Origin: Aurantiochytrium sp. KH105
Taxonomy: Eukaryota > Sar > Bigyra > Thraustochytrida > Thraustochytriidae
Reading direction: 5' to 3'
DNA: 64,000 nt
Assembly (NCBI GenBank): GCA_003116975.1
Contig: BGKB01000126.1
Coordinates: 62,001-126,000, forward strand
Below the pieces are notes generated by a model. That model did no database searches. It had not been told where the DNA came from and saw nothing but the letters and a program-made list of their open reading frames with translations. Below are positions 1 through 64,000 of this stretch, one piece after another. Positions within the stretch are counted from its first letter, which is position 1; the number at the start of each line of letters is the position of its first letter. A program made the translations under genes and the position numbers.

Positions 1-736
1 CCCGTATCGACCCAAGTCGACCCGGCGACGAGTCGTTCGTTCTAGCGATCGAGCATGCCGCATCTGGCTCGGGCACGCTTGCGTCCGGCCCGTGCTCGCT
101 CTCCGCATCGACCGAGTCGACCCAGCAAGCCGGAGATCAATGGCGAGCGACGAGGTCGAGTCCTTGCGTCGCTTTGTATCGTTTTGCTTGTGCATGATGA
201 CCTGCGTGCGGCCCGCGCGAGCGACGCCGTCGAGTCGCGTCGCCTTGAGTCGCGTCGCCTTGAGTCGCGTCGCCTTGAGTCGCGTCGCCTCGAGTCGAGT
301 CGCGTCGCCTCGAGTCGAGACGCCTCAAGTCGAGTCGAGTCGAGTCGAGTCAAGTGCTGCTTTGGTTTGCTGGGCGGGCTACGTTTTCACATCCGTCCGG
401 CCCGCGCTTTCGAGCAGCGATTCACTGTCCGCACTTTCTGCACTGCGAGCATTTTTATCCAAGCCTCAGAATGGAACGCCACGGATGGAAAGGACGCATG
501 ATAACTGTCTCGGACCCATCACTTTTTCCTTTGGCCGGCCAGCTAGCGAGCGCACCAGCCCCCAACCCCCCCCCCCCCCAGCTTGGACACCCCATGATGA
601 TGATAAAGAAGAAGACGGAGAAGAAAACGAAACGACGATGGAGGGTGATCCTCATCAGCATCACAACCGTCAGCAATAGCAACGACAACAGCGGTAGAGA
701 AGAAAAAGACGTCGACGAGAGGGGAGCACTCGCTTT
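1..736. other. intergenic region, downstream of the bZIP gene
   Basis: No convincing gene. It holds a 15-bp minisatellite (232-354), a run of 14 C at 566-579 and an A/G-rich stretch near 600-720. Reading frames here are translations of the repeat (Arg/Ser/Leu-rich) and are not supported. Confidence 0.6.
232..354. repeat. 15-bp GC-rich minisatellite
   Basis: Three perfect tandem copies of GAGTCGCGTCGCCTT (232-276), a fourth with a final C, then degenerating copies that decay into GAGTC pentamers (about 327-354). The internal GAGTC/GACTC theme suggests growth from a 5-bp unit. Confidence 0.9.
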
Positions 737-2542
737 TCAGGATGGCGAGGGTGCTGGCGGGCCGGGCGGGCCAGGAGGGCCAGACGCCGACGACGACCCG
801 CCCGGCGGGCCACCGCGAACGTCTCGCTGGAAGCGATTGCCGACCTGGGCAATGTCGTCCGCGTACGCTTTGTTGATTGTGTGCGTATCGACATCAACCT
901 GAGGAAAAATGAAATGGCGAAAGGCTGCAAAGGCGTCGTCTTTTAGCGGGTAAGACTCTACCAGAACCAGATGCGTGCGGTATGCGCCGAGCGGGACAAG
1001 CGCGCAGCCCAGTAGCAGGGGTGCTTCCACATACCGAGGAGTAGATTCGCGACTCGACCGGATCGCCGCCTCGGCGTTCTCCGTCTCAGCTCCGTTACCA
1101 TTGCCGTTATCGTCCTCGTCCTCCTCATCGTCACCGTAAACGTCAACGCCAACGCCAACGCCAACGCCAACGCCATTGCTGCTGCTACTGCTCGCCGTGC
1201 GGGCGAGATCAACGTGCTGCAGCTGCGATGAAGGTGTCGAGCACTGCACAATCAGGGTCGCCTCATCCGGCCCTTCGTCGCCCTCGGGAATCTCCGCGCG
1301 GTCCTCGGGACGCAGCGCAGACGCAAAGAGCACGCGCTGCCGCGCCGACGTCACCAAGACCATCTCCGCTTCCGTCTCGGACTCACGATACTTGTACATG
1401 CGCATCGGGTCCTTGAGCGAGTCGGCCAGCTCCGCCACCTCAGGCGGAAGGACATCGTCCACGACACCATGCCTCGCGTGATTCATGTGATCCTTGTTCA
1501 TATAAGGATGCTTAATGGCCTCATAGACAAACCTCGACGGCGCTTGAATCAGAGGTGCATCGATGCGGAGATTGAGCCGCCGTGCCGTGTCGGGGCCCGA
1601 ACCTGCCGGCACATACTGATAGCGCAAACGCAGCTCATTTCCGTTCGCCAGGACAATCGGCGTCCCTTCTTTCCACGATGGATCGGACTCCACCACGCTC
1701 GTGTACAACAAACCGTGCATCATCCCTGCCGTCGAGTCCACGCCCGTGCGCAGATTACGATAGCTCTCCTCGACAGAGACCTCGGCCGGGCGGTCCTTCA
1801 AGCCTGCGCGCAGCACGCTCTGCACAAACACCCGGTGTCGCTCAACCTCCATGCGGAGCAACTGATTCTCCAGCGACAGGTCCACCGCTGCGCCGCCGGC
1901 GTGCCGCAACACGTCCACTTCCGCGCGCAGCTCCGCAATGCGGCGTGCGAACTCCTCCTGGTCCGCAAGAAGACTCTCGTTCCGCTCGCGCAGCTCCTGC
2001 ATGGTGCGCTTGCGCTTCTCACGAAATTTTCGACAGTGCTCGGCATTCCTCTCGTTGCGATGATCCAGGCTCTCACCTGGAGACCCAGATCCGCTGCCAG
2101 AGCCCATCCTCGCGACGCCGGCGCCGCGCTCCGAGCCCGACGACTTCGGCCCAGCCATCGACGTCGACTTGTTCATTTTCGCGGCGCCAACATCGCCAAA
2201 ATTCTCTTGCACCGTATATATTTCCTTGCGTCTTGCCGCATTCTCCAAACCATAAGCCTCGCGAGCAGGATTCTCCTTGCTGGGCCCGCCAAAGAAGCCG
2301 TCATCCACGGCAGTGGTCTCGTACATGTCGCCGCTAGACACGCCGCCCTCGTTGGGCGACTCGGCCGAGGTTGAAGACCCGCTCGAATCCGTGGCGCGCG
2401 CGCCCGCGATCACCGTCAGCTTGTGCATCTGGCGTGGCGGCAGCTGCGCCTGCGCCTGCGCCTGCGCCTGCGGTCCCGCGCGCGCGGCGCCGACCCGCTC
2501 GTGCGGCGGTCCATTTCGCGCCATCCCGCCTCGGTGGTGCAT
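737..2542 (-). CDS. bZIP transcription factor with a long conserved-looking C-terminal region
   Basis: A 601-residue protein starting at an ATG at 2542. Residues about 160-180 form a bZIP basic region with the N-x7-R signature (N166, R174), followed by a leucine-zipper-like coiled coil to about 240. This predicts a nuclear, sequence-specific DNA-binding dimer. The remainder (about 270-570) looks globular, not disordered. I infer that it could be a START-like or other ligand-sensing fold, as found in stramenopile bZIP proteins, but I cannot show this. The region is interrupted by an acidic low-complexity loop (450-490) with a (Gly-Val)5 run encoded by a hexanucleotide repeat. The N-terminus has Gln-Ala repeats and the C-terminus is Gly/Pro-rich. 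It is divergent from the MFS gene, about 720 bp away. The bZIP call is firm; target and ligand are unknown. Confidence 0.88.
   Translation of the reverse strand: MHHRGGMARNGPPHERVGAARAGPQAQAQAQAQLPPRQMHKLTVIAGARATDSSGSSTSAESPNEGGVSSGDMYETTAVDDGFFGGPSKENPAREAYGLENAARRKEIYTVQENFGDVGAAKMNKSTSMAGPKSSGSERGAGVARMGSGSGSGSPGESLDHRNERNAEHCRKFREKRKRTMQELRERNESLLADQEEFARRIAELRAEVDVLRHAGGAAVDLSLENQLLRMEVERHRVFVQSVLRAGLKDRPAEVSVEESYRNLRTGVDSTAGMMHGLLYTSVVESDPSWKEGTPIVLANGNELRLRYQYVPAGSGPDTARRLNLRIDAPLIQAPSRFVYEAIKHPYMNKDHMNHARHGVVDDVLPPEVAELADSLKDPMRMYKYRESETEAEMVLVTSARQRVLFASALRPEDRAEIPEGDEGPDEATLIVQCSTPSSQLQHVDLARTASSSSSNGVGVGVGVGVDVYGDDEEDEDDNGNGNGAETENAEAAIRSSRESTPRYVEAPLLLGCALVPLGAYRTHLVLVESYPLKDDAFAAFRHFIFPQVDVDTHTINKAYADDIAQVGNRFQRDVRGGPPGGSSSASGPPGPPGPPAPSPS
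1145..1174. repeat. (AACGCC)5 hexanucleotide repeat inside the bZIP gene
   Basis: Five perfect copies of AACGCC on the + strand encode (Gly-Val)5 on the minus strand within the acidic loop of the bZIP protein. The unit is a multiple of three, so length changes would keep the frame. Confidence 0.95.
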
Positions 2543-3265
2543 TATTGTGCTTGTGCGCGCGCAGGCAGCGCTCGCCGCGCAAAGCCCGCGCGACGCGCAG
2601 CCGGCGGGCCTTCACAGCCTGCGTCCCCGCGGCCCTCGTGCCCGCGCAAGCAGCGCCCGCGCCGCGCTCGGCCGCCGCGTACCCGCGCGTCGAGACCCTA
2701 ACGGGGTTTGGGAGTCGTCAGCGAAGACGCCGCAGCGGCACAATTGTCGACCTCTGGCCCGGAGACCCGCACATTTGTGCGGATGCGAGAACCGCGCCAC
2801 GAGCCGCGCTGGCTACGTACGACCGTCATCGCGCGAGGGAGTGACTGTGAATGTAGGTCTCGCCGCCGCCATGTCCGTTCTTGATCGACCGCGCACGCAT
2901 CTTGCGCTTGCGACGTGCCTGTGCAGCAGGCAGGCTCCAGCCGTGGCGTGCAAGCTCGCTCCGGAAGAGACCTCGTCTAAAACCCCGATCGAAGTGGCCT
3001 GGTCAAACAGAGAGACAAAAGGCCATCCCGGCGGTCGGGAAGAAGAAGCAAAAGCGAAGCGGAGAAAAGGAGAGGAAGGGATATATCCGCGGTGTCGTCC
3101 TTGCCCTCGCCGTTGCCCTCGCTCTTGTCCACCGCTGCGAGTCTTCTTTCTACGTGCAGCTGTAGCTTCACAAAGCAAAGGCTTGGTTGATCGGAGTGAA
3201 AAGTTTAGAGGGGCAGGCAGCCAGACGTTCAGGCAAGCGTATCTTTTCTGCTCAAGCCAGCGACC
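2543..3265. other. divergent intergenic region between bZIP (-) and MFS (+) genes
   Basis: About 720 bp that must hold both promoters and 5' leaders. The bZIP-proximal half is very GC-rich with C/G-skewed repeats. The MFS-proximal part has a purine-rich stretch (about 3030-3090). No gene is supported. Confidence 0.55.
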
Positions 3266-4852
3266 ATGCCCGTGGACTCGCGCGCCAAGCGGGTTGGGCT
3301 CGCCCTCTTGCTCCTCGTGTACACGTGCAACCAGTGGAGCAGGTACTCGATCGTCTTCCTCGGAGGCGTAGCGACGCCCGAGTGCCCGGCGCGCACCAGC
3401 GAGGACGTTTGCGCCGTCAAAGAAGTCCCACTCTGTCCGGAGTTTCAATGTGTCTCGGAGGAATGCCGCGCCTGCCAAACTTGTCTCGACGATGCAGGCA
3501 CTGAGCACTTTAATCTCAAGTATGCAGCTTGCATCTCTAGCACGCAGTACGGCATCCTTGCAGGGTACGGCTACATGGTCATCTTTTGCGTCACTGGACT
3601 CGCTGCAGGTCGCGCCGCCGACCTCTACAATCGCAAACACGTCATTGCTGCAGCAGCAGCGGGATGGGCTCTCTTTACAGCTCTTCAGGGCCTCTCCTCG
3701 AACTTTGGCGTCTTGCTCTTGAGCCGCGTCGGCATGGCGTTTTGCCAAGCATTTTCGTCACCGCCATCGCTCAGCCTCATTGCGGACCTTTTCCCGTCTG
3801 ACGAGCGCGCCCAAGCCAATGGAATCTACTCGTTTGGTATCTACTTGGGCAATGGGCTGAGCTCGCTCAGCTTGGTCATGGCTCAACTCTTTGGCTGGCG
3901 CGCAGCCTCTCTCGTCATTGGCTTTGCATCGATGCTCTCTTCTCTGCTTCTCGCCGTCTTTGTCAGCGAGCCCCGCTTCGATGCAACAGCAGCGCCCGCC
4001 GCGGTTGCAGCTACGGTTTCAAGCAGCAGCGAACAGGCTTCGGTCTCGGGTTCCAACCATGGCGCGCAGACTCCACTGCTCCAAGATCATGACCATCAGA
4101 GAGAAGGAGAGAGTCACGCTGACGCCGGTGAGCACGACGAAGAAAGTGAGTTACCACCGCCACCTCCGATCACTCAAGACAAGACGATGTCGCTTGGCGC
4201 GACGCTGAGTATTATTGTCAGCGATCGCCCTACGCTTTTTCTCTTTATTGCGGCACCGCTTCGCTTCCTGGGTGGCTTTGCAGTTGGCGCTTTTTTGCCA
4301 CAATACTTTAATCGCCGCTTTCCCTCATACAGCAGCCAGTACAGCACGCTGAACGCCATATTGCTTAGCGTTGCGGGCGCTTCGAGCGCATATCTGGGAG
4401 GTTTTCTCTCTGACCGATGGCGCCGCACGGATCCCCGAGGCGCCGCATGGGTTCCTGCCATTGCAGGTGCTTGCGGGTTTATTCCCTTCCTTGGGGTCCT
4501 TTTCGCAGATAATTTCTACCTTGCTATGTTCTCGCTCATGCTCGAGTACCTCATTGCGGAGGGCTGGTTTGGGCCTGCCATTTCCATTCTCCAGAGTCGG
4601 CTTCCTGGCACAGTGCGTGGGACCTCAATCTCTATTTACATGTTCGTCGCGGGCTTGGTGGGCAGTCTTGCGCCCTCGGCGCTTGGCAAATTAGACGATG
4701 GCGTCAGCTGGACTGGTCTGCGCTTTTACCTCGCGCTCTTCGTCGGCGTCTCCTATCTCGGCAGCTCGCTCGCATTTCTCGCCGTGGCTTGCGTCCTGCA
4801 CGATCCCGCGCCAATTGACTCCAACGCTAGCCTTCGTCGTCATGATTCATGA
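3266..4852 (+). CDS. major facilitator superfamily transporter, Spinster-like
   Basis: A 528-residue polytopic membrane protein. The ATG at 3266 has A at -3. After the first hydrophobic segment comes the MFS motif A-like loop AGRAADLYNRK (about residues 113-123), then further hydrophobic helices such as the one beginning FGVLLLSRVGMAF. The second half resumes after a central hydrophilic loop (about 225-310) rich in Ser, His, Asp and Glu and ending in a Pro run. Gross organisation and motif A resemble Spinster/SPNS proteins, which carry sphingolipid or lysophospholipid cargo out of lysosomes or across the plasma membrane; substrate here is inferred only. Unusual is a Cys-rich loop directly after TM1 (about residues 39-73, seven Cys), probably disulfide-bonded on the lumenal or extracellular side. 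The gene ends with a short acidic/His tail. Confidence 0.88.
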   Translation: MPVDSRAKRVGLALLLLVYTCNQWSRYSIVFLGGVATPECPARTSEDVCAVKEVPLCPEFQCVSEECRACQTCLDDAGTEHFNLKYAACISSTQYGILAGYGYMVIFCVTGLAAGRAADLYNRKHVIAAAAAGWALFTALQGLSSNFGVLLLSRVGMAFCQAFSSPPSLSLIADLFPSDERAQANGIYSFGIYLGNGLSSLSLVMAQLFGWRAASLVIGFASMLSSLLLAVFVSEPRFDATAAPAAVAATVSSSSEQASVSGSNHGAQTPLLQDHDHQREGESHADAGEHDEESELPPPPPITQDKTMSLGATLSIIVSDRPTLFLFIAAPLRFLGGFAVGAFLPQYFNRRFPSYSSQYSTLNAILLSVAGASSAYLGGFLSDRWRRTDPRGAAWVPAIAGACGFIPFLGVLFADNFYLAMFSLMLEYLIAEGWFGPAISILQSRLPGTVRGTSISIYMFVAGLVGSLAPSALGKLDDGVSWTGLRFYLALFVGVSYLGSSLAFLAVACVLHDPAPIDSNASLRRHDS

Positions 4853-5491
4853 CGACCTCGATGACCGACGATCTCGGAGCAGCAGAGCAGGAAAAGAAAA
4901 GGAAAAGAAAAGAATAGAATAGAACGCTTGCTTCACTCGGGGGGGGAAGCGTGGCGTGAAACGTGCTCGTATGTGTAAATAGATGTTCAACGTCGTGATT
5001 CAAAATCGAACATTCAGCCGAAGTCAATCCATTTTCTTATTTATGCTCGCTCTCTCGTCAGGGCGAACCCTTTCGCTCCAAGCAAAATGGCATGGTGCTG
5101 TCATGACTACGTTGAATAATCAAAAGATTGCGTACATTGTCGCCGTCGCGAAAATGTGTTGCTCAAAGGCCAACGCAGTCGACACATTCTACTCGCATCA
5201 GTGATCGTCGTCACGGCGAGGGAGGAGCCCCAAGCGCCAACCAACGAAAATGCTGGATTTCCAAGACACATCGCAAAAGTCACCCAGCAGCCACACCTGC
5301 ACTCGCTGCTGCAGCAGCAGTCAGGCCCACAAATGGATGGCCAGGCTCAGTCGATCACAGATATACGTGTCCACCCATTCTCGCGTTGCGTCTCGCACGA
5401 CCATCCATCCCCATGAAATTGTAGCCGTTACGGGCATGCTGAGCCCTCGAGGGAACAGAGGGAATCCGGGGACTCGAGGGACCTCGCGGAA
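4853..5491. other. intergenic region after the MFS gene
   Basis: Begins with A/G-rich sequence (4885-4925), the likely 3' UTR of the MFS gene. The remainder has no clear gene. The stretch 5210-5490 is GC-rich and could belong to the 5' leader, or to an unrecognised upstream exon, of the small ORF that follows. Confidence 0.45.
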
Positions 5492-5959
5492 ATGGGTGGC
5501 CAGCAAGATGACGGGCTCGCGAGGGCGCGCACGGCAATCCAGACACCAATCGCGGCCGTAGGCCAAGCGAAACAGCTGCCCTTTGCCGTGCGCGAGCATG
5601 GCCGCATGGGCTCCGTGATGCCGCCCGGCGCGCGGCGCGAGCGCGCCGTGCAGTTCTGGGCTCACGCCCTGAGCGGATCTTCAGACCCGGCATGCGAGCT
5701 CGTCATGAAGGCGCCGCAACTCGAGGAAGACGGCGCAGGCGCGATGGGGACGACGGAGCAGCTTGAAGAAGCTCCGCCGTCCACGCCCGAGACGCGCGCG
5801 CGCACAGACAAGCTTCTGGCAGTGTCTGCGCGTCAGGATCGTGTTCTCTTGTCCGAGACTGGCATCGTGCAGATGCAAGACATCAAGAGGATGCGTGTTC
5901 ACCTCGCAAGCGACGTCTTGGAGACGCTCATCGGCGTCAATGCATCTGAGGCCGGCTGA
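5492..5959 (+). CDS. small hypothetical protein
   Basis: A 155-residue frame with an ATG at 5492 and codon choice like the confident genes nearby (GAG, CTC, GCG, CGC, GTC preferred). No known domain was recognised. The C-terminal third (from about residue 105) looks like amphipathic helix and the middle is acidic with Pro/Thr. No signal peptide or membrane segment is visible. It sits alone between the MFS and WDR44-like genes. It may be only the last exon of a longer gene, because the sequence just upstream is also GC-rich. I cannot assign a function. Confidence 0.4.
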   Translation: MGGQQDDGLARARTAIQTPIAAVGQAKQLPFAVREHGRMGSVMPPGARRERAVQFWAHALSGSSDPACELVMKAPQLEEDGAGAMGTTEQLEEAPPSTPETRARTDKLLAVSARQDRVLLSETGIVQMQDIKRMRVHLASDVLETLIGVNASEAG

Positions 5960-7683
5960 ACCAAATAATTCGTCCAGTCACCCGGTTTGCTATCGTACGT
6001 TTTCATGTTCACCATGCAAAGAGAAAGGGGTGGGAGAATGAGACATCTTTTGCTCTTGACGAGGTTTGCAGCGATCGGATTTGCGGACGTGGAGAAGCAC
6101 GGGCGAGATGAAGACACAATTTTAACCTTCTTTCCCCGTATGATCGGCACTGATTTGAACCAAGAAGGCCAGACGGCTTCTTTAGCCAGGGCCGTCGCTC
6201 GGCATCTGATCGTTTCGTGCTTCTTCCTTCCGACAATGAATTTGCTTGCACCCGTCAAAGAGCATAAGGTCCCCGACGCTTTATCGCTTTTGTGTTCAAT
6301 TCCAGACCGAATGACTGACGTGGTGTCTTTTTTCTCCCTACAGAGACTGTGTATATACAATCACCAGCAAGCAAGGCGCCACGCTTCCATGCCTCTGTGA
6401 TTGAAAGAGTCATCGAGACCTCTTCCTTTTAGGGATCCCACTTTCAGATCAGACCAGATCGGTATGTTCAACCTTTTTTGCTTGGAATGGCAAACGAGCG
6501 GAAGGATAGACGAGAAAGAGGCCACAACCAAACGAGCGAGGCACGCCCGCCGGCAGCTGGAGATGACGATACATTACCGTTAGGAAGAGCCGTATGAAAG
6601 TATCACGTGTTTAGAAACCGGTTTCTGCTTCGGATTCCTGCCGTATTGTCGTGTGTGGGCCTCGGGGGCCAACGTGCCCGAGATCGTGTTGTGTCGTGCT
6701 GCCCAGTGATCGTAGATGAATGGGTAATTTACGCCTGATGAAGAGTGATGCACAACATGCACATCCGAGAGGGCACACCCACTAGCTTGAGCACGTGACG
6801 CTGTTCCTCGTCTTCTTTCCGAGAAAAGGTCATTCAACGGGGAAGAGAGGGAAAAGAAATTGGCGGTCTTTTTTTGACTAACAATTCGCAAAAACACACG
6901 CACGTCAAACATTACAGAACTCGCGCCCTCCTTTCATGTTTGGGCAATCGCGCACATACACATACGCGCGTGCAACCTTTGGTGCTGCCTGGGGCGGTGC
7001 GGGCTTCAAGTGATGAGAAAGCAACGGGCGGACTGAATATTATTGATGTCAGACGTTGTTGTGTACAATTTTATTTCTGATGAATTCGCGCGCCGCCGCC
7101 GGCCATCTAGGTTTCTGCTCAGAAGTTTCTGAGCTTGTAATCAAAACTTGATGTAAACTTTTTCTTTTGATAGACATTGTGGCTTTCTTGACGGAGACTC
7201 TTCTCTGAACGAGGATCGATGAAGCTTTTGTTCGGGGTCTCAATACCGCTTTTGTTGGCCGAGGAGAAATGAAAAAGCATGTAGTAATATGATTGAATTG
7301 AATTCGGATTCTCCTCCCTCCCGCCCCCCAAAAGTGGTAGGCCTACGAAGTTGATGCCCGCCTTCGTCCATTCAGGCGGGGAGACAAGCTCGTTCTCCCA
7401 TAAAGGTGGGCATGGATGGATATTTTAATCCCGTTCGTCCCATTCTTATCAAAATTCACCCCTTGCATCACATTCTGCGCAGCTGTTCTCTTGCCTCGCT
7501 GCAGGGCCTTGCCGAAATCCGCTTCGCCAAGTTCAGCTGTCAGCTCTGCTCAGCTGAGAGGCAAGGTGTTGTCGTGCAGCTACATTGCGTCGCTAAATGG
7601 TAAAAAAGTCCACCTCTCCTCGTTTCATCCAGCAACTCGGGTTCGTTCGCGTTGCCGCTCGGCAGACCCACGTCGAGGTCAGG
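5960..7683. other. 1.7-kb intergenic region
   Basis: Base composition falls to a more AT-rich level than in the flanking genes and the frames in it do not share the local codon bias. No RNA gene or repeat was recognised. The last part (about 7450-7683) is the likely leader of the WDR44-like gene. It contains an upstream in-frame ATG at 7597 with a weak context (T at -3). Confidence 0.5.
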
Positions 7684-9285
7684 ATGGCGTCGAGCGGGGC
7701 GGGGCCCGCGGCTGCGGCGTCGACGGGGGCAGCGGGCACCAGCGTCGGCACCGGGGCTGAGCCTGCGACAAGCCCCGGGCGCGGCGCGCGGCGCAAGCTT
7801 TGGAACATCCTCGGCGAGAAGAAGAGCGAGCCGGCCGCGCACGCGGAGCTGCGCGCTGCGCATAGCGAGCCGCCGCGAACGGCAGCAGCAGCGCAACAGC
7901 AGCAACAGCAACAAGAGACGGAGGTGAAAAGGTCGTCGCCGACGGCAGCCGGGCTCAAGTCGATCGCGCAGTCTCAACCGCAGCTCTCCAGCGCAGGAGG
8001 TGCGGCTGGCGCGGCACCGCATAATGAGCACGTTGTGCGAGTCAACACCGCCCAGCGCGGACGTCCAATTGAACTCAACGAGCTCATGTTTGTGCAATGT
8101 TTGCGCGACGGCCATCGCGATGGCATCAATGTGATGGAATTCAGTCCCGAGGGCATGTTTCTCGCCACCGGCGGCAAAGACGCTACGGTAGTCATTTGGC
8201 GCGTGCTGCAGCATGACAAGGAGCAATACGAGCAAACAGAGCCGCAGTCAGTTTGCGAAGGCGCCGGCAACACCTCTGGCGAGCCGCTGGGGCCCAAGCT
8301 CTTCTCGAGCGATCCATGGCAGGTCCTCCGCAAGCATACCAAGGAAATCACCTCGCTTTCTTGGTCACGCAGTCAGTTCCTCCTGTCTGGATCAGCGGAT
8401 TGCACTGTCCGTCTCTGGCACGTGCAGCGAGATCAATGCCTCTACGTTTTCAGGCACCGAAACGTGGTGACGGGCGTAAGCTTTAGCCCGGAGACGGACC
8501 TGCGGTTCGCCTCGAGTGCCGAGGACGGCTACGTGCGACTATGGGATATTGAAGGTGGCGCCGATGGTATTGCCAAGGTGATCGAGATCCAAAAGATTGC
8601 TGGTGGTGTGCGTTCGCTCGCATTCTTTAACGACCCCAACGTGCTGTCCGTGGGCACAGAGGACGGCGAAGTGCGATTCTTGTCGTCTGACAAGCTGGTG
8701 TTCGTCACGCAGATGGAGTGCAGGAATCGGCGTGGCATCCAAAGAAAGGGCAAACCCGTCGTCGGTCTGCAGCCATGCAGTCTGCGCGGGTCTCTGAATA
8801 AAAACTCGCAGCAGTCTGCGATTCTCGTATCGACAAAGGATTCGCGTGTAAGACTTTGTTCAATGGGCAATTATGCAGTCCTGTGTAAATTCAAGGGCGC
8901 AAGTACCACGACGTTGGACATCAAGGCACGCATCAAAGGGTCAAGCTCCCATGTTATTTCTGCTTCGGAAGACAAGTCTGTGTACATATGGAATCTGGTG
9001 GAGCAAGAACCTGACAATGCGGCGGCTGCCTCGTTGGCAAATTCAAAGAGGTTACTGGGCGCCGTGGCAAAAAAGTACAGTACATTCGAGTCCTTCCAGG
9101 GACATTCGGCCATGGTCACCCAGGCGGACTTTGCGCCTGACCGAACACTGCGCGTCGCCCGCAAACGGACCGTCACGGGGCCCTCGCTGCACGGTTGCAT
9201 TATTGTTAGCACCGATCTTCACGGCCATATCCACGTGTTTGAGAACAAGCTTCCCACCCCGGATGAGGACATTCCGGCTGCTTGA
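7684..9285 (+). CDS. WD40-repeat protein, WDR44/rabphilin-11-like
   Basis: Predicted 533 residues from the ATG at 7684 (A at -3, G at +4). An in-frame ATG at 7597 would add 29 residues but has a poor context. The N-terminal ~130 residues are low-complexity Ala/Gly/Ser/Gln. A WD40 propeller then fills the rest, with repeat ends such as TVVIWRVL, TVRLWHVQ, YVRLWDIE and SVYIWNLV. The order of motifs, including the stretch around LLSGSADCTVRLW, the VSTKDSRVRLCSM segment and the ASEDKSVYIW segment followed by a FQGHSAMVTQADFAP block, matches WDR44, a Rab11 effector on recycling endosomes. The human-type N-terminal Rab-binding and FFAT regions are not recognisable, so Rab11 binding is inference. 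Confidence 0.88.
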   Translation: MASSGAGPAAAASTGAAGTSVGTGAEPATSPGRGARRKLWNILGEKKSEPAAHAELRAAHSEPPRTAAAAQQQQQQQETEVKRSSPTAAGLKSIAQSQPQLSSAGGAAGAAPHNEHVVRVNTAQRGRPIELNELMFVQCLRDGHRDGINVMEFSPEGMFLATGGKDATVVIWRVLQHDKEQYEQTEPQSVCEGAGNTSGEPLGPKLFSSDPWQVLRKHTKEITSLSWSRSQFLLSGSADCTVRLWHVQRDQCLYVFRHRNVVTGVSFSPETDLRFASSAEDGYVRLWDIEGGADGIAKVIEIQKIAGGVRSLAFFNDPNVLSVGTEDGEVRFLSSDKLVFVTQMECRNRRGIQRKGKPVVGLQPCSLRGSLNKNSQQSAILVSTKDSRVRLCSMGNYAVLCKFKGASTTTLDIKARIKGSSSHVISASEDKSVYIWNLVEQEPDNAAAASLANSKRLLGAVAKKYSTFESFQGHSAMVTQADFAPDRTLRVARKRTVTGPSLHGCIIVSTDLHGHIHVFENKLPTPDEDIPAA

Positions 9286-9568
9286 TGCTATTATCTTTTT
9301 TTCCCAATGCAATCAGATGGGCGGAGCCAAGGAGCACTTTCCTGAGGGTTTGGCGTAGTGTGCCGTGGCATGACTTAACAATCAAAGAAAGGAACAAACG
9401 GTCTGTACAGCAACTCATGAAACACAACAATTCTCTTTTCATTTTTACACTCCTTCCTCATCATTAATAATTAACTACTCGAGTATACGCCAGTTCGTTT
9501 CGTTTTTGTCTGCTTCGTCATCGTCCAATCATCACCTCCAGGCTCTATAGGATATGAGGCGAAGATGT

Positions 9569-10222
9569 TTACACGCATTCCAACGCCCGGACCGCGCGAC
9601 TGCACTTGCCGCCCGAGTGCTGGTCGATCATGAGAGCGAGGTTCTCAGCATCTTTCTCAAACACAAAGCCCACGTGCTCATCAGAAAGCTTGAGACGAAA
9701 GTCTTCGCCGCTGTCGGGTGCCCGATCGCCGACGGCGTCGGCATCTGTGAGCGTCAAGCGGAAAAACTGTCGGCCCTTGAGTTGCGTCGTGCCGTCGGGA
9801 AACACCGCCAGACGGAGGCGATCAAGATTTGCACGTAGATCGATGCCAGTCTCCTCGAACACCTCGCGCGCTGCGCCGAAGGCAGGGCTCGCGTCGTCAA
9901 AGTCAAGGTTACCGCCCGGAAGCTGTCCGTGGATGCCCTTGCGATTCTTAAACGCCTTGAGCACGAGATATCCGAGCGTGTCGTGGTGCGCAATAACAAA
10001 AGCCTTGACGGCCTTGTCGCGCCCCTCGTCAGCGGCGCCGGCCTCTGCCCCGCTCGGCTTCGTCCCCTGCGCCTCGCCGTACTTGCCAGGTTTCCCATCT
10101 TGGCCGAGCAAGGCGCCTTGCTCGTCGCCATGCCCGCCGCCGCCAAAGCACAGCGCCAGGCACTGCCGCGCGCCGTCCACCGCGCCGGCCCAGCACCGCT
10201 CCAGCGCCGCGCAGGGCGCCAT
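9569..10222 (-). CDS. Nudix hydrolase
   Basis: A 217-residue protein from the ATG at 10222. A Nudix domain occupies about residues 70-200. The Nudix box begins at the Gly-Gly following LP in HGQLPGGNLDFDD and ends in AAREVFEETGI, giving the REVFEETG core that binds metal. Compared with the family consensus G-x5-E-x7-REUxEExGU, the first Glu is Asp and there is one extra residue before the Arg. The N-terminal ~65 residues are Gly/Ala/Cys-rich and poorly conserved. Family members cleave nucleoside diphosphates linked to another moiety; the substrate here is unknown. It is divergent from the P-loop ATPase gene, with 285 bp between start codons. Confidence 0.85.
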   Translation of the reverse strand: MAPCAALERCWAGAVDGARQCLALCFGGGGHGDEQGALLGQDGKPGKYGEAQGTKPSGAEAGAADEGRDKAVKAFVIAHHDTLGYLVLKAFKNRKGIHGQLPGGNLDFDDASPAFGAAREVFEETGIDLRANLDRLRLAVFPDGTTQLKGRQFFRLTLTDADAVGDRAPDSGEDFRLKLSDEHVGFVFEKDAENLALMIDQHSGGKCSRAVRALECV

Positions 10223-10507
10223 GGCTGCCCCGCTCGTCTGCCTCTGCCGGCGCTCTCAGGGCGCGCCGAGCTTGCGGTTTTGCCTCGCGTCGTCGCCATG
10301 ATGATCGACACCGATTCATTCCGTCAACCAACTCCGGAGCTCGTGGCGGCACGCGGGCTGGCGGGGAGACGACGCGAGCACGCCCGCGCTCCTCGCGAGG
10401 CCGAGCAGACGGAGCTCGCGGAGAAAAGCGCAGCGCGGCGCGGCGCGGCGTGGCGAGACGCAGCGTCGGGAAGCTGAACAGAGCTGCAGAGATCTGGCCA
10501 TTGGTGG
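10223..10507. promoter_or_regulatory. probable bidirectional promoter, Nudix (-) / P-loop ATPase (+)
   Basis: The only 285 bp between two divergent start codons. It is GC-rich, with short CGCGGCG repeats at about 10430-10450. No TATA box stands out. Assignment rests on gene arrangement alone. Confidence 0.4.
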
Positions 10508-12682
10508 ATGGCGACGGCGATGGGCGGCGACGGAGGCAGGGCCCTGGGGCCCGGCGAACTCGAGGCGCTCGTCGAGCGCTTGCCAGCCCTGGACTGGAGC
10601 GATGTCGAGCGAGTCGAGGGTCTCGACGACCTTCTTCGTATTGAGGCGGTGAAGATGCTGCGCGAGGGCATGCTCTCGTGTGGGTTTCCGCGCGTCAGCA
10701 CGGGGTGGATGGCAGGCGCGCCCATGGTTTCCATGACGCTGAAGCGCGCTCGCAAGGGTGATGCTGGGCAGGAGATGAATGCTGCTACGGCCACAAACGA
10801 TTCCATGCAAAATGTGGATGCGCGGAGAGCACTTGCAGAAGCGCTACAGATCATGCTATGTCGCGCGCCGGCGAACGCCCAACCCGAAGCCGTTCACGTG
10901 AACGCGCTCATCGAAGCCTTTGCGCGCCGCACGGGTGTGGCGCTCTGTAAACTTCAATGGAATGCTCGCTCGCAGGCGGTGCGAGCCGAATTTGGGCCCC
11001 TGAAAATCGTTGACGATCGACTCTCGGGACGGAATCTGTGGCGCTATTCGCCGAGCTACCAGCGGTTCTTCACGAGCGAGCCTCCGCGCGAATACCTTGG
11101 CAACGTTGCCGACATTGTGGCCAGCGAGGTGGTAGAGAGTGTGTGGCGAGGTGTGACTACAGCTCACTACGTGGTAGACGCGAATTTGAGGGAGGTGTTG
11201 CACGCGGCGCTGTTGGACTACGTCGCGGGTGGCATCGACGGCGCTGGAGAAGCGTTTGAGCCATCGACACTTGCTGGTAAGACGCTCGCAATGTACCTGC
11301 ATGGGACTGCGGGCGTGGGCAAGTCCACATTTGTGGAGCTTATCGGTCGCGCACTCGAAGGCGGCTTGCAAACGCACGTGAATCCCTCGCTCCGCGTCCA
11401 CGTCGTTAAAGTTCCTGTGAACTCGATGCGACCGGAGCACCTGCAGCACATTCTGCGCATTCAGGGAATCTCAGACTGGTCTGTCGAACGCATGGTGGAG
11501 CAAAGCATTGCTAAGGAGCATCTCGCCATTCTGCATCTGGAGGAACACCCCGAGGACTCAGCTGTGCAACGCCAAGTCTTTGATTTGGTCCAAGGAATGG
11601 TGGACCATTTGGTGAGCAAGTATCCGGATCGTCGCGGCCACATGATATTTGCATGGACCTCAAATTATACGCCATGTGAACACATGCAACCGAGTTTGCG
11701 TGTCGTGGTCCCTGTGCGAGCGCCTGATCACGACGCTCAATTCCGCTGGGCGCGCGAGATGCTCGAAGAAGCGTTGCACTCACGCTTCGCGGAGCAGGAC
11801 AATCTGGTGGTCCATGTCGACGATGACGCGCGACCAGACTTTTGCTGTGACATGAGACCCCTCAATAGCTGGTGGAGGTCCGTGAGCTTTTTCGCGGCGG
11901 AGCTTGTTGCAGACCTTGCCGGGCGCAAGGCTTCCGGGTCAACCTCAATGACAATTTGCGTGAAGAATGATGACTCAGCTGTTGAGGGCCACAGCGTTTT
12001 GCACGTTGTGGCAAGCGATGGCGCTCAGACGGAGGCTCGTGTGAAGCTTTCAAGTGTGGACGGTTTCTTTTTCTGCCCGGTGACGCTCTCGCCTTTGCAA
12101 GCCGTGTTGCAAATGGGTTTGCGAGGATTTTGCACCCCGACTGTCGTGCTTGTCGATCTAAGTTCGGAAGATGACGACCAGGGTGAGTCCGGCACAGAGC
12201 ACTTGGCGTCGCTTCGCGAAGCACTCTGTGCTGAGGCGCGTGCAGCCCCGGTGAATGAGGACATTCATCTTCGATGGCGTGACCTCGGGTTCCTTGCGGA
12301 CGAGCAAGACAAGGAGAAGATTTATGGCGATGCAAGCGAGATCCGCGGTGGCTTGTATCAGTTCATTGATGACACGAACAATCCGAATGTGCGCGTGAGC
12401 GACATTGTTGGAGACTGTTTGCTCTGTGGGAGCGAACGAGCCTGCGTTGCTCGAAGCGGAAGGCAGGGCCAGCCTGCGTGCGTGCGTGTGGCGGCGGTTG
12501 CGGCAAAGGTGACCCGTGTGGGGCAGTTTATGCTTCGGGAGCTTCTTGAGACAAGTGCGCGGTCGCGCACGCACCGTTTTAGCGTGAGCAAGCGGCACGT
12601 GTTCTTCTTTCTCGTCGCTGTTCCGGGCGAGCCCGTTTCAGAGCAGACGCGCTCACGGGCACACCTCGTGATCAAGGCGTAA
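10508..12682 (+). CDS. P-loop NTPase (AAA-like) of unknown family
   Basis: A 724-residue protein; the ATG at 10508 lies in GTGGATGG. A Walker A motif is clear, GTAGVGKS at residues 266-273, preceded by a hydrophobic strand (LAMYLH). A candidate Walker B is the hydrophobic/acidic stretch LAILHLEEH (about 339-347). IFAWTSN (380-386) fits a sensor-1 Asn after another strand. The order resembles an AAA+ core, but no recognisable arginine finger or family signature was seen. The N-terminal 240 residues and the C-terminal ~300 residues match nothing I recognise. A Cys-containing patch, CLLCGSERAC, lies near residue 640. There is no signal peptide or membrane segment. ATP binding is well supported; the biological role is unknown. 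Confidence 0.7.
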   Translation: MATAMGGDGGRALGPGELEALVERLPALDWSDVERVEGLDDLLRIEAVKMLREGMLSCGFPRVSTGWMAGAPMVSMTLKRARKGDAGQEMNAATATNDSMQNVDARRALAEALQIMLCRAPANAQPEAVHVNALIEAFARRTGVALCKLQWNARSQAVRAEFGPLKIVDDRLSGRNLWRYSPSYQRFFTSEPPREYLGNVADIVASEVVESVWRGVTTAHYVVDANLREVLHAALLDYVAGGIDGAGEAFEPSTLAGKTLAMYLHGTAGVGKSTFVELIGRALEGGLQTHVNPSLRVHVVKVPVNSMRPEHLQHILRIQGISDWSVERMVEQSIAKEHLAILHLEEHPEDSAVQRQVFDLVQGMVDHLVSKYPDRRGHMIFAWTSNYTPCEHMQPSLRVVVPVRAPDHDAQFRWAREMLEEALHSRFAEQDNLVVHVDDDARPDFCCDMRPLNSWWRSVSFFAAELVADLAGRKASGSTSMTICVKNDDSAVEGHSVLHVVASDGAQTEARVKLSSVDGFFFCPVTLSPLQAVLQMGLRGFCTPTVVLVDLSSEDDDQGESGTEHLASLREALCAEARAAPVNEDIHLRWRDLGFLADEQDKEKIYGDASEIRGGLYQFIDDTNNPNVRVSDIVGDCLLCGSERACVARSGRQGQPACVRVAAVAAKVTRVGQFMLRELLETSARSRTHRFSVSKRHVFFFLVAVPGEPVSEQTRSRAHLVIKA

Positions 12683-13704
12683 GCTGTGAGTCTCATGCTG
12701 GCAGAAAGTCGCAAAAAGGTCTTGGAGCCCTTGCTGCGAGCTAGTTTTGTGATGAGAACGAGGAATCGCGTAATCGAATCTTGATTGTTGCATGTCTTTG
12801 TTTGTTTGTTTGTTTGTTTGTTTTGATTTGTATGCAGCCAGTCATAAAGTAATTTTCAAAAAAAAAGTTCCACTGTGTGCATGAGAGCAAAGATGTCCGC
12901 GCGGGACATCGCAACTTTCGTATTCACAATTGCTGTTCGCTCCAAGGTTATCAGGACAAAAATTGACGGTCGCTTTTGGACCCTATTTCTCGTCTGATGC
13001 TACGTGCAGTTGAAGTACACATTTTCGAAGCCATGTTCCAAGCGTTGGTCCGACAGAGACAACCCCAAATTTTATTTTCGTGCGCGCGTTTCGCCAACTT
13101 ACTTCTGATGCTTCAAGTGAGACAAATCCGAGTTCGATTATTAAGCTGTTCGCCTGTTTTGTCTTTAGAGAGCTTCTCACATCGTTCGATTTCATTTTCC
13201 TTTGCTGCGGAGATTATCGTCTGCGTCATGGTCATGATACACATTGAGTGTTTAGCATGATAGAATTACCTTGCTTGGTTACGTCATCGAAGAGAAGTTT
13301 CATTTCTTGTCCAAGGAGAAAAGAAGTCTGAAATGAAGAGATGGAAGGCGGCAGCGACAGCGACTAATGGTGGACGACCATTGCGTGTGATTGGCCGGCA
13401 CGGCGCTCGACCGTATATCTCATCCACGATCGTGCAAAGGGAAAAAGAAGGAAAGGAAAGCAAGATGCATAGTCTTCAACGTTTGTATTCTTGTTAGCAA
13501 AGTGGTATTTAGTAGATTTGGTCAACACTGAACATGTCGCGCGGTTGATTGCTCCTGGGAAGAAGGACACTTGTCTCCTGGCCTGCCGGCACGCGAGGTT
13601 TGTTCGGATTTGCAGTACGGGCGAAGGAGAGGAGAAAACGAAGAGGCGCCTCCTTTTTTTGTTTATCATCAGAGCGCATGAACTCCTGAAGCCGCAGGAT
13701 CGAC
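12683..13704. other. intergenic region between convergent genes
   Basis: About 1 kb of relatively AT-rich sequence between two gene 3' ends. It contains a (TTTG)n tract at 12797-12824 and an A9 run near 12860. No gene or RNA was recognised. Confidence 0.55.
12797..12824. repeat. (TTTG)n microsatellite
   Basis: Seven uninterrupted TTTG-type units in the 3' flank of the P-loop ATPase gene. Confidence 0.9.
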
Positions 13705-13985
13705 TTACTTGCGGTAGGAGATGCGGATGGAGCGGCGGGGCGCGAGGGCAGCGAGCTGCTTCTTGGACATGCCCTTCTTGGCCTCCTCGAGCTTGCGGTC
13801 CATGAACCACTGGTTGCCCTTGTTGGAGTTGGCGAAGAGGACCTTGAGGTTGTCGAGCGCGGCGGCGGCCTCCTTGAAGGCGGCGACCGAGGTCGTGACG
13901 GCGGCGTCGGCGGCCTCGCGGGACGCGACGGCAGAGGCGCGGGCCTCGGTGGCGGCCTCGGCGGCGGCTTCGGCGGCCTCGGCGG

Positions 13986-14016
<31 letters not shown>

Positions 14017-15456
14017 GGCGGCGCGGGCCTCGGAGGCGGCCTGGGCCTCGCGCTCTGCCTTGGCGCGAGCGGCCTCGGCGGAGTTGCGGGCCTTCTCGTC
14101 GCGCTCGCGGGCCGAGGTGGCGGCCTTGCGGAGCTTGGTGGCCTCGGAGTGGCTGGCGTCGGCGGCCTTGCGCGCGGCCTGGGCGGCCTCGCGGGCAGAG
14201 ACGGCCTCGGCGCGGGCCTCGGCGGCGGCGGCGGCGGCCTCGTCGGCCTCCTGGCGCTGCTTCTCGGCCTCGAGGCGGGCCTCCTCAAAAGGCTTGAGAG
14301 CGCGCTGGGCCTCGGCGCGGGCGATGGCGGCGGCCTGGGTGAACTTTTCCTGCTTGCGGACGGCGGCCTCCTGCTTCAGCTTGGCGGCCATGAGCGGGCC
14401 CGGGTCGGTGGCTTTGAGCTGGGCGAGCTCGTTCTGGGCCTTGCCGCGCTTGACAATGCCGGTGGCCTCATCGGCGATGATGCCCTCGAGGCGGGCCTCC
14501 TCGTCGGCGACGGCCTGCTCCTCGGCCTCGATCTCGTCGAGGATCTTCTGGAGCTCGTTCTGGGCGGCGATCTCGGCGTCCTCGGCCTTCTGGGCGGCCT
14601 TCTCAGCGATGGCGAAGGACTTCTCCTTCTCCTTGGCGTCGGCCTCGGCCTCCTTGGCCTCGGCGGCCTCCTTGACGGCGTTGGCCTCGGCCTCCTTGGC
14701 GGCGGTCTCGGCCTCGAGGCTGGCCTGCTCGGCCTCGGCGGCGGCCTCGGCGTTGGCGCGAGCCTCGTCCTCCTTGGCGACGGCGTCCTGCTCGGCGGCG
14801 ACGGCCTTCTCGTGCTGCTCGGTGGCGACGCGCTCGGCCTCGACGGCCTTGGCCTCGCTCTTGCGGGCAGCCTCCTCGGACTTCTTGGCGGCGGCCTCGG
14901 CGGACTTGGCCTCGGATGCGCGTTTCTTGGCGGCGGCCTTGGTGTCCTTGGCCTCCTTCTCCTTGGCGACGGCGTCAGCCTCCTCGGCCTTGGCGGTCTC
15001 GGCCTTGGCCTGGCAGTCGGCGAGCTGGCGCTGGGCCTCCTCGACGAGGTTGCCGGCCTCGGCGAGCTGCACGCCGCCATCGCCCTGCTCGGTGATGGAG
15101 TTCACGAGCTCCTTCCAGTCGACGCCGAACTTGTACACAAGGAACTCGGAGAGGCTGACGTACTTGTTAAAGTCCACGTCGATCTCGCGCATGACCTCGC
15201 GCATCTCCTTGACGGTGAGCGTGGAGCCGTGTTTCTCGAGCAGGCGGTGGGCCTGCACCTCGTCGAGCTCGTTGCCCTCCTCGCCCTTGGGGTCGATCTC
15301 CACGCACGTCTGGTACCACTGCCACGCCTCCTCGGCCTGCGTCTTGTCGGCGCCGATCATGATGCCCTTGGCCCAGTACGCGTTCAGAAACCACACGCAC
15401 TGGTCCTTGTACGGCATGGAGTTGATCTCCTTGAACTTCTCGAGGTCGTCGCCCAT
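13705..15456 (-). CDS. ABP34-type calcium-regulated actin-bundling protein with long Ala-rich coiled-coil insert
   Basis: A 583-residue protein from the ATG at 15456. The N-terminus contains VWFLNAYWAK (residues 21-30). A canonical EF-hand loop, DVDFNKYVSLSE (93-104, Asp/Asp/Asn/Tyr/Ser/Glu ligand positions), follows and continues into FLVYKF. Near residue 350 a GPL...EAAVRK block occurs, and the C-terminus has NQWFMDRKLEEAKKG (from about 547). These blocks occur in the same order in the 34-kDa Ca-regulated actin-bundling protein of Dictyostelium, which cross-links F-actin when Ca is low. About 130-540 is an almost uninterrupted Ala/Glu/Lys coiled coil, so the protein is roughly twice the Dictyostelium length. 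Actin bundling in filopodia or ectoplasmic elements is inferred. Codons are extremely G/C-ending, which produces long antisense open frames. Confidence 0.8.
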
Positions 15457-15845
15457 CTTGCCGAAGAAGGTAAAGACTCGCTCGGTCTGCCTGCCTGCCT
15501 GCTAGCTAGCGCCGAGGCGTGTCTGGCTCCGCGGTGCGTGCGTGCGTGCGTGTGGACGGCGCGGGCGCGGGAGTGAGTGAAGGAGTGAGTGCGTTGCTGG
15601 TTTGCTTCTCCGCCCGCGCCGTCACGCCCTCGCCGCCCGCGCCCGCCCGGCCTCGCGCCAGAGAGAGACAGAGAGAGGCAAAGGCGGAAAAGAAATGAAT
15701 GAAATGAAATGAAAGGAAAAGAAAGGAAAGAAATGGGATGAAAGAAAGAAAGTAGACGCCAGGCCACCGCGCGCCTCCTCCGACGCACCGCGTGCGTCCC
15801 CTCTGGGCGGTTGGGGCGGGCCGGGGGAGTTGAGTTTGGGAGGGA

Positions 15846-15883
15846 CGATCGATCGATCGATCGATCGATCGATCGATCGATCG
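15846..15883. repeat. (CGAT)n tetranucleotide array
   Basis: About nine perfect CGAT units; the array is self-complementary. It lies upstream of the ABP34-type gene. Confidence 0.95.
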
Positions 15884-17531
15884 CGCCGCGATCATGATGG
15901 GTGGCAGCGCGCCCAGGCGGCGGCGCCCGGCCGCTGCAGCCGGCAGCCGCACCGCAGCCGGCAGTTGCGGGGCCGCGAGGCCGAGCTCCGGGCAGGCGGC
16001 AGCGGGCGGCGCGCCACTCGTTCCCCCCTCGCGCGGAGGGCGGGTGGGAGAGCGGGTCGCGATGGGGCAGTGCAGCGCGTGCACGCGCGGCACGTGCCGC
16101 GCAAGTGGGGTATAGGCGGAAAGAGCACTTGCGGGGCCGGCGCGCACAAGTGAAAGTGCGCCGTGGACACTGCTACTCGGCTTCTTCCTTTCTCTTACCT
16201 TTTCGCTTTTTCCATTTCTTTCTTTCTTTCTTTTCCTTTTTTCTTTTCCTAGTCCCTATCAGTTTGCATAGTATACTATCGCGGGGCTTTTTCTTCCCGC
16301 CGGCCTCTCTGCGCCAGGACTTTCTTCAACCTGCCGCGGCAGCGCGCGGCTGCCGCTCGCTGCTTCTGGCTGCCTGCCTGCCTCTGTCAGAGGCTGGAGC
16401 GGAGCGAGGGCGTCCGAAGGCCGCTCGCCACCAACCAAAAGCGGTGAGCGGGAAGAAGAGTATGTAAAACAAAAAAGAAAGCAAAAAACAACGGAAAGAA
16501 GAAGCCCAGTGGTCGAAAATAGTCGATTGGCAGCGCAGCGAACAAAAGAAGGAATCGCAGCGCGAGAAGTGGGGAAACGGGGACCGAAAAAGGCGGAAAG
16601 GTGACTTTCTTTTTGTGCAGCGCGTGCCGCGCACACCTGGTTTTCTTTCTTTTTAATCCTCTCCCCTGTCTCCCTCTATCGCGCGCTGCAGCTGCCTTCC
16701 ACTTGTAGCAGTTGTTACTCGAGGCGCTTACAATAGTTATGCCGCTTCTCCACCTCGTTTCCAATTTATTCATTCACTGTCATTCATCAAGCCATCCATC
16801 CGCGCACACACAATCACACTCGAATGCGTGCTTGAGCAGCAGCTCCGCCCTCGAGCCCGAGCGAGCTTCGCGCCGCGTCCGCGAGACAGGCGCGCAGGCA
16901 CGCTCGCACTTCGCACTCGCAGCCGCCGCCCGGACGCAGGCGCTGCCTGGCCTGTCGCGTGTCGCCCGCGAGGAGAGAGCGAGCGAGCGAGCGAGCGAGG
17001 GAGGGCGAGGAGCGAGCGAGGCAGGCACTCGAGCGACGCGCGCGCACACCTCCCTCCCCCCAGCAGCCGGGTGCACACCCTCTCGCCTCTTTCAATTTTT
17101 CGACGCAATGCAATTCGATTGTTTCGGGTCGCGCGTGCATGCATACATGCATGGATCCCTGCCACCACTCGATCAACCGAGCGAGCGAGCGAGCGACGTC
17201 CTTCGAAACCCGCCGCGCCTTGTCGGCCGGTACGAGTGAAGGCTAATTAGCCTCGGCAACGTCGTCTTGCTGGCGGTTCGACGCCCGGGTCTGAACGCGA
17301 GGCGTGCGTCGCCGAAATGACCCAGGATGGGCGGGCGGGCCCGTGCTGCGTGAGTCGAGGAGGGGCCGCGCCGCCGCGACGAACGAACGGAGGGCCGCAC
17401 GCGCGGTTAATCGATCGGTTCGGTCGATCGAACACCTGCCAGCTCTCAAAACCCGCGCCAAGCGAGGCTCCCGCGCTCCGGCCCAAGATGCGTGGACGGT
17501 CACGGTGTCAAAGAAAGCCCAGAGCAGTCGC

Positions 17532-17555
17532 GAGAGAGAGAGAGAGAGAGAGAGA
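17532..17555. repeat. (GA)n dinucleotide repeat
   Basis: Uninterrupted GA tract of about 12 units, followed 16 bp later by a T-rich run (17572-17584). Confidence 0.95.
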
Positions 17556-17644
17556 AATCCGTCCCACCGTCCTTTTTTTTTTTCTAAAGTTGTGTTGCGG
17601 TTGGATGGAATCGAGGGTGTGCGCTTCGAGGCGCAGCAGCCAAT

Positions 17645-17662
17645 CAATCGATCGATCGATTG
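17645..17662. repeat. 18-bp perfect palindrome of ATCG units
   Basis: CAATCGATCGATCGATTG reads identically on both strands. Confidence 0.9.
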
Positions 17663-17958
17663 TCACGATCTTCGATGATGAGGATGGACGATGATGAGGA
17701 TAATCAGGAGGAGGAGGAGGTGATCGTGATCGTAGTGGACGTGACAAGCGATCGGGGCCTGCGCTGCCGACTGCTGGAGTGCGCACCACCCACCACCACC
17801 TGGCAGAGGCAGCGGCGAATGGAAAAGGATGGGATGGCTTGGGAGTGAACGAATGAATCAATCTATCCCAGGCCAAGCGGGCTCATTGCTTCCCATCCTG
17901 CCGTGCGATGGTTCCATCCGACGAGCGAGGATCGCGCGAGCGAGCGATGAATCGCTTC

Positions 17959-18029
17959 GCATGCATGCATGCCTTCATCGATACATGCATGAATGAATGG
18001 ATGCATGCATGCATTGATGCATGCATGCC
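17959..18029. repeat. cluster of GCATGCATGC palindromes
   Basis: Three blocks of alternating GCAT units (17959-17972, 17999-18013, 18017-18029) are separated by TGAATGAATGG-type spacers. The blocks are self-complementary and could form hairpins or cruciforms. Confidence 0.85.
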
Positions 18030-18205
18030 TTAATGCGCTTGACATTGACTCGCAGACAAGCGGCTGCGGCTTGAATGTAGCATGCACTGCACGTGCGGGC
18101 AGACGCAATGCAGGCACCGCGTGTGGACAGAAATAGCCACGAATGGTGAATGGATGGATGGATGGAATAAGTGAATGACAGTGAATGTATCGTGAGCCGT
18201 GAGCC

Positions 18206-18290
18206 AAAAGAAAACAAAAGAAAACAAAAAAACAAAAGAAAACAGAAAATAGAAAACAGAAAACAGAAAACAGAAAATAGTAGTAAGAGA
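18206..18290. repeat. A-rich GAAAACA-type imperfect tandem repeat
   Basis: Irregular 7-10-bp units of the form AAAAGAAAAC then AGAAAACAGA. It is strongly purine-skewed on the + strand. Confidence 0.85.
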
Positions 18291-19712
18291 AAATCCAAAA
18301 CAAGCAGCCAGGCAAGGCCCGCACACTCCATCCATTCACCCACCGATCCATTGATTCATTCCTCCCTGCCTGCGAATCGCAAGTGAAACCTTGTCCAAAA
18401 CCCTTCTTCGCGAATCTCGCCTGCGCCTGCGAATGTAAAAGGATGGTCATTTCCTTCCTCTCGCTCACGACCTGCGCCGATCAATCATTCGCAGCCGCCA
18501 ATCGGTCGATTGGTTGATTCGATTTCGGTCGCCCGCCGCTGCTGTGGCGGGGCCTTGGCCTCTTCGAAGCGAGGCGGAAAACGTTACTTTCACTCTTCTT
18601 TGTTGCTTTCTTCTTTCTCGAGCTTTCTTTCATTTTTCTGCGGCGTTGCGCTGCGCTGCGCTGCGCTCTTTGGCGCAACAAATGCTCCTTCGGCGTGCCG
18701 TCGATAGGTGTGTGCACGCGTGTGTGCGCGATCGCTTGTGCATCCATTCGTCGGCTGCAGCAAGTTGTTCAAGCCGCCACAGCCTCTGTCTGCCAGGTTG
18801 GTTCTTCATCAGTCGGCCTCCACCAGGCTGTCAACTCCCGGTTCAAGTTGTGCAAATGGAGAGAGAAAAAGGAAGGCAGGGGACGCGGCCTGGGCGTCCC
18901 CTCCGCGAGGTGGTCGGGTCGCGGAGCGCTGCTGCTGACGGTCCGAGTGCTCCAATGCCGCCGTCAAGCGCTGTGCTGCGCACGCGACCGTGAGTGCGTG
19001 CTGCGGCTGCTTCCCCGCGTTGCGGAGCACGCGCGAAAAGGGGGCGCGGCAGTGACGCTCGCCTTCGCTCATGGTTCGCTCGCACTCGACGCAACGCCGC
19101 ACACTCCATCGCGTTTTCACACACACGCGCGCGGGCGCACTTGCGTGCGTGAGTGCGGTCGATGATGATGTTTATACATTTAGCGAGCAAGGGGGCGGAT
19201 AAATGGATGATGTGCGAGGTCTGATAATAATTATCGGCTTGCTCAACGCGAGTGTGCGCGCTGCGGGTAAAGGAAAGCGTCCGTCTCGACAGAGCTGCTC
19301 GATTTTTTTTAGTGGCCGTGGTGGCTGGCTGGCTGGCTGCCAGGAGAGCTCGGTTGCAGCTACAGCTACTGCTATTTTTCTCGATTTTTTTGCGCTCGCC
19401 TGGAAAAAGTCTGCAGATGATGTTGAGCTCTTGTGCAAAAAAGTCAAGAATAAAAGGAGGTCATGGTGCCTGGCGGTGCTCTCAAAGTTCTCTCGCGGCA
19501 CCTTCTTCTTCTTGCTTTTGATGATTATTCATTCATTCTGCCTGCCAACATCCACTGCAACCAACCAAGCAAACAGGACGAGGCCCGGCTGTCACGGCGT
19601 CCCGTCCTGCGCTACGCCTTGACCTGTCGACGGTGTGAGCGATACGGCCAACGGCCTGAGAAAGATGTAAGACCGTCCGCCCGGAAAAATGCGCAGCCGC
19701 TGCCAGCTGCAG

Positions 19713-19737
19713 CGATCGATCGATCGATCGATCGATC
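19713..19737. repeat. (CGAT)n tetranucleotide array
   Basis: Six CGAT units; the same motif as the array at 15846-15883 and the palindrome at 17645-17662. Confidence 0.95.
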
Positions 19738-20990
19738 AGGCCACCAAGCATCCCCGCCCCGCGGACCACTCCGTTCGCCGAGCTGAGTTCTTGCTCGCCG
19801 TCGCCTTTTTTCTAGTGGTGCTGGTGGTGGTGGTTGTTGCTGCCGCTGTCTTGGAACAAGGGGGTGTGCACTCGCTGCGGCTGCGTCCCGGCGAAGCCGG
19901 GCTCGCGCCATCTCGCACGTGCTGCGTGCGACTCGCAGAACTTGACGCCCCCCACTGCCAGTGGCCGCTGCCGGACGCCGGCCCGCAGGCCGGACAACCA
20001 CGGCGCAGCGTCTTGTTTTCCACTGCGCAGAACGTGAGTCGCGGTGTCAGTGCTGCAGCTGCCGGCCCGGCTGTTCGAGCTGCTCCTGCTGCTGCAGCTG
20101 CTACTGCTGCAAAAAGGCATGCATTTCATCGCAAGTATTGACTTGCCTTGACGGCATGCATGGGAAGCTTGCGGAGATCGAGGAATAGCAACCAAGCAAC
20201 GGAGACGGAAGTCGGAGGCGGACCAGACTCCAGACCGACTGTGCGCCTCGGAGACCAAAAGCAAGATTGAAGGTATGTCGCATGTGAGTGGCAACGTCTC
20301 TCCTCGTGGTCATGTTTCTCACTGCCGAAGGCGGACGCAGTGGCAGGCGCGGCCGGCCGGTCGATGGAGTGAATACCTCGAATCTGATGGACTGGAGGAT
20401 CGCTCGTGCGCAACTAAGCAAGCATTTTGAAGCGAGCGAGCGAGCGATGATGCTGCATTTTTGTTTTGGTTTTTCCATCATCGTTCTCGGCAGGGCGGCC
20501 ACACCACAACAAGCACGGACGTGGCCTGCGAGAGTTTGTTGCGCGATACGTTCAAGTTGGAGAGGACAGCGCTCGCGCAAAGCGGTCCAGATTGCGGCAT
20601 CCGAGAGCTGCTAAGCCTGAGTGATGAGAGTCCGCTGCAGGGTTTTTAACAGTAAAGTAGGTTCCGCTCTCGACTATGCCTGAGAACTGACTGCAAGGTC
20701 TGGATGGAAAATGTCGTGGTCTAATCATCATGCATGGCATCGCCGTAATCACAGTGCTCTCGGAAAAGCTACGCTCGCGTTGGTTGCAAAGCTTTCTTGC
20801 GTTGCAGTCGTTTACCCGGGCAGAAAACAGTCGTTTCCTGTTCTCTCATCATGAAGAATAGGCCCAACATTTTCTGCAATCGCGAGCGATCGCAAGTATC
20901 TTTGTGAGAACTCGGACCTTGACGTCGTGCGCGAGGTAAGCGAAGGGGAAAGGCAAGGCAAGGCGCGAGAGGGAAAGTAGCGCAGACGCA

Positions 20991-21656
20991 ATGGCGTGGC
21001 GCTGCTCCGCGGCGAGCAACACGGAACTTGTGGCCAACCTGCACAAGCATGGCCTGTGCAAGACGGAAAGCGTCCTCGAGGCTTTACGCGCAACCGACCG
21101 ACAACACTATGCCCCGAGCAGTGCATACGAGGACGCGCCGCAGTACATTGGGCATGGGGCGACAATCTCAGCACCCCATATGCATGCCTGGGCGCTCGAG
21201 CTCCTCTCGTCTGTTCTTGATCGCCCTCGCGCCGCGGTTCTTGACGTTGGCTGCGGATCCGGTTATCTTACCGCGTGCTTGCACCGCATGGTTGCCCCGC
21301 GAGGAGGCACCACCGTTGCCATCGACTACCTTCCCGCGCTCGTTCAAATGACGCGCGAAAACTTGCACAAAGACAATGCGGCGCTCGCAGACGCCATCAA
21401 GCTCCATGTCCGGGATGGCTGGCAAGGTAGCCCGCAAGACGGGCCCTTTGACGTCATTCATGTCGGTGCCGCCGCCGATGGTCTCCCGCAGGCACTCGTT
21501 GACCAACTTCGTCCCGGAGGGCGCATGATCATTCCTGTCGGCCCTCAAGACGGTGACCAGCATCTCTTTCAATACGACAAGGATACCGAGGGAAAACTCA
21601 CCTCCAAAATCATTACTGGTGTCAGATACGTGCCTCTCGTGCGCGCACACTCGTGA
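20991..21656 (+). CDS. PCMT: protein-L-isoaspartate O-methyltransferase
   Basis: A 221-residue SAM-dependent methyltransferase, the usual length for the family. The ATG at 20991 lies in GCAATGG. Diagnostic features are the N-terminal block ATDRQHYAP (34-42), the family block IGHGATISAPHMHAWALELL (53-72) and SAM motif I VLDVGCGSG (83-91). These are followed by FDVIHVGAA and the RPGGRMIIPVG block near the C-terminus. The enzyme methylates abnormal L-isoaspartyl residues, starting repair of aged cytosolic proteins. No targeting signal is evident. It is convergent with the WDR7-like gene; the 3' ends are about 200 bp apart. Confidence 0.95.
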   Translation: MAWRCSAASNTELVANLHKHGLCKTESVLEALRATDRQHYAPSSAYEDAPQYIGHGATISAPHMHAWALELLSSVLDRPRAAVLDVGCGSGYLTACLHRMVAPRGGTTVAIDYLPALVQMTRENLHKDNAALADAIKLHVRDGWQGSPQDGPFDVIHVGAAADGLPQALVDQLRPGGRMIIPVGPQDGDQHLFQYDKDTEGKLTSKIITGVRYVPLVRAHS

Positions 21657-21858
21657 AGACGCTGCTCTGGCTACTACTACTTGTGCTGCTGCTGCTGCTG
21701 CTACCACGGCCGCTGCCGCTTGAGCGTGTATATACTTTTATGCTTCTCATGATCGCGTCGCACTTTGCTTGATGACGATCTTCCGTTCTCTCTCTTTCTC
21801 TCTCTCTCTTTCTCTAACTCTCCCTCAAGGCTTTCGCTTCTCTTGCATGCATGCCAAC

Positions 21859-24800
21859 TCAACGCAGAATCTCCGCAAGGTTGACGCGTGTCTTGCCATC
21901 TTCTCGGATCAATCGTGTCCAGTCAAGCGAGCAATTGTGTATCACATCCAGCGCCGAAGATTGCGCTTGCATGTGCATCTGCGCCGACGACCCAGTCCCT
22001 TGCTGATCTTGTTGCTGTTGCTGCTGCTGCCGCCGCTGCAGTAGTTGCTGCTGCGTTGGCTGAATACGAGGCAGCTTGACAACGCGCTGACAGGATCCTT
22101 GAATGCCCAAAAGACCAGAGAAAAATCCGACACTACCACCCGTGTTCCAAACCCTGATTGCGGATTCTTGCGCTGCATATGAGACCATCCTCTCGCCATC
22201 AGCAGGGTCCAGAAAAACGGCCGAAACGGGACCCGCGTGGCCTTCAAGAATACGCCACTTGGTTGCCGTGCGCAAATCGTAAATCAAAATGATCGAGTCC
22301 ACCGTGCCCACCGCGAAACGCTGCGACTGCTGATGAAACGAGACCATCGGATACCGCTTCACAAGCTGATGGAGGACAATCGTGCTAAACTTGAGACATG
22401 CCTTGCGAATCTCGCTCTCCGAAGGATCCAGAGTCTTGATCACGATCTCCACGACCGCCGGAAGGTGCCGCAACAATGCGACCGGATGCCGCTTAATGAA
22501 CTTGCTCAACGCCATCAAAGCTTGTCTGTGTCGTCCCGGACGAACAGCGTCGCGACCCACGGTCTCAATGAATGCAAGAGGCTGAACTGTCGCAATCTCA
22601 AACAAGGCGCGTTGGCATCCAGTCGCCGTTGACGCCGACATGGACGTCTGCGCTCCACCTGCGCCCGATCGCTGCTGCCCCTGCTGCAGCTGTTGCTGCA
22701 TTTGCCCCTGCGATTGCGAGGACGACGATCCTTGCTCCTGCTGCCCAAAGGGCCCGACCAAGTCAAGTGTCATAATCAGGTCACTAATGAGCCCCGAGAG
22801 ATCCTCAATGTACGGGCGCCACACGTAAAACCCGCGCGCCAAAAGTTCCGCCGCAATGATAGTGTCCTCATTGTTGCGCTCCGCCACAAAGCGTCGCAAG
22901 GCCCCGGCCACGAGCCGCGCAGACGACGGCGCGAGATCCTCCGGGTGCGTCACACCCATCATGCCCAGCACCACAACCGCGTGTCTATCAAGCCCATTGG
23001 AAAGGTGCAATCGCGCCGCCCATTGCGCCGTGCGCGCCACGCGCATTGGGGCAGGCATGCGCTCCACAGAAACCTGAAGCAGCAAGCGAGCAGCCACGTG
23101 CACATCCTCGCTCGAACGTGTGCTCAGGACAAATTGACTCATCATATCCAGACACGGAAACATGTACTGCCTCTCCATGATGAGTCGATCGGGGAAAACA
23201 ATGCCATAATGCGACACGAGGCTCGACATGAGTGCTTGCTGCCGCTCGTCCAGCGAGTCCGAAGCCAGCAAGCTTATGAATAGCGAAATGAGACCCAACG
23301 TCTGTGAAGCAGTAAAGCGGTCCGAACACACCCACCGACGCGAGTTATCTGCTAGTACAACAAACATGTCCGCACTCGGCAATGCATGCACAAGAAACCG
23401 AAAGCGATCATGGGAAGGCGCCTTCACGCGAAGAATTTTCTCGACCTGGGCGTCTAGGTCCGTGTCCAAACCCCACTCGAGAAAGAAACTCATGAGCGAT
23501 AGCAGAGACGCCGTACACGTTGTGACCTCGTGCATGTGCAGCGTCCAAATCTTGAGCCCCAGCACGGGCTCAAGAAACGAGATACCCGCCCCGCATGCCA
23601 AACTCTCGTCGTGCAATGACGTCGACGTCGAAGTAACTTGCCGCGATGACCGAATGCCAGGAATCGGCGCGAGCGATGAACTTGCCGACGACGTCGACTC
23701 CGTACGCCGCCGAATCTCTGCAGCCGTAATCGACGCCTGAGGTGCGGACTGCCGCGTCTCTTGCACGCTTGGTGGTGCCGGCGGATACACGCCATACACG
23801 TACGGTGATGTATAGAGCGTGCTGTTTTTCAGTACTCGCTGAGAAATCAGGTCAAAGCTCCAATCATTCCCGAGCTCCACATGAAAAGGAGATGCCCATC
23901 GAAGCGCGTTGGCGTCCACATTGGCGGGACCCAGGTATACCCTGTACACTTGCTCATACGAATCATTCAGTATGACCAGAGCTTTGTCAAAGAACTCGTC
24001 CACAATGCAGAGCTTTCCATCTGCAAAAGGTGAAATCGACATGGCGTCCACACTCTGCAGATTGATGCGAATGTCCAAAATAAAGGTCGTCTCAAGTGTC
24101 GTCAGGTCGAGCTCAAACAAACTAATTACAGACGAGTTGCTCGCAGCGATCACCACATGGTACAAATCCCTGCTCCGAATCGGCCATTCCACAGAAAGGT
24201 TATCCTCATTCTCAGCTTCTCCTTGGGAATTTAAATTCATCTCCTCGTTCCTTTGTTGGCGAGAGCGTTGCGATTTTTGCGATCCTGAATATGAACGCGA
24301 CGAGCGATCCCATGACGGGTCCGGGGCCGGTTTGCACGTGATCACCTGTCGCTGAGGTGGCGGCGCCCGGCAGGCTCTTTGTGTATCTGCTTTTGCTGGT
24401 GCTGGCGTTGCTGCTGCTGCTGCTGCTGCTGCTGCTTCCTCGATGGGCGGTAATCTCGCGTCGTCGCCTAAAGACGTCTCGTTCTGTGCTGTGTTATCTT
24501 CCCCTTTTGCTTGCTGCGCATCATGCGTGGCTTCTCCCGTCGTTGTGTGAAACGAAGAATCTCCCCAAGGAAGCTCGTGTGCACGGTAAGCCCGCAAAAC
24601 GCGCCGTCGACGTTTGCCACGCGGGTGTGCGGGCCGCGATTCCACGCCAGCGTCATTCCCCTCGGGCCCGCCCTGCTCCAAGCAGAGGAAAACCTCAGAG
24701 GAACCCAACTGTACAACGTGTACGACACGCGACCGGCCAAGATTAAGGCCCCAGCTCTCCACGCGGCCATCGAAGCGCGCAATCTCTTCAGCAACAACGT

Positions 24801-25578
24801 TAAGCTTCGAGGGCGAGAGGATCACGTCGCGGTCCGCGGAGGCATCCATTGGCGCAAAAGACATTGACTCAAAGTCAAATATGCGTAGCTGGCCCGTTTC
24901 CATCTCGCAAATGAGCCTACATGGTTGAGCGGGCGTGGGGTCGCTGCACTCGATTGAGCGAAAGCACGTCGCCCCGACGTCATATAAGAGACTCCGAGTC
25001 TCTGCGTCAATGATAGACACGGTGCTTGCTGTGCGGCTCATGACAATGCACAAATACTGCTTGTCGGGAACAAAGACGCTTGATTTTAAGAACCCAGCTC
25101 GCCGGCCAAACTTTCGCTTGAACAGACATTGGCCCTTTTCCAGCTCCCACCAGCAGACGGTTCCGCTGGCATCAATACTCACGAGTATGATGTCATTTCC
25201 GAGCAAGACGATCCACACGCCTCGCACGCATAATCCATCATGGCCCAAAAATGCATACTGGAGTTTGCCACTGTGGTACACGTTGATGAGCCCATGCGCA
25301 AAGCCAACGGCGCGGATCTCGCCGCTCCGTGCGTGCGCTGTTGGTTCGCTTTCGGGCTCTTCTTCCTCCGTATATACGCAAACGCCAAGCCACAAACTAT
25401 CCTCGCTTGCGCGTTGGCTCGCCTGGACCCAGGCCGCGCCGCTGCTCGCTGGTCCTGAGCCTGCGCCCGACATCATGCCCGAGCTGCTCGCGCTCACAGA
25501 GAGCCCGCCTGACCCGGATCCGCTGGAAGCGAGTTTTTGAGATTCCATCGCGGACGTCGAGACCGTGCTCGTCTGCAT
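21859..25578 (-). CDS. WDR7 / rabconnectin-3 beta-like WD40 protein
   Basis: A 1239-residue protein from the ATG at 25578. An N-terminal WD40 region (about 70-260) has blades such as SIDASGTVCWWELEKGQC. A low-complexity Ala/Ser/Glu segment follows, then a long helical middle. Two C-terminal WD blades carry the segments RFAVGTVDSIILIYDLRT, ILEGHAGPVSAVFLDPADG and SAIRVWNTGG. The C-terminal order (VEIVIKTLDPS, a helical block, then the two blades) matches WDR7, the partner of DMXL proteins in regulating V-ATPase assembly and vesicle acidification. It is shorter than animal WDR7 (about 1490 residues). Poly-Gln tracts lie near residues 960-975 and 1185-1215, encoded by CAG/CTG-type runs. No DMXL partner lies in the window. 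Confidence 0.82.
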   Translation of the reverse strand: MQTSTVSTSAMESQKLASSGSGSGGLSVSASSSGMMSGAGSGPASSGAAWVQASQRASEDSLWLGVCVYTEEEEPESEPTAHARSGEIRAVGFAHGLINVYHSGKLQYAFLGHDGLCVRGVWIVLLGNDIILVSIDASGTVCWWELEKGQCLFKRKFGRRAGFLKSSVFVPDKQYLCIVMSRTASTVSIIDAETRSLLYDVGATCFRSIECSDPTPAQPCRLICEMETGQLRIFDFESMSFAPMDASADRDVILSPSKLNVVAEEIARFDGRVESWGLNLGRSRVVHVVQLGSSEVFLCLEQGGPEGNDAGVESRPAHPRGKRRRRVLRAYRAHELPWGDSSFHTTTGEATHDAQQAKGEDNTAQNETSLGDDARLPPIEEAAAAAAAAATPAPAKADTQRACRAPPPQRQVITCKPAPDPSWDRSSRSYSGSQKSQRSRQQRNEEMNLNSQGEAENEDNLSVEWPIRSRDLYHVVIAASNSSVISLFELDLTTLETTFILDIRINLQSVDAMSISPFADGKLCIVDEFFDKALVILNDSYEQVYRVYLGPANVDANALRWASPFHVELGNDWSFDLISQRVLKNSTLYTSPYVYGVYPPAPPSVQETRQSAPQASITAAEIRRRTESTSSASSSLAPIPGIRSSRQVTSTSTSLHDESLACGAGISFLEPVLGLKIWTLHMHEVTTCTASLLSLMSFFLEWGLDTDLDAQVEKILRVKAPSHDRFRFLVHALPSADMFVVLADNSRRWVCSDRFTASQTLGLISLFISLLASDSLDERQQALMSSLVSHYGIVFPDRLIMERQYMFPCLDMMSQFVLSTRSSEDVHVAARLLLQVSVERMPAPMRVARTAQWAARLHLSNGLDRHAVVVLGMMGVTHPEDLAPSSARLVAGALRRFVAERNNEDTIIAAELLARGFYVWRPYIEDLSGLISDLIMTLDLVGPFGQQEQGSSSSQSQGQMQQQLQQGQQRSGAGGAQTSMSASTATGCQRALFEIATVQPLAFIETVGRDAVRPGRHRQALMALSKFIKRHPVALLRHLPAVVEIVIKTLDPSESEIRKACLKFSTIVLHQLVKRYPMVSFHQQSQRFAVGTVDSIILIYDLRTATKWRILEGHAGPVSAVFLDPADGERMVSYAAQESAIRVWNTGGSVGFFSGLLGIQGSCQRVVKLPRIQPTQQQLLQRRQQQQQQQDQQGTGSSAQMHMQAQSSALDVIHNCSLDWTRLIREDGKTRVNLAEILR

Positions 25579-26266
25579 TCAATTCAGACCGGCCTCGTCG
25601 GCCAGCGGACGCTCGCTCGTCGAGCTCGTCGGGCTCCTCGCCCCGAGGCTGCGAGCGAGGTCGACACGAGTCGCAGCAGATACAGCAGCAGCTCTGCTGC
25701 ACCCGCTCGCGTCCGCGCGCTCCGGCGTCTCGGCCCCGACGCAAGCAAAGCGGGCTCTCGCCGCCGAGCCAGGCCAGCCGAGGTCCTCGCCGCGGCGCTG
25801 CAGCGGCGCCCGCGGGCCCGGCCGGGCCCGGCGCCGCGCCGCGTCGCGTCGCGGTCGGTTCGATCTCGCCTTTCTTCGATGTCGCCTTTCGTCGATGCCG
25901 CCCCTCTCCGCGCGCGGCGCGGGCGGGCGGGCGCCTTGGCGGACTGCTCGACCGCCGGCCGGTCGCGGCTCCGGAGGATCGGCCGGTCGGTCGCCCGCGG
26001 GCTGCGAGAAGCGGAGCGCGAATGCGAATGCGAATGCGGACGGGAGCGAGGCTCGGGGAGGCCTCGCGGAAGGAAGGGCAATTTGGATTTTATCGTCAGA
26101 ACTGGGAAGAGACCTAAGGGAGTGGATAGGCCGCGACGCAGGCCCGCTGTCCTCGCGCGACGACGAACCTGAGAGCGCTCGCGAGCGCCAGGCGTCTCGT
26201 GGCAGAGATTCCGCGCAGCGGCGGCGCGGGGAAGGGGGGGAGAAGAGGGGAGAGGAGGGGGAGGCG
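25579..26266. other. GC-rich leader of the WDR7-like gene and 3' end of the GH31 gene
   Basis: About 690 bp of very GC-rich sequence with Arg/Ala/Pro-type frames in all registers; none is credible. A homopurine tract on the + strand (26227-26263, runs of G interrupted by A) abuts the stop of the GH31 gene. Confidence 0.55.
26227..26263. repeat. homopurine G/A tract
   Basis: G-runs of three to eight separated by A or GA. It fits G-quadruplex or triplex-forming sequence. Confidence 0.8.
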
Positions 26267-29200
26267 CTACGGCGAGGCGCGAACGCGCTGCAGCACGCAG
26301 GGCTGGCCGAGAGGCGCCTCGCACCAAAAGGCGGTCCCGTGGACGCCGGGGTCGAGCACGCGGCCCGCGTCGCCGTCGACGCGGAACTCCTTCCAGCGAT
26401 CGCCGCCACTGGCCGCGCTCTGCGGCACGTAACAGTGAGCGCCGCCGGCGCTCTCGCTCAGTACAGGGCAGACGAGCAGGTCCGCGCCGAGCATGAACTG
26501 GTGACGCAGGCGAAAGGTCGCCGGGTCATCGGGGAACTCAACCCAGACGCCGCGCATCATGGGCACTCCTGTGCGTCGCGCGTCGGCGAGAAGACGTCTT
26601 TTCAGCGGCCAGAGATCCTGGTGCATACGAAGGAGATCTTGCACGTCTTTTCGGCCGCATAAAGCGTCAAGCTGGAGCGCTGCGGGCAGAGGCCGCTGCG
26701 AGAGGCCCATACCGGTGTGAGTAAGTAATGTTGGGCTGGCAAAGACCGCGAGCTCGAGCCAGCGAATCATAAGATCAGTGGAACGAGTGAAGCGCATGAG
26801 CCCAAACGAGTCCCACGTCCTGTAGACGCCACCAATGTACGATGCTGTTGCTGGCATTCCTGCAATCCCAGAGTTTAAAATTCCCATGAGTGCGCTCGCA
26901 AGACCATCGTGCGCGTCCCACGTCATGAGCTGCTCACCCGTTGTGTGCAGCTGCACGTACGGAAGTGATCGCAACGTAGCTGTACGAGAAATCACCAGTG
27001 CGTCATCACCCGCAACGCGCCGACTTGCCGCAGCCGAGGTCTCCAGCCACTTTCCCGCATAGCGAATGTGCGCTTCCGTATTGCCTGTGGCCACTGTAAA
27101 AGTGTTTGTCTTCTTGGCTACCGGGTATCCATCGCCGTGGTCCGCAACCCAGCCATCAGACCAACGTCCTGCATGCACCAGCACATCCTCATACCACGCT
27201 TGGCAGTCGGCGTCAAGAAGATTTATAATTCCATAGCGTAAACTTCCCTCCACGTCCACAGCTTTGACGACCGGGTTACCGGCATCCTCGTCCACCACAA
27301 GACACCCATTGGCAAGAGCGTCTGCGTACGTGCTATTGGGCGACGCACTTGCGCTCACCGGATGTGCGTGCTGCATCGTTGCTGCAACGTATGGACTAAA
27401 GTATGCAAGTACTCTTAATCCTGGGTACGACTCTCGCAAGCGATCCACAAAGTCGTCTATATTGGGATAACGCGCATTGTCTGGCGTCCAGTCAAGTGAT
27501 GGCGAGTACCCAAAGCCCGTGCTCACCACGCCAGCCCAATCGCGCAATATCACAGCCGCAACAGAAACATTGGCTGAACGGTACCGCTTCAAGGTTGTTT
27601 CCACAGCGTGCACTCCGCCACCAGCCGTGACAATTAAACCTTGTCCTGCCCAGGCAGGCAGCAAGCTCGATGCGGCGAGCTCTTGGCGTTCTTCATCTTC
27701 GTGCATGCTAGGATGGTCTGACAAGGTATCCAGACGTTGCACCTCTCCATCACGTTGCTCGTCCTGCGAGAGGCCTTGGAGCATGTTGCGCTGATGAGCA
27801 GCTAAGATGCTGCGAGTCCAATTTTCTGCGCCTGGTTGTAGAATCGCAGAGAACGACGCATTAAACATCGCCAGATTCTTCATGCGCGGCGTAATCACCT
27901 CCATGCCAATACGATCTGTTTCAATCAGGTCAAAGACTGTCATGAAGCCGTGATGCATGGCCGCAGCGCGACCGCGCGAAGTCACGTACGATGGTATGGC
28001 TGTGTGCACATGCTGCCAGCTTCCACCTGTGTCCTCGTTAAATCTATTCATGAAAAAGGTAAAGGGTTGCAATCCACGCCCATACCCTTTATTACTTGCG
28101 ATAACCGGAATGCATCCTTGCGCAAAGTTAGAGTACGAAAGCTGTGTCCCAAAACCAAGCAGCTGCTCTTCCGCGTCGCGGGCATACACAATGTAGACGC
28201 GCGAGCCGTCATGAAGGACGTCGTTGGTGAATGTGATATTTACATGCATTGTGAAGCTTGCTGATTGCGGAACCACGTCTTGTTCTTTTCCTGATGTATC
28301 TTCCCGAGCAGCAAAGGTGACCTCGTAGGGAAGCACATGTGAAGGTGTGTGAAGGTCGCCAACGATCTGAACCCGATTCCCCGATAACAAACGTGCCTCA
28401 CGAATCGTCTGCTTTCCGCTGAGGGAATGCACGGTATCAGAAAAGTAAAAGATGTTCACGATGGACCACGATACCATCGATGCAGTCCCTGCGGCAATGA
28501 ACGACTCTCCGCGCACACTTTGCCAGACCGTGTTTCCTGGTGAGAGACGGTCGTGAATCACTACCGTTGTGGACTCCAGGTCGGGAGACTCGGACCGAAA
28601 CTCGAGCTGCAAGGCGTCACCCAAAGGAAATGACGAGCGAACGGAAGACTCCAAGACGAGCTTGCGCCGTGGAGCATAGGGATCGCCGAGCGCCGAGATG
28701 CACTGCGAATTAGGTTCAAAAGAGTAAAAAGAGAGAATCAGCGAAAAAGAGCAAACCGCGAGCGCGAGAATATAAGCGCTGCATCCAAAGACAAACGGGG
28801 CGTGCGAGGCGCGGCAAAATGAAGCTGCTGCGTTTGCGATAGAGTCTCGAGAGAGTCCACGTCTTCGTTGCTCCTGCGGCGCACGAATATCCCACTCCAC
28901 GTCGGAAGACCCAACATTATGAAACTCATCCGAGTCAGTGTCTCCATGCTCGTTGTCCGCTTCATCCTCTTCTCTTTCTTGTTGATGTTCGTCAGAGAAA
29001 GTTCTGCGAGAAACTTCAGCATGCTGCTCGACATCGCCAGGAATAACACTCGCTCGTGCATTGTTGTGTTCGCGCGGCTCGCTGGCGACCTCGGCTCTTT
29101 CGTCGTCCTCCTCTTCAGCAGCAGGACCCGCAAGAAGAGGTGTCTGCAGCGCTTGATTTGCTGCTTGGTCTCCATGGTTCTCCTCGGTCAACGGTCCAAG

Positions 29201-29713
29201 CGGTGGACGACGGTGGCGCTGCGGAAGAAGACGAAGCAGGAAAGCAAGACAAGCGTGTTCCTCGAATGGAAAGGAGCTCACGTAGCCGATGCCTGCCAGT
29301 AAAACACTGATGACAAGCATGCGCTGCGCCGTCGACCAGAATGCACCCGTCCAGTTTGCTCCTGTATAAAAGGCGTCCGAGGCAGCATTGGAGCGATACA
29401 CCAGGAGCACCAGGAGGCAGCCCAAGCACAGCTGGATGGCTCGAATGAAGGTGCCCACGCTGACAAAGCGCCAAAAGACCACGGCCGCGGGAACAGAGAC
29501 AAAGACGTACAGCACGGCGATAGCTGCAATGATTCCGCGCAGCGCTACGCCCCGAACAGGCGGGTCCCAGGCATTTGGCACCGCTGGCTCGGTCCAACCG
29601 TAGTCGAAAACAAGGCACAAGAGGCCCAAGCCGCCGGCTGCAAGCTGCAAGGTGCCGCCATCGCACAGCAGCTGCAAGAACCCTGTCGAGCGCCCGGCGC
29701 CCGCTGGTCGCAT
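26267..29713 (-). CDS. multi-pass membrane protein fused to a GH31 glycosidase domain (sulfoquinovosidase-like subgroup)
   Basis: 1148 residues from the ATG at 29713; the frame is open further upstream but only from non-ATG codons. The N-terminal third has about four to five hydrophobic segments (roughly 20-37, 57-80, 87-106, 131-146 and 306-331). An acidic/His-rich cytosol-type loop (175-280) lies between the fourth and the last. The remainder is a GH31 beta-sandwich plus barrel. Candidate nucleophile Asp858 lies in WVADHGDGYP, like the W-x-A-D-F-G-E motif of bacterial YihQ sulfoquinovosidases. The downstream segment TTGEQLMTW (925-933) aligns with the AGDQ-type acid/base motif but has Glu928 where Asp is normal. 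LRDWAG (723-728) has Arg where YihQ enzymes have the sulfonate-binding Gln. A membrane-tethered alpha-glycosidase is likely; substrate uncertain. Confidence 0.78.
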   Translation of the reverse strand: MRPAGAGRSTGFLQLLCDGGTLQLAAGGLGLLCLVFDYGWTEPAVPNAWDPPVRGVALRGIIAAIAVLYVFVSVPAAVVFWRFVSVGTFIRAIQLCLGCLLVLLVYRSNAASDAFYTGANWTGAFWSTAQRMLVISVLLAGIGYVSSFPFEEHACLAFLLRLLPQRHRRPPLGPLTEENHGDQAANQALQTPLLAGPAAEEEDDERAEVASEPREHNNARASVIPGDVEQHAEVSRRTFSDEHQQEREEDEADNEHGDTDSDEFHNVGSSDVEWDIRAPQEQRRRGLSRDSIANAAASFCRASHAPFVFGCSAYILALAVCSFSLILSFYSFEPNSQCISALGDPYAPRRKLVLESSVRSSFPLGDALQLEFRSESPDLESTTVVIHDRLSPGNTVWQSVRGESFIAAGTASMVSWSIVNIFYFSDTVHSLSGKQTIREARLLSGNRVQIVGDLHTPSHVLPYEVTFAAREDTSGKEQDVVPQSASFTMHVNITFTNDVLHDGSRVYIVYARDAEEQLLGFGTQLSYSNFAQGCIPVIASNKGYGRGLQPFTFFMNRFNEDTGGSWQHVHTAIPSYVTSRGRAAAMHHGFMTVFDLIETDRIGMEVITPRMKNLAMFNASFSAILQPGAENWTRSILAAHQRNMLQGLSQDEQRDGEVQRLDTLSDHPSMHEDEERQELAASSLLPAWAGQGLIVTAGGGVHAVETTLKRYRSANVSVAAVILRDWAGVVSTGFGYSPSLDWTPDNARYPNIDDFVDRLRESYPGLRVLAYFSPYVAATMQHAHPVSASASPNSTYADALANGCLVVDEDAGNPVVKAVDVEGSLRYGIINLLDADCQAWYEDVLVHAGRWSDGWVADHGDGYPVAKKTNTFTVATGNTEAHIRYAGKWLETSAAASRRVAGDDALVISRTATLRSLPYVQLHTTGEQLMTWDAHDGLASALMGILNSGIAGMPATASYIGGVYRTWDSFGLMRFTRSTDLMIRWLELAVFASPTLLTHTGMGLSQRPLPAALQLDALCGRKDVQDLLRMHQDLWPLKRRLLADARRTGVPMMRGVWVEFPDDPATFRLRHQFMLGADLLVCPVLSESAGGAHCYVPQSAASGGDRWKEFRVDGDAGRVLDPGVHGTAFWCEAPLGQPCVLQRVRASP

Positions 29714-30245
29714 CCTCGCTCGCTCGCCGCTGGTGTCGCGCGTCCCCGACGCGTCTCGGCGAGGTCCCGAACTGCGTCGCGCCCGCCCACGGGATTGAGG
29801 CTCAAGTTTCCCTCGGCGAGGCCCCGAGGCCGCGCCGCTGCTGGCCTCGACGCGCAGGCGCCGGCCTCGCCGCCCGCACCGCCCGTCGCGCTCCTCGACG
29901 CCGCGCCGCGGGCGCGCAGACCGGAGAAGCGAGTCGTCGATGATGCAGAATTGGAATTCTTCTTCCACGGCGGCGGCGGGTGAATGATTTCTTTGGACAA
30001 CCCATTTTGGCCTGACGTGCGGGTGAGGGAGGGAGGGCTGCCCGAGATGGTCAAGAGCTCGAAAAGACGAGACAGGCCGAGACGGGCCGCCCGAGAGGGA
30101 GACTGCCAAAGGTTGCCGTAGCGCGTGGCAGTTTATTCATGGGGATAGAGGTGATAAACGAAGCAAAGGCCGTTTCCGTACTGCTTTCTATTATAATCGT
30201 TCCTCGAGTCGAGGCTACGCTACCTAGACCTACTACCTACCATGC
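29714..30245. other. leader of the GH31 gene and spacer to the leucine-rich-repeat gene
   Basis: GC-rich. The coding-strand frame of the GH31 gene stays open to about 30109 but contains no ATG upstream of 29713, so it is treated as 5' leader. The stretch 30110-30245 is the spacer to the 3' end of the next gene. Confidence 0.5.
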
Positions 30246-33200
30246 TTACTCAAGTTTGCGACGTTTGTTGCTCTTATTAGAGTGCCCAAAAGGAAACGGC
30301 GGTGGAATAAAGTCGACTTCCACCAGAAATTGACTAATGAGCGGTACTCGTATGTAGATGTCGCGAATTTCCGCTCTCGCAGCCACGATGCGATCCTGAA
30401 ACCTAGTGATCCTTTGAAGCTTTGCGATCACATGCGGAGATGCTTCGTCATCCGCTGAAATCGTGCTCAAAGAAGCAGCTCCAGAGGTCAGAGCAATTCT
30501 ATCGTGAGGTGGCCGCAACTCCTCAAAAGCTGACATAAGACAGACACGAGAGCAAATATATAAAGTGAACCTCATCTCCAACAGATTCTTCTCCAAAGCC
30601 TGCAGCTGAGCACGCAACTTTGCCATCGTTGCGTTGAGGCGAAAGTGATACTCCATGACATCTGCCCAGGGGTTCATCACTTCCTCTCCGTCTTCATCAT
30701 CGTCTTCCTCGTCCTCGCTCGCCATGTCGGCGAACATACCCATTCCCAGGAATTCGACGTCCCCGGTAACCATGTAATTCGCTTCCAAGGCAGAAGAAAG
30801 TGCCTCGATCCCGACGCGACCCATATTTTTGAAGTTCAAGCTGTGCAAAGACGGTGCAAGTCAGTCGAGAGGTAAGAAAATGAGAGAAGAGCGCGTGCCG
30901 TGCGCGGGAAAAGAATAAAAGAAGAAGAAGAAGAAGAAGAAGAAGAAAAACGCACCCTATTTGTGTCAATGTTTTGCTGCGGCGGAGCAAGTTGGCCAAC
31001 GCGAGGGCTCCCTCGTCGGTGATTGTCACATTGTTGACACTGCGCGAGAATAAATATACAAATGTTGCGCGGACAACCATTGTCGAACCGTTAGTCAGAC
31101 AACGCACATAGCTAGTTGCATGATTGTTCGATGGTGACGTACCTGAACTCTCGTGCGTGAGGACTCTCGATAAGGGCATTTGCAAGCGCCGTCACGCCGC
31201 GATCCGTAAGCGACGTTGCAAACATGCTGCGCGTCACAAAATCAATAGTGTGCGGACGAAGACATCAGTGACTTGAAACAAAGCAATTGGTAGTCTCTCG
31301 CAACCGCGATTAAAAAAAAACGTACTCAATCACCCGCAAACGTCCGAGCCGGCCGGCGACGGCTAGCGCACCGGCGTCTCCTACATTTTTGTTATTCCCG
31401 AGCCTGTCAGTGAAATGAAGTCAGCGATTTGTTAGTTTACTGATCCAGCGTTTTTGAATAATAACTCTCTTCCATCAATTCTGAAACAACGTACAAGAGA
31501 GCTTGAAGTGTTCCGAGACCTTCCGCAAGACCTTGCGTGCCCACTTCACCGATGTGGTTGTACCAGAGACTATGTTGAAGCGAAGGTGCGTCGGTCAGAC
31601 CTCGTGCATATGGGAGATGATGTTATGGCACTGAAGCGCAGCGTTAACGTACATGAGATCTTGAAGGACTTTGTTCGTTTTCAGGCAAGCACCGAGCGCG
31701 CAGGCTCCAGCATCGCCAATTTGGTTGTCCCCAAGACTGAGAATATTTTGTATAAGCACGGTACAGCACGGCACGGTACAGCGCAGCGCAGCATGAAAGG
31801 TCAGCATCTGGTTCTCAACTTGCGTAGATGTTGTAGAGAAAGGTAAAACGTACTCGATAATCCTTAAGCGCGGGTGAGTGCCGAGTCCGCTGCTCAACGC
31901 CGCGGCGCCAGCATCGCCTAATTCATTCTCGCCCAATCTGTCTCGCAGAAATTGATTGCGTCAGTCAGTGAAACTTGATCGCGAGAGAGGGCGGGCCCTT
32001 CGTTAGAGAGACGTACAAAAGCTCCTCCAAAGTTGTGTTTTGAGCGAGCCCAGCGCCTAGTGCGTTGGCACCTTCTGCGCCAATTTTGTTGTGCTTCAAA
32101 CTGCAGGGCATTGGATCAGGTACGGAACGGTCAGTCAAACGTGCTTCAGGAAAATTGCATGACGTAGGCGCACTTACTTGAGCAAAACAAGATGACGAGT
32201 TGCAGCGAGCCCTGTGGCAATGCAAGCGGCACCGTGATTGCCGAGCCCGCATTCGTGCAAGCTGCGCGAGAAGAAAGAGATACATAAGGGAAAATGTTAG
32301 AGAAGAAGGCGTTCCTACTTCTTTTCTCCCCCCCACCCTCTCTCGCTTTCGGTGAATCGGCCGAGTCCAACTTACTTGAGTTGTCGCAGCCTATTAGAAT
32401 TCATTATTGTCGTGAGGCTGTTGATACCAGCTATATTTGGATTCAGGCTACATAGACTGTGAGAGCAAAGGCACATGGATGTTAACGTAAGAGCGTGAAG
32501 AACAATTTGTCGCAAGCACAGAAAACGTACTTGAGGTACTCGAGAGAAGGATGATCTCCGGCGCTCTTACACAAAGCGGCAAAGCCTTCGTCACTTATTG
32601 GATTTTTCCAAAGACTATGAGCATCGGGAAATTGTTAGTTTGTGTGCGTGTATACAAAAGAGAAGAACGACTGGCATTCGCATTTTTAGAGGACTTGTCC
32701 GGGAAAACGTACTTTAATCGTAAAAGACGAGGGTGGCGCAGCACGCCATCTGCGAGCGTCTGTGCGCCCGCGTTATTGATGTTGTTCCGCACAAGTCTGG
32801 GCACATTGGCGATAGTTAGTAAAACTATGCTCATTGCGTGGGGCAAAGGGCAAAGAAAGGGTGAACGGGTGTTGCGGCGGTGTACGTACACGAACTCTTC
32901 GAGAGACTCATTGTGCTCCAGAAAGAGATCCACGAGAGTCATGGCGTGCAGTCTGTTGTTTGTCAAGCTTTGAGGTTACCGCGAAGGAATGAGTTGTCAG
33001 CACATGGACGATCTTGAAATGAGAGGCAACAAGGTTGCCTTTGAATACCTTTCGCTCGACTTACTCCAGCACGCGCAAGTTCTCGCAACTGCTCAGGGCA
33101 TCGTACAAGCGCGCGGCAGCGGCATCATCGAGTCCTAATTTCTCTAGTCTGAGTACGGATTTATTTCATATAATGGAAGTCAGCATTTTTGTGCACGAGA

Positions 33201-34713
33201 GTTCGGGTTCATTGCATTCTGTGAAGATGGATCAAACATGCAAGGTCGGGTGTTTAGGGGCACGTACCGCAAAATTTTCAGGCTGTGATTTGCGCGGAAA
33301 GAGTCGAAGAGGAGCTGCGTCACAGGATGGCAGACAACTTCGTAATTCGGTGTTCCTTGGCACGAAAGGCTTCTCATGAAGAAATCGACCAAAAGCGAGG
33401 GAAAATGGGCATACAGTCACGTTAGTTCGCACAGCGAGTCACGACTTTTGTGCTGTCAAGAAGCTGCTTCCATGGAAGAGTATCATCATACGTACTAGAG
33501 CTCTCGGAGCGAGGTTGAGTGTGTGATGCCTCGAGCCAGATGAGGCAGACCTTCTATGCCAAGCTTGCAGCAATCGACTCTGTGCGGCCGTGAAAGGATA
33601 TGAGGTGAGCATTCAATTCATTGCGAGTGTGCGGAAGAAAGGGGTGATCGACAGAGAGTCAAAGCAAAGGGGGCTGAGATGAAAGGGACCGACTGTCTGG
33701 AAACTTACTCCAGAACATTGAGGGACGTTGATTTCTGCAACAGGTCTCCAAGGGCCTTCCCGCCGGTGTCACCTGCTGTTTCTCCGCGCAAGCTGTAGAA
33801 AAGCCAACAAGTCGTGGACAACGAAAGATCAGTGAAGGAGTCAGTAAGAACTGAACGTGCTCGCAACGTTTGGGGCCTGGTCTGGTCTACCTTGCCCCCG
33901 AGGACTGAAGTTTGAGTTCTTTTGGCACTTACGAGAGTTTTTGCAGCATTGGGAAAGACTCGAGCGTCGATGCGATCGCCGCGACATGTTCAGCGAGGAG
34001 ATTATTTTGATCCAGACTGCGCAGGAAGCGTGTTTTGCTTTCACTGTGTCAGTTCTTGCCGCCGGCACAACAAAAAGGAGGGTCGAAATGATCCGAAGCG
34101 AAGCGACGCGAGGTCGGCCTCCGCTGGTGTGCGCAAGAAGAAGATTCTGCTTTTCTGACGTACCCGATCTCCCAGACTGAGAGAGCCTTTCTCACTTCGG
34201 CTTCGATTTCGTCGACGGAATTCGTCACGAGCTTGATCGTGGTGACCCTTTCGCTCAGGTCGGTGGTGTCTGGGAAAAGGTTGGAGTTGGTGACCCTGCG
34301 AGGATGCTCTTTCTCTGTCAGCTAGATTCGGCCCTTCTCCTCGTGTCATCTGCGGTATATACCACCACAGATAGGAAGCGAAACCTACTTTACGGTCTTG
34401 AGAGTTTTCCCAAGTGCTCGAAAGACCTGTGCCAGCTCGGGCGCCGCGAGGTTCCCGTGTATCCTGCATCCGCAAGGCCGCCAGGCAAGGCCGTCAGCTC
34501 TCCCGCTCCTGCGTCGCCCCTCCCCCCGCCCGCCCTCCCTCCCTCCCTCCCTGGGCGAGCTCCTCGCCGCTTGCATGCTCAACTCGCCCAGGGCGCGCAC
34601 CTGCGCTGCATGCAGCCGGGCCCCTCGATCGGCCGTCCTGTCCCCTCGCCCGCGCTCCGCACCGCGCCCACGCACCAGACCTCCTCGCCGCCGCGCAGCA
34701 CCTCGTGCGCCAT
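30246..34713 (-). CDS. 21-exon leucine-rich-repeat protein (RI/NLRC3-type repeats), one repeat per exon
   Basis: Spliced prediction of 778 residues. Exons 5' to 3': 34713-34601, 34463-34389, 34295-34164, 34016-33933, 33792-33709, 33579-33496, 33369-33268, 33148-33065, 32967-32890, 32796-32713, 32614-32531, 32456-32376, 32261-32178, 32100-32017, 31937-31854, 31736-31653, 31569-31495, 31403-31326, 31226-31143, 31039-30956, 30840-30246. All 20 introns (74-147 nt) are GT-AG and phase 2; donors are mostly GTACGT or GTAAGT. CTGAC/CTAAC branch-like motifs are seen in the introns inspected. Exons 4-20 each encode one ~28-residue repeat of the ribonuclease-inhibitor kind (for example LGDNQIGDAGACALGACL), eleven-plus of exactly 84 nt. 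The last exon adds one repeat, an acidic patch, a helical segment and a basic KRRK end. Start: ATG in GGCCATGG. Likely a protein-binding scaffold; ligand unknown. Exon 1 is the least certain. Confidence 0.85.
30921..30946. repeat. (GAA)n tract inside the last intron of the leucine-rich-repeat gene
   Basis: On the coding strand this is (TTC)n, lying 9-34 nt after the GTGCGT donor of intron 20, well away from the acceptor. Confidence 0.9.
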
Positions 34714-36070
34714 GGCCGCGCTCGCCGCGATGGCGCTCTGCCGCGGCCTGTGCTCTCCTCCCCCTCTGTCCTCTTTCTTTTCTCGCCAGCCCCGCGCAGG
34801 TCCAGCCCCGCGCAGGTCCAGCCCAGCTCGGGCACGCCGCGGCAGTCGCGACGCGCACGGTCCCGCCCGCCGCGGCCGCAGGCTGGCTGGCTGGCTGGCT
34901 GGCCGGGCCGCTGCGCTCTCTGCGCTGCGCTCTCTGCTGCGCGCGGAGCGGAGCGGCCTCGGCACGTGCTCGCGCGGGCTGCGGCTGCGGCCACTGCGCG
35001 CTCGCGGAGCGGGATGGCATGGCATGGCATGGCGAAGGCGACGGCGATGGGGAGCGGCGCGCGCCTGACTTGGCGACTCGGCTGGCTGGCGGCGGCCGGC
35101 TGCAGGCGGGCCGTTCGCGCTGGCGGGCTGGGTCCTTCCTCTTCCTTTCCTTTCCACGAGTCGCGGGCGCTCGTTCGTGCGCGCGTGCGTGCGTGCGTGC
35201 GTGGATATGAATGAGCGTTCTCTTCCCGCGAGAGACCGCGAAGAGGCGGCTGCTCGCCGCTGCTCGGCGACGCTGCTCGCGCGCCTTCGCGGGCACGCAG
35301 CTGGGGCGCAAAGGCGCGGCAGGCAGGGTCGCATCGCGGGCGCGGCCGCGAGCGAGGGAGCAGCGCATGCGGCCGGCAGCGGAAGCGTCTTGGCGTTGGG
35401 AGGGAGAGCATCTTGAGGCCGGGCTTGCGTCAGCATGACGTCAGACGCAGCCAAGCCGGCTGCCGCTGGCAAAGAGCAGTCGAGGCGAGCAGGCGAAGCC
35501 TGCGGAGCTCGACGACGCGCCACCGTGCCGAGGCCGTCGACATCGTCGACATCGCCGTCGCTGCTGCAGTGCTGCTCGCGTCGTCCAGAGCGAGGCTTCG
35601 TTCGCTGCACGGGCCAGCAGAAGTGGGTCCGCACCCGCGGTCCCGTGCCTCCGGCAGGAAGCTCTGGGACGTTACGACGCGACAGAGAACTTTGTTTTTA
35701 CTTACTAACTTACTCCATGCAACGCAAGTCTAGGGCGCGAGCCAGCGCGCTCGTTGCAGGAAAAGAGGGAGAGAGGAAGGGAGAGAGGGAGGGAGGGAGG
35801 GAGGGAGGGAGGGAGGAAGCGATCGCGGTCTCTTAGTAAGCGCTGAGGATCTTTCTTGCTTGCCCTCTGCAGCTGCCAGCTCCCCCAGCACCACTGGCAG
35901 CAGAAAGAGGCGGCGAAGTCTAGACCGAGAACCGACTCGTCAAACTTGAGAGGCCCATCAACGAACGACGTGATGGCCCCTTCCAGGCCTAGAACGATTG
36001 TATGAACAAGAATACAAGCGGGAAGGAAGCGGATTGACAATGCAAGAAAAAGAAAAAATGCAGGCCTAGT
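34714..36070. other. GC-rich leader of the leucine-rich-repeat gene and spacer
   Basis: 34714-35400 is extremely GC-rich, with short repeats (GCGTGCGTGC, GGCTGGCTGG, GGCATGGCATGG). A purine array lies at 35785-35817. On the minus strand two overlapping donor-like sites (GTAAGTTAGTAAGT) occur near 35700-35716, after a frame coming from about 36040. This hints at an unresolved spliced transcript, but no domain is recognisable. Confidence 0.45.
35785..35817. repeat. (GGGA)n array
   Basis: About eight GGGA units in a longer purine stretch from 35761. It fits G-quadruplex-forming sequence on the + strand. Confidence 0.9.
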
Positions 36071-38368
36071 TTACTCGTCGATCTCCTTGTAGAGCTTCTC
36101 GATGACGTCCTCGTAGTGCTCCTTGGCTGCCGCACGCTTGATCTTCTGCGTGGCCGTAGTGATGCCCTCAACCTCCGTAAAAGGCGTGGTTTCAATGTGA
36201 AAAGCACGCACGCGCTCAAAACCCTTGAGACCCGCGGCGTCAGCCTGCTTGTCGAGCTCATCCTGGATGCGATCGTGAAGCTCCTTCGAGTCCTCCATCT
36301 GCAATCCAACCTCTGAGACGACGTCCGCGTCAGGGTGAATGATGGCAACAAGGTTGGACTTTTCAGAGTCACCGTACACGAACATGGACTCGAGCAAATC
36401 GGCGCGGCAGTAAGCGTTCTCAACCTTTTCAGGCGCCACGTACTCGCCTTGGGCAAGCTTGAAAAGATTCTTCTTGCGGTCAATAATCTTGAGCATTCCA
36501 TCCTCGGTCCACATACCAATGTCGCCCGTCAGGCACCAGCCGTCCTTGGTGAGAGTCTCTTCCGTCTTCTCCTTCATCTTGTAGTAGCCCTTAAAGACGT
36601 TCGGGCCGCGGAAGCAGATCTCGCCCCGTCCCAGGCACGGAACGCCATTGTGATCCGTGTCGGTGGCCTTGTAGCCCATGTCGTCGACGTTGGTAAGACG
36701 CACCTCGTTGCAGGGCGCAGGAATGCCCACGTGGCCGCTTGACAGGTCTTCCGGGTGGGTAAGGGAAATCACGCATGAGCTCTCGGTCGATCCAAAGGCA
36801 TTGAGTACGGGGATGCCCAGCATGCAGCGGAAAAAGTCGAGAACCTCGCCTGTAATGGGCGCTGATCCGACAGCAATGATGCGCGTGCGGTCGAGGCCAA
36901 TCTTCTTCTTGAGCGCGTCGAAAACGATCCGGTCAAAGACTTGGTCCGAAAGCGGCTTCTTGGAGCGCGCAGTCACCTCGCCCTCGGAGCTGCTAAAGTC
37001 CACGCTGGGCTCCTGGTGCGACTTGGCGCGCAGCGCCTTTTCAAAGAGCCACTGTTGGAGACCTCCGGCGCGCTCCACGTCCTCGTCGCTGCCCCCAGCA
37101 ATTTGCCGGATGATGCGGCCCGTGCGCAGGTCCTCGACCTTGTCCTTGACAGTGCGCTGGAACAGCCACGAGGTCACGGTTGAGTCCTCGAGCAGGGCAT
37201 TGAGCTTGTCGCGCGTCGTAACGCCGTGAAGGTTCTCCAACTTGGCCTGAAGGGCATTCTCAAAGATGACCTGCTTGGCGCCGCCCGTCTCCCGCACCTT
37301 GGACCAGATCGAGTCGTGCATCTTGTTGAGCAGACGAGGCACCGTAGGAAAGATGGTGGGCCGCAGGGCCTTGAGATCTGCCAAGATGGCCTTGGAGGAA
37401 CCCCGGAAAAATCCCACGGAGGCGCCGCCGTACAGCATGGCGTACATGAGTGCGCGCTCGAAAATATGCGCCAATGGCAAGTATGAAAGGTGGACGTCGT
37501 CTTCGTGCACATCGATACCAAAGCGGCGCAGACTGGCCACCGCCGAGATGATGCTGCTGTGCGTAATGAGGACGCCCTTTGGGGTTCCCGTGGACCCGCT
37601 CGTGTAGCAGAGTACCGCGAGGTCGTCGCCGCTCGGGAGATCAAGCGGGCCTTCATGCGCCTCGCCAAGCTCCTCGACATCGGCAACCGTGTACACCTTG
37701 ACCTCGGCGTCAGCGCCGATCTTGCGGAGCTCGTCAAGGCGGGCATCGCCAAGGTCCTCATCGAGGAGAATGATGGTGCTGAGCTGCTTCATGACCTCCT
37801 CGGACTTGGACAGCGTGTCCTCGAGCTCGCTGCTCGTGCAGACAATGACCTCCATCTGGGTCTGGTCGATGATGTGCTCGACGGCCTCGGTGCCGAGTGT
37901 CGCGTACAGGGGCACGGGCACGATGCGCTGGGCCATGGCGCCGATCTCACACATGACGACGCCAGGGCGGTTTACTGCAAAGAAGCCAAGCAGCTTGTGG
38001 CCCTCGTCGTTGGCGTGGACCACGTCAAGGTGCACGAGGCCGTGCGAAAAGTCCATGGCGTGCTTGTGCACTTCATTGTAGGTCATGAACGAGAACGGCC
38101 CAGGTTCGCCATCCTCGCCAACTGGGCGGCTACCCAGGCATGGGCGGTCCCCGCGTTTATCGACCGAGCGTCGAAAAACCTCAAACAGCGTGCGCATCCC
38201 CTCGACAGAGAGCTCAGGCCCGAACGGCATCGCGCAGCGCCGGATTGGACCCAGACCCAGGTCAGGCCGCCCAGAATCCAGCACCTCAACCGTCGCAAGG
38301 GGTTTGTCCTTCTTGGCTGCTGCTGCCTTGGTGCCCGATCCGGCGCCATCCTTGCCTCCGCTGCCCAT
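36071..38368 (-). CDS. ACSL: long-chain acyl-CoA synthetase
   Basis: A 765-residue AMP-forming enzyme from the ATG at 38368 that activates fatty acids to acyl-CoA. The AMP-binding P-loop YTSGSTGTPKG is at residues 255-265, followed by YLPLAHIFER. In the C-terminal half come SAPITGEVLDFF, NAFGSTESS, the adenylation motif GWCLTGDIG, and IDRKKNLFKLAQGEYVAPEK, the long-chain acyl-CoA synthetase signature region. A Lys/Ala-rich N-terminal extension precedes the domain. Family members are usually 660-720 residues; the excess includes an insertion of about 60 residues before the DRIVFDALKKKIG block. There is no C-terminal SKL-type peroxisome signal (it ends in EIDE) and no clear membrane helix. Chain-length preference cannot be read from the sequence. 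Confidence 0.95.
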   Translation of the reverse strand: MGSGGKDGAGSGTKAAAAKKDKPLATVEVLDSGRPDLGLGPIRRCAMPFGPELSVEGMRTLFEVFRRSVDKRGDRPCLGSRPVGEDGEPGPFSFMTYNEVHKHAMDFSHGLVHLDVVHANDEGHKLLGFFAVNRPGVVMCEIGAMAQRIVPVPLYATLGTEAVEHIIDQTQMEVIVCTSSELEDTLSKSEEVMKQLSTIILLDEDLGDARLDELRKIGADAEVKVYTVADVEELGEAHEGPLDLPSGDDLAVLCYTSGSTGTPKGVLITHSSIISAVASLRRFGIDVHEDDVHLSYLPLAHIFERALMYAMLYGGASVGFFRGSSKAILADLKALRPTIFPTVPRLLNKMHDSIWSKVRETGGAKQVIFENALQAKLENLHGVTTRDKLNALLEDSTVTSWLFQRTVKDKVEDLRTGRIIRQIAGGSDEDVERAGGLQQWLFEKALRAKSHQEPSVDFSSSEGEVTARSKKPLSDQVFDRIVFDALKKKIGLDRTRIIAVGSAPITGEVLDFFRCMLGIPVLNAFGSTESSCVISLTHPEDLSSGHVGIPAPCNEVRLTNVDDMGYKATDTDHNGVPCLGRGEICFRGPNVFKGYYKMKEKTEETLTKDGWCLTGDIGMWTEDGMLKIIDRKKNLFKLAQGEYVAPEKVENAYCRADLLESMFVYGDSEKSNLVAIIHPDADVVSEVGLQMEDSKELHDRIQDELDKQADAAGLKGFERVRAFHIETTPFTEVEGITTATQKIKRAAAKEHYEDVIEKLYKEIDE

Positions 38369-38547
38369 CGCGCGCTCCCGGTCGTCCCGATCTCCGACGA
38401 TACCTCGATCCTTGCCCTCTGCCGCGGTGTTCTCGGTCTACCCAAGGGACGCAGTACGCGCTCGCGAGCTGCCTCTCGAGTTCGGGCTTTGCCGGCCCAG
38501 CCTCATCCCCTTGAAGCCATGGATGGCATGCTGCCTCTTCTTTACAT

Positions 38548-38874
38548 TTAGCTCAACTTGCCCAGCGCGGCATCTCTGGACCAGCCCCTCCCCGCTTCCC
38601 TCTCCGTCCTGCTCTCGGTGAGGCTCTCGGCCTCCTCTTCATCGGCCACCGCAGCCGTTCTGCGGTCGAACTTGAAGCTCTCGGCGGCGAGGTCGGCGCC
38701 GAGCGTTCCCGTTCTGTACAGAACGGCATCGTGTTTTGCTGGCGGCCGCTCCTTGTTGCAGCTGTAGGTGTTGTCAAGGTAAGAAGGAAGTCCGAGCTCG
38801 AGAACAACGGAGACGAGCGGTCCGTGCCGGCCTCGTGCGGCCGCAGCACGCTGTAGCAAGCGCAGCGGTGGCAT
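38548..38874 (-). CDS. small hypothetical protein, possibly mitochondrial
   Basis: A 108-residue frame from an ATG at 38874, with codon bias like neighbouring genes. The N-terminus (MPPLRLLQRAAAARGRHGP) is Arg/Leu/Ala-rich without acids, as in mitochondrial presequences. The second half is acidic and helical. No domain was recognised. It lies 180 bp upstream of the acyl-CoA synthetase start on the same strand and is divergent from the pseudouridine synthase gene. Alternatively it is part of the acyl-CoA synthetase leader. Confidence 0.4.
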   Translation of the reverse strand: MPPLRLLQRAAAARGRHGPLVSVVLELGLPSYLDNTYSCNKERPPAKHDAVLYRTGTLGADLAAESFKFDRRTAAVADEEEAESLTESRTEREAGRGWSRDAALGKLS

Positions 38875-39460
38875 GGAAGATGGTCCAAAGGCTGACTGGC
38901 GCGGAGGAGGCTGGAGGGGTGCGTCCGCATCGCTGATGTTGAGAGCTGATGGAGGAGCCCCAGCTGCAGCTGCCTAGCTTAGTTTTAGCTACAGCTGGCT
39001 GCACAGCGACCCGACCCGCCGCTAGGGGCGCGAGGAGACCAAGCTCCGGTGCGCCGCGCACAAGGTGGAGACGCATGCGCTGCGGTCTGAGCGGAGAGCT
39101 TGCGCAGCCCGCACCGCGCCGCGACGGTCGACGGTCGATGGTCGAGATCGACCTGCTTTGTTTTCCTAACCAAGAATGCTTGCGCCGTCGCACCGTGTGG
39201 CTAACAGCCCTGCGAGACGCCAAGCTTCCGGCGGCAAACGCGAGGGGAGCGAGGCCCGCCGCGCAGCGAGGGACTCGAGCCTGGGGGGAAGGGGGGCGTA
39301 TGTCGAGGCGAGCGGCGGATAAGAAGAAGACTTTGTCCGCAGCCGGACGGGCGCGAGGCGACGACGGCCTCCGTCTCAAGTCGATTGATTGGCGGCCAAG
39401 AGGCTCGCACGGCCGCCGCTCGCGGTTGCGCGTGTCACGCTGACAGCGACGGAAAGGGCC
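38875..39460. other. intergenic region upstream of the pseudouridine synthase gene
   Basis: GC-rich with no supported gene. The pseudouridine synthase frame stays open upstream of its ATG to a TTG at 39389 only. Promoter elements were not recognised. Confidence 0.5.
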
Positions 39461-40417
39461 ATGCAGAGATGGACGCGACGATCTAGAGCACCTTTATGGA
39501 GGGCCAGAAGCTGGCTTGCGGTCGAAAAGACGCACTTTTCCACGACTTCTACGAACAAAGGGCGCAAACACTCGCGAGGTGACGACGACTGCAGATTGCA
39601 GCCGCGATGCAAGGCCTGCACGCTTGAGCGAGCAGGGCTCAGACTCGATGACAAAGTCGACGACCATGATCACAATGGAAGCTTGTGGATTGGCTCCCGC
39701 GACGGCAGCTCAACAACAGCTATTGCGCTGCATGAGGCTTGGCAAAAACCGGCGCGCCCTCCCATCGATGTCTCCGTCCCTCCCGGCCTCGACATCATCT
39801 ACGAAAACGAAGAGCTTGTGGTGATCAATAAGCCTTCTGGCCTCCTCTCGGCCCCTGGTCGGGGACCAGACAAAACGGACTCGGTGGTAACACGCGCGCA
39901 AGCAATTTTCGGCAAAGCTTTTCTCGTACATCGGCTCGATCAGGCCACAAGTGGTTTGCTTGTGCTTGCACGAACCAAGGTTGTCGAGAAAGAGTTATTT
40001 GCTTGCTTTCGCGAACGAAAAGTGGGCAAAGCGTACATTGCCCGCGTTAAAGGCACGCTGTTGCGCTCCCAAGGGATCATCGAGCTGCCTCTTCTCAATG
40101 ATTGGCTGTATCGGCCTTTGCAAAAGGTTTGCTTTGAAATGGGTAAGCCGAGCAAGACACGTTTTCGCGTTTTGCACGCTGGCGACAAGACGTCAACGTT
40201 GCGTCTGGAACCCGTGACGGGCCGCTCCCATCAGCTGCGAGTACATCTCGCCGCGCTCGGCCACCCCATTATTGGCGATGACCTCTACAACGAAGATTTT
40301 GACCCTGATGCCGACGAGAACCTTCACTTGCATGCCACTGAATTGCATCTTGGTGGCCGCTTTTCCAGCTCCATCTCGCTCACCTGTCCACCCCCCTTTT
40401 CCCTTCGAGGCAATTGA
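39461..40417 (+). CDS. RNA pseudouridine synthase, RluA family
   Basis: 318 residues from the ATG at 39461 (G at -3). The frame is open upstream but without ATG. The catalytic motif HRLDQATSGLLVLA carries the active-site Asp that attacks the target uridine. Family blocks before it (IIYENEELVVINKPSG) and after it (the ELFACFRERKVGKAYIA segment, then LEPVTGRSHQLRVHLAALGHPIIGD read in two parts) are complete. No S4 domain is present. The N-terminus is rich in Arg, Ser and Thr, lacks acidic residues over the first 20 positions and contains HFSTTS, which suggests a cleaved mitochondrial (or plastid-type) presequence; that is inference. The target RNA, rRNA or tRNA, is undetermined. Confidence 0.93.
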   Translation: MQRWTRRSRAPLWRARSWLAVEKTHFSTTSTNKGRKHSRGDDDCRLQPRCKACTLERAGLRLDDKVDDHDHNGSLWIGSRDGSSTTAIALHEAWQKPARPPIDVSVPPGLDIIYENEELVVINKPSGLLSAPGRGPDKTDSVVTRAQAIFGKAFLVHRLDQATSGLLVLARTKVVEKELFACFRERKVGKAYIARVKGTLLRSQGIIELPLLNDWLYRPLQKVCFEMGKPSKTRFRVLHAGDKTSTLRLEPVTGRSHQLRVHLAALGHPIIGDDLYNEDFDPDADENLHLHATELHLGGRFSSSISLTCPPPFSLRGN

Positions 40418-40815
40418 TCTTGTGTGCGACAGTCTCAATAATTGGATTCGGCAGGCCAAGACAGAGAGAAGAATGAGAAGGCACATTGTAGGCAAGTGGC
40501 ACCTTTCTCAACCTTTGTACATTTTGTGCTCCAATGATGGTTGGCCTGTCACATAAAGAGATCGCATGTTGTCAGACACAGGCTTTTTGAAATTGCCTTG
40601 CAGGGCGATGATTGACTCAAAGGCCACAACCTAACTTATGAAAGATGAATATTGACAAGGACGCTTTCTTCGCGTACACCACAGCGCCAAGGTTACTTAC
40701 CGCGACGTTGTTCAGCGCAGCGTTGGCATAAGGAGAATATGCGGTCAAACTTCGAAAAGAAAACAGCGAGGCAGAAACTTAACAATCTTTCTTCATACTT
40801 CTTGCTTCTTGGTTT
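40418..40815. other. short intergenic region between convergent genes
   Basis: About 400 bp, more AT-rich than the genes, between the 3' ends of the pseudouridine synthase and SSRP1 genes. Nothing recognised. Confidence 0.5.
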
Positions 40816-43461
40816 CTAGCTCTCCTTTTTGACATCGGCGGTCTTTTGTTTCTTGGTTTTCTTCTTTGCAGCATCGTCATCCGAGTCGGAGCCCGAGTCA
40901 TCACTTGAGTCAGATCCCGAGCCCGAGCTAGAACCAGAACCAGAGCCAGAGCCAGACGAAGATGATGAATCTGAGACTTCGGCATCATCCTCCTTCTTGA
41001 CTTTTGCGTCCTTTTTCTTGGGCTTCTTTTCGGTCGTACTCTTGGCTTCCTTTTTGACGGCTCCATCAGCCGTGCCCTCTTCCTTTTTCTTGGCTTCGTA
41101 AGCTTTCATGTCTTGCGCGTACTTTTCCTTTAGCTTGGCGGCCTCTTCCTCGTATGGGACTTTGTCCTCGTCAGAGAGCGCCTTCCACTTTTCGGAGAGC
41201 TCTGCAAAAGAGTACTTCACATCTCCCTTGGCCTGCTCGCGAACATGCGCGCTGTAAAGCTGGTAACTATTCGAAGGTTTCTTGGGCGCGTTGGGGTCGC
41301 GTTCCTTCTTGGTCTTCTTTTTCCTCTTTTTGGCACCCTTTTCATCGTCGCCACCATCGTCATCGTCGACGATCTCCATGCCCTTGCTATCAAAACCGGG
41401 CGGTGGCTTGTAGTCGGCCATTTCTTGCTCGAAGCGTTCCTTGTCCTTCTTCGCAAGACGAGTGAACTTCTCCTTGTCTTCATCAGATATGGCCTTCCAC
41501 TTGGAGGCGATCTCGGCCATATCAATGCCACTCTGCTCGGCTCGCTGCGCATCGCTAAAATGCATGTAGGCTGTCTTGGCGCGGGCTGGCGCGTTCGGGT
41601 CGCGCTTCTTCTTGGTCTTCTTTTGCTTCTTGGTCTTTTTCTTATCGTCGTTGTCACCGTCGGCATCATCGTCACCGCCGCCGCCCTCCGAGGACCTGCG
41701 CTTGCGTTTGGCTTCCTTTTCCTTCTTCTTGGCGCGCTCCTTTCTGCGTTTGCGCTTACCGCTGGGGTCGGCATCATCATCATCATCATCGCCGTCAGCA
41801 TCATCCTTGAGCGCCCCACCCGTGAGGCCATCGTCAGAGGCAAGACTGACATCCGAGTCATCCGAGTCCGAGTCCGAGGCGTGCTGCTCATCGTCGCTCT
41901 GAAAGTCCTCATCCTCTGAAGCAGATTCATCGGCGCCGAGTTGAGCCATAATGTTCGGTTCATTGGCACCCTCCTCCGCATCGGCGGCGGCGGCCTTGGG
42001 ATCCTTGATGCGGATGTTTTTGTTGTTGAGAAAGTTATAAAGAGGGGCGTAGTCGCGCTTGTCAATATGATTGAACGTGTACGTCTGCGGCTGCGCGCCG
42101 GCCACGGACCGCAACGTCACAAACAAATCGAACCCACGAGTCACCGCCCCGGCTCCCGAATTGCCCGTGCGCTGAAAGTCGATGACATCAATGTCCTCGT
42201 AGCGAAAGTACGTTGCGGGCTTGTGAATGAAGAAGAAGGCGCGCTGCAGCGGAAAGAGAAGACCATTCGATGTTCCGAGCGAGCACTTGACACACTTCGC
42301 CTCGGTAGAAGAGGTAAAATTGCCTGGAACGAAACACTTTTTCCCCGCAAGGTACTTGAAGATCTTGGCTACAATATCGGGCAGGTTGCCCGACATAATC
42401 TCCTGCAGGTTGTTATCATACTTTTCCTTGAGCTCCTCCTTTGTCATGTTGAGATGAATCTCCTCGTCACGGCGCTCGAGCTGCATTACCAGGTGGCGAT
42501 GCCGCACCTTACCCTGGGTCAAAGGGTCCGAGAGGGAAATCACAAAACAATCCGACTGACCCTCAGGGCGCGGCAGCAGGAACATGCGCGTAATGTGCTT
42601 GTACATGACCGTGTAGCTGTAGGTGCGACCGGTCATGCGGAAGAACTTGGTGTGCATCTCCACCTCGTAGCGTCCACGAGGGCTCAGGAAAGTGCCAATT
42701 TCCTCGGGGAATCGGCAGATGAAGTCGCCCGCCGACGTGCGCTGGATGCCAGAGGCCGAGACAATCTCCTGCTGCAGAGCCTCGCTCAGGTCCTCTTCGT
42801 GCTCGCCAGGTGGAACGTACAGTTTCATTTCGATGAGCACTTCATCTTCACGTTGCCCTGTGTCGTCCACGTCGAACTGGAGTTCCACCTCGTTCTTGGA
42901 CGGCGCGGCGCACTGTGAAAGAGTCTGCAGCGGGATGTCGAGAGCAATGCGCCCATTGTACTTGAGCGCGATTGCCTTGCGAGTGGAGTCGACGTTCAGC
43001 TCGCCGGCATTAATGCCTGCAGCGCTGAGCTTTTGCTTCGGGAGCTCCTTGACGCCGTAGTGCTCGGCAAAGACATGCTGAAAGGTGTCGTAGTCACCGC
43101 GTTTGAAGCCGTCAAAGCGCTCATACGCAGGTTTCTCGGCAGCCTTCTTCTTAGCAACAGCCGCATCGTCTTTGCCTTCCTCGTCCTTTTTCGCGTCGAC
43201 CTCGTTCTCATCGTCGTCGTCGTCATCATCGTCGTCGCCACCACTCTCGCGGCCCATAAACACCTGGAGCGTCGCGTTACGTCCGCAGACGGTCCAGTTC
43301 GCGTCGGCGATATCGGCGGGCTTGATGACAATGGTTTTCGCTGACGCGTCGCCAGAGCTCGGTCGCCAAAGAAGGCCTTCATAGCTCAGCACAAAGTGCC
43401 CATTCTCGCGAGAGTTGGTCGTGTTCACCACGTTGCTGTACTGGTGGCGCTCTCCGGCCAT
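40816..43461 (-). CDS. SSRP1: FACT complex subunit SSRP1
   Basis: 881 residues from the ATG at 43461. In order it shows an N-terminal Pob3-type domain (GHFVLSYEGLLWRP near the start), an SSRECOG region and a second PH-like (Rtt106-type) region with CSLGTSNGLLFPLQRAFFFI. An acidic Asp/Glu/Ser segment (about 510-615) follows, then two HMG boxes (about 618-690 and 720-790). Both boxes begin with RDPNAP. An Lys-rich and Ser/Asp-rich tail closes the protein. With Spt16 it forms FACT, the histone chaperone that loosens H2A-H2B during transcription and replication. Animal SSRP1 is about 700 residues with one HMG box and yeast Pob3 has none, so the second box and the extra acidic insertion near residue 70-90 are notable. 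Spt16 is not in this window. Confidence 0.96.
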   Translation of the reverse strand: MAGERHQYSNVVNTTNSRENGHFVLSYEGLLWRPSSGDASAKTIVIKPADIADANWTVCGRNATLQVFMGRESGGDDDDDDDDDENEVDAKKDEEGKDDAAVAKKKAAEKPAYERFDGFKRGDYDTFQHVFAEHYGVKELPKQKLSAAGINAGELNVDSTRKAIALKYNGRIALDIPLQTLSQCAAPSKNEVELQFDVDDTGQREDEVLIEMKLYVPPGEHEEDLSEALQQEIVSASGIQRTSAGDFICRFPEEIGTFLSPRGRYEVEMHTKFFRMTGRTYSYTVMYKHITRMFLLPRPEGQSDCFVISLSDPLTQGKVRHRHLVMQLERRDEEIHLNMTKEELKEKYDNNLQEIMSGNLPDIVAKIFKYLAGKKCFVPGNFTSSTEAKCVKCSLGTSNGLLFPLQRAFFFIHKPATYFRYEDIDVIDFQRTGNSGAGAVTRGFDLFVTLRSVAGAQPQTYTFNHIDKRDYAPLYNFLNNKNIRIKDPKAAAADAEEGANEPNIMAQLGADESASEDEDFQSDDEQHASDSDSDDSDVSLASDDGLTGGALKDDADGDDDDDDADPSGKRKRRKERAKKKEKEAKRKRRSSEGGGGDDDADGDNDDKKKTKKQKKTKKKRDPNAPARAKTAYMHFSDAQRAEQSGIDMAEIASKWKAISDEDKEKFTRLAKKDKERFEQEMADYKPPPGFDSKGMEIVDDDDGGDDEKGAKKRKKKTKKERDPNAPKKPSNSYQLYSAHVREQAKGDVKYSFAELSEKWKALSDEDKVPYEEEAAKLKEKYAQDMKAYEAKKKEEGTADGAVKKEAKSTTEKKPKKKDAKVKKEDDAEVSDSSSSSGSGSGSGSSSGSGSDSSDDSGSDSDDDAAKKKTKKQKTADVKKES

Positions 43462-46455
43462 GGTGCTTGTTCACGCGGACACGCAGACAGACAGACAGAC
43501 AGACAGACAGAGACTGACACGGCGTTGAAGCGAGAAAGCAATCGATTGATCGAGTGATGGAGAAGCGCGTCCGCTTGACCTCGATCTCGCTACGTTCGCA
43601 GCTCTCGCGCGAGTGGTTAGTAGACGAGCAGGTGCTCGCTCAGATGAATTGTACGAACGAACGAACGAACGACCGCCCGGCACCGAGGCGCTCGTGCCGA
43701 TGGCAGAGGTCGAGCGCGCGCTGCGTCTGCGCGCTCCCTGACCGGCAAGCGGACGCCCTCCCGCCCGCGCCTCTCTCTCTCGCGCGCGCGCAGGCTCGCG
43801 CCGCGGCGTCGCGTCCAAGCCTCGCGCTCTCCGCTCTGGCTGGCTGCACGCGGATTTGAATTTGGCTTCTCGCCGCTTTGCGTCACTTCGCCGGCCCCTT
43901 TCCCCACTTGCGGGGCGCATTCTCGACTTGCGCGCCGCCGATAGCCCACTCGCCCGCGCTGGATCGACGGCCTAACCACCGCTGCTGCATTTGCGCCCCG
44001 CCAATGCCGACTTGCTAGCGCGCCGACACAGTCGACTATCCGGTCGCGCAAGTCGCCCTGGTCGCAGGCACGGTGGTTAGACACCGCGGCCGCGTCGCGT
44101 CGCGCGGACGAAGCCTAACGGTGACGCAAAATGCGTTGCGCACCTTTGAGATCATGATGAGAGTGTCACAGGCAGCGCGTGAGGGGGTGGCCGGGCATGC
44201 AGGAGAGTTTTCCGCCTTGTTGAGATTTGGCTTGTTTGCTGGAGAGTCTCTGCTTTGCTTCTCCTGGCCTTGGCATGAAGTCGCAGTTCTTCGAATGTTG
44301 TGTCTCACTTGCTGCTGCTGCCAGCAGCAGCGGCGATGACATCTTCGCGAGAGTCACGGGCACTGTAATATGAAGTGTACTCTGCCTGCGACTTGTCCCG
44401 AGCACGCATGCCATTGGCACGCGCCCTTGATTTATAGAGAGGAAAGAGTGCTGGCCAAAGGAAGGAGAACTTAGAGTGAGGCAGTAGATGGATGGATGGA
44501 TGGATGGGCGGGCAGGTGTCCATCCGCCCGGCAGCTCGATTGACTGGTGTGGCTGGTGGTGATCTTTAAGGAAGCAACGCAAGCAAAAGCAATAATATTG
44601 CTATTGTTTCACCCAGGATTGCTTGCTCCTCGCGCAAGTGGGCCACCAACCAGACGATTTGTCAACAAGCGTCCCTGAGCTAGCCACCACTGCCAGCATC
44701 ATGACGTCGGCAAGGACGCAAGCAGCTTGTATACTGCGTGCGACCCAATACTGCCACTGGTCGTGGCCTACGTCGTCTACTTGGATCATTGGAAAAACGT
44801 GCATTTGCCTTCGCGACATCCATTTCCTTTATCTTTTATTTCAGGCAGCGCAACACTGTGCATTCGTGGCCCCAATAAATGCCTTTTCTCCTGGTAGATA
44901 GTCGAGGTGCTGTGCTTTCGAACTTCTTCCTTCTTTCTTCACTTTTTCTCTGTCACGGTTGGCCATCGGGGGGACGGCTGGCTGGCTGGCTGGCCAGGTG
45001 GTCGGTTGGCTGTCGAGGGCTGCAGCCGCATCGCGTATTTAGAAAAGGGAAGCCGCTTTTTCATTCTTGGCCACACCAGCAACACAATCTGCCAGACAAA
45101 GGAAACCAAACCAAACTTGCCATCCGCAGCCGCAGGCAACGGCGTCGCTAACACAGATGACGGTGACCGCCAATGATCCGCGCTCGAGCGACACTGCGAC
45201 ACGTCCCTGCAGCGGCACGTGCATGCGCGCTCTCTTCTGTGACTTGCGCTCCCCCAGTCACGCCTGAGCCGCGCACGCGCCGACATGCGCTTGCCTTCCC
45301 GCAGCCACGTCCCGCCCGCCCTTTCCCGCCTAGAACAAGACTCCGCAGCAGGACCTCTCTGCGGGGGCGGCCCGTGCATCGCCCCCAGCACCGCGATCTG
45401 CCTCGTCCCCTTCACGGCCACCAGCTCGCGCCGCAAGACGACACCGCGCCTTGCCGCCGCGTCCCCGTCGGCCAGACGCGGCTGCCGCGCGCTTCGCCGC
45501 CAGTGGCCGGCCGCGAGGCGACCGCCCGCAAAGACCGCCGCTCGCAGGCGCCGACGAAACCGTCAAGCTCTTTCACTTTCACTTGCTCTCTGATCGATCA
45601 TTCGGTGGGCATGGTGGCTGGCCGAGGGAGAAGAAGCCAGTTGGCCGGTCAGCCAACCACGAATTTTCGAAGTTGTGACGTTCGTTACGAGTCGTTCTGG
45701 GGCCGCGCGGATCACGACGGAGCCGGAGCTGCCGCCTCGCCCCGATCGAGCTCGAACTTCACGCGTGCCGCCTCGGCCCGGAGACGCCGCGCCGGCGTGC
45801 TGCAGCTAGGTGCGAGTGCCGCTGCCTGCATCAGGGAGTGATCTTGGGAACACGCGTGTCGCGACGCACGGGCCGCGAATCGTTGAAGAATGATGCATAC
45901 GCGAGGGACCGAAGGGAGACGCGCGCCCCGTTCAGAATTGATCTCACTTGTTTTCTTTGGAACAATGTGGCGACATGTTCCGAACTCCTGCAAGAGGTTC
46001 TGTCTGAAGTATCGACTGCATGGGACATTGGGTACGTCGGCGAGGGATCGATCGATTTGAGTGGCTGTGGTCTGCAGCTGCAGCTGCAGCTGCCACTGCT
46101 ACTGCTGCTGCACGCAACGGTAGCTTACCCCATCCCCTGCCTCTACCTGGAAGAAGGCACGCGCGCAGCCATGCTTGAGGACGAGAAATGAGAGGGAGAG
46201 ATGCACGCCGCCAAAGCCCCGGCCTAACCCACGCTTGCATTCTCTATCTCTGCTTCTGTCTCTTTGTTCCCATTGCTCTGGCTTGAAATTGATCGAAGCA
46301 AGCCATTTTGCTGCTGCCAAGGGAGCAGCAAATCCAATTCTCGCGCTCGAGGCGCTCAGCAAACCTGAAACCTGGATATCCCTGACGCGACCGAACGGAG
46401 CAATCCGCAAGACGGGAAAGAGGAGGCTGGTCCAAGCGAACTGTAAGCAAAAACA
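43462..46455. other. 3-kb divergent intergenic region
   Basis: Between the SSRP1 start (-) and the first ferric reductase start (+). It holds (GACA)n at 43485-43512, (GGAT)n at 44487-44506, GC-rich blocks (43660-43850, 45200-45560) and a CAGCTG-rich stretch (46070-46115). Several frames exceed 100 codons but lack the local codon bias or any domain. I saw no gene or RNA that I can support. Confidence 0.5.
43485..43512. repeat. (GACA)n tetranucleotide array
   Basis: About seven GACA units in the 5' leader of SSRP1, starting 24 bp upstream of its ATG. Confidence 0.95.
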
Positions 46456-48678
46456 ATGAGCACGCTTAAAGATGCTGCACGCACGGCGTGCAAGCTTTTC
46501 GCTCTTCTCGCCGCCTGGGCTTGCGCCTCGTACGGCATCGTCGTTGTACTTTGGTCTGAAGACAAGAGTGTCACGGAGAAAGCCGGAGAAGTATTCGAGA
46601 TCGAACCCATGCGTTCCACGCAGTCGTACTTTGCCGCGGCTCTCGTTGGCATCATGACTGCCGTGGGCGCCACCTTCACCGCAATCTATCTGCATCTGCA
46701 TCACCCCAAGCCGGGCAAGGGAGCTGGCTGGCGCCGTCTTTCGCTCATGGCATGGAAAACTGTCGACGTGCCGTTCATGGGACGTCTCGCCGTCATCGAG
46801 ATCTTTTTGCTTCTTCTCTGGATTGGCCTTCAATGCATGACTATGTACCAATTCTACTTGAACTGGGTTGACAGAATGCTCAGCAGAGGCCGTGAATACA
46901 CCCTCAAGTTGAAATTCTTCGGTATCTGCCGCATGTTTGGAGCCGGTCTCGGGGTCAACCTTGCGTTTTTCATGATCCCTGTTTCCAAGCACTCGTTTTG
47001 GCTCGAGCTCGCGGATGTCGGCTTTGAGCGTGCGGTTCGGATTCACCGCTGGCTCGGCGTGCTTGTTATCGTCATGTCCCTTGGTCACCTTTTCCTGGGC
47101 ATCGCCACCTACGTAGAAGACAGTAACCTCTTTTGGTGCATGGGTTGGACGTCCGAGCAACCAGACGAGACGCTTTGCAGGCCCAAGCTTGTCAAGATCA
47201 ACATTTACGGCGAAGTGGCAATTGCAGGAGGCATTTTGATTGGGATCACCTCCTTTCCTATTGTACGCCGCTACTCGTATCAGCTCTTTTACTACTCGCA
47301 TCTCATTGGCGCTTTCCTCTTCTTCGCCTTTGGAATTGTGCACGACAAGAACACCTTTTACTATCTCTTTCCAGGCATCATCACCTACGCCGTCGACAAG
47401 GTCATCTCGACCGGTCGTCGCGCCCGCTCTTGCAGTCTTTTGCATGCTAGCGTCAACGCCGACACCGCCTGCACCAAGCTCGAGGTAGCCGTGGCGCACG
47501 ACACTCCGTTGCCTCGCCAGGGTCACTGGTACCATATCAACATCAAGGAAGCCTCTGCGCTCGAGTGGCACCCCATGAGCGTCGCGGAAACAAACGAGCA
47601 GGCCCACTCCATCACCTTTTACATTCGCCACACCGGAAACTGGTCCACGCGTGTGGGCGAGGTCACATCCAGCCGTGAGGGCAACGAGCTAACGGTCAGA
47701 CTTGACGGCCCCTTTGGTGGTACCCATACGGACAAGAGTGGGTACATGGCCAACGACGCAGCAGCCTTCGTCTCGGGTGGCATCGGAATTACAGCTCACC
47801 TTCTCGGCGCCAAGGCCGCGATTGATTCCGGGGCCTTTCGTCATGTGGCGCTGCGCTGGTTCGTCACGAGCCGCGCGTTTGTTTCACAGCATGCGCACTC
47901 TCTCAAGTATCTGGCCGACAAGGGTGCTGACGTTCACGTGTACGTCACGCGCGACGCCATTGCGGATGAAGGGGCCGTGTCTCAACCTTCGCACGTGTGG
48001 AACTTTGACGGTGAAAGCGGGAAACTTCGCCGGTTCTCGACGACCTTCAGCTCGCCCTTGGCCAAGTGCTCTATGTCGGCTGCAGCCGCAGTTGCCTTTA
48101 TTTGGGGCATGTGGAAGACTGCCGTCTGGCTTGACAAGGACGCGCAGAGTGAACTGACCCTTGGCGCGAACCGCGGTGCTGCGCTGGCGTTTTCGGTCCT
48201 TGCCTGTTTCGCTGGCGCTTTAATTGTCGCGGTCGTTACAATCATCGTCAACTTTGTTCTCTCCAAAATGGGCGCTTCTCGCGCGCCTTCGCCGCAGGCC
48301 AAGACTGTCGCCAAGGCAGCTGCGGGTTATGAGGGTCCCGAACTCGAACGCGCGAGCACCCATGCGTCTTCGGAGGATTCCTCCGAGGCATCGTCTCAGG
48401 ATGGGGAACTTGCCATTCGGGATGTCTCCGAGATGTACGTCAAGTCTGTTTTCGACATTGAAGACTTGGTCTCGCAGGGCAAGCCTTCTCTGGACGAAGT
48501 GATGGCGACGCTTGCGGAGACTATTGCCGCGAAGACTTCAGGCAGCCAAGTTTGCAATGCTGGCGTCACCGTTTGCGGGCCTTGTGCTCTTGTGGACGGT
48601 GTCGTGGACGCTGCCAAGGCTGCCAACGCCAAGGGCAACGTACGCTTCATCATTGACGAAGAGGAGTACGCCTTTTAA
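46456..48678 (+). CDS. ferric reductase / NADPH oxidase-like transmembrane flavocytochrome (paralog 1)
   Basis: 740 residues from an ATG at 46456 in AACAATGA. The ferric-reductase transmembrane domain carries two His pairs spaced H-x13-H: HRWLGVLVIVMSLGH and HLIGAFLFFAFGIVH, the bis-heme ligands. The FAD motif HPMS lies in EWHPMSVAE. The NADPH site shows GGIGIT, and near the end VCGP. The C-terminus is an aromatic residue (EEEYAF), as in NOX and ferric reductases where it stacks on FAD. Two extra hydrophobic segments (about 540-560 and 575-600) are inserted within the NADPH-binding half, followed by an acidic Ser-rich loop; plant FRO reductases have similar late helices. It passes electrons from NADPH across a membrane to Fe(III) or O2. 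No EF-hands or peroxidase domain are present, so ferric reductase is favoured. Confidence 0.88.
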   Translation: MSTLKDAARTACKLFALLAAWACASYGIVVVLWSEDKSVTEKAGEVFEIEPMRSTQSYFAAALVGIMTAVGATFTAIYLHLHHPKPGKGAGWRRLSLMAWKTVDVPFMGRLAVIEIFLLLLWIGLQCMTMYQFYLNWVDRMLSRGREYTLKLKFFGICRMFGAGLGVNLAFFMIPVSKHSFWLELADVGFERAVRIHRWLGVLVIVMSLGHLFLGIATYVEDSNLFWCMGWTSEQPDETLCRPKLVKINIYGEVAIAGGILIGITSFPIVRRYSYQLFYYSHLIGAFLFFAFGIVHDKNTFYYLFPGIITYAVDKVISTGRRARSCSLLHASVNADTACTKLEVAVAHDTPLPRQGHWYHINIKEASALEWHPMSVAETNEQAHSITFYIRHTGNWSTRVGEVTSSREGNELTVRLDGPFGGTHTDKSGYMANDAAAFVSGGIGITAHLLGAKAAIDSGAFRHVALRWFVTSRAFVSQHAHSLKYLADKGADVHVYVTRDAIADEGAVSQPSHVWNFDGESGKLRRFSTTFSSPLAKCSMSAAAAVAFIWGMWKTAVWLDKDAQSELTLGANRGAALAFSVLACFAGALIVAVVTIIVNFVLSKMGASRAPSPQAKTVAKAAAGYEGPELERASTHASSEDSSEASSQDGELAIRDVSEMYVKSVFDIEDLVSQGKPSLDEVMATLAETIAAKTSGSQVCNAGVTVCGPCALVDGVVDAAKAANAKGNVRFIIDEEEYAF

Positions 48679-49670
48679 AAAAAGCAGAAGCAAGGTCCCC
48701 GCGAAAATACAATTCAAGCCACTCCATTTGCTTGCTCGATCGGTTGCCTGCTTGCTCGATCGGTTGCTTGCCTGCAAAAGCACTGCTTGCCTACTTGGCT
48801 AACAGGATGTGTTCGAGTTCGAATCCGCCTCTGAGAAGCAAGGCTTTCTCTACCACGTGCAATTTTTATTACTTCTCAGAAATAACAGCATTTTCATCAT
48901 GTCTGCGTCCTATTTTTGCCTATACCTCGTCTTTGATTTTGTTCTTACTGTGCCGTCCTGAATGAAGCCTTGCCAAAGTAGAAAAGGGTAAAAGCAAGCG
49001 GCGTCGGCTTTCCCGGAAACCCTGTACGTAGCACCACAACGGCGTGTCGGTCATCCTGAACCCGACCCTGTCCAGCATCCCACCGACGTCGCTCGAGTTT
49101 CCCTCTTTCGATGTCTCGAGCAAATCTCGTCGTCGACGGCCGCAGGGTTCAGGGCCTTCCTTCGCGCATCCCGTGTTCGCCGCGCTGTGGCCCACAAGCG
49201 GCTCGGGCAGCACGCGCGGGCACGCGAAGCACACGTGCGGGAGCTCTTGTGGGGCAGCTGTGGGTCCACCCCCGCCACGCAAAGTCGGTCGAGCGAGGAG
49301 CGAGCGCATCGTCTGCAGCTGCTGGCCGCAGACCTCGAGCGCCGCGCCCTCGCTCGCTCGCGAGGGAGGGAGGGAGGGGCCGCGAGCGAGGACCGAGCCT
49401 CGCGCTCGCAATCTTTTCCTCGCCCCCCCCTTCTACGCGCGTGCGTGGCGCGTGCACTCGCGAGGCGAGGCGAGGGCATTCAGCGCGGAGCCTCGACAGG
49501 ACGGCGCCGCTCGCGACCTCCACGCGCACGGCGCGTGCTGGGAGGGCGGGCTCGCGGCCGTGCTTAAGCCGCCACGCCCCGCCCTGCTCCGCCGCGCCGC
49601 TGCTCCGCCGCGCCGCTGCACGCCGCCTGGTTTCGCTGCAAGGTAGGAACACCGGCCGACGGCAGCGCGC
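48679..49670. other. spacer between the two reductase paralogs
   Basis: The first part is the 3' flank with a direct repeat (48731-48767). The second part (about 49150-49660) is a GC-rich, G/C-skewed leader like those of other genes here. No separate gene is supported. Confidence 0.5.
48731..48767. repeat. 17-bp direct repeat
   Basis: CTTGCTCGATCGGTTGC at 48731-48747 and again at 48751-48767. Confidence 0.9.
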
Positions 49671-52061
49671 ATGCTGCAAAGCGGAAAAGGAGGGTGCCGC
49701 GACCTGGAGCTCGAGCTACCGGAGAAGAACTACAAGCAGCAGACGCTTCCCAGGACGGCCAACTTTGGAACGTTTGACAAAAGGGAAAACCCGTTCCGCG
49801 CAGAAATTGTGACGAGGGCGGCAAACGCGATTGTCCAAGGTCTTGAGGTGAGCGATAAAAGTCACGCGAGTATGGGGCTTGCGGCGAAGCTGCGCACGAG
49901 CGTGAACGCTGCGTTTTTGGTGGGTGCGTGGGCATGCGTGGCCCTTGGCGGCGCCTTTCTCATCTTTGAGAATGACAAGAGCTTTTCTCGAGTAATGTCG
50001 GAATACCTTGAAATCAAAGGATTGCACCATTCGGCGCTCGCCGTGGGTATGTTGGTCGTCTTCACTGCATTCGGTGGTGTCTTTGTCGCTGGTCACCTGG
50101 CTCTGCGCCGGTCAAAACCCGGCGCTGTGCGGTGTCGCCGATGCTCAACGTGGACATGGCGCATGGTCGAAGTTCCGTTCTTTGGGCGCATGGCCCTTGT
50201 TGAGATCACGCTTATGCTGGCATGGATTCTACTTCAGTCCATTACCATGATGCAGTACTTTATCAAATTAAAGGAGCACCATAGCTCTCACGGGGAAGGA
50301 ATGACCACCAAGACGATTTTGATGGGCCTTTGCTGCATGTTCGGCATTGGCTTTGGTGTGAACCTGGCTGTTCTCATGCTCCCTGTCTCCAAGCACTCGT
50401 TCTGGTTGGAGCTTCTCGACGTTGGATTTGAGCGTGCTGTCCGCGTCCACCGCTGGATCGGAGTCCTGGTCATGGCTCTTATCGTGCTTCACGCGCTTTT
50501 CGCTGTGCTGACCTACATTCACGTGGAGAGCCTCGCGTACTGCATGGGCTGGAGCAGCGTGTCACCAGGAGATGATGCGTACTGTCAACCTGTGCTCGTC
50601 AAAATCAACATCTACGGCGAGATCGCGTTCGCCGGAGGTATTCTTCTCAGCGTCACATCCCTGCCCGCGGTGCGACGCTTTTCGTACCAGCTGTTCTACT
50701 ACTCGCATGTAATTGGCGCGGTGTTATTCTTTGGGTTTGGCATCATCCACTTTTCGTCGACATTGACATACTTTTTGCCTGGTCTCGCCACGTACGTCGC
50801 CGACAAAGTTATTTCGACATGGCGACGGGCGCGCTCTTGCTTGTTGCTGCACTACAGCGTCAATGACGAGACAGACTGCACCAAATTGGAGATCGCACTT
50901 GATCAAGACACGCCACTGCCTCGTCAGGGCCACTGGTACCACGTCAATGTCCGGGAAGCTTCCGTGCTTCAGTGGCACCCCATGAGTGTGGCCGAAACCA
51001 ATGCTGAGGAGCACTCCATCGTTTTTTACATTCGGCACGATGGTGACTGGTCGAGTCGGCTCGGCAGTGTTGCTCGGGCTCGAGCGCTGCAGCAAGAAGG
51101 TCTCACAGTCCGTCTGGACGGCCCTTTCGGAGGCACGCACACGCGCCATAGTGGGTACATGAATAACGACGCGGCCGTCTTTGTCTGCGGCGGAATCGGC
51201 ATCACAGCCCATGCGCTCGCTGTCGAAGCGGCCGTGGCGTCAGACTGTTTTCAGCTCGTCGCGCTCCGCTGGTTTGTCACAAGAAAAGCCTTTTTAGATC
51301 AGCACACAGCCGTGCTTGAGCGACTTGCGGGCATGGGCGCTGACGTTCAGGTACACATTACTCGTGGGGCCGACGTCGAACGTGAGGCAAATTTGCAGCC
51401 TGCCACACGATGGTCGGAGTCGTCATTGTTGAGGAGGTCCAGGTGGCGCTACGCGACGAACCTGGACTCTGGCATTGCCAAAGCGATTGTAACTGCTGCC
51501 GCGGCTCTCTCGCTGGTGGGGGCCCTTCGCAGTCAGGGGACCAAGAACCCTGGGCATCACCATCACGACCACACGCAAGAGAATTTTTTCCTCGAGCACG
51601 CAAAGAACTTGACTTTCATTGTTGGCATGTGTGTATTGATCACAGTGGCCGTGGCCATCAAATTTTCGATCGTGACAAAAGCGTTGCGTATTCTCTGCCC
51701 AGACAAGATGTTTCGAGCATGGACTCGCGTCGCCAAGAAACTAAGTCTGAGTGACGCGGAGCTGGCGCTGACGTCTCCGGATCCGCTTGAGCGGCAACGA
51801 TTTCTTGTCGATGGCGGCTCCCTGCCGAGTACTCCCGCGTCGGGCGAGTTACTCTCTGTGAGCTATGGGCGCCCACGACTCGAAGACGTGTTCGCTGAGC
51901 TCGCTTCAAACCTGGAGGAACGCTCCACTGGCATCCGTCTCGCTGGCGTCTCTCTCTGCGGACCAGAACGCCTTGTCAACGGGTCGATCTTGGCCGCAAA
52001 CACGGTGTCGAAAAATTCGACTGTAACCTTTATCATTGATGAGGAAGAGTACTCATTCTAA
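49671..52061 (+). CDS. ferric reductase / NADPH oxidase-like transmembrane flavocytochrome (paralog 2)
   Basis: 796 residues from the ATG at 49671. The first paralog begins at a position matching Met68 here (ATG at 49872, A at -3 and G at +4), so the true protein may have 729 residues. The 67-residue extension has normal codon bias, so both starts stay open. It has the same bis-heme H-x13-H pairs (HRWIGVLVMALIVLH and HVIGAVLFFGFGIIH), HPMS, GGIGIT and a CGP motif near the end, with a final EEEYSF. Long blocks are shared with paralog 1. The late pair of hydrophobic segments is retained, but the loop between them has GHHHHDH, absent from paralog 1. Head-to-tail arrangement indicates tandem duplication. 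A role in iron uptake or superoxide production is inferred. Confidence 0.87.
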   Translation: MLQSGKGGCRDLELELPEKNYKQQTLPRTANFGTFDKRENPFRAEIVTRAANAIVQGLEVSDKSHASMGLAAKLRTSVNAAFLVGAWACVALGGAFLIFENDKSFSRVMSEYLEIKGLHHSALAVGMLVVFTAFGGVFVAGHLALRRSKPGAVRCRRCSTWTWRMVEVPFFGRMALVEITLMLAWILLQSITMMQYFIKLKEHHSSHGEGMTTKTILMGLCCMFGIGFGVNLAVLMLPVSKHSFWLELLDVGFERAVRVHRWIGVLVMALIVLHALFAVLTYIHVESLAYCMGWSSVSPGDDAYCQPVLVKINIYGEIAFAGGILLSVTSLPAVRRFSYQLFYYSHVIGAVLFFGFGIIHFSSTLTYFLPGLATYVADKVISTWRRARSCLLLHYSVNDETDCTKLEIALDQDTPLPRQGHWYHVNVREASVLQWHPMSVAETNAEEHSIVFYIRHDGDWSSRLGSVARARALQQEGLTVRLDGPFGGTHTRHSGYMNNDAAVFVCGGIGITAHALAVEAAVASDCFQLVALRWFVTRKAFLDQHTAVLERLAGMGADVQVHITRGADVEREANLQPATRWSESSLLRRSRWRYATNLDSGIAKAIVTAAAALSLVGALRSQGTKNPGHHHHDHTQENFFLEHAKNLTFIVGMCVLITVAVAIKFSIVTKALRILCPDKMFRAWTRVAKKLSLSDAELALTSPDPLERQRFLVDGGSLPSTPASGELLSVSYGRPRLEDVFAELASNLEERSTGIRLAGVSLCGPERLVNGSILAANTVSKNSTVTFIIDEEEYSF

Positions 52062-52391
52062 TGATGGTGGCGCCAATACTGCTATCGTTGCGGCTGTTGT
52101 TGATGGTGACGACAGCGACGACGATATCCAAACTGACAATGACGACGATAACGCTGAAAATGACAATGACGACGGAATTGTTATGAATGATGGGGATGAT
52201 GATGTTGACATAGATAGATTGATGGATGGGGGTATACTACCAAGGCCTTGATTGCTGGCCTTGGCTGACCTATGAGTAAGCAAATTGTTTTGAATGCAGA
52301 CACCTTTGCGCCGCACCTTGATTTGTGCAAGAAGAGTCGAACTGAATGAATCGTGCTTGGTCTCGCTCAAGATAAAAAGAAAAATTGTTGA
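52062..52391. other. short spacer between convergent genes
   Basis: 330 bp, rich in GATGA/GACGA-type trinucleotide repeats at 52090-52210. The apparent Asp/Asn-rich frame there is simple sequence. Confidence 0.5.
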
Positions 52392-55300
52392 CTATGATGG
52401 TGTTGCTGGTGAAGATACCGCCGAATTTGGCGTCGTGTTTTTGTCTGCGCCTGGAGGTGTTTCTGGAGAGGCGAGCTGGGCTGATCCCGTGGACGCGTTG
52501 TCGCTCTCGCCGTCCGACTCCTCGCCGCCGGCATCTTCGTTTGGCACTGCAGCATGTCGTCGCTGCAAGACTTCGCGGTGGAGGGCCTTCCACTCGTTGC
52601 GGTTCCTGCGAACCTGGCGGAAGATATCTGTTGCTGGGGGGTAGATTTCCCGAAAGGCTTTGAACAGGGGTAACGCGATAAAATCGAGAAAAGAAACCTG
52701 GTTCCTCTCATTGTCGGGCTTGGTCCGGTCCATAAAGTCGGAAATGTTGATGCCCAAAGCGCGCTCCTCGTCACCCTGCTGAAAGAATTCCTCCGTAATG
52801 AGGTCAGACCAGCGCTTGTGCAGCGGGAACCGTTTGCTCGCGTGGCCGATGTCGGAAACCTTGATACATATCTCAAGAATAAGGTCGCGGCGGTCGGGAG
52901 TTACAAAATTGCCCTTGAGCGTGCCTGCAAGACCCTTGAGCTTGGTGACAGTCTCAAAGTGGTTGCGCAGGTCGGTTGCCAAAACCATCCTGATGGCGGA
53001 CTTGCGAAAGTGCAAGTACTCGTCCTTGGAAAGGTGCGAAAGAATGTTGTAGCCTGGGGTGTGCAAAAGCTGGAACGCGTTCGCCAAATGCATTTGTTCC
53101 AGTACAGAATGGTCGCTGTAAATGATGCTGAGACGGTGGTCGGTGCGAATCAAAAAGTTGTTATTGCGACCTGGGTGGTTGACGTCGTGCACAGCGGCAG
53201 CAAAAAGGGCCGTCATCGTCTCGAGCGAGCTCAGCTCGCGGCCAAGGTGAAGCGAGTACAAAAGGTGGTGGACAGAGACCAAGACGTCGGCGGCATGCGC
53301 GCTATTATGATACGGCATGGGTTGGTATTGCGATTCAAGCTGGTTTGAAAAGGCCTTAAAGGTCCGTCGGTCGATGCGGAATTCCTTGATGAGCTCACAC
53401 TTGGAAAAGATGACCCAGAGCATTGTATACAAAGGCTTTCCGCCCGTCTCCTCTGCGAGGGTGAGGGAGTCAAAATTCCAGTCCGAAAGCTGACCGAGCA
53501 AAACCTGAAGCTGAGTGCATGAGGGAGAGCTCGAGAAGGAGCCCAAACTGGACTTGCGGCGGACCCGGGAGTTCATGTCACCAGCACCATGATCTGACTT
53601 GGACTCGGTCTGCGATGTGGGAGACCCGGGCAAAAACGACGAAGCGGAGTTTTGTCGACTCAAACTGTCAACCGTCGGGAGCATGGGGTTTCCAATCGAT
53701 TTCGTCGGAGCACCACCCGACGACTTGTCAGAGTAGAAGAACTCGCCTTCGTTGTCAAAATCGGGCAATGAGCTCTCGTTATCGTCATAGCCCCCAGGCC
53801 CACCTGCGAGTCGCAACCATCCATTGATGTCGCCGTCAGCGAGATCCGGTCCACCGCGCAAAATGGGCTTCATGAGCGTCTCGGGGTCAGAGAGCGCTTC
53901 GATGGCGTTGTCGATCAGCTGTAGAGGGGAGAAGGGAAGGTTTTTGAAATCAAATTCCTCTTCCGGTTCATCGCTCGTGCCTGGCGGGGCAGGGAGCTCG
54001 TCGTCCTCGTCGTCCTCGCCCTCGTTGTCGTCGTCGCCACCGTCGTGTTCCACCTCGCCATCATCATCATCCTCGCCATCCTTGTTGCCATCGCCAGCTG
54101 AATCGCTCGCATCCGTCTGTTCATCGCTGGTCATCGACTTGAGCTTGGAAGAGGACGCTTGGCCTCCGTCGCTCTCGCTATTCGATCCCGACTCGAAGCC
54201 GCTCTGGTCGTTGTCCACTTCCTCCTCTTCCTCGTGCTCGTTGTTGTGGTCGTTTCCAGCATCATCCTCGTCGTTCTTCTTGGCAAGAAGACGAGAATCA
54301 GAACTGCCAAGATTAGACGTGCGCGAAAAGGGCGACTTCTTCGTCTCAGGATTCGCTGGGGACGCTGAAGATGATACAGGAGCCGATTGCTTCTTTGCAA
54401 GAGACTTCTTCTTCTTTTCGATGAGTTTCTTGTCTGTGGGGCCCATGCGCTTGAGTGTGCTTCCGGGAGGCGCAGGCGTGGTGGTGGGCACCAGGGTGCT
54501 GCTCTGGCTGCTCTTTCGCGAAAGCGAGGTCGGCGTCGAACACTGTGAAGAGATCTCGGACTGTTCCTCTCGAAGAAATTCCTCCTCTTCCTTGACAAAA
54601 GCCTTGAGCGCGTCAACGATGGCACGCTTCTCCAGATGCGTCATGAAGGCACGGACCTGAAGCAGCTCCGCAAGCGCACTTTGCAGCGGGGTGTCGATGT
54701 CCTTGCCCATAAAGTCCAGATTCGACCCGCACGAAAGGTGGCGCGTGAGGCGCCCAGGGCTCGTGATGGTGCTCGAGATTGACGAATGCGTGGACGGCTG
54801 TCTGTTCTGACGCCATGTCTTGTTGGAGGTCGTCGTGGCCGCCTCGTCGAGTTCGAGACCAGACATGGACGACAAGCTCGAGGACCTCAACGGAGCAGCA
54901 GCCACGGACGGGGACGTCGGCAACTTCGCGGTCGGCAGAGCAGCGGGTGGGTCAAGGGTAACCGAAGCTGATGCTGGCCGGGAGGTGTTGACCGTGAGGT
55001 TCGAGGGCGCCGACGACGATGACGGACCGGGAGCCTTTGTCGAGGCCGCGGCGTTCCCTGCGGCAACCGGGGCAGCAGGAACTGGTGCCGCCTTTGATGG
55101 TGAAGTTTGCGCTGGACTCTGGGGTGGCTCTTCCGCATGTTGCGAGGCGCTCGCCACCGATGTTCCCGCCGAGGACCTCACCGAGACAGCTGGCGAGGGC
55201 GGGGTGCTCGGGCGTGCGTTGCTGTTGTAGCTCGAGCGATCGGTGCGGAACGATCGAGGGGAACTCGCTGGATGGCCGGTGCGTGCAGAAGAAGGTGACA

Positions 55301-55958
55301 CGGGGGAAGCGGCACTCGAGAGGGAAGTTGGGGACAACAGCCAGCTCATATCCGTGAGTTGCTGCTCCGGGGAAGGGCTCGTCGGAGTCGCTGGGGCTGC
55401 AGAGGGCTGAGCTTGTTTGGGCACGTTCTTGGGGCACTCTGTGGTGCCGGCAGGCATAGTTGCCATGCAGAGTTCCTCGTCTTCGTCCTCATCGTCAGCG
55501 TCGCTGTGGTTCAGTCCCAAGACGTGTCGCAGGTACGTAAAGAGAGCAAAAAGTAAAGCGGGAGCCACGAGTGTGTACAATTCGGTTGGGTTCATGGACT
55601 CTATTGAGGATGGCAAGCCCTGTGACCTGCGCACGGTCTGCAGGATGCTCAAATTTACAAAGCCAAAAACCACAAGTCCCAGCGCGGCGGAGCTTTGTAA
55701 TTTCGCCATGGCGTCTTCGTCATCGGTTTCGTCCTCGTCCTCGTCGTCGTCGTTGCACTCTTCATTTTCGAGGCTCTTGAGGAGTTCATCCACGTCGTCG
55801 ACCGCGCTCATATCGACGCCTTCCATTTCGGCGATGATCTGCGCGACCTCATCGTCGTCGACGGCATTCACCACCACCTCCTCCTCCTCGTCCTCCTCGA
55901 TCTTCTCCGTGGCCGGGGCCGAGGCCGGCATCGTGTCACCTTCCACGCTCTCGACCAT
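52392..55958 (-). CDS. class I 3',5'-cyclic nucleotide phosphodiesterase, N-terminally membrane-anchored
   Basis: 1188 residues from the ATG at 55958. The frame stays open further upstream through GC-rich repeats, but that part begins at a TTG and has no credible protein character. An acidic N-terminus (1-85) precedes two hydrophobic segments (about 90-108 and 126-146), giving a hairpin anchor. About 150-790 is a disordered Ser/Thr/Pro- and Asp/Glu-rich linker. The catalytic domain spans about 820-1130: HNSAH (884-888), HDVNH (924-928), SDIGH (1035-1039) and the purine-binding Gln in NQVSF (Gln1087), the full metal-binding HD set of PDE1/PDE4-type enzymes. It hydrolyses cAMP and/or cGMP to 5'-monophosphate, probably at a membrane. 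Selectivity cannot be decided. No GAF, PAS or calmodulin site was recognised. Confidence 0.9.
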   Translation of the reverse strand: MVESVEGDTMPASAPATEKIEEDEEEEVVVNAVDDDEVAQIIAEMEGVDMSAVDDVDELLKSLENEECNDDDEDEDETDDEDAMAKLQSSAALGLVVFGFVNLSILQTVRRSQGLPSSIESMNPTELYTLVAPALLFALFTYLRHVLGLNHSDADDEDEDEELCMATMPAGTTECPKNVPKQAQPSAAPATPTSPSPEQQLTDMSWLLSPTSLSSAASPVSPSSARTGHPASSPRSFRTDRSSYNSNARPSTPPSPAVSVRSSAGTSVASASQHAEEPPQSPAQTSPSKAAPVPAAPVAAGNAAASTKAPGPSSSSAPSNLTVNTSRPASASVTLDPPAALPTAKLPTSPSVAAAPLRSSSLSSMSGLELDEAATTTSNKTWRQNRQPSTHSSISSTITSPGRLTRHLSCGSNLDFMGKDIDTPLQSALAELLQVRAFMTHLEKRAIVDALKAFVKEEEEFLREEQSEISSQCSTPTSLSRKSSQSSTLVPTTTPAPPGSTLKRMGPTDKKLIEKKKKSLAKKQSAPVSSSASPANPETKKSPFSRTSNLGSSDSRLLAKKNDEDDAGNDHNNEHEEEEEVDNDQSGFESGSNSESDGGQASSSKLKSMTSDEQTDASDSAGDGNKDGEDDDDGEVEHDGGDDDNEGEDDEDDELPAPPGTSDEPEEEFDFKNLPFSPLQLIDNAIEALSDPETLMKPILRGGPDLADGDINGWLRLAGGPGGYDDNESSLPDFDNEGEFFYSDKSSGGAPTKSIGNPMLPTVDSLSRQNSASSFLPGSPTSQTESKSDHGAGDMNSRVRRKSSLGSFSSSPSCTQLQVLLGQLSDWNFDSLTLAEETGGKPLYTMLWVIFSKCELIKEFRIDRRTFKAFSNQLESQYQPMPYHNSAHAADVLVSVHHLLYSLHLGRELSSLETMTALFAAAVHDVNHPGRNNNFLIRTDHRLSIIYSDHSVLEQMHLANAFQLLHTPGYNILSHLSKDEYLHFRKSAIRMVLATDLRNHFETVTKLKGLAGTLKGNFVTPDRRDLILEICIKVSDIGHASKRFPLHKRWSDLITEEFFQQGDEERALGINISDFMDRTKPDNERNQVSFLDFIALPLFKAFREIYPPATDIFRQVRRNRNEWKALHREVLQRRHAAVPNEDAGGEESDGESDNASTGSAQLASPETPPGADKNTTPNSAVSSPATPS

Positions 55959-56454
55959 GGCGCTCGCCTTGGCGTCGCCCCGGGCGAAGCCGCTCTTCTT
56001 GACTGCGCGAGACCCTGCGCGTCGCCGTCTCAGCGCTCTTGTGTACGTCCTCGCCCGAGGCTCTCCTGCGCCCTCCGCTCCGGCCGCCGCCGCAGCGCAG
56101 CGCAGCGCAGCGGAGCGGCAGCGGCTGCCTCGCCCGCGCGCCTCGCGCCCTCCGCGCTCGCTCGCTCGCCCGCAAGCACGCGCGCAAGCTCGAGCTCCGG
56201 CTCGAGCGAGCTCCAGCTCGACGACCTCCTCGCCGCGCGTGCACGCCGCCACGCGCAGCGCTCGCGCTCCGGCGCCGCCTTCTCGCCGCGCGCGCCGCGC
56301 GCCGCTCCCTCGCGCTCCCTCGCGCTCGCGCGCCGCCGGCCGGCCGCCCGGCCGCCCGAGCGCCCGAGCGCCGCGCGCGAGCGCCGCGCCCGCGTGCACA
56401 GCCCGCTCTCTCGCTCTCGCGCGGCCTCGCCTCGCTCGCGCCGCTCCGATCTGC

Positions 56455-56590
56455 CGCCGCCTCGCTCGCCTCGCGTCGCCTCGCCTCGCTCGCCTCGCGT
56501 CGCCTCGCCTCGCTCGCCTCGCGTCGCCTCGCGCCGCGTCGCCTCGCGCCGCCTCGCGTCGCGTCGCCTCGCGTCGCCTCGCGTGGCGTG
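56455..56590. repeat. CGCCTCG-based GC minisatellite
   Basis: Tandem variants of CTCGCCTCGCGTCGCCTCGC, about 25 bp per unit at first and then shorter 5-bp and 10-bp steps. Composition is like the minisatellite at 232-354. Confidence 0.85.
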
Positions 56591-56859
56591 GCGTTTCTTT
56601 CTGCCTGCCTGCCCGCCGGGTCTGGCTGCGCGTGCGGCGCGCCGGCTGCGAACGGATGGATGGATGGATGGAATGGATGTGGATGGAATGGATGGAATGG
56701 ATGGAATGGATGCCCGGATAGATGGAGCCGCGAAATGGACGTCTGAATGGACTCCGCCCGCCCGCGCTGGCGCCCGCGGGCACCTGGCGGCCGGGCGAGC
56801 GCGGGCTGGGAAGCGCCGTCGACCGCTCCGACTCGGCCTCGCGTGCTCTCTCTCTCGCG

Positions 56860-56860
<1 letters not shown>

Positions 56861-56898
<38 letters not shown>
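56861..56898. repeat. (GCTT)n tetranucleotide array
   Basis: Nine GCTT units, followed by degenerate GCTCGCGTGCTT repeats to about 56945. Confidence 0.95.
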
Positions 56899-57256
56899 CT
56901 GCTTCTTGCTCGCGTGCTTGCGTGCTTGCTCGCTCGCTTGCGTGCTGAGATGAGCGCAGGAGAAGTCCGCTTCGCGCGGTCTGCACGCCTGCCTCGCCGG
57001 CTGGACGCCGGGGCTACACAGGCGCGGCACACAGTGGCCTCAGCCGCGCCGGGTCCGTTATCGCGGCGGCCTCGCAAGAAGGGAAGGCCGCGAGCTCGAG
57101 CTCGTCTGCGGTCTGCAGTCTGCTGCTGCTTGTTGGCGTGGCCGTAAGGGACTTTTTTTTGTTATGATGTTAATTTAGAGGATGGAGGTTAGCCGGCGCG
57201 CGAGGAGACCCAACCCCCAAAAATTGCGACTGATCTCGACGCCGTCGAGCGCGCGA

Positions 57257-57257
57257 G

Positions 57258-57293
<36 letters not shown>

Positions 57294-57294
57294 C
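57257..57294. repeat. (CCTG)n tetranucleotide array
   Basis: Nine CCTG units, uninterrupted. Confidence 0.95.
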
Positions 57295-59380
57295 CGCTGC
57301 GCCAGGCTCCGGAGCGGCGCGACGAGCGCGAGCTCGCTCGCTCGCCAGGTAGCTTCGCGGGGCAAAGCGGAGCAAAGTGGCGCGCGCGCACAGGCCTGAT
57401 TCGGGGCGCGAGACAAAGACCCTGGATGGATAGCGGAAGACCGCGCGTGCCCCCCTCGCCGCGACCTCCCTCGCCTCGCGGCTGAGAGCCTGCACACGTC
57501 CTGGGGGCGTGCGCGGAGACCTCCCCAGGACTACCGTCCGCGGTAGCGGCCGCCTAGGCGCGGAGAGACGATATGTCCGTTGAACCGGATCGAGCGCGCC
57601 ACGTTCGTGTGGGGGGTGTAGGCCGCCGTACATGGAGAGGCGGAGGCGGCAGCAGCTGCAGCAGCAGCATTAGCTGCGCGGCGCCTTGATTCGTTTCAGG
57701 AGGAAAGCGGGGAAGGGGGGGGGGGGTGGAAGAAAGAATGATAAGTGAGAGAGATGGGGCGGAGGGCGGTGTCCATTCTCGAAGTTTTGGTGATGAAATT
57801 GTGAACGAGTTGCGAGACGACTGGCGCAGCTCGCCGGAATAAAATGGATGCCACTCGTCAAAGCCGTTGCAGGGCTTCATGGGCTCTAACACCGTGCCAC
57901 TTGGACCGCGAGTAACTCGGAGTCGAGCTTCCTCCCTTCCTTCTTACTTGGGGCCTGCCTGTAGGGAAGGTCTACATGGAAAGTCGCCGCCGCCTTCGTG
58001 ATCGAAATGGACGCGCGAGAGGAAAGTGGACATTGGCGAGCTAACGACTCTCTCCAATGGATTAAGCTGCGGTATGCGTTTGGTGGATGGAAGGAGCACG
58101 AGGGCATGCAGGCAGGCATCCATTTGCCACACGATGATGGTGGTGGTGGTGGTGGTGATGTGTGTAACGAACAAATGTTAGTCCTTGCCATGATTTCGCG
58201 AGAGCGCGCGCTTAGCGCTGACTTGCCCCTACATTGCCTCCAAGAGAGAAATAGAGGCTTAGGCTTCTGGACGCAATTAATTGCAGATGGGCATACTAGG
58301 GTTATGTAATCCCAGCCCCCAACCTTGAGCCTCATCTATACAATTTCCTTGGGTGGGCAGTCCACCTTGCCTTCCCTGGGCCTATTTATCTCCCAACCCA
58401 CCTACCGAGGAGGCAGACAGACCAGCACCCTCCCTTGTCTCAAGTAAGCTGATCGACAAGAACAATAGGCCTAGCAACAGCAACAACAACACTTTTGTTC
58501 GTTCCTAGAAGTCCTCTTTCTTACGAAAGAATAATCTTTCACCGACGCACACGACTGCCTTAGCATTGGGGCGGATGGCGCGGCGAGAGTGTGGAGCCTA
58601 GCACAAACCGTGTTCGAGGCGACTGAACGCAAACGCTCAAGAAGCCCAAAGACCTGACGGGTGGGATCGACTGTGAATGCGTTCAGATTCGAGTGGCAAA
58701 AGAATCGCTGGGGATTTCCCTTTTATTTACCCGGAGTAGGTAGATTCGCACCGTCCAATGTACCGGGCAATGCCAATCTGTCAAATTGGGCATTGTGAAT
58801 GTGTTTAACGACTTGAGTCGTCAGCTTGTTTGCTTGCTTACTTGCTTACTTGCAAGTTGCAAAGATCATGCCCCAGATCAAATTTCGTCTTGGCACTTGA
58901 GCGAATTGTTCTCCATGTCAGGCTCAACATTTCGCCTCTTTTTTGATGTAATAACATCGCGGGATATCTGGTCCGTAGTGCTCCGTTGTTCGCTACGACG
59001 CTGTCAAAGATTTTACAGATTTTTAGACAGTCTTGGGAACGACCAAGAAAACCGCTCACGTCTTGCATATTTTTCTTCGCGTTTCGACATGCTTCGAGTC
59101 TCCGTGCCCTGCTTTTGATCAAGCCCAATAGCAAGAGGCTCCTGCCTCTTGCCATTTCCTTCTCCTTGAGCAAGCATCGCTCCTGGCTTTTCGGCTTTTC
59201 TTCGCAACTCTCCATTGCACAAGTATACGCTAGGCCTAGGCCAAGCTCCGCTTGTGCTTTCGAGTCGCCGCATCCAAGATACAATGGCTCTGACCGTGTC
59301 ACGCGAGAGCCCCTGCGCCAGAAAGAGAGAAAGATCAAAAGCACTTTCCCGGGGACGCGAGCGTGGAGATAGAGGACGCG

Positions 59381-60334
59381 ATGCCCGCGCACGGACGCGT
59401 CGCCGAGGAAGGTCGCGGGGGGCATAACGGGTCGCACGCAGGTCACCCGACCCGCGGCGCCAACAGCAGCGCGCAGGGAAACGCGCACTGGGGTCAGACT
59501 CATGGTGAAGAGCACCAGGAGACCATTGACATTGTCGAGCGCTCGCGCGAGTGGCGAGACGAAGACCGGCGCGGAGGCCTAAGCTGGCTAGGGAATATCT
59601 TTTGGCTGCTTGCGTGCGGAGGCTTCGGTGTTGCTTTGGTGTACTATTTGATAGGCGCGCTCTTCATGTGCTCGGTGATCCTCTCGCCCTTTGGCGCCCA
59701 ACTCTTTAAACTCGGTTCCTTGGCACTCTTTCCCTTTGGTCGCAATATCGTCAATGTCATCGCAGACGAGGAATCGGGCATGATGCTCCCTTCGGACGCA
59801 GGCTGCTTCGAGCCATGTTGCTGCGTCGGCCCGGCGACGGACGAGCACGGTCGCCCGGTACGAGGCCGAGGATGCTGTTCCTGCTGCGGTTGCTGCGGGT
59901 ATTGCAATTGCTTTGGTCGAGGTCTACTTTTCTTGGCATCTCTTGTATGGCTTCCTATCGGTCTAGCACTGGCCCTAGTTCACCTCGGCTTGGGTATTGC
60001 TCTCTGCATTACTGTCATTGGAATCCCCTTTGGTCTCCAGCATTTCAAGCTCGCCAGGCTAGCTCTCTGTCCTTTCGGCAAATTGGACGACAATGGCCTT
60101 TATCCCGTGGAGACCATTGTGCAAACCATTCGACGCGAGCCTGTTTTCGAGGCTCTCCCCGTCAGTGAGGATGAGACCGGGCACGCCACGCAGACCTATG
60201 CTGAGCCTTTGCTGGGTCAAGTCGTGTCGCAGACATCTCAAGCAAGAGCTTCGGGTGCATCGAGGGCGGAAGCGTCCCATTATTCTTCTGAAAACGCGGC
60301 ATCTGCGCCGCCTCCACTCCCACCACGCAAGTGA
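59381..60334 (+). CDS. tandem YccF-domain membrane protein
   Basis: 317 residues from the first in-frame ATG at 59381 (G at -3). Two YccF-type units are visible: residues about 70-121 (WLGNIFWLLACGGFGVAL, ending LALFPFGRN) and about 183-235 (IGIPFGLQHFKLARLALCPFGK). Each has a hydrophobic helix pair followed by the PFG...FK..LAL.PFG signature. Bacterial YccF is a small inner-membrane protein of unknown function with the same duplicated layout. Between the units is a cluster of 12 Cys (142-177), a possible palmitoylation or metal site. The N-terminus is hydrophilic with His/Gly. The C-terminus ends PPPLPPRK, a class of Pro-rich SH3-binding motif. Function is unknown; membrane location is well supported. 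Confidence 0.85.
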   Translation: MPAHGRVAEEGRGGHNGSHAGHPTRGANSSAQGNAHWGQTHGEEHQETIDIVERSREWRDEDRRGGLSWLGNIFWLLACGGFGVALVYYLIGALFMCSVILSPFGAQLFKLGSLALFPFGRNIVNVIADEESGMMLPSDAGCFEPCCCVGPATDEHGRPVRGRGCCSCCGCCGYCNCFGRGLLFLASLVWLPIGLALALVHLGLGIALCITVIGIPFGLQHFKLARLALCPFGKLDDNGLYPVETIVQTIRREPVFEALPVSEDETGHATQTYAEPLLGQVVSQTSQARASGASRAEASHYSSENAASAPPPLPPRK

Positions 60335-60978
60335 AAAAGGACTCTTGCTCGCACAGACACGGATATATGGCTTTTGTGAATGTTGCTTGTTGTTTCCCCC
60401 CTGCAGAACAAAACTACGCGATGAGATGGAACGAAAAGGGAAAAGGGAAAAGAGAATTCTGCGGCCCGTTGCGACTTATCTGGAATGCAATACGCTTTCA
60501 AGAAGCAGAATTGTCCTTCATGGTCGTGTGATCATCAACCTCTTCCTCCTTTCCGAGTCCTTCAAATTCTGCATCTGAATAAATCAGGGTATATACTCTA
60601 TACACATCAATCATACTTGGCTTAAACTTCTTGTTCCCGACCCGGCGACAGCGCGGCCACAGAATTCGACTCCATCTCATTCCTTGTTGTCAGCTGCGTC
60701 ACAGTGTAAGTCAAACTTTGCAGCATTATGCGGCGTTGGGTAAAGTCCGTGTCTTCCTCGTGTGGTCGGACCTTGCTTGCAAGAGACGAGACCTTCTGAC
60801 AGCAAAGACACAACTGCGTGCGGTGCGAGGCGAGAGGCACACGAGCGAGGCACGGCGGCGCGCGCGTCAACAAAGGCGTTGCTTCCTTCATCCTCGCGCC
60901 TTTCCGACTGGTCGACCGTCAGCGCAGTCTGCAAGCAAAAGGATCGATCACACACGCCGAAGCCGAGGCGACGCCACC
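60335..60978. other. intergenic region between two + strand genes
   Basis: Contains an AATAAA-type sequence at about 60578 and a GTATATAC element near 60590, possible 3' processing signals of the YccF gene. The phosphopantetheine adenylyltransferase leader follows. No gene is supported. Confidence 0.45.
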
Positions 60979-61977
60979 ATGGTCGGCACCAGCGTGTTGG
61001 AGCTGACGCGAGCGGCGACGCTGACGGAGGCGTGCGTGGACAAGGGCAGGAATGCATCGTCCGTGTCGACCGTAATTAATGCCAAGCTTCTCGTAGAGGC
61101 TGTACGCGAGACGAGCAAGAAGCTCTTCGTCGTCTTCTCTGGCCAGGGCGACGATGCTGGCAAAACCGACCAAGAGGACCTCACGCGGCGCTACATGCCG
61201 ACTCTATACAACGAGCTCTGGGATGCAGCTCTCGAGACGGGCCAGACGGGACTAGACTTTGTCGTTCTCCTCGGCAGCACCTCGCTCGACGCCTTTCTTC
61301 AATCCGACGCAGGAAGTGGCGTGGAGGTCATCTTCAACGCCGGAATCAAAATTGACAAGGCTGCCGCGACCTCGGCCCCATCGTCTGCGACGGGTGGCGC
61401 TGCGGCGGTTCGTTCGCTCGATGAAAAGCTTCAGGAAGAAGCCTTTGGGGTCTCGTTTGTCTTGTACGACAATGCAAGCGACTCCCTCGGGCAGTACCGC
61501 AAGGTTGCCGTGGGCGGAACCTTTGATCATTTTCATGGCGGCCACAAGAAGCTGTTGGCCATTTGCATTTCCGTTTGCTCAGAAGAGCTTACCGTTGGCG
61601 TCACGGACGACTCCATGCTAGGCGAGAAAAAGCTGCGCGAGTACATTGAGGACGTCGACATTCGCAAAAATCACGTGCAAACCTACTTTTCCACACTCGC
61701 GCCAGCCTCGCTGCGCGCCAACATTGTGCTTATTCAAGACGTTTGGGGCCCCACCGTTGTGGACAAGGATATTGAGGCAATTGTGGTGTCCACCGAAACG
61801 CTCAAGGGAGCGCGCCTCATCAATGAAGAGCGCGCTAAGCGCGATATGGCGCCGCTCAAGGTCATTGCTGTCTCTCGCAGCAACGTATACACCCTCTCGT
61901 CAACATTTATGCGTCGTTTGCGCGCGGATCAGACGCAGGCTTCCTCATCGTCGTCTAATTCATCATCGAACATCTAG
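60979..61977 (+). CDS. phosphopantetheine adenylyltransferase (eukaryotic CoA biosynthesis)
   Basis: 332 residues from the ATG at 60979, which lies in a perfect Kozak context, GCCACCATGG. The frame is open upstream but from non-ATG codons. The nucleotidyltransferase domain starts near residue 174 with VAVGGTFDHFHGGHKKLL, containing the HxGH signature (186-189). It continues through TVGVTDDSML, VQTYF, IVVSTET and the end VYTLSSTFMRR. It makes dephospho-CoA from 4'-phosphopantetheine and ATP. There is no C-terminal dephospho-CoA kinase domain, so it is the monofunctional kind found in fungi, plants and protists, unlike animal COASY. The N-terminal ~170 residues resemble the poorly conserved N-terminal part of eukaryotic enzymes. 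The C-terminus is a Ser-rich tail. Confidence 0.92.
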   Translation: MVGTSVLELTRAATLTEACVDKGRNASSVSTVINAKLLVEAVRETSKKLFVVFSGQGDDAGKTDQEDLTRRYMPTLYNELWDAALETGQTGLDFVVLLGSTSLDAFLQSDAGSGVEVIFNAGIKIDKAAATSAPSSATGGAAAVRSLDEKLQEEAFGVSFVLYDNASDSLGQYRKVAVGGTFDHFHGGHKKLLAICISVCSEELTVGVTDDSMLGEKKLREYIEDVDIRKNHVQTYFSTLAPASLRANIVLIQDVWGPTVVDKDIEAIVVSTETLKGARLINEERAKRDMAPLKVIAVSRSNVYTLSSTFMRRLRADQTQASSSSSNSSSNI

Positions 61978-62347
61978 AAAGAGCTTACTTTATCAGAAAA
62001 ACTGTGTGTCATGAACTGCTCTGGGCGTTGCCTTTTTCTCCTTTTCAAGGCGCGCCGTGATCGCACGGCAACACATTTTTACGCGGCTCCATGTTGCTTG
62101 CGCGTCAGCGAGCGAGAAGCCTACATCGTTATTTTATTCACCCTGTGACTCTTCATACACACACACAGCTTTCTTTGGCCAGTGATTGATTGACGAAACA
62201 TAATTTCAAATTTCTACGTTGCTACTTTCCTCTTTCTCTATTTGGAGAGAAGGGCGAGGGCAGAGAGCATAAGTGACAAGTTCAAGAAAGAAGCTTTGAC
62301 ACCCCTGGCTTCAGATGCCATTTGCTTTCCATTTACTTCAGAGGCGT
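61978..62347. other. spacer between convergent genes
   Basis: 370 bp, moderately AT-rich, with a short (CA)n near 62158-62168. Nothing else recognised. Confidence 0.5.
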
Positions 62348-64000
62348 CTACAGACTTCCAGCGTTGGGCCCAGCGTCGGGACCACGTTTTTTGTCTGCAT
62401 CGCGATGACGTCTTGCTTTACTCCTCGATTTCCTCAATTTGGTCTTTTTCCTTGACGACGCGTTGCACTTGATAAGGACCCGCAACCCGTCCTGAATATC
62501 GTGGTGCGGATAGCGATGCATAAGGTCGAGAAGGTCGGCCTGCAATTCTGGATTTCTCAAAAGATGTCGTTCTAGTTCAACGTTGTCGACTGCCTCTTGT
62601 TCACCCACTTCTTCGTCGTAGTCGTCGTCCTCCTCCTCGGCGACAGCATCTTTGTCGCCTTCGTGGCGTTGGCCCTTCTTGGAGCGTCCTTGAGGTTTGT
62701 TGACGCGAATGCCGTGAGGCACGGCATCCTCGCTCTTGAGCATGGATCCAAANTGCATTTCTTGCACTGTGAGAATATGATCGTCAATGCTGTCCCGTCG
62801 ACTCGATTTCTTTTTCTTGCCTTTGCCTGCGTGAGAAAGGCGGCGAGACGAGACATTGACGAGGTGCAGCGATCGGAGATACTTTTCGTCACTTTCATTC
62901 TCCTTGGAAATGCGATGCCAGAGGTCATGGGTGAAGACCTGCAAGGTGCAAATGCCCAGAGCTACGCTCACGACAACATAGCTCTTGAGATGAAACGGTA
63001 CGACGACGAGAAGCGCTAACGAGAGCATAAAGTTGCCGGTATACGTGAAGAGTTTGAGGTTGCGAATCCGAGGTGGGAGTGAAAGGAACTCGCGATGAAG
63101 GCCGTTGTGCAAAAAGGAGGCAAGCCACACGAGCACGAGCAGGGAGCTCGTAGAGATGCAAAAGAACCACGTATAGTGCGCGTACTCTGGTTTTCCAATG
63201 GCGTAGCTGTTCTTCAAGAGCTCTTTGAGACCAATGCCGACGCAGACAATGAGGCTGGACTCAACCGGCTGCAGCTGGAGCCATATGAAACCACGCCGCA
63301 CAGACTGGTTCAACGCGTGCCCCTGCGCCTTAAAGGGTTGGCTTGAATAGTACAAAATACGAAGCGCTGCCATGAGAAGGTATGCCGGGACAAACGTCAG
63401 GTACCGCTCGAGCATTTGGTCGAAATTGACAATGATGATTTGCATCACGCCCTCGCCGAGCATAAGCATTGTCCACTCGCCATATCGATGCGTGCAGTAC
63501 TCAATGTGCATGGGGACGGCGTGCAACCTCACCTTGTCCGATTGACGCAGGTAAAGAGCTCGCGAAAGCTCAAGGCCAACTTCAAAAATTGTCGATGCAG
63601 AGAGGCATAACGAGACGTAGACGGCATCAAGTTGCATGACCACGAGCGCAAGCGCGCCGAGCAGGGGAATAGACCCGAGTAAAAGCTCGGCCGAAAAGGC
63701 CTCTGATTGGCGCCGAACGATGACTTTGTCACTGTAAGCGTAGAGCTCAAGCCAGCGCAGGAGATGGAAGAATTGGTGAGCGACCTTGCAGGAAACGACA
63801 CCGAGAAGCTGGCTATTGGAACTGTCTTCAAAGTCTGCGACGGTGACGCTCAAATGTCCGGCCATGAGAGCGACAATAAGCACCTCGAAGATGTCAAAGA
63901 TTTTGTGCGCAATGTCGTCACTGTTGAACCGCGAGGAAAAGTGGAGCTTGAGCGACCAGCACTCGTGCAGAACGGCGAAAGTGGTGTAAAAGTAAAAGAA
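62348..64000 (-). CDS. LtrA-like multi-pass membrane protein, 5' end outside the window
   Basis: The frame is open from the right edge (64000) to a stop at 62348, 550 residues visible with no start codon seen, so the gene is cut at its 5' end. About eight or more hydrophobic helices fill the first 380 residues. The LtrA signature (family: bacterial low-temperature-requirement A) is seen as HRYGEWTMLMLGEGV, matching the ERxGxxxxxxLGE pattern. An upstream segment with DDIAHKIFDIFEVLIVALMA fits the first LtrA helices. The C-terminal ~170 residues are a charged tail with an acidic block and a Lys/Arg-rich end, not found in bacterial LtrA as I know it. Function in eukaryotes is unknown. One codon contains an ambiguous base (62753). 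Confidence 0.8.
   Translation of the reverse strand, partial: FFYFYTTFAVLHECWSLKLHFSSRFNSDDIAHKIFDIFEVLIVALMAGHLSVTVADFEDSSNSQLLGVVSCKVAHQFFHLLRWLELYAYSDKVIVRRQSEAFSAELLLGSIPLLGALALVVMQLDAVYVSLCLSASTIFEVGLELSRALYLRQSDKVRLHAVPMHIEYCTHRYGEWTMLMLGEGVMQIIIVNFDQMLERYLTFVPAYLLMAALRILYYSSQPFKAQGHALNQSVRRGFIWLQLQPVESSLIVCVGIGLKELLKNSYAIGKPEYAHYTWFFCISTSSLLVLVWLASFLHNGLHREFLSLPPRIRNLKLFTYTGNFMLSLALLVVVPFHLKSYVVVSVALGICTLQVFTHDLWHRISKENESDEKYLRSLHLVNVSSRRLSHAGKGKKKKSSRRDSIDDHILTVQEMXFGSMLKSEDAVPHGIRVNKPQGRSKKGQRHEGDKDAVAEEEDDDYDEEVGEQEAVDNVELERHLLRNPELQADLLDLMHRYPHHDIQDGLRVLIKCNASSRKKTKLRKSRSKARRHRDADKKRGPDAGPNAGSL
62753..62753. other. ambiguous base (N) inside the LtrA-like gene
   Basis: A single n in the sequence. 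The frame is continuous on both sides, so it is a base-call ambiguity and not a frameshift. Confidence 0.99.

Follow-up and report, generated by a model that had tools for sequence, protein, structure and literature searches.

On the minus strand of the window (the whole 64,000-nt stretch of DNA that was analyzed) lies a gene of 21 exons, running from an ATG at 34713 to a stop codon at 30246 (table 1). The 21 minus-strand exons and 20 GT-AG, phase-2 introns proposed in a preliminary description were borne out by exon threading and by an allelic copy of the gene (contig C111:97594-102051): boundaries and phase hold for 20 of the 20 introns, and the length of the internal exons is a multiple of three in 19 of 19. 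Exons 4-20 each encode a single ribonuclease inhibitor (RI)-type leucine-rich repeat (LRR), again as described. Their size is indeed mostly 84 nt (exactly so in 12 of 17), but the 63-nt exon 9 had been left out of the sizes given; likewise, 19 introns fall within the reported range of 74-147 nt, whereas intron 1 measures 212 nt. The first full codon 3′ of each intron specifies L, I, V, or M (20/20), and the exon border falls inside the β-strand of the repeat (LxxL|xLxxN). When every phase was allowed, threading recovered the donors of all 20 introns and the acceptors of most; those of exons 2, 6, 7, and 8 were placed manually, as was the single last exon. Among the other ORFs of the window that were scanned, 9 of 16 contain a Pfam domain above the cut-off in one frame, which for these nine is compatible with the earlier statement that all other confident genes are single-exon. 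A tRNA scan and an Rfam scan of the window gave no matches.

Table 1. Exons of the window gene and features of its C-terminal tail, in window coordinates
Feature	Position	Strand	Length (nt)	Content	Basis or remark
Exon 1	34676..34713	-	38	start codon ATG at 34713	0/38 differ in allele
Exon 2	34389..34463	-	75		exon model + allele
Exon 3	34164..34295	-	132		exon model + allele
Exon 4	33933..34016	-	84	LRR	exon model + allele
Exon 5	33709..33792	-	84	LRR	exon model + allele
Exon 6	33496..33579	-	84	LRR, ends in TA	exon model + allele
Exon 7	33268..33369	-	102	LRR-like, weak acceptor AAG, same in allele	exon model + allele
Exon 8	33065..33148	-	84	LRR	exon model + allele
Exon 9	32890..32952	-	63	short LRR	exon model + allele
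Exon 10	32713..32796	-	84	LRR	exon model + allele
Exon 11	32531..32614	-	84	LRR	exon model + allele
Exon 12	32376..32456	-	81	LRR	exon model + allele
Exon 13	32178..32261	-	84	LRR	exon model + allele
Exon 14	32017..32100	-	84	LRR	exon model + allele
Exon 15	31854..31937	-	84	LRR	exon model + allele
Exon 16	31653..31736	-	84	LRR	exon model + allele
Exon 17	31495..31569	-	75	LRR	exon model + allele
Exon 18	31326..31403	-	78	LRR	exon model + allele
Exon 19	31143..31226	-	84	LRR	exon model + allele
Exon 20	30956..31039	-	84	LRR	exon model + allele
Exon 21	30246..30840	-	595	final LRR, acidic stretch, tail with predicted helices, stop codon	exon model + allele
Acidic stretch	30681..30716	-		EDEEDDDEDGEE	translation
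Predicted long helix 1 of tail	30516..30671	-		model residues 57-108	ten-residue block mean pLDDT 58-77; weak
Predicted long helix 2 of tail	30318..30437	-		model residues 135-174	block means about 61-72 in most; weak
Basic C-terminus	30249..30278	-		NKSNKRRKLE	translation

The encoded protein matches Pfam LRR_6 with 74.9 bits against a cut-off of 23.4 (E = 1.8e-21), and its closest solved relatives are ribonuclease inhibitors (E = 1.8e-25). The consensus of 18 hand-chosen repeats is xLxxNxLGxxGAxALAxxLxxxxxLxxL; a score above the Pfam cut-off and a repeat of 28-29 residues identify the LRRs as RI-type. The Pfam scan of this protein returned LRR families alone, with no Roc, kinase, TIR, ankyrin, or NACHT domain. 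The tail helices come from a single-sequence model of exon 21 alone, of low confidence (mean pLDDT 55.5), and the terminal NKSNKRRKLE presumably resembles a nuclear import signal. The C-terminus shows a weak likeness of 29.6 bits to a single-frame LRR protein at C26 (195 of 300 shuffles also gave an alignment, the best of 22.7 bits), which reaches 38.1 bits with one LRR included and is at most suggestive. RanGAP also combines LRRs with an acidic tail, together with a catalytic arginine. An acidic stretch is present in the window protein, but a RanGAP identity is not favored: the match to RanGAP1 is weak (E = 1.3e-9), and by its motif the single-frame L032 (C7:592500-596500) looks like the better RanGAP candidate.

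Genome-wide, a pattern combining an acceptor with an LRR gave 712 matches versus 17 for the control, and its CTC sub-pattern 75 versus 0. In 52 of these 75 cases, the 15 kb downstream hold, on that same strand, an exon for Roc (30) or for kinase-TIR (22), compared with 2 in the control 3.5-18.5 kb upstream on the same strand and 0 on the opposite strand; the remaining 23 have neither within 15 kb. In this count, the Roc set consists of 112 matches merged by hand into 92 starts, and the kinase-TIR set of 30 starts from 84 matches, weak ones being dropped. The terminal exons following two other arrays encode a Roc domain (E = 4.5e-18, with COR-A at 2.5e-12, and E = 9.8e-20, respectively), and a ROCO-like layout is seen at C5:204k and C6:638k. 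As the domain matches show, many of these LRR-exon genes close with a single long exon that encodes either a Roc GTPase (LRR-ROCO) or a kinase-TIR module; intracellular receptors are laid out in this way, and the genes may function as such.

A second threaded gene, L035, has nine exons without exon indels between alleles, phase 2 being imposed here by the script. Its exons carry one repeat each, plus one exon holding three; for the protein, the last acceptor was moved upstream of the script's choice, which looked wrong. Many LRR genes of the same genome occupy one long frame each, among them kinase relatives in a 1313-aa frame. Introns are therefore unnecessary for such proteins, and the exon model of the window gene still stands. 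The window gene has one LRR per exon, phase-2 introns, and the border described above. The explanation that we favor, and consider likely as a whole, is that it belongs to a genome-wide modular class in which an 84-nt phase-2 exon corresponds to one 28-residue RI-type LRR, a class that the preliminary description did not mention. As its Pfam scan revealed none of the Roc, kinase, TIR, or ankyrin domains, it may have nothing but its repeat in common with the receptor-like members.

The growth of these arrays is illustrated by the one at C9 (103-131k), which comprises at least 54 LRR exons, 53 of them of exactly 84 nt, and ends in a frame encoding a kinase (E = 1.4e-23) and a TIR_2 domain (E = 6.7e-8). 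Its exons are on average 81% identical, three pairs being fully so, and its 50 introns have a mean identity of 80% versus 57% when shuffled. The array is apparently missing from the other haplotype. The similarity among its introns thus nearly equals that among its exons, and some units are identical, which shows growth by the copying of whole exon-plus-intron units. Pairwise exon identity, suggested earlier as a means of dating duplications, gives a different picture for the window gene: its equal-length repeats share a mean of 28% identity at the protein level, and intron similarity is 0.480 versus 0.484 when shuffled. Growth by exon duplication, as previously proposed, is therefore strongly supported for the class; for the window gene, whose introns bear no trace of common descent, we infer it from the other members.

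One LRR per exon could alternatively be an ancient eukaryotic inheritance, common to vertebrate NODs and brown-algal ROCO genes, the single-frame LRR genes having lost their introns. In the passages of the reports cited here, the border lies at the same repeat position in NODs (start of XLaaN, PMC2747839; β-sheet site, PMC6642158), and phase 2 also occurs in the ROCO genes of brown algae and in gonadotropin receptors (PMC11378527). The one-repeat exons of L035 next to its three-repeat exon are also what partial intron loss would give. However, exon sizes vary by lineage (72, 84, 90, and 171 nt), and the shared features, with relatives compared within this genome, could be due to convergence; we regard such an inheritance as possible but doubtful. 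Parallel insertion of introns, one per repeat and at the same site, into an already repeated intronless gene is less plausible still. The single-frame genes, including the kinase relatives, and the mutually unrelated introns of the window gene would fit this scenario, but the C9 array bears the mark of unit duplication, and a DNA search with the whole window gene (very common words skipped) yielded, besides itself, its allele and two short matches of 45 nt in exon 16 and 43 nt in intron 1. Introner-like insertion was rejected, as this search found no copies of the window-gene introns elsewhere.

Between the two haplotypes, the exons of the window gene differ by 90 substitutions in 2247 nt with 0 indels, and the introns by 159 substitutions in 2177 aligned nt with 15 indels; GT and AG are retained in the allele at all 20 introns. 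Exon substitutions are distributed 19/15/56 over the codon positions, and dN (0.022) and dS (0.105) give a dN/dS of about 0.21, a ratio that is also low in exons 4-20 taken together. The window gene is genuine: it is spliced and codes for a protein, and the genome that holds it has few introns and is apparently diploid. This is probably a thraustochytrid genome, as suggested by a match to a PfaA-type fatty acid synthase, an enzyme associated with thraustochytrids; the match lies below the curated cut-off of the family, which also scores, below cut-off, in 11 of 14 named control genomes. Both haplotypes carry the same 21 exons with equal lengths, which gives no support to ongoing shuffling of this gene. 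As its repeats have diverged and its exon set is the same in both, the gene is old and settled, most likely a stable member of the class under purifying selection.

The preliminary description viewed it as a combinatorial receptor with repeats chosen by alternative splicing, any subset of exons 4-20 being skippable in frame. Every internal exon does preserve the frame, and splicing of this kind is reported, in the passages cited, for NLRP3 (PMC6642158) and brown-algal ROCO genes (PMC11378527). Nearly all skip junctions are open, but because exon 6 ends in TA, joining it to several later exons creates a stop (5 of 153 junctions in allele A and 6 of 153 in allele B, including the skipping of exon 7 alone). 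Together with the conserved exon set, the low dN/dS, and a protein in which no signaling domain was found, this makes a combinatorial receptor improbable. Most likely, the exons would be spliced constitutively into a single product, a horseshoe comprising about 18 LRRs, whose concave face would bind a partner. The acidic, probably coiled-coil tail may mediate oligomerization and the basic end may direct the protein to the nucleus. The product is probably a scaffold. That the gene is a pseudogene, an assembly artefact, or a chance threading has a negligible probability: frame, splice sites, and codon-position bias are conserved in the second haplotype, and a mechanical finder (acceptor, LRR-like peptide, and donor) returned 10 units in the gene versus a mean of 0.006 and a maximum of 1 in 500 dinucleotide-preserving shuffles.

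Exon-modular LRR genes are already known in vertebrates, brown algae, and ciliates; in this genome, that of a unicellular eukaryote with few introns, they form a large class with 84-nt units. This class resembles a receptor repertoire made by exon copying. We tentatively suggest that thraustochytrids might possess a diversifying intracellular recognition system, in which hundreds of interchangeable 84-nt LRR exons are combined with ROCO GTPase and kinase-TIR effectors, and which would be grown by exon-unit duplication, haplotype-polymorphic, and perhaps subject to exon skipping. The LRR-array-kinase-TIR arrangement would be a receptor layout undescribed in the passages cited here on exon-modular LRR genes (vertebrates, brown algae, and Tetrahymena). 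Because one kinase-TIR family has relatives both in exon arrays and in single frames, the origin of the arrays, ancestral or recurrent, is testable in one genome, the window gene serving as an old, static comparison for the young C9 array. The same genome also allows a test of whether variable repertoires for recognition are maintained in protists, which lack adaptive immunity.

Among known proteins, ribonuclease inhibitor is by sequence the best solved relative of the window protein, but its gene has two repeats per exon instead of one. The LRR-ROCO genes of brown algae, reportedly studied by Zambounis in 2012, have a similar layout to the arrays at C5:204k and C6:638k. In the passages cited, each LRR of 23 residues is its own 72-nt phase-2 exon, in tandem arrays with ROC-COR downstream, and alternative splicing is shown (PMC11378527). 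Phase-2, one-LRR exons are thus common to that stramenopile lineage and to this genome, which is probably a stramenopile too, but here they are mostly of 84 nt and 28 residues, as in the window gene, in which Pfam found no ROC-COR, and this genome has a kinase-TIR branch. Tetrahymena has arrays of LRR exons with phase-2 introns and recent exon-unit expansions, their authors stating in the passage cited that they were aware of no such arrays elsewhere (PMC6564038). Fixed exon length, intron phase, and recent unit expansion are shared with this genome, whereas the ciliate exons are exactly 90 bp long and number tens of thousands, compared with hundreds of candidates here. The vertebrate NOD/NLRC genes belong to a different lineage and encode a NACHT domain, not found by Pfam in the window protein; as described in the passages cited, they nevertheless place, like the window gene, each 28-residue RI-type LRR in an exon of its own, whose border lies in the β-strand at XLaaN (PMC2747839, PMC3848420, PMC6642158).

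The window gene has 21 exons and 20 GT-AG introns, all in phase 2, on the minus strand; the joined exons encode 748 residues. Exons 4–20 each encode one leucine-rich repeat (LRR); a length of exactly 84 nt is shared by 12 of the 17, the others measuring 102, 63, 81, 75, and 78 nt. After every one of the 20 introns, the first complete codon specifies L, I, V, or M, and the repeat-exon borders lie between LxxL and xLxxN, inside the beta-strand. Donors come from a threading in which any phase was permitted; four of the acceptors were placed by hand, as was the last exon, kept undivided. The preliminary description had this architecture right (exon number, GT-AG, phase 2, one LRR per exon in exons 4–20) and erred in two sizes: intron 1 is 212 nt long, outside the 74–147 nt that it gave for all introns and that holds for the remaining ones, and its list of repeat-exon sizes missed the 63-nt exon.

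The exon model was examined with a unit finder requiring phase 2 and an LRR shape. As exons of 60–110 nt in multiples of 3 are permitted, the length of 84 nt is not built in. It found 10 units in the window gene, whereas over 500 dinucleotide-preserving shuffles the count averaged 0.006 and reached at most 1. The rest of the window held 1 unit, and four 10-kb blocks sampled held none. The second haplotype offers the best test; the assembly searched (76 Mb, 367 contigs) holds two. The alleles of the window gene are 93% identical. Of the 2247 exon sites, 90 differ between them, and the exons contain no indels; in the introns, 159 of 2177 aligned sites differ and there are 15 indels. GT and AG are intact at 20 of 20 introns in both. 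Third codon positions hold 56 of the 90 exon changes (dN 0.022, dS 0.105), and exon 1 has none. This comparison of sequences supports the exon model and is no substitute for RNA.

In Pfam, the product matches LRR_6 (E 1.8e-21) and LRR_4 and no other families. Among proteins of known structure it is closest to ribonuclease inhibitors (E 1.8e-25); ciliary and other LRR proteins come next, and NLRPs rank lower. The last exon encodes an acidic stretch, a tail that a weak model predicts as two long helices, and a basic end; searched alone, this exon matched no Pfam domain at E 0.01. The C-terminus encoded by a single-frame LRR gene (L038) weakly resembles the window protein's; the apparent allele of L038 (L039) is split into several frames. 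Another single-frame LRR protein (L032; allele L033 on C10) is RanGAP-like and has an acidic tail. Elsewhere, the window carries an adjoining pair of ferric-reductase-like genes.

Coordinates of the features (C, contigs of the assembly; L, loci read from it)
Feature	Position	Locus
Window gene, ATG to stop	window 34713..30246, minus strand	
Allele of the window gene	C111:97594-102051	
Exons of the C9 array	C9:106501-126500	
28-kb region with the C9 gene	C9:103375-131472	L064-L067
Corresponding site on C35	C35:263667-263722	
543-aa opposite-strand frame	L067:2-1630 (C9)	L067
LRR-kinase relative, 1313-aa open frame, LRRs without introns	C53:284003-287377	L008
LRR-kinase relative, 1313-aa open frame, LRRs without introns	C180:119605-122976	L007
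Single-frame LRR gene	C26:894396-895652	L038
Its apparent allele	C1:443380-444543	L039
RanGAP-like LRR protein gene	C7:592500-596500	L032
Ferric-reductase-like genes	window 46456-48678 and 49671-52061	

The array of the window gene looks old and quiet, judging from its sequence, because its exons have diverged (66 pairs of equal length, mean identity 28% in protein and 39% in DNA), its introns are no more alike than shuffled ones (0.480 vs. 0.484), and both haplotypes have the same exons with the same lengths. The combinatorial splicing proposed initially may take place; skips would nearly always stay in frame, but exon 6 ends in TA, and a stop is created at 5 of 153 skip junctions (6 of 153 in the other allele), including the skip of exon 7 alone. 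The product is most likely a settled scaffold protein. Growth by exon duplication, also proposed, is borne out for the class of 84-nt LRR exons; we infer it for the window gene's own history. The interest lies in this class, reached through the window gene.

A gap-free acceptor-plus-LRR-start pattern, each match of which is a candidate exon, gave 712 matches across both haplotypes of the assembly (337 on the forward strand, 375 on the reverse) and 17 when reversed as a control. A narrower form, the CTC sub-pattern, gave 75 versus 0, all places being listed. The matches listed cluster, often with regular spacing. The finder recovered arrays at C5:204k (6 units, 5 of exactly 84 nt), C5:612k (10, 8), C6:638k (8, 7), C8 (partial; 6, 6), and C9 (54, 53), and no array at three more pattern loci (C1:115k, C1:157k, C6:260k). 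The C5:612k array has 10 units on each haplotype, 92.8% identical. Protein searches, which scored 60 of 196 and 107 of 191 candidates and which short exons may escape, gave mostly long single frames among the LRR relatives scored. A short-frame match in a family search led to L035 on C21 (allele L034 on C68), threaded with phase 2 imposed into 9 exons and 8 introns. It has single-repeat exons and one exon with three repeats, with no exon indels between alleles; its introns lie at the same place in the repeat except the last, whose acceptor was probably misplaced by the script. Separately, long frames match a PfaA-type polyunsaturated fatty acid synthase (one piece scoring 930 bits, curated cut-off 1010), with further pieces on other contigs; this family also matches 11 of 14 control genomes, always below the cut-off. 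As the genome is that of a compact, intron-poor eukaryote, synthases of this type hint at a thraustochytrid but do not prove it.

The C9 array arose by copying of exon-plus-intron units, as its exons and introns are alike and some exons identical: its 53 84-nt exons have a mean identity of 0.811, three pairs being identical, and its introns shorter than 320 nt (n = 50) one of 0.801 versus 0.573 shuffled. The repeat framework is near-fixed. The most variable positions are 3, 4, 6, 26, and 27, which lie around the concave strand, together with 9 and 20. Downstream, a 907-residue frame encodes a kinase (E 1.4e-23) and TIR_2 (E 6.7e-8); the gene has at least 54 LRR exons. An adjoining opposite-strand frame has a TIR match of 25.8 bits (Pfam cut-off 28). 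Matches to a 3-kb segment of the array occur on 16 other contigs, mostly at 73–89%, and weak ones on five more. The flanks of the gene, 28.1 kb apart on C9, are ∼55 bp apart on C35, with identities of 93% and 96%; another comparison gave 98.6% for the right flank, and for the left only 78%, with gaps, over its last 300 bp. Unless the assembly misleads, the gene is on one haplotype and apparently missing from the other.

Of the other arrays, two are followed by Roc GTPase exons (one with Roc at E 4.5e-18 and COR-A at 2.5e-12, the other with Roc at E 9.8e-20), one by a kinase (E 1.4e-8), and one by ankyrin repeats (E 1.7e-8). Roc GTPase genes are greatly expanded, some lying directly 3' of LRR exon arrays (e.g., C5:206148, C6:640504). 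A Roc query gave 112 matches, merged by hand into 92 starts; the kinase-TIR exon of C9 gave 84, from which 30 starts were taken, weak ones being left out. Within 15 kb downstream of the 75 CTC matches, on the same strand, the nearest exon of these two kinds was Roc for 30 and kinase-TIR for 22, and 23 had neither; one of the latter, C9:126990, belongs to the C9 array, beyond 15 kb. Controls gave 2 (starts 3.5–18.5 kb upstream, same strand) and 0 (downstream, opposite strand). Some of the kinase-TIR matches lie in frames of 1313 and 1570 residues in which LRRs are encoded too, and L007, L008, and L027 carry LRRs and kinase in one frame; single-frame relatives therefore exist.

Among the open-access matches listed, no article on exon-coded LRRs turned up for thraustochytrids; a transcriptome paper, in the parts consulted, gives LRR protein numbers only (PMC8917795). 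Human NODs devote a separate exon to each 28-residue LRR, which starts XLaaN (PMC2747839); in most NLRs the LRR exon border lies at one beta-sheet place and LRR exons are frame-preserving, and some NLRP3 mRNA lacks exon 5 (PMC6642158). In brown algae, the LRR exons of ROCO genes are 72 bp long and in phase 2, and both shuffling and alternative splicing occur (PMC11378527); Tetrahymena has arrays of 90-bp phase-2 LRR exons, with none known elsewhere to those authors (PMC6564038). The one-LRR-per-exon design is thus already known. What is new is this lineage's class with kinase-TIR, whose LRR exons are 84 nt long, in contrast to the 72 bp of brown-algal ROCO genes and the 90 bp of Tetrahymena.
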